Assembly (NCBI GenBank): GCA_016219235.1
Contig: JACRBO010000448.1
Span: forward strand, 1 to 8,456
Source of the DNA: Chloroflexota bacterium
GTDB taxonomy: Bacteria; Chloroflexota; Anaerolineae; Fen-1058
Length of the DNA stretch: 8,456 bases
Reading direction: 5' to 3'
The position numbers and the translations under genes were made by a program. The notes below the pieces were generated by a model that saw nothing but the letters and a program-made list of their open reading frames with translations, did no database searches and was not told the origin of the DNA. This document shows, piece by piece, positions 1-8,456 of this stretch. The first letter of the stretch is position 1. Each line of letters starts with the position of its first letter.

Positions 1-328
1 ACGCCTCGGTGGCGTAGCGGCGCATAAAGTGCCGGTGAATGGGATAGTCGGCCACGGGCACAATCGACGCCGCGTGCGCCCAGAATTCAAAGAGACTGCG
101 ATCGCGCCACAAGAGTTGATCGAGATGATCGAGATCGTACTGACCGACGCGGCTCCAGACGACGATCTGATGCGAGCGCGCCACCGCGCTGATCGGATCG
201 AGTTGCAGGCAGCCTAAATCGCGCACCAGATCAAGAATCCCTGCGGCATCGCTGGTCGGCGATTGGCCTGCCAGATGTTGTTTGACCAGCGCTAACTTTC
301 GGACGGTGTCAAGTGACAGGGTTCGCAT
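1..328 (-). CDS. YcaQ/AlkZ-like winged-helix DNA glycosylase, N-terminal part (runs off left edge)
   Basis: Partial gene read leftwards from ATG at 328; 109 residues lie in the window and the frame is open to the edge. The stretch with LGCLQLDPI at residues 38-46, ARSHQIVVWSRVGQYD at 50-65 and FEFWAHAASIVP at 80-91 is characteristic of the HTH_42/YcaQ family of winged-helix proteins, which remove bulky alkylated bases and unhook interstrand crosslinks. Q42-L43-D44 fits the Q-hydrophobic-D catalytic signature described for the YcaQ branch, whereas antibiotic self-resistance AlkZ enzymes have Q-x-Q. The start at 328 is the only in-frame ATG ahead of the conserved helices. A TATAAT box sits at 363-358 on the same strand. 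No good Shine-Dalgarno is seen. Full family members are about 350-410 residues, so most of the gene is missing. The family call is firm; the substrate is inferred. Confidence 0.85.
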   Translation of the reverse strand, partial: MRTLSLDTVRKLALVKQHLAGQSPTSDAAGILDLVRDLGCLQLDPISAVARSHQIVVWSRVGQYDLDHLDQLLWRDRSLFEFWAHAASIVPVADYPIHRHFMRRYATEA

Positions 329-357
329 GGCGCATCCATGTGGTAGAATGTCGCGCG

Positions 358-386
358 ATTATAACGGAGCAATGCACAATGCACAA
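358..386 (-). promoter_or_regulatory. Probable sigma70-type promoter for the YcaQ-like gene
   Basis: On the minus strand a perfect TATAAT lies at 363-358. A weak TTGTGC -35 lies 17 nt upstream (386-381), inside the heptamer repeat. The expected start of transcription near 351 gives a leader of about 22 nt before the ATG at 328. The -10 is good; the -35 matches only its TTG. Confidence 0.45.
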
Positions 387-419
387 TGCATAATTCATAA
401 TTCATAATGCGTAATGACT
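371..419. repeat. Seven-unit heptanucleotide tandem repeat
   Basis: Seven 7-bp units run without a break: AATGCAC, AATGCAC, AATGCAT, AATTCAT, AATTCAT, AATGCGT, AATGACT. The AT-rich block stands out in GC-rich surroundings and lies between divergent genes. It contains three CATAAT hexamers at 389, 396 and 403, seven bases apart, which resemble plus-strand -10 boxes. A degenerate copy of the same heptamer family occurs at 8389-8416. The pattern recalls the short tandemly repeated repetitive (STRR) heptamers of cyanobacteria, but the relationship is not established. Confidence 0.85.
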
Positions 420-437
420 GGCGGCCGATCGCTGATT

Positions 438-484
438 ACCAATCACCAGTTGACCAATCTACCAATTTACCAATTTACCAATCT
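438..484. repeat. ACCAATYT octamer array in a gene leader
   Basis: Four exact-phase 8-bp units, ACCAATCT, ACCAATTT, ACCAATTT, ACCAATCT, occupy 453-484. Degenerate units (ACCAATC at 438 and ACCAGTTG at 445) precede them. The array ends 18 bp before the ATG of the phosphoesterase gene, so it would lie in that gene's leader or promoter. Its unit length and sequence differ from the heptamer block at 371-419. Translating the region gives low-complexity peptide, which argues against an upstream start for the gene. Confidence 0.75.
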
Positions 485-502
485 ACTACTCCCCGATCTA
501 CT

Positions 503-1384
503 ATGAAACTAGCCATTTTATCTGACGTCCACGCAAATTTGGCCGCACTTGAAGCGGTTGTCGAAGACATCGATCGCTGGCAGCCCGATCGGGTGATCGT
601 GGCCGGCGATGTGATCAATCGCGGCCCGCGCCCGCGCGAATGTTTGGACCTGGTGCTGAATCGCGTGCGCACGCACGGCTGGCAATGCGTGCTGGGCAAT
701 CACGAAGAGTATGTGCTGACGCACGCCGCACCGCATGCGCCGCGCAGCGGCCGGCGCTTTGAGCTGCATCGCAATTCATTCTGGACGTATCAGCAAGTGC
801 AGGCCGATCTGGCGACGCTGGCGGCGTGGCCGTTTCAGTTCAGCGTGTGGCAGGCCGGGAGCGAAGCCCGCAGCGTGCACGCGTCGATGCTGGGGACGCG
901 GGCGGGCATTTACAGGGAGACCCCGGAAGCAGACCTTCGTGAGAAGATCGCGCCGCCGCATGCGCCGCCGCCGAGTGTGCTAATTGCCGGTCATACGCAC
1001 AAGCCGCTCATTCGCACCATCGATCAGACGCTCGTGATCAACGTGGGTGCGGTGGGTTTGCCTTTCGACGGCGATGCGCGGGCGGGCTACGGCCAGGTGA
1101 CGTGGCATGGTGGTCAATGGCAGGCTGAGGTGATGCGCGTGCCGTATGATCGCGCCCGGGCCGATCGGGATTTTGAGATCACCGGTTATCTGGATCAGGT
1201 CGGGCCGATGGGTTATTTGATTCGTGATGAACTGGCGCGGGCGCAATCGAACCTGGCGGAATGGGCCGCCGTGTACGAGCAGCCGGTGCTCAGGGGTGAA
1301 CTTACGCTGGCGGAGTCGGTGCGGCGTTATTTTCAGGGGCAGATACCGCCGGTTCCGGCGGCACCGAAACTAGCGGCAGCGTGA
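503..1384 (+). CDS. Calcineurin-like metallophosphoesterase (YfcE/MJ0936-like)
   Basis: A 293-residue cytoplasmic phosphodiesterase/phosphatase of the two-metal calcineurin-like superfamily. The metal-binding signatures are in order: SDVHAN (D8, H10), AGDVINRG (D36), LGNHEEY (N66, H67), SVHAS (H126) and AGHTHKP (H164, H166), followed by VINVGAVGLPFDGDARAGY, typical of this family. The substrate cannot be told from sequence; relatives act on varied phosphodiesters. After the domain (about residue 215) comes a C-terminal extension ending in a Pro/Ala-rich tail. The frame extends upstream to an ATG at 407, but those 32 residues come from tandem repeats, so the start is placed at 503, where MKLAILSDVHAN begins the fold. 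No clear ribosome site precedes it. The last 83 nt overlap the end of the convergent kinase gene. Confidence 0.88.
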   Translation: MKLAILSDVHANLAALEAVVEDIDRWQPDRVIVAGDVINRGPRPRECLDLVLNRVRTHGWQCVLGNHEEYVLTHAAPHAPRSGRRFELHRNSFWTYQQVQADLATLAAWPFQFSVWQAGSEARSVHASMLGTRAGIYRETPEADLREKIAPPHAPPPSVLIAGHTHKPLIRTIDQTLVINVGAVGLPFDGDARAGYGQVTWHGGQWQAEVMRVPYDRARADRDFEITGYLDQVGPMGYLIRDELARAQSNLAEWAAVYEQPVLRGELTLAESVRRYFQGQIPPVPAAPKLAAA

Positions 1385-3914
1385 CGGTGAACCGGGTGCC
1401 GGACTCTGTGCCAACGTGACTGTCTACTTCGATCTTGCCGCCGTGCAAATCGACGGACCGCTTGACGATGGTCATACCCAGGCCGGTGCCGGCGATGTTA
1501 CCCACGTTGCTGGCGCGATGGAAGGTGTCGTAGAGGTGGGCCAGATCATCGAGCGGAATGCCAATGCCGTGATCGCTAATTTCGAAAACAACTTGTCCTG
1601 CCTGCTCGTGCAGATTGAACTGGACGGGTGCGCCGGGCGGCGAATACTTGATGGCGTTGGACAACAGGTTGGATAGAATGTGCCGCAGTAAACGTTCATC
1701 CATGACGGCATTGGCGCAGTCGCCGCGTGCGAGAAACACAATCGGCTGGGGATGTGATCCGTCGGGTTGGATCTCGCTGATGATCGAGCCGCAGAACCCG
1801 ATCAAGTCCAGCGGCGCCGGCTCAAACGCCTGTTTGCCCGCATCCGACCTGCCTACCACCAGCACGTCGTTGATTAGATCAACCATGTGCTGCACGGCGG
1901 TTTGAATCCGCTTCAGATACTCCAGTTTCTTGGCGTCGCTCCAGCGATGGCTATAATGCTCCAGCAGTTCGGCCGACGACAGGATGGTGGTCAGCGGGGT
2001 GCGAAACTCGTGCGAGGCGACGGAGATAAAGCGCGACTTGAGTTCGCTGAGTTCTTTCTCTTTGTCCAGCGCGCGCTGCATTTCAATTTCGGCCTGGCGG
2101 CGTTCGGTTACGTCGTTGCTATACACCGCGACTCGATCGATCACGCCGGCGGCACCGCGAATCGGATAAATGACGTTCTCGAAATAGCGGCCCGCCCGCT
2201 CGTCTTGAAAGCGGATCGGCTGGCCGGTGTTGATCGCGCGATTGACCTGCGCGCGCCGTGCCTGCGCCAGGGCCGGTTCAAATAAATCCACCAGATTGAC
2301 GCCGACCAATTGCTCGACCGATGTCGCCAGGTCCTCGGCGCCGGGCGCGTTGGCCGCCAGTAGCGTGCCGTTCGCGTCGAGCAAGTAGGCGGCATCGGGC
2401 GCGGCATTCAGCAGGACACGGGCCGTTTCTTCGCTGTCGCGCAGGGCGGCCGTGCGTTCGCGCACCCGCGCTTCCAATTCAGTGGCGTGGCGCTGGGCCT
2501 CCTGATACAGGCGTGCATTCTCCAGTGCTACCGCGACCTGATCGGCCAAGACGCGCAGAAAGTCCAGATCGACTTCGCTGAAGCCATTCACGTGCGGGCT
2601 TTGCAGATCGATGTGACCCAGCACACTGTCGCCGCGCAAAATCGGGATCACCAGTTCCGATCGGGTTTCCGGCACCAGCGGAAAATAATCGGGGTCCAGG
2701 CGCACGTCATTGACGGCGATCACCTGGCGGGTGGCGTAGGCTCGGCCATTAATGCCGCCCGTGAGCGGCAGCTGATGTTGCGCCGCGCGCGCGATCAGTT
2801 CCGGCGAGTAGCCGCGCTGTGCGCGACGTTCAAAGTTGCCTGCGGCGGGCCGGGCGATCAACGCTGCACCGTGTGTTGCGTGCGTGGCGCGCATGGCCTC
2901 GTCGATCAGTTGTTCGAGGATGGCGGCCGGATCGAGCGTGGAGTTAACGGTCTGGCCGATCCGGTATAGCGTTTCAAGGCGCTGATGGCTGCGCCGCTCC
3001 GCGTCAAACAGGCGCGCATTATCAATGGCGACGGCGGTCTGCGCGGCGACGGCTTCCAGCAGCTGCACATCGGCGGCGTCGAACGCCCCCGACACTTTAT
3101 TGATCTGTTCCAGCACGCCGATAATGACGTTATGGGCAAACATCGGCACACAGATCAAGTTGCGCGTCTGAAAACCCGACGGTGTATCAATTTGCCCGAG
3201 GAAACGTTGATCGGTGGCGGTGTCCAAAATCAGTGCCGATTGCTGATGTTCCACCACCCAGCCTGCCACGCCCTGGCCGCGCTTCAGGCGCAGCCCGATG
3301 ACGTCCTGACTGGCGACGCCCGCCGCCCGATGAAACACCAGTTCCGTGTGCGACTCGTCTAGCAGCGCTACCGAGCAAGCTTCCGCGCCCACGGCCTGCC
3401 GGGTCCGCTCCAGCAAGATGCTCAAAATCTGATCGAGATCGAGTGTGGACGCAATGGCCTGGCCGATGTCGTTAAGCATGGTCAGGCGCTGCGCCAATTG
3501 GCGCAAATCACGCTCGGTATTCGCGTGTTCGGTAATGTCGTGTACAATCGAGAGCAAGACGGAGTGGCCGTTGATGTCCATGGGCGAGGCTCGAACCTCG
3601 ACGGTGCGCACTTCGCCTGAGGCCAGCCGGTGCGGGACCACAAACTGATTGCGTTCGCGGCGGATGGCGCTCTGCCGGTAGTGCGCGGCCTTCTCCGGGT
3701 GAAGTTGAACGATGTCCGTAACGTTGAGCGCGCACAGCGCGGCGTTCTCGTAGCCGTAAAAAGCGCAGGCGGCCTGGTTGGCCCGGAGAATCGCGCCCGT
3801 CTCCGGCTCGATCAGCAGCATTACCGCCTGATGTCCGTCGAACAGTTGACTGAACGGCTCGTACAGAGCATCCGATTCAGCCGGCAAGGGTGAGTGTGGT
3901 GAAGTGTCTGACAT
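1302..3914 (-). CDS. Multi-sensor histidine kinase (PAS-GAF-GAF-PAS-HisKA-HATPase)
   Basis: An 870-residue cytosolic sensor kinase without membrane helices or signal peptide. Domains in order: PAS (about 22-130, ending SIVHDITEH), GAF (about 150-303), GAF (about 318-472), coiled-coil linker (473-495), second PAS (about 497-605, ending NDVTERR), HisKA with phospho-acceptor H635 in SHEFRTPLTT, and HATPase with N-box LSNLLSNAIKYS (748-758), G1 DHGIGI (781-786) and G2 GTGLGM (809-814). The C-terminus is a Pro/Ala tail (851-870) with no receiver domain. Two PAS and two GAF modules suggest sensing of small ligands, redox state or light; no cofactor-binding cysteine can be assigned from sequence. 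No response-regulator gene lies in the window, so its partner is elsewhere. The gene diverges from the rhodanese gene and its 3' end overlaps the phosphoesterase gene. Confidence 0.95.
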   Translation of the reverse strand: MSDTSPHSPLPAESDALYEPFSQLFDGHQAVMLLIEPETGAILRANQAACAFYGYENAALCALNVTDIVQLHPEKAAHYRQSAIRRERNQFVVPHRLASGEVRTVEVRASPMDINGHSVLLSIVHDITEHANTERDLRQLAQRLTMLNDIGQAIASTLDLDQILSILLERTRQAVGAEACSVALLDESHTELVFHRAAGVASQDVIGLRLKRGQGVAGWVVEHQQSALILDTATDQRFLGQIDTPSGFQTRNLICVPMFAHNVIIGVLEQINKVSGAFDAADVQLLEAVAAQTAVAIDNARLFDAERRSHQRLETLYRIGQTVNSTLDPAAILEQLIDEAMRATHATHGAALIARPAAGNFERRAQRGYSPELIARAAQHQLPLTGGINGRAYATRQVIAVNDVRLDPDYFPLVPETRSELVIPILRGDSVLGHIDLQSPHVNGFSEVDLDFLRVLADQVAVALENARLYQEAQRHATELEARVRERTAALRDSEETARVLLNAAPDAAYLLDANGTLLAANAPGAEDLATSVEQLVGVNLVDLFEPALAQARRAQVNRAINTGQPIRFQDERAGRYFENVIYPIRGAAGVIDRVAVYSNDVTERRQAEIEMQRALDKEKELSELKSRFISVASHEFRTPLTTILSSAELLEHYSHRWSDAKKLEYLKRIQTAVQHMVDLINDVLVVGRSDAGKQAFEPAPLDLIGFCGSIISEIQPDGSHPQPIVFLARGDCANAVMDERLLRHILSNLLSNAIKYSPPGAPVQFNLHEQAGQVVFEISDHGIGIPLDDLAHLYDTFHRASNVGNIAGTGLGMTIVKRSVDLHGGKIEVDSHVGTESGTRFTVTLPLVSVPPEPAVSAPENNAAPTPPA

Positions 3915-3953
3915 GGTAAACGCGTCTTACCCGACAACGGCTACGCCACGATC

Positions 3954-3983
3954 ATTGTACCATTGAGGCGTTGTTTGGGTAAA
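3954..3983 (-). promoter_or_regulatory. Possible sigma70-type promoter of the histidine kinase gene
   Basis: On the minus strand TACAAT (3959-3954) is preceded at 18 nt by TTTACC (3983-3978). Transcription would begin near 3947, leaving a leader of about 33 nt before the ATG at 3914, which lacks a recognisable Shine-Dalgarno. The -10 matches 5 of 6 and the -35 matches 4 of 6. It abuts the element serving the divergent rhodanese gene, so the two could interfere with each other. Confidence 0.35.
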
Positions 3984-3988
3984 TGGTT

Positions 3989-4017
3989 TGAAACGTTTGA
4001 CGGTGTCGTGCATCTAA
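3989..4017 (+). promoter_or_regulatory. ECF-type promoter candidate upstream of the rhodanese gene (copy 1)
   Basis: TGAAACGTTT-N10-TGCATCTAA. Read as an ECF promoter, the -35 is TGAAAC (3989-3994), the spacer 16 nt and the -10 CATCTAA (4011-4017). A start near 4024 would give a leader of about 28 nt containing the ribosome site at 4039-4043, an ideal layout. The identical bipartite element precedes the ECF sigma gene at 7294-7322. The AAACGTTT core is also a palindrome of the kind bound by LacI-family regulators, so an operator is an alternative. Confidence 0.6.
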
Positions 4018-4038
4018 TGAACCGGATAAGCACACTAC

Positions 4039-4043
4039 AGGAG
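4039..4043 (+). promoter_or_regulatory. Ribosome binding site deciding the rhodanese start
   Basis: AGGAG at 4039-4043 lies 8 nt before the ATG at 4052 but only 2 nt before an in-frame ATG at 4046, so 4052 is the favoured start. Confidence 0.7.
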
Positions 4044-4051
4044 AAATGACC

Positions 4052-4570
4052 ATGTCTAAGAAGAAAGCCAAATCGTCAGCAAGCAGACCGGCGGCTCAGC
4101 CCCCTAAAGCCGCGCCACAAGCGTCGGCCGCCTGGGTGTGGGGTGGGCTGGGTCTGTTGGCCGTGATCGTCATCGCGGTGTTCGTGTCGCAGGGTGCGGG
4201 CGCGGGTGCGGCCAGTGTGCCGACGACAGCCGCACCCGCCGCATCGTCGGCCAGCCTGTCGGCGGAAATCTCGGTGGCCGAAGCGGCCGCCAAACGGCAG
4301 GCGGGGGCGTTCATTCTGGATGTGCGCGAACCGGAGGAATGGAATGAGTATCACATCCCTGGCGCGACGTTGATTTCGCTGGGTGAGTTGGAAGCGCGCG
4401 TCAAAGACGTGCCGCGCGACAAAGAAGTGGTCGTGGTGTGCCGCTCGGGCAATCGCAGCCAGGCGGGCCGCGACATTCTGACGAACGCGGGCTTTACGCA
4501 AGTGACCAGCATGGCAGGCGGGCTGAAGGACTGGGCCGCCGCCAACCTGCCGACTGTGACCGGGCCGTGA
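4052..4570 (+). CDS. Membrane-anchored single-domain rhodanese
   Basis: A 172-residue protein with a lysine-rich N-terminus (MSKKKAKSS), a Pro/Ala-rich stretch, one hydrophobic helix at about 28-46, an Ala/Ser/Thr/Pro linker (48-70) and a rhodanese domain (about 71-168). The active-site loop is CRSGNR with catalytic C130, preceded by LDVREPEEWNEYHIPGA at 89-105, a standard rhodanese signature. Such domains move sulfane sulfur through a cysteine persulfide, or act in thiol redox chemistry. The positive-inside rule places the domain outside the membrane. The gene stands alone, with an ECF-type promoter candidate upstream (3989-4017) and a hairpin terminator downstream (4626-4667). Sharing that element with the sigma gene at 7324 suggests co-regulation. 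The family call is firm; the sulfur donor and acceptor are unknown. Confidence 0.92.
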   Translation: MSKKKAKSSASRPAAQPPKAAPQASAAWVWGGLGLLAVIVIAVFVSQGAGAGAASVPTTAAPAASSASLSAEISVAEAAAKRQAGAFILDVREPEEWNEYHIPGATLISLGELEARVKDVPRDKEVVVVCRSGNRSQAGRDILTNAGFTQVTSMAGGLKDWAAANLPTVTGP

Positions 4571-4625
4571 TCGATCGATCGTTTGATTGACGTTTACAAC
4601 TGCATATTGCCGTTCAATTGTTCAT

Positions 4626-4667
4626 CACCACTCCGATCGCGCCGCTCGCCGATCGGGGTGGTGTTTT
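4626..4667 (+). terminator. Rho-independent terminator after the rhodanese gene
   Basis: A 14-bp stem with one G-U pair forms between 4626-4639 (CACCACTCCGATCG) and 4650-4663 (CGATCGGGGTGGTG) around a 10-nt loop, followed at once by TTTT (4664-4667). There is no matching T-run in the opposite direction. It lies 55 nt past the rhodanese stop and upstream of the next promoter, so it insulates the two units. The T-run is short. Confidence 0.75.
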
Positions 4668-4697
4668 GGTTCACGGCGTGGTTCAATCGGGCTGGGG

Positions 4698-4703
4698 TAT
4701 AAT
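4698..4703 (+). promoter_or_regulatory. Promoter -10 box of the Nudix-thioesterase operon
   Basis: A perfect TATAAT sits between GGGG (4694-4697) and CCCC (4704-4707), so the box is the loop of a 4-bp inverted repeat. No good -35 exists at 16-18 nt upstream. A start near 4710 would give a leader of about 25 nt containing the ribosome site at 4719-4724. The spacing is sensible, but the missing -35 suggests help from an activator. Confidence 0.55.
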
Positions 4704-4718
4704 CCCCAATATCTGCAA

Positions 4719-4724
4719 CGGAGG
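4719..4724 (+). promoter_or_regulatory. Ribosome binding site of the Nudix gene
   Basis: CGGAGG ends 10 nt before the ATG at 4735 and fixes that codon as the start. The open frame extends further upstream, but only through the terminator and the -10 box. Confidence 0.75.
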
Positions 4725-4734
4725 TCGAACGCCT

Positions 4735-5169
4735 ATGCAGCGCGGGATCGATTACATCGGAGTCGGCGTCGGAGCGATTATCGTCAATGCGCGCGGGCGG
4801 GTGTTTATGGCCCAGCGCGGCCCGCTGGCCAAGAACGAGCGCGGGTTGTGGGAATTTCCGGGTGGCGCGGTGGAATATGGCGAGACCTTGATCGCGGCGT
4901 TGAAGCGCGAAATTACCGAGGAATACGGCCTGCAGATGGAAGTGCGCGATCTGCTGGACGTGGTCGATCATATCCTACCGGATGAAGGCCAACATTGGGT
5001 CTCGCCGACGTATGTGTGCGCGCTGATCGGCGGCGAGGCCGAGATTCGCGAACCGGGCAAGTGTTCGGCGTTGGGCTGGTTTGAGCCGGATGACGCGCCT
5101 GACGACCTGACACAGATTTCGCGCCTGAACTTGCAGCACTATCTTGAACGGCTCAACGTGTCGGCGTGA
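4735..5169 (+). CDS. Nudix hydrolase, MutT-like
   Basis: A 144-residue single-domain Nudix hydrolase, a typical length. The Nudix box is complete: G44-x5-E50-x7-R58-E59-I60-x-E62-E63-x-G65-L66, the Mg2+-binding loop-helix that hydrolyses nucleoside diphosphates linked to another moiety. The N-terminal VGVGAIIVNARGRVFMAQRG and the GLWEFPGGAVEYGET context resemble the MutT/NUDT1 and ADP-ribose/dNTP pyrophosphatase groups, but the substrate cannot be assigned. Start and ribosome site are clear. It is first in a plus-strand run; the thioesterase ATG follows its stop after 10 nt, so the two are very likely co-transcribed. Confidence 0.92.
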   Translation: MQRGIDYIGVGVGAIIVNARGRVFMAQRGPLAKNERGLWEFPGGAVEYGETLIAALKREITEEYGLQMEVRDLLDVVDHILPDEGQHWVSPTYVCALIGGEAEIREPGKCSALGWFEPDDAPDDLTQISRLNLQHYLERLNVSA

Positions 5170-5179
5170 GTGCGTGATC

Positions 5180-5596
5180 ATGTCCGAGACCTTTCGATTT
5201 GCCACCTCAATTACGATTCGTTTCCGCGATCTGGATGCCTTTGGTCACGTCAACAACGCCGTGTACTTCACCTACATGGAAATGGCCCGCGTCGAATACT
5301 TCAAACACCTGGGCCTGTTGGCGGATGACTTCCCCTCGCCGTTCTTTATCATCGCCGAAGCGAACTGCCAGTTCAAGGCGCCGATCTTAATGTCGATGAT
5401 GCTGCGCATTCGCGTCGGCGTGAGTCGTCTGGGTAACTCCAGTTTCGATATGGTGTATGAATTTGTCGACGAAGCCGCCGGCCAGGTGCTGGCGCTGGGC
5501 CGCACGGTGCAGGTGATGTTTGATTATGCTGTCCGGCGCACGGTGGCGCTGCCCGATCGCTGGCGGCAGACGCTGACGGACTTCGAGGCGTTATGA
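5180..5596 (+). CDS. Hotdog-fold acyl-CoA thioesterase (4HBT/YbgC-like)
   Basis: A 138-residue hotdog protein of the 4-hydroxybenzoyl-CoA thioesterase family. The signature is RFRDLDAFGHVNNAVYFTYMEMAR at 14-37, written here only to place it: D19 aligns with the catalytic Asp of the family, and GHVNN with the helix-start loop. A second conserved stretch, AEANCQFKAPI (59-69), forms the substrate-side strand. It probably hydrolyses a cytosolic acyl-CoA; which one is unknown. The ATG at 5180 is chosen because it gives the standard short N-terminus; a longer in-frame start would lie inside the Nudix gene. No Shine-Dalgarno is evident, so coupling to Nudix translation 10 nt upstream is likely. Its stop overlaps the next gene as ATGA. 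Confidence 0.9.
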   Translation: MSETFRFATSITIRFRDLDAFGHVNNAVYFTYMEMARVEYFKHLGLLADDFPSPFFIIAEANCQFKAPILMSMMLRIRVGVSRLGNSSFDMVYEFVDEAAGQVLALGRTVQVMFDYAVRRTVALPDRWRQTLTDFEAL

Positions 5597-6633
5597 CTGA
5601 ATCTCTGCCCGACGTAATCGACGCGCAGTTGTGCTATTTGCTGATCATGCCGTGCGACGAGCGGCCGTTGACGGCCTCGCCGCAGCCCTTGCAGCGTCTG
5701 CGCGACGCTCCGTACTTCGAGGCGATCGATGTGGAGGTGCGCATCACCGGCTCGGAGACGATCGTGCACGACGGCGTGTCGATCTCGATCCACTATCAGA
5801 CCTATGACGGCGTGGTGCAAATTGCCGAGTGCTATTTTTCGCTGCCCGATGTGTTAAGCATCAACTCGCTTCAAGCGAAGGCGCGTGTCCAGGCCGCGTT
5901 GCGCTCGCACCTGACCGCCACGCGGCCGCAGCGCGGCGATATGGTGGAAGAATATGCCGTGATGATGCTGTCGGCGGTTGACGGCACGCCCGATGAATTC
6001 ATCGATCGCAACGGCCAGACGCTGGCGCGCTTCATGCGCACCCAGCGCGAAGTCTTCGGCCCGCGTGAAATTGACGACATCTTGATCTCGCGGGTGCGTT
6101 ACTCTGAAGCCGATTTGACCGTGGTCGATTGGGAGGGGGCGGTGATCGTTTCGCCGGAAGGCGATTTCCAATCGGACATTGAACTGTTGAAAATCGGCAA
6201 CTATCAATTGCTGCGCTATCGCTTGCTGGACGAAGCCATCGATCAAAACCTGACGGCCGTCAGCCAGAATCTGCACGAGGGCGCGCGCAGCACGCTGCTC
6301 CCGACGCGCTCGAAGCGTGTGCTGCGCCAGGTGGTCGAGCAGCGGCTGGCACTGACGCTGGGCTTTGAGAAGATCAATCAGAGTTTGCTGCTCATCGGCG
6401 ACTGGTACACGGCCAAACTGTATCGAGTAATCTACGACGAGTTTTATCTGGACGAGTGGGAGGCGGTGATTCAGGCTAAACTGGGAAACCTGGAATCGAT
6501 CATTCAGGTGATTCGCGAAAACTTTGAATTTTCGTGGGCGCGCTTTCTGGAGCTGCTGCAGATTGCGGGCTGGCTGCTGTTGCTGGTAGGTTATTTTGTG
6601 TTGTTCTTTCTCGATTTGAAAGCGTATCAATAA
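5593..6633 (+). CDS. Tail-anchored membrane protein of unknown function
   Basis: A 346-residue protein I cannot name. The N-terminal half (1-215) is a mixed alpha/beta soluble region with YFSLPDVL (81-88), RVRYSEADLTVVDWEGAV (167-184) and SPEGDFQSDIELLKIGNYQL (187-206). The second half (about 207-320) is helical and ends with one hydrophobic helix at about 322-340 followed by DLKAYQ, so it is predicted to be C-terminally anchored with the bulk in the cytoplasm. The order (soluble domain, long helical hairpin-like region, single C-terminal helix) recalls the RMD1/DUF155 family, but I see no diagnostic motif, so this is only a lead. It starts with an ATGA overlap on the thioesterase stop, implying translational coupling. 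The CcmC-like gene follows 33 nt downstream. Confidence 0.85.
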   Translation: MTESLPDVIDAQLCYLLIMPCDERPLTASPQPLQRLRDAPYFEAIDVEVRITGSETIVHDGVSISIHYQTYDGVVQIAECYFSLPDVLSINSLQAKARVQAALRSHLTATRPQRGDMVEEYAVMMLSAVDGTPDEFIDRNGQTLARFMRTQREVFGPREIDDILISRVRYSEADLTVVDWEGAVIVSPEGDFQSDIELLKIGNYQLLRYRLLDEAIDQNLTAVSQNLHEGARSTLLPTRSKRVLRQVVEQRLALTLGFEKINQSLLLIGDWYTAKLYRVIYDEFYLDEWEAVIQAKLGNLESIIQVIRENFEFSWARFLELLQIAGWLLLLVGYFVLFFLDLKAYQ

Positions 6634-6666
6634 CCTGCATGTGGCGCTGATAGAACCGGAGTCGTT

Positions 6667-7296
6667 ATGGGGGCTGTGCTTCGACCAAAATTCATCGTGC
6701 CGTCGCTGGTCATCTTGACAGCGTTGATTGTCATCACGGCCTTTACTTCGCCGCTCGATAAGACCCTGGGTGATCGAGTGCGGATGGTCTACGTTCACGG
6801 GGCCATCATCCGTGTGGTCATGGCGATCCTCGTTATCGCGGGCGGTTTGGGACTGGCGTATCTGGTCACGCGCCGCGCGACGGTGTTTGATTGGGCCAAT
6901 GCCGCCTTCGAGGGCGGCCTGGCGTTGTGGTTTGTTTATCTGGGCACGAGCGTCGTAACCACGCTGCAAGCATGGGGCGGCATCGCGTGGTTTGAGCCGC
7001 GCTGGCTGGTGACGCTGCAAATGACGGGCCTGCTGCCGATTGTGTTGATCGTGGGACTCATCGTCAAGCACTCGCCGATTTCGGCGGCGCTATTTGCCAT
7101 CGTCCCGATCGTGATGATGCTGTTGCTGGCGCAGGCGCGGTTAGTGCTGCATCCATTGGACCCCATTGGCACATCCGGCAGCAGCACGATTCAGCTGGCC
7201 TACGGGGTCATGCTCAGCTGGTGGGTGTTGGTGGGCGTGCAGGTCGTGCGCGGCATGCACGCCTGGGCGCTGACCCGCGCGGCGGCGCACTTGTGA
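6667..7296 (+). CDS. CcmC/CcsA-like integral membrane protein with an eroded WWD motif
   Basis: A 209-residue protein with six predicted membrane helices (about 11-26, 47-67, 82-100, 114-134, 138-157, 178-195), the size and topology of CcmC, which handles haem for cytochrome c maturation. MVYVHG (H44) matches the first external haem-ligand site of CcmC (YIHVP), and LVLHPLDP (H162) matches the second (LHQ...IDP). Between them W103-G-G-I-A-W-F-E-P-R112 aligns with the haem-binding signature WGTWWVWDPR but keeps only the outer residues; the central tryptophans are lost and D is E. It is probably a haem-handling or CcmC-derived protein; no other cytochrome c maturation gene is present in the window. 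GGAG (6658-6661) lies 5 nt before the ATG. The family call is fairly sure, activity is not. Confidence 0.75.
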   Translation: MGAVLRPKFIVPSLVILTALIVITAFTSPLDKTLGDRVRMVYVHGAIIRVVMAILVIAGGLGLAYLVTRRATVFDWANAAFEGGLALWFVYLGTSVVTTLQAWGGIAWFEPRWLVTLQMTGLLPIVLIVGLIVKHSPISAALFAIVPIVMMLLLAQARLVLHPLDPIGTSGSSTIQLAYGVMLSWWVLVGVQVVRGMHAWALTRAAAHL

Positions 7297-7322
7297 AACG
7301 TTTCGGCAGGAAATGCATCTAA
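7294..7322 (+). promoter_or_regulatory. ECF-type promoter candidate in front of the ECF sigma gene (copy 2)
   Basis: TGAAACGTTT-N10-TGCATCTAA, identical at all 19 defined positions to the copy at 3989-4017, with an unrelated spacer. TGAAAC (7294-7299), 16 nt, then CATC (7316-7319). It begins on the stop codon of the CcmC-like gene and ends 1 nt before the sigma gene ATG, so transcription from it would start at or just past that ATG: the message would be leaderless, or translation would begin further in. GAAACGTTTC (7295-7304) is a perfect 10-bp palindrome, so a repressor site is an alternative. Confidence 0.5.
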
Positions 7323-7323
7323 G

Positions 7324-7932
7324 ATGACAGACAACGGAACTTCCGATCGCGAATTGGTCGCCCGCATTCAGGCCGGTGACAAAGCGGCCTGTGCGGCGTG
7401 CATTGAGAAGCATTCGCCCGGCGTGTATCGTCTGGCGCTGCGGTTGATGCAGCACGAAGCCGACGCTGAAGACGTGGTGCAAGAGACTTTTCTCAGCGCC
7501 TTCAAAGCCATCGATGACTTTCAGGGCCGTTCGCAACTGAGCACGTGGTTGTATCGCATCACGTACAACACGGCCATGATGCGTCTGCGCAAGCATCAAC
7601 CGGAAACCGTATCCGTTGAAGAGACCGAAACCGCCGATGACGGTTCGCCGGTGCCGACGCAGTTGTTTGATTGGTGCTGTCTGCCCGAAAGCGATTTCGA
7701 CACCAACGAGACGCGCGCCCGCCTGGAGCAAGCCATCCGCGCTTTGCCCGATAAGCTGCGCGTGGTGTTTGTGCTGCGCGAACTGGAAGGGCTGTCAACG
7801 GAAGAGACCGCGCACGCGCTCGACATCTCGAACGAGACGGTGAAGACTCGCCTGCATCGCGCGCGCCTGTGGCTGCGCGAACGGCTTTCAGCCCATTTTA
7901 CCGAGCTGGCTTATTCACGTGAAGGGCGTTGA
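7324..7932 (+). CDS. ECF (sigma70 family, group 4) RNA polymerase sigma factor
   Basis: A 202-residue ECF sigma factor. Region 2 spans about 28-92, with the core-binding and -10-recognition part DAEDVVQETFLSAFKAID (47-64) and FQGRSQLSTWLYRITYNTA (66-84). Region 4 spans about 133-190, with the helix-turn-helix LSTEETAHALDISNETVKTRLHRAR (157-181) that reads the -35. An acidic linker (92-132) joins them. Four cysteines (C23, C26, C118, C119) are unusual for the class. It would direct RNA polymerase to a small regulon and is presumably held by the ZAS protein encoded 1 nt downstream. ATG 7324 follows AGGA (7308-7311) at a long 12-nt spacing. The promoter candidate at 7294-7322 ends just before the ATG, so the true start could be internal, for example TTG at 7354. 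Family certain, regulon inferred. Confidence 0.95.
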   Translation: MTDNGTSDRELVARIQAGDKAACAACIEKHSPGVYRLALRLMQHEADAEDVVQETFLSAFKAIDDFQGRSQLSTWLYRITYNTAMMRLRKHQPETVSVEETETADDGSPVPTQLFDWCCLPESDFDTNETRARLEQAIRALPDKLRVVFVLRELEGLSTEETAHALDISNETVKTRLHRARLWLRERLSAHFTELAYSREGR

Positions 7933-7933
7933 C

Positions 7934-8185
7934 ATGCCAACCGAAAATTGCCGGCACCTATTGCACGCCCTATCGGACTATCTCGATGGCGAGGCCACGC
8001 AGGAATTGTGCGCGGAGATCGAGCGGCATCTGGCGGAGTGCGACGACTGTACCGCGCTGGTCGATACGGCCCGCATGACGGTTGGCCTGTATCATCACTT
8101 GCCGCAGCCGATCATGTCGGCTGATGCCAAAGCACGTTTGTTCAAGACGCTGGATTTGACCGAGTACTTAAAGGCCGACCCGTGA
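7934..8185 (+). CDS. Zinc-binding anti-sigma factor (ZAS, zf-HC2), soluble
   Basis: An 83-residue protein with the ZAS signature H32-x3-C36-x2-C39 in a small helical domain (about 5-50), with C6 and C26 as candidate fourth ligands. Such domains clamp ECF sigma factors and in RsrA-type members release them when thiols are oxidised. No membrane helix follows; the protein ends about 33 residues after the domain, so it is cytoplasmic, unlike many anti-sigmas that signal across the membrane. The start at ATG 7934 (MPTENCRHLL) is 1 nt after the sigma stop and is served by GAAGGG (7921-7926); a GTG at 7919 would add five residues and is less likely. Partner: the sigma factor encoded immediately upstream. 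Confidence 0.9.
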   Translation: MPTENCRHLLHALSDYLDGEATQELCAEIERHLAECDDCTALVDTARMTVGLYHHLPQPIMSADAKARLFKTLDLTEYLKADP

Positions 8186-8355
8186 AGTCGAAGACCGGAT
8201 CTACCAAAACCAAACCAACCGGCAAGCCTTGCCGTGCGCCCAAGTACGGCGGCCGCTGCGCGAAGTGCGGGCGCGCCAGGTTGGACTACAACGGGCTGTT
8301 GCAATTAGTCTGTCCAGGCTGCGGCTACGTGGCCGAGAGCGGCGGCTTTAGTTGA
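8182..8355 (+). CDS. Small zinc-ribbon protein, GTG start
   Basis: A 57-residue protein starting at GTG 8182, overlapping the anti-sigma stop as GTGA. A basic Lys/Thr-rich N-terminus (K2, K4, K9, K11, K15) leads into a zinc ribbon with two knuckles, C26-x2-C29 and C44-x2-C47, separated by 14 residues; CPGCGYVAE (44-52) is the typical second knuckle of RPB9/TFIIB-like ribbons. An extra C17 is present. There is no membrane segment. A basic tail plus ribbon suggests nucleic-acid or protein binding, perhaps to polymerase or the sigma/anti-sigma pair, but nothing shows a specific role. Reading frame, overlap and cysteine spacing make it real despite its size. It is the last gene before the terminator at 8410. 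Confidence 0.8.
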   Translation: MKSKTGSTKTKPTGKPCRAPKYGGRCAKCGRARLDYNGLLQLVCPGCGYVAESGGFS

Positions 8356-8388
8356 TAGGTTGATTCGTTCGGGGCGTGACCTCGAAGT

Positions 8389-8416
8389 GATACGTAATGC
8401 ATACTGCGTAATCCGT
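8389..8416. repeat. Degenerate heptamer repeat, second locus
   Basis: Four 7-bp units, GATACGT, AATGCAT, ACTGCGT, AATCCGT, in one phase. The second is identical to a unit at 385-391 and the third and fourth are one mismatch from AATGCGT at 406-412. The last unit forms the left foot of the terminator stem. It is degenerate but in phase, and lies between genes like the first locus. Confidence 0.6.
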
Positions 8417-8441
8417 GAGCCAACTGGCTTGCGGATTTTTT
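8410..8441 (+). terminator. Rho-independent terminator of the sigma operon
   Basis: AATCCGTGAGCC (8410-8421) pairs over 12 bp with GGCTTGCGGATT (8426-8437), with two G-U pairs, around the tetraloop AACT, and runs into six T (8436-8441). It stands 54 nt after the zinc-ribbon stop. Nothing further is seen from 8442 to 8456. Confidence 0.9.
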
Positions 8442-8456
8442 GTCGGACGGGCTTTG

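Follow-up and report, generated by a model that had tools for sequence, protein, structure and literature searches.

A putative ECF sigma promoter shared by a membrane rhodanese gene and a sigma/anti-sigma operon in Chloroflexota

ECF sigma factors usually recognize their own promoter, and a promoter of the own type on the sigma gene is the usual, although not universal, arrangement. Genes for rhodaneses, SQR-like proteins, metallo-beta-lactamase/rhodanese proteins and YgaP-like proteins are targets of the sulfane-sulfur regulons of CstR, FisR and BigR/SqrR. The promoter of SigW has the -35 TGAAAC and the -10 CGTA, and that of sigmaR the form GGAAT-N18-GTT. The SigW promoter letters were not found in PMC6713349. 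In the anti-sigma RsrA, the extra Cys of the CHCC motif is required for disulfide release (available part of PMC4960319), and the accessible portion of PMC3511200 links the response of the Caulobacter sigmaF/NrsF system to thiol-reactive heavy metals. We analyzed a stretch of 8,456 nucleotides from a Chloroflexota bacterium (contig JACRBO010000448.1, hereafter the window), in which a sigma/anti-sigma gene pair and a rhodanese gene share a putative promoter. No description of this promoter or regulon was found in the open-licence literature searched.

The initial annotation had pointed to a 29-bp bipartite element with 19 identical positions and unrelated spacers upstream of two genes, and the window scan and shuffles bore this out exactly. 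The element, TGAAACGTTT-N10-TGCATCTAA, occurs twice, the two copies remain the only matches when up to three mismatches are allowed, and no occurrence was seen over 200 dinucleotide-preserving shuffles of the window. Its -10 part ends 28 nt before the ATG at 4046 and 34 nt before the ATG at 4052 of the rhodanese gene, and 1 nt before the sigma ATG. Both sites are kept in a close relative, G080: element 1 is identical at 27 of 28 bases (locus L140), while element 2 (L141) retains all bases of the general pattern and differs at one free -35 base and 4 of the 12 spacer bases. A counterpart of the membrane protein ORF, for which no Pfam or NCBIfam match was found, likewise stands before the sigma gene in G080.

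Features of the window, all on the + strand. The hairpin search was weak, with 8 hairpins in the window against 5.4 expected in shuffles.
Feature	Position	Strand	Basis or remark
Putative ECF promoter element 1 (rhodanese)	3989..4017	+	-35 core GAAACGTTT 3990-3998, -10 CATCTAA 4011-4017
Predicted transcription start of element 1 (C4023/G4024)	4024	+	6 nt after -10; from YR step
Membrane-anchored rhodanese	4046..4570	+	Start ATG 4046 or 4052; Pfam Rhodanese 4.8e-20; by inspection, Lys-rich N-terminus, single hydrophobic segment, CRSGNR loop
Terminator-like hairpin 3' of rhodanese gene	4639..4664	+	Hairpin search, weak
Membrane protein ORF upstream of sigma gene	6667..7296	+	Stop codon TGA = first three bases of element 2
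Putative ECF promoter element 2 (sigma gene)	7294..7322	+	-35 core GAAACGTTT 7295-7303, -10 CATCTAA 7316-7322
ECF sigma factor	7324..7932	+	Pfam Sigma70_r2 3.8e-20, Sigma70_r4_2 2.9e-16; NCBIfam sigma70-ECF; TIGR02937 129.3 bits (cut-off 42.9)
Predicted transcription start of element 2 (C7328/A7329)	7329	+	Inside sigma ORF, 5 nt after A of ATG 7324
Soluble zinc-binding anti-sigma, CHCC type	7934..8185	+	Cys6, His32, Cys36, Cys39; Pfam zf-HC2 1.7e-9
Small zinc-ribbon protein	8182..8355	+	Relatives in L125 and L167 have their own copy of the element
Terminator-like hairpin after sigma/anti-sigma/zinc-ribbon unit	8410..8437	+	Hairpin search, weak

What is conserved among relatives is not the exact 19-base string but G-N-(A/C)-A-C-N-TTT followed 12 nt on by CATCTAA, most commonly in the form TGTAACCTTT...GCATCTAA. 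The corresponding strict pattern, GNMACNTTT-N12-CATCTAA, which was shaped on sequences already seen in relatives, had 78 matches in 53 of 298 genomes from the class of a relative, compared with 9 for the reversed pattern. The TTT part was included because a looser form, GTAAC-N16-CATCTAA with one mismatch and without TTT, showed no enrichment over 26 genomes (198 matches vs. 469 for the reversed control, 169 of the latter in one genome). In 26 genomes reached via sigma loci, the spacing was N12 in 22 of 31 matches, with the other nine spread over eight other lengths; leaving aside seven genomes chosen partly for upstream sequence already seen, it was N12 in 17 of 26. Bases outside the search pattern were also conserved, with T before the G in 74 and G before CATCTAA in 65 of 95 cases. 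Viral contigs gave 30 pattern matches and no relative. The enrichment over the reversed control, the preferred spacing, the placement ahead of genes, the co-occurrence with the sigma described below and the retention of both sites in G080 all uphold the ECF promoter layout proposed at the outset, and we infer that the element is a real promoter type.

More than half of the strict sites in the 298 genomes (41 of 78) head thiol or sulfur genes, in classes named after viewing the sequences: PDO-like, rhodanese, TrxR/SQR-like, YgaP-like, DUF302, OsmC and glutaredoxin. A further five sites head a sigma gene and three an anti-sigma gene; 21 head no assignable gene. Rhodanese genes follow 10 of the 78 sites against 0.11 expected (p 2.4e-17); we used this count rather than the 11 of 34 from a smaller sample because the genomes of the latter had been partly picked for such sites. 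In the smaller sample, with the same partial selection, YgaP genes made up 5 of 40. Judged by element positions, the promoter is one that in relatives stands before thiol- and sulfur-handling genes, and the regulon originally predicted around the sigma and the membrane rhodanese appears supported and wider, as a thiol/sulfur set.

The sigma gene has the features of an ECF (group 4 sigma-70) factor: sigma2 and sigma4 domains, an adjacent anti-sigma gene and a putative promoter of the own type. Against full-length sigmas of solved structure, a set in which sigmaR itself is present as fragments only, the nearest relative was SigW (5wuq, 9e-40), with a SigH (5zx2) at 1.2e-22. The protein scored below the cut-offs of both SigW equivalog models, NF007223 (145.1 of 209 bits) and TIGR02948 (134.1 of 243.1 bits), and membership of the SigW family was rejected on this ground; to that extent the SigW comparison made at the outset needs correcting. 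The structure model of the sigma was moderate (pLDDT 73.6, pTM 0.45, residues 92-121 with C118 and C119 below 50) and was left unused in our conclusions. The 83-aa anti-sigma, with the stretch HLAECDDC and Cys6 and His32 26 apart, fits the sequence definition of CHCC redox ZAS proteins, namely HisXXXCysXXCys, a further Cys placed 23-26 residues ahead of it and no extra domain. Its score against the RsrA model TIGR03988 (32.8 bits, 5.4e-8) was below the cut-off of 62.5, which led us to reject RsrA membership, and no match was found among solved structures. In relatives, the extra Cys forming CHCC was present in 88 of 90 HxxxCxxC matches (spacing 23-27 allowed), and by a crude rule an HxxxCxxC ORF adjoins 64 of 86 sigma genes. 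As far as such motifs tell, the sigma is paired with a soluble CHCC zinc anti-sigma, of the class that senses disulfide stress.

We propose, with a probability of roughly 0.83, that the element is a promoter read by the ECF sigma encoded at 7324 and its Chloroflexota orthologs, that the CHCC anti-sigma acts as a redox switch, and that the sigma drives a thiol/sulfur regulon together with its own operon. RNA polymerase carrying this sigma would read a -35 of G(T/A/C)(A/C)AC-N-TTT and a -10 of CATCTAA, 12 nt apart according to the comparison. The anti-sigma, whose pairing with the sigma is seen in the gene order, would hold it until oxidation of its thiols, or perhaps sulfane sulfur, expels the zinc and sets the sigma free, in the way established for RsrA. 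Free sigma would then turn on genes for disulfide and sulfur handling: by element positions, the membrane rhodanese in the window and, in relatives, PDO-like proteins, rhodaneses, glutaredoxin, TrxR/SQR-like flavoproteins, YgaP-like, DUF302 and OsmC proteins. The copy on the sigma/anti-sigma operon would close a feedback loop. Its sign is ambiguous, since this -10 runs right up to the start codon of the sigma gene. Counting against the proposal are the 75 of 125 sigma-bearing genomes that have no strict match, the 21 of 78 strict sites with no assignable gene, the lack of enrichment of the looser pattern and the predicted start inside the sigma ORF.

The consequences of this placement depend on where transcription begins. 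Among the relatives' sites at target genes, 46 of 76 show a YR step 6 nt downstream of the -10 (p 2.6e-12), and the same distance puts the predicted start of element 2 at 7329. The feedback transcript may therefore lack the sigma start codon. This qualifies the claim that the sigma controls itself: the element does lie on the sigma gene and is kept there in G080, but transcripts from it perhaps miss the start codon. It is quite possible, if short of probable, that the element is an ECF promoter whose transcripts at element 2 start inside the ORF and give either just the anti-sigma and zinc ribbon or, from an internal start, a truncated sigma, full-length sigma being made by read-through from the upstream gene. 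In agreement with this, the distance d from the -10 to the first ATG is between -1 and +5 in 20 of the 30 element-bearing sigma genes, a layout that by these predictions is recurrent in relatives; the anti-sigma gene has its own Shine-Dalgarno-like stretch (AAGGG, 7922-7926); three of the 78 sites lie before an anti-sigma gene; and in Streptomyces, rsrA has a separate promoter within sigR and its product is formed in excess (PMC5472188, in the part available). However, the start spacing was deduced at other genes, some relatives could have leaderless starts at d 4-7, and 5 of the 20 genes (L002, L043, L050, L063 and L078) have an in-frame start at most 40 nt further upstream. Nor was a conserved in-frame internal start codon found when looked for in the relatives' sigma genes. 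The product of feedback at the sigma gene may be anti-sigma, a truncated sigma or a leaderless mRNA. A bolder version, which we regard as rather unlikely, would make an ECF/CHCC switch sensing sulfane sulfur or disulfides common in Chloroflexota, with the feedback promoter fused to the sigma start codon such that activation produces more anti-sigma or short sigma and no full-length sigma, a circuit self-limiting by promoter placement.

Another ECF sigma of the same genomes might instead read the element, the neighboring sigma gene being one of its targets. A first look found 10-63 ECF-like candidates per genome among the genomes listed, and a paralog could therefore do so; three motif genomes have no relative of the window sigma at E 1e-45, and a relaxed form of the promoter is absent at 53 of 83 sigma genes, including the close orthologs L003 and L005, whose strict sites lie at other genes. 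Against this stands the strong co-occurrence of the element with the sigma family of the window, a relative being called at the same threshold in 50 of 53 motif genomes vs. 75 of the 245 without the motif (Fisher p 9e-19) and in 2 of 8 genomes with the control pattern. The gene of this sigma also bears the element repeatedly, across sequences with 42-100% identity: of 83 sigma genes, 30 have the relaxed form no more than 150 nt from codon 18 (27 of 80 once the window and two loci already known to have it are set aside), compared with 0 for two control patterns. A weight matrix built from 86 non-sigma sites scored 26 of 83 sigma genes above the shuffles' 99th percentile (23 of 80 with these three excluded) and 16 of 83 above the best shuffle. 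Self-recognition being the usual ECF pattern, we consider a different sigma improbable.

Both window copies contain AAACGTTT, a LacI-type palindrome that could make the element a transcription-factor operator and not a promoter, but most relatives carry the non-palindromic forms GTAACCTTT or GTCACTTTT with the second part 12 nt off, and a start-site signal follows at a fixed distance downstream; we rejected this reading as very improbable. An explanation by chance, or by inheritance of a duplicated short string, conceivable when the window alone with its two copies is considered, is refuted by the excess over the reversed pattern in the 298 genomes, besides the unrelated spacers and empty shuffles, and has a negligible probability.

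If the sigma at 7324 and its orthologs do read the element, sequence alone would have supplied Anaerolineae and kin, which are known here mainly via metagenome assemblies, with a promoter code, a pair of sigma and anti-sigma and the prediction of a thiol/sulfur regulon. A single stress response could then accommodate rhodanese, YgaP-like, DUF302 and OsmC proteins whose role is unclear, and the layout with the promoter on the start codon makes a specific, testable claim on the possible self-limitation of such a circuit.

Among described systems, the regulons of CstR, FisR and BigR/SqrR overlap with the present one in target families, although their regulators are repressors or enhancer-binding activators and here an ECF sigma would take that role. 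SigW of Bacillus subtilis provides the nearest solved structure and a -35, TGAAAC, that the window -35 resembles, whereas the NCBIfam models were missed and the -10 differs from CGTA. Its partner RsiW is named as an HHCC protein in the available text of PMC4960319, unlike the small CHCC anti-sigma here. The -35 of Caulobacter sigmaF, GTAACC (PMC3511200, as far as accessible), equals the consensus of our relatives, but its full site is GTAACC-N16-CGAA, and its negative regulator NrsF keeps it at the inner membrane. With sigmaR/RsrA of Streptomyces, and SigH/RshA in mycobacteria and corynebacteria, the locus shares an ECF sigma gene with that of a soluble single-domain CHCC zinc anti-sigma behind it, a predicted thiol-redox regulon, predicted autoregulation and an unusual arrangement at the start of the sigma gene (available portions of PMC4960319 and PMC5472188). 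It departs from them in that the window promoter, GNMACNTTT-N12-CATCTAA, is not of the sigmaR type, the sigma scores better against SigW than against SigH, the anti-sigma lies below the RsrA model cut-off and the targets are rich in rhodanese, YgaP-like, OsmC and DUF302 proteins. Unlike sigRp2, which lies upstream and gives a longer isoform, the putative autoregulatory element here abuts the sigma ATG.

Scanning the window confirmed the two exact copies of TGAAACGTTT-N10-TGCATCTAA that the initial annotation had placed ahead of a rhodanese and an ECF sigma gene, with the coordinates unchanged. No further copy was found in the window, even with three mismatches allowed, and none occurred in 200 shuffles of it.

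Coordinates of the element copies and surrounding features in the window
Feature	Position	Context
Element copy 1	3989-4017	Upstream of the membrane-anchored rhodanese gene
Element copy 2	7294-7322	Overlaps the stop codon of ORF 6667-7296; ends 1 nt before the sigma ATG
Membrane-anchored rhodanese	4046-4570	Downstream of copy 1
ORF (346 aa)	5593-6633	C-terminal membrane segment; RMD1/DUF155-like by eye; Pfam search without match
Membrane-protein ORF	6667-7296	Stop codon inside copy 2
ECF sigma gene	7324-7932	Directly 3' of copy 2
Zinc-finger anti-sigma	7934-8185	Next after the sigma gene
Small zinc ribbon	8182-8355	Next after the anti-sigma gene
Short degenerate repeats	365-500, 8385-8415	aatgcacaatgcac and ccaatttaccaattt kind, non-coding

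The rhodanese has a Lys-rich N-terminus ahead of its single membrane segment, which suggests that the rhodanese domain lies outside the cytoplasm. The membrane-protein ORF had no Pfam or NCBIfam match, is kept in the relative G080 and by eye resembles CcmC-type haem-export proteins (MVYVHG). The best relatives of the sigma come from Chloroflexota, and many of their records carry Anaerolineae, Anaerolineales or Thermoflexales in the title.

The scan of relatives proposed in the initial annotation revealed enrichment: among 298 genomes from the class of one relative, GNMACNTTT-N12-CATCTAA, a pattern picked only after inspecting the relatives' upstream sequences and the result of a looser pattern, had 78 matches in 53 genomes versus 9 matches in 8 genomes for its reversed control. 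The looser GTAAC-N16-CATCTAA, allowed one mismatch, was not enriched in 26 genomes (198 versus 469 control matches, 169 of the latter in one genome), and the TTT extension thus matters. To assess spacing, the gap was varied from 8 to 16 in 60 genomes: 26 had been reached via sigma loci, and the other 34 came from the 53 element genomes and had been selected for their strict sites. Omitting these 34 as circular, N12 accounted for 22 of the 31 matches and the remaining eight lengths together for 9 (N12 in 17 of 26 without seven genomes picked partly for upstream sequence already seen). Positions left free in the pattern were also conserved across 95 distinct strict sites from all fetched loci, with T preceding (74) and following (73) the first G and G directly ahead of CATCTAA (65).

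A search with the sigma alignment (E 1e-45) found a relative in 125 of the 298 genomes. It was present in 50 of the 53 element genomes (all but G107, G214 and G273) versus 75 of the 245 element-free genomes (Fisher p 9e-19), and in two of the eight control-pattern genomes, supporting the proposal that the element is an ECF promoter tied to the window sigma. Of the sigma genes themselves, 30 of 83 (one of the 83, L072, being truncated by a contig end) had a relaxed element no farther than 150 nt from codon 18, or 27 of 80 when the window and two loci already known to carry it (L141 and L152) are left out; two control patterns had no match in these regions of the 83 genes. A weight matrix trained on 86 non-sigma sites and scored against shuffled upstream regions placed 26 of the 83 above the 99th percentile of the shuffles and 16 above the best shuffle. 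The relaxed element was not found at 53 of the 83, including the close orthologs L003 and L005, whose loci have strict sites but at other genes. G080, with a 91% identical sigma, retains both window sites: 27 of 28 bases are the same at the rhodanese, where the leader is conserved too, and at the sigma gene all general-pattern bases are kept, the changes being one free –35 base and 4 of the 12 spacer bases.

We grouped the genes following the 95 sites by similarity and Pfam and counted only the 78 sites found in the 298 genomes. At 41 of these, the gene headed by the element belongs to a thiol or sulfur family: PDO-like proteins with thioredoxin/glutaredoxin domains (11), rhodaneses (10), FAD/NAD disulfide reductases of TrxR, SQR and related type (6), YgaP-like membrane proteins (5), DUF302 (3), OsmC (3), glutaredoxin (2) and TlpA-like (1). 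The others were sigma (5) and anti-sigma genes (3), zinc ribbons as in the window (2) and FmdB-like (2), Fur-like (2) and ferredoxin-like genes (2), while 21 matched no assigned group; the labels TrxR-, SQR- and FmdB-like were given after sequence inspection, the main domains being backed by Pfam. The 10 rhodanese-headed sites compare with 0.11 expected among the 78 (p 2.4e-17), an expectation derived from 142 domains in 15 genomes partly picked for rhodanese-headed sites. The suggested regulon of a sigma and a membrane rhodanese, not obvious from annotation, is thereby supported and would be wider than first thought. In locus L157 (genome G002, minus strand), three copies within ~2 kb (8286, 7271 and 6204) form a compact regulon island, one lying at the sigma gene, one at a PDO-like gene and one at an unassigned gene; in L125 and L167, the zinc-ribbon gene has its own element just 11–12 nt before the ATG.

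A pyrimidine-purine step was concentrated at the sixth base past CATCTAA in the 76 strict sites whose –10 has no ATG adjoining it (46 of 76, background 23%, p 2.6e-12). We read this as the transcription start, which would place the window starts at 4024 (rhodanese) and 7329, the latter 5 nt within the sigma ORF. This arrangement recurs beyond the window: the first ATG lies at –1 to +5 from the –10 end in 20 of the 30 element-bearing sigma genes, although five of these 20 have a second in-frame start as much as 40 nt farther upstream. In-frame start codons farther down the sigma ORF showed no conservation. The transcript made by the feedback may thus lack a leader in some species, encode a shorter sigma or serve the anti-sigma, whose gene has its own Shine-Dalgarno-like stretch. 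Of the claim that the sigma controls itself, the element on the sigma gene stands; with the predicted start inside the ORF, the feedback could have either sign.

In the window anti-sigma, which is small, a Cys stands 26 residues ahead of HxxxCxxC; the HxxxCxxC motif is present in 90 of 95 related ORF matches from the loci (some redundant), with a Cys 23–27 residues before the His in 88 of the 90. According to PMC4960319, the Cys-His-Cys-Cys (CHCC) set of RsrA, the Streptomyces sigmaR anti-sigma, binds zinc, and its oxidation to a disulfide drives out the metal and sets the sigma free; that study saw no release with an HHCC version but cites a contrary report for RslA. PMC7406223 gives ~72% of soluble anti-sigma domains as zinc-binding and ~72% of Chloroflexi ECFs as partnered with an anti-sigma domain. 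With sigma/anti-sigma pairing, element positions and target identities established at the sequence level, the CHCC set and the targets point to a likely chain in which a thiol oxidant or, in view of the rhodanese, SQR and YgaP-like targets, sulfane sulfur would make the anti-sigma let go of the sigma, which would then induce disulfide and sulfur enzymes. In the close sigma subfamily, four cysteines (ACAxCIE and DWCCLPE; window residues 23, 26, 118 and 119) are invariant in 32 of 32 aligned sequences, making a metal or redox site within the sigma possible; the full set of four is present at 19 of 86 loci, and in some of the more remote relatives just the CC pair is retained.

Literature searches in an open-licence library turned up no description of this promoter, of persulfide or rhodanese regulons under ECF sigma factors, or of such factors in Chloroflexota, though a published ECF group and promoter logo may exist. 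A GTAACC –35 is already known for Caulobacter sigmaF, but with a –10 of CGAA (PMC3511200). The nearest solved sigma was SigW (9e-40), followed by the sigma factor 8z6g, a sigma-H and sigma-E; the NCBIfam SigW models missed the window sigma and the RsrA model its anti-sigma, and by score the pair is outside the sigmaR/RsrA family. Unusual starts also occur in the Streptomyces sigR operon, where, according to PMC5472188, an autoregulated upstream promoter yields a longer, unstable SigR', sigR starts with GTC and a separate promoter within sigR serves rsrA; the window layout is unlike all three arrangements. On its anatomy, we call the system a sigmaR/RsrA-like redox switch, one with a predicted promoter code and regulon of its own.
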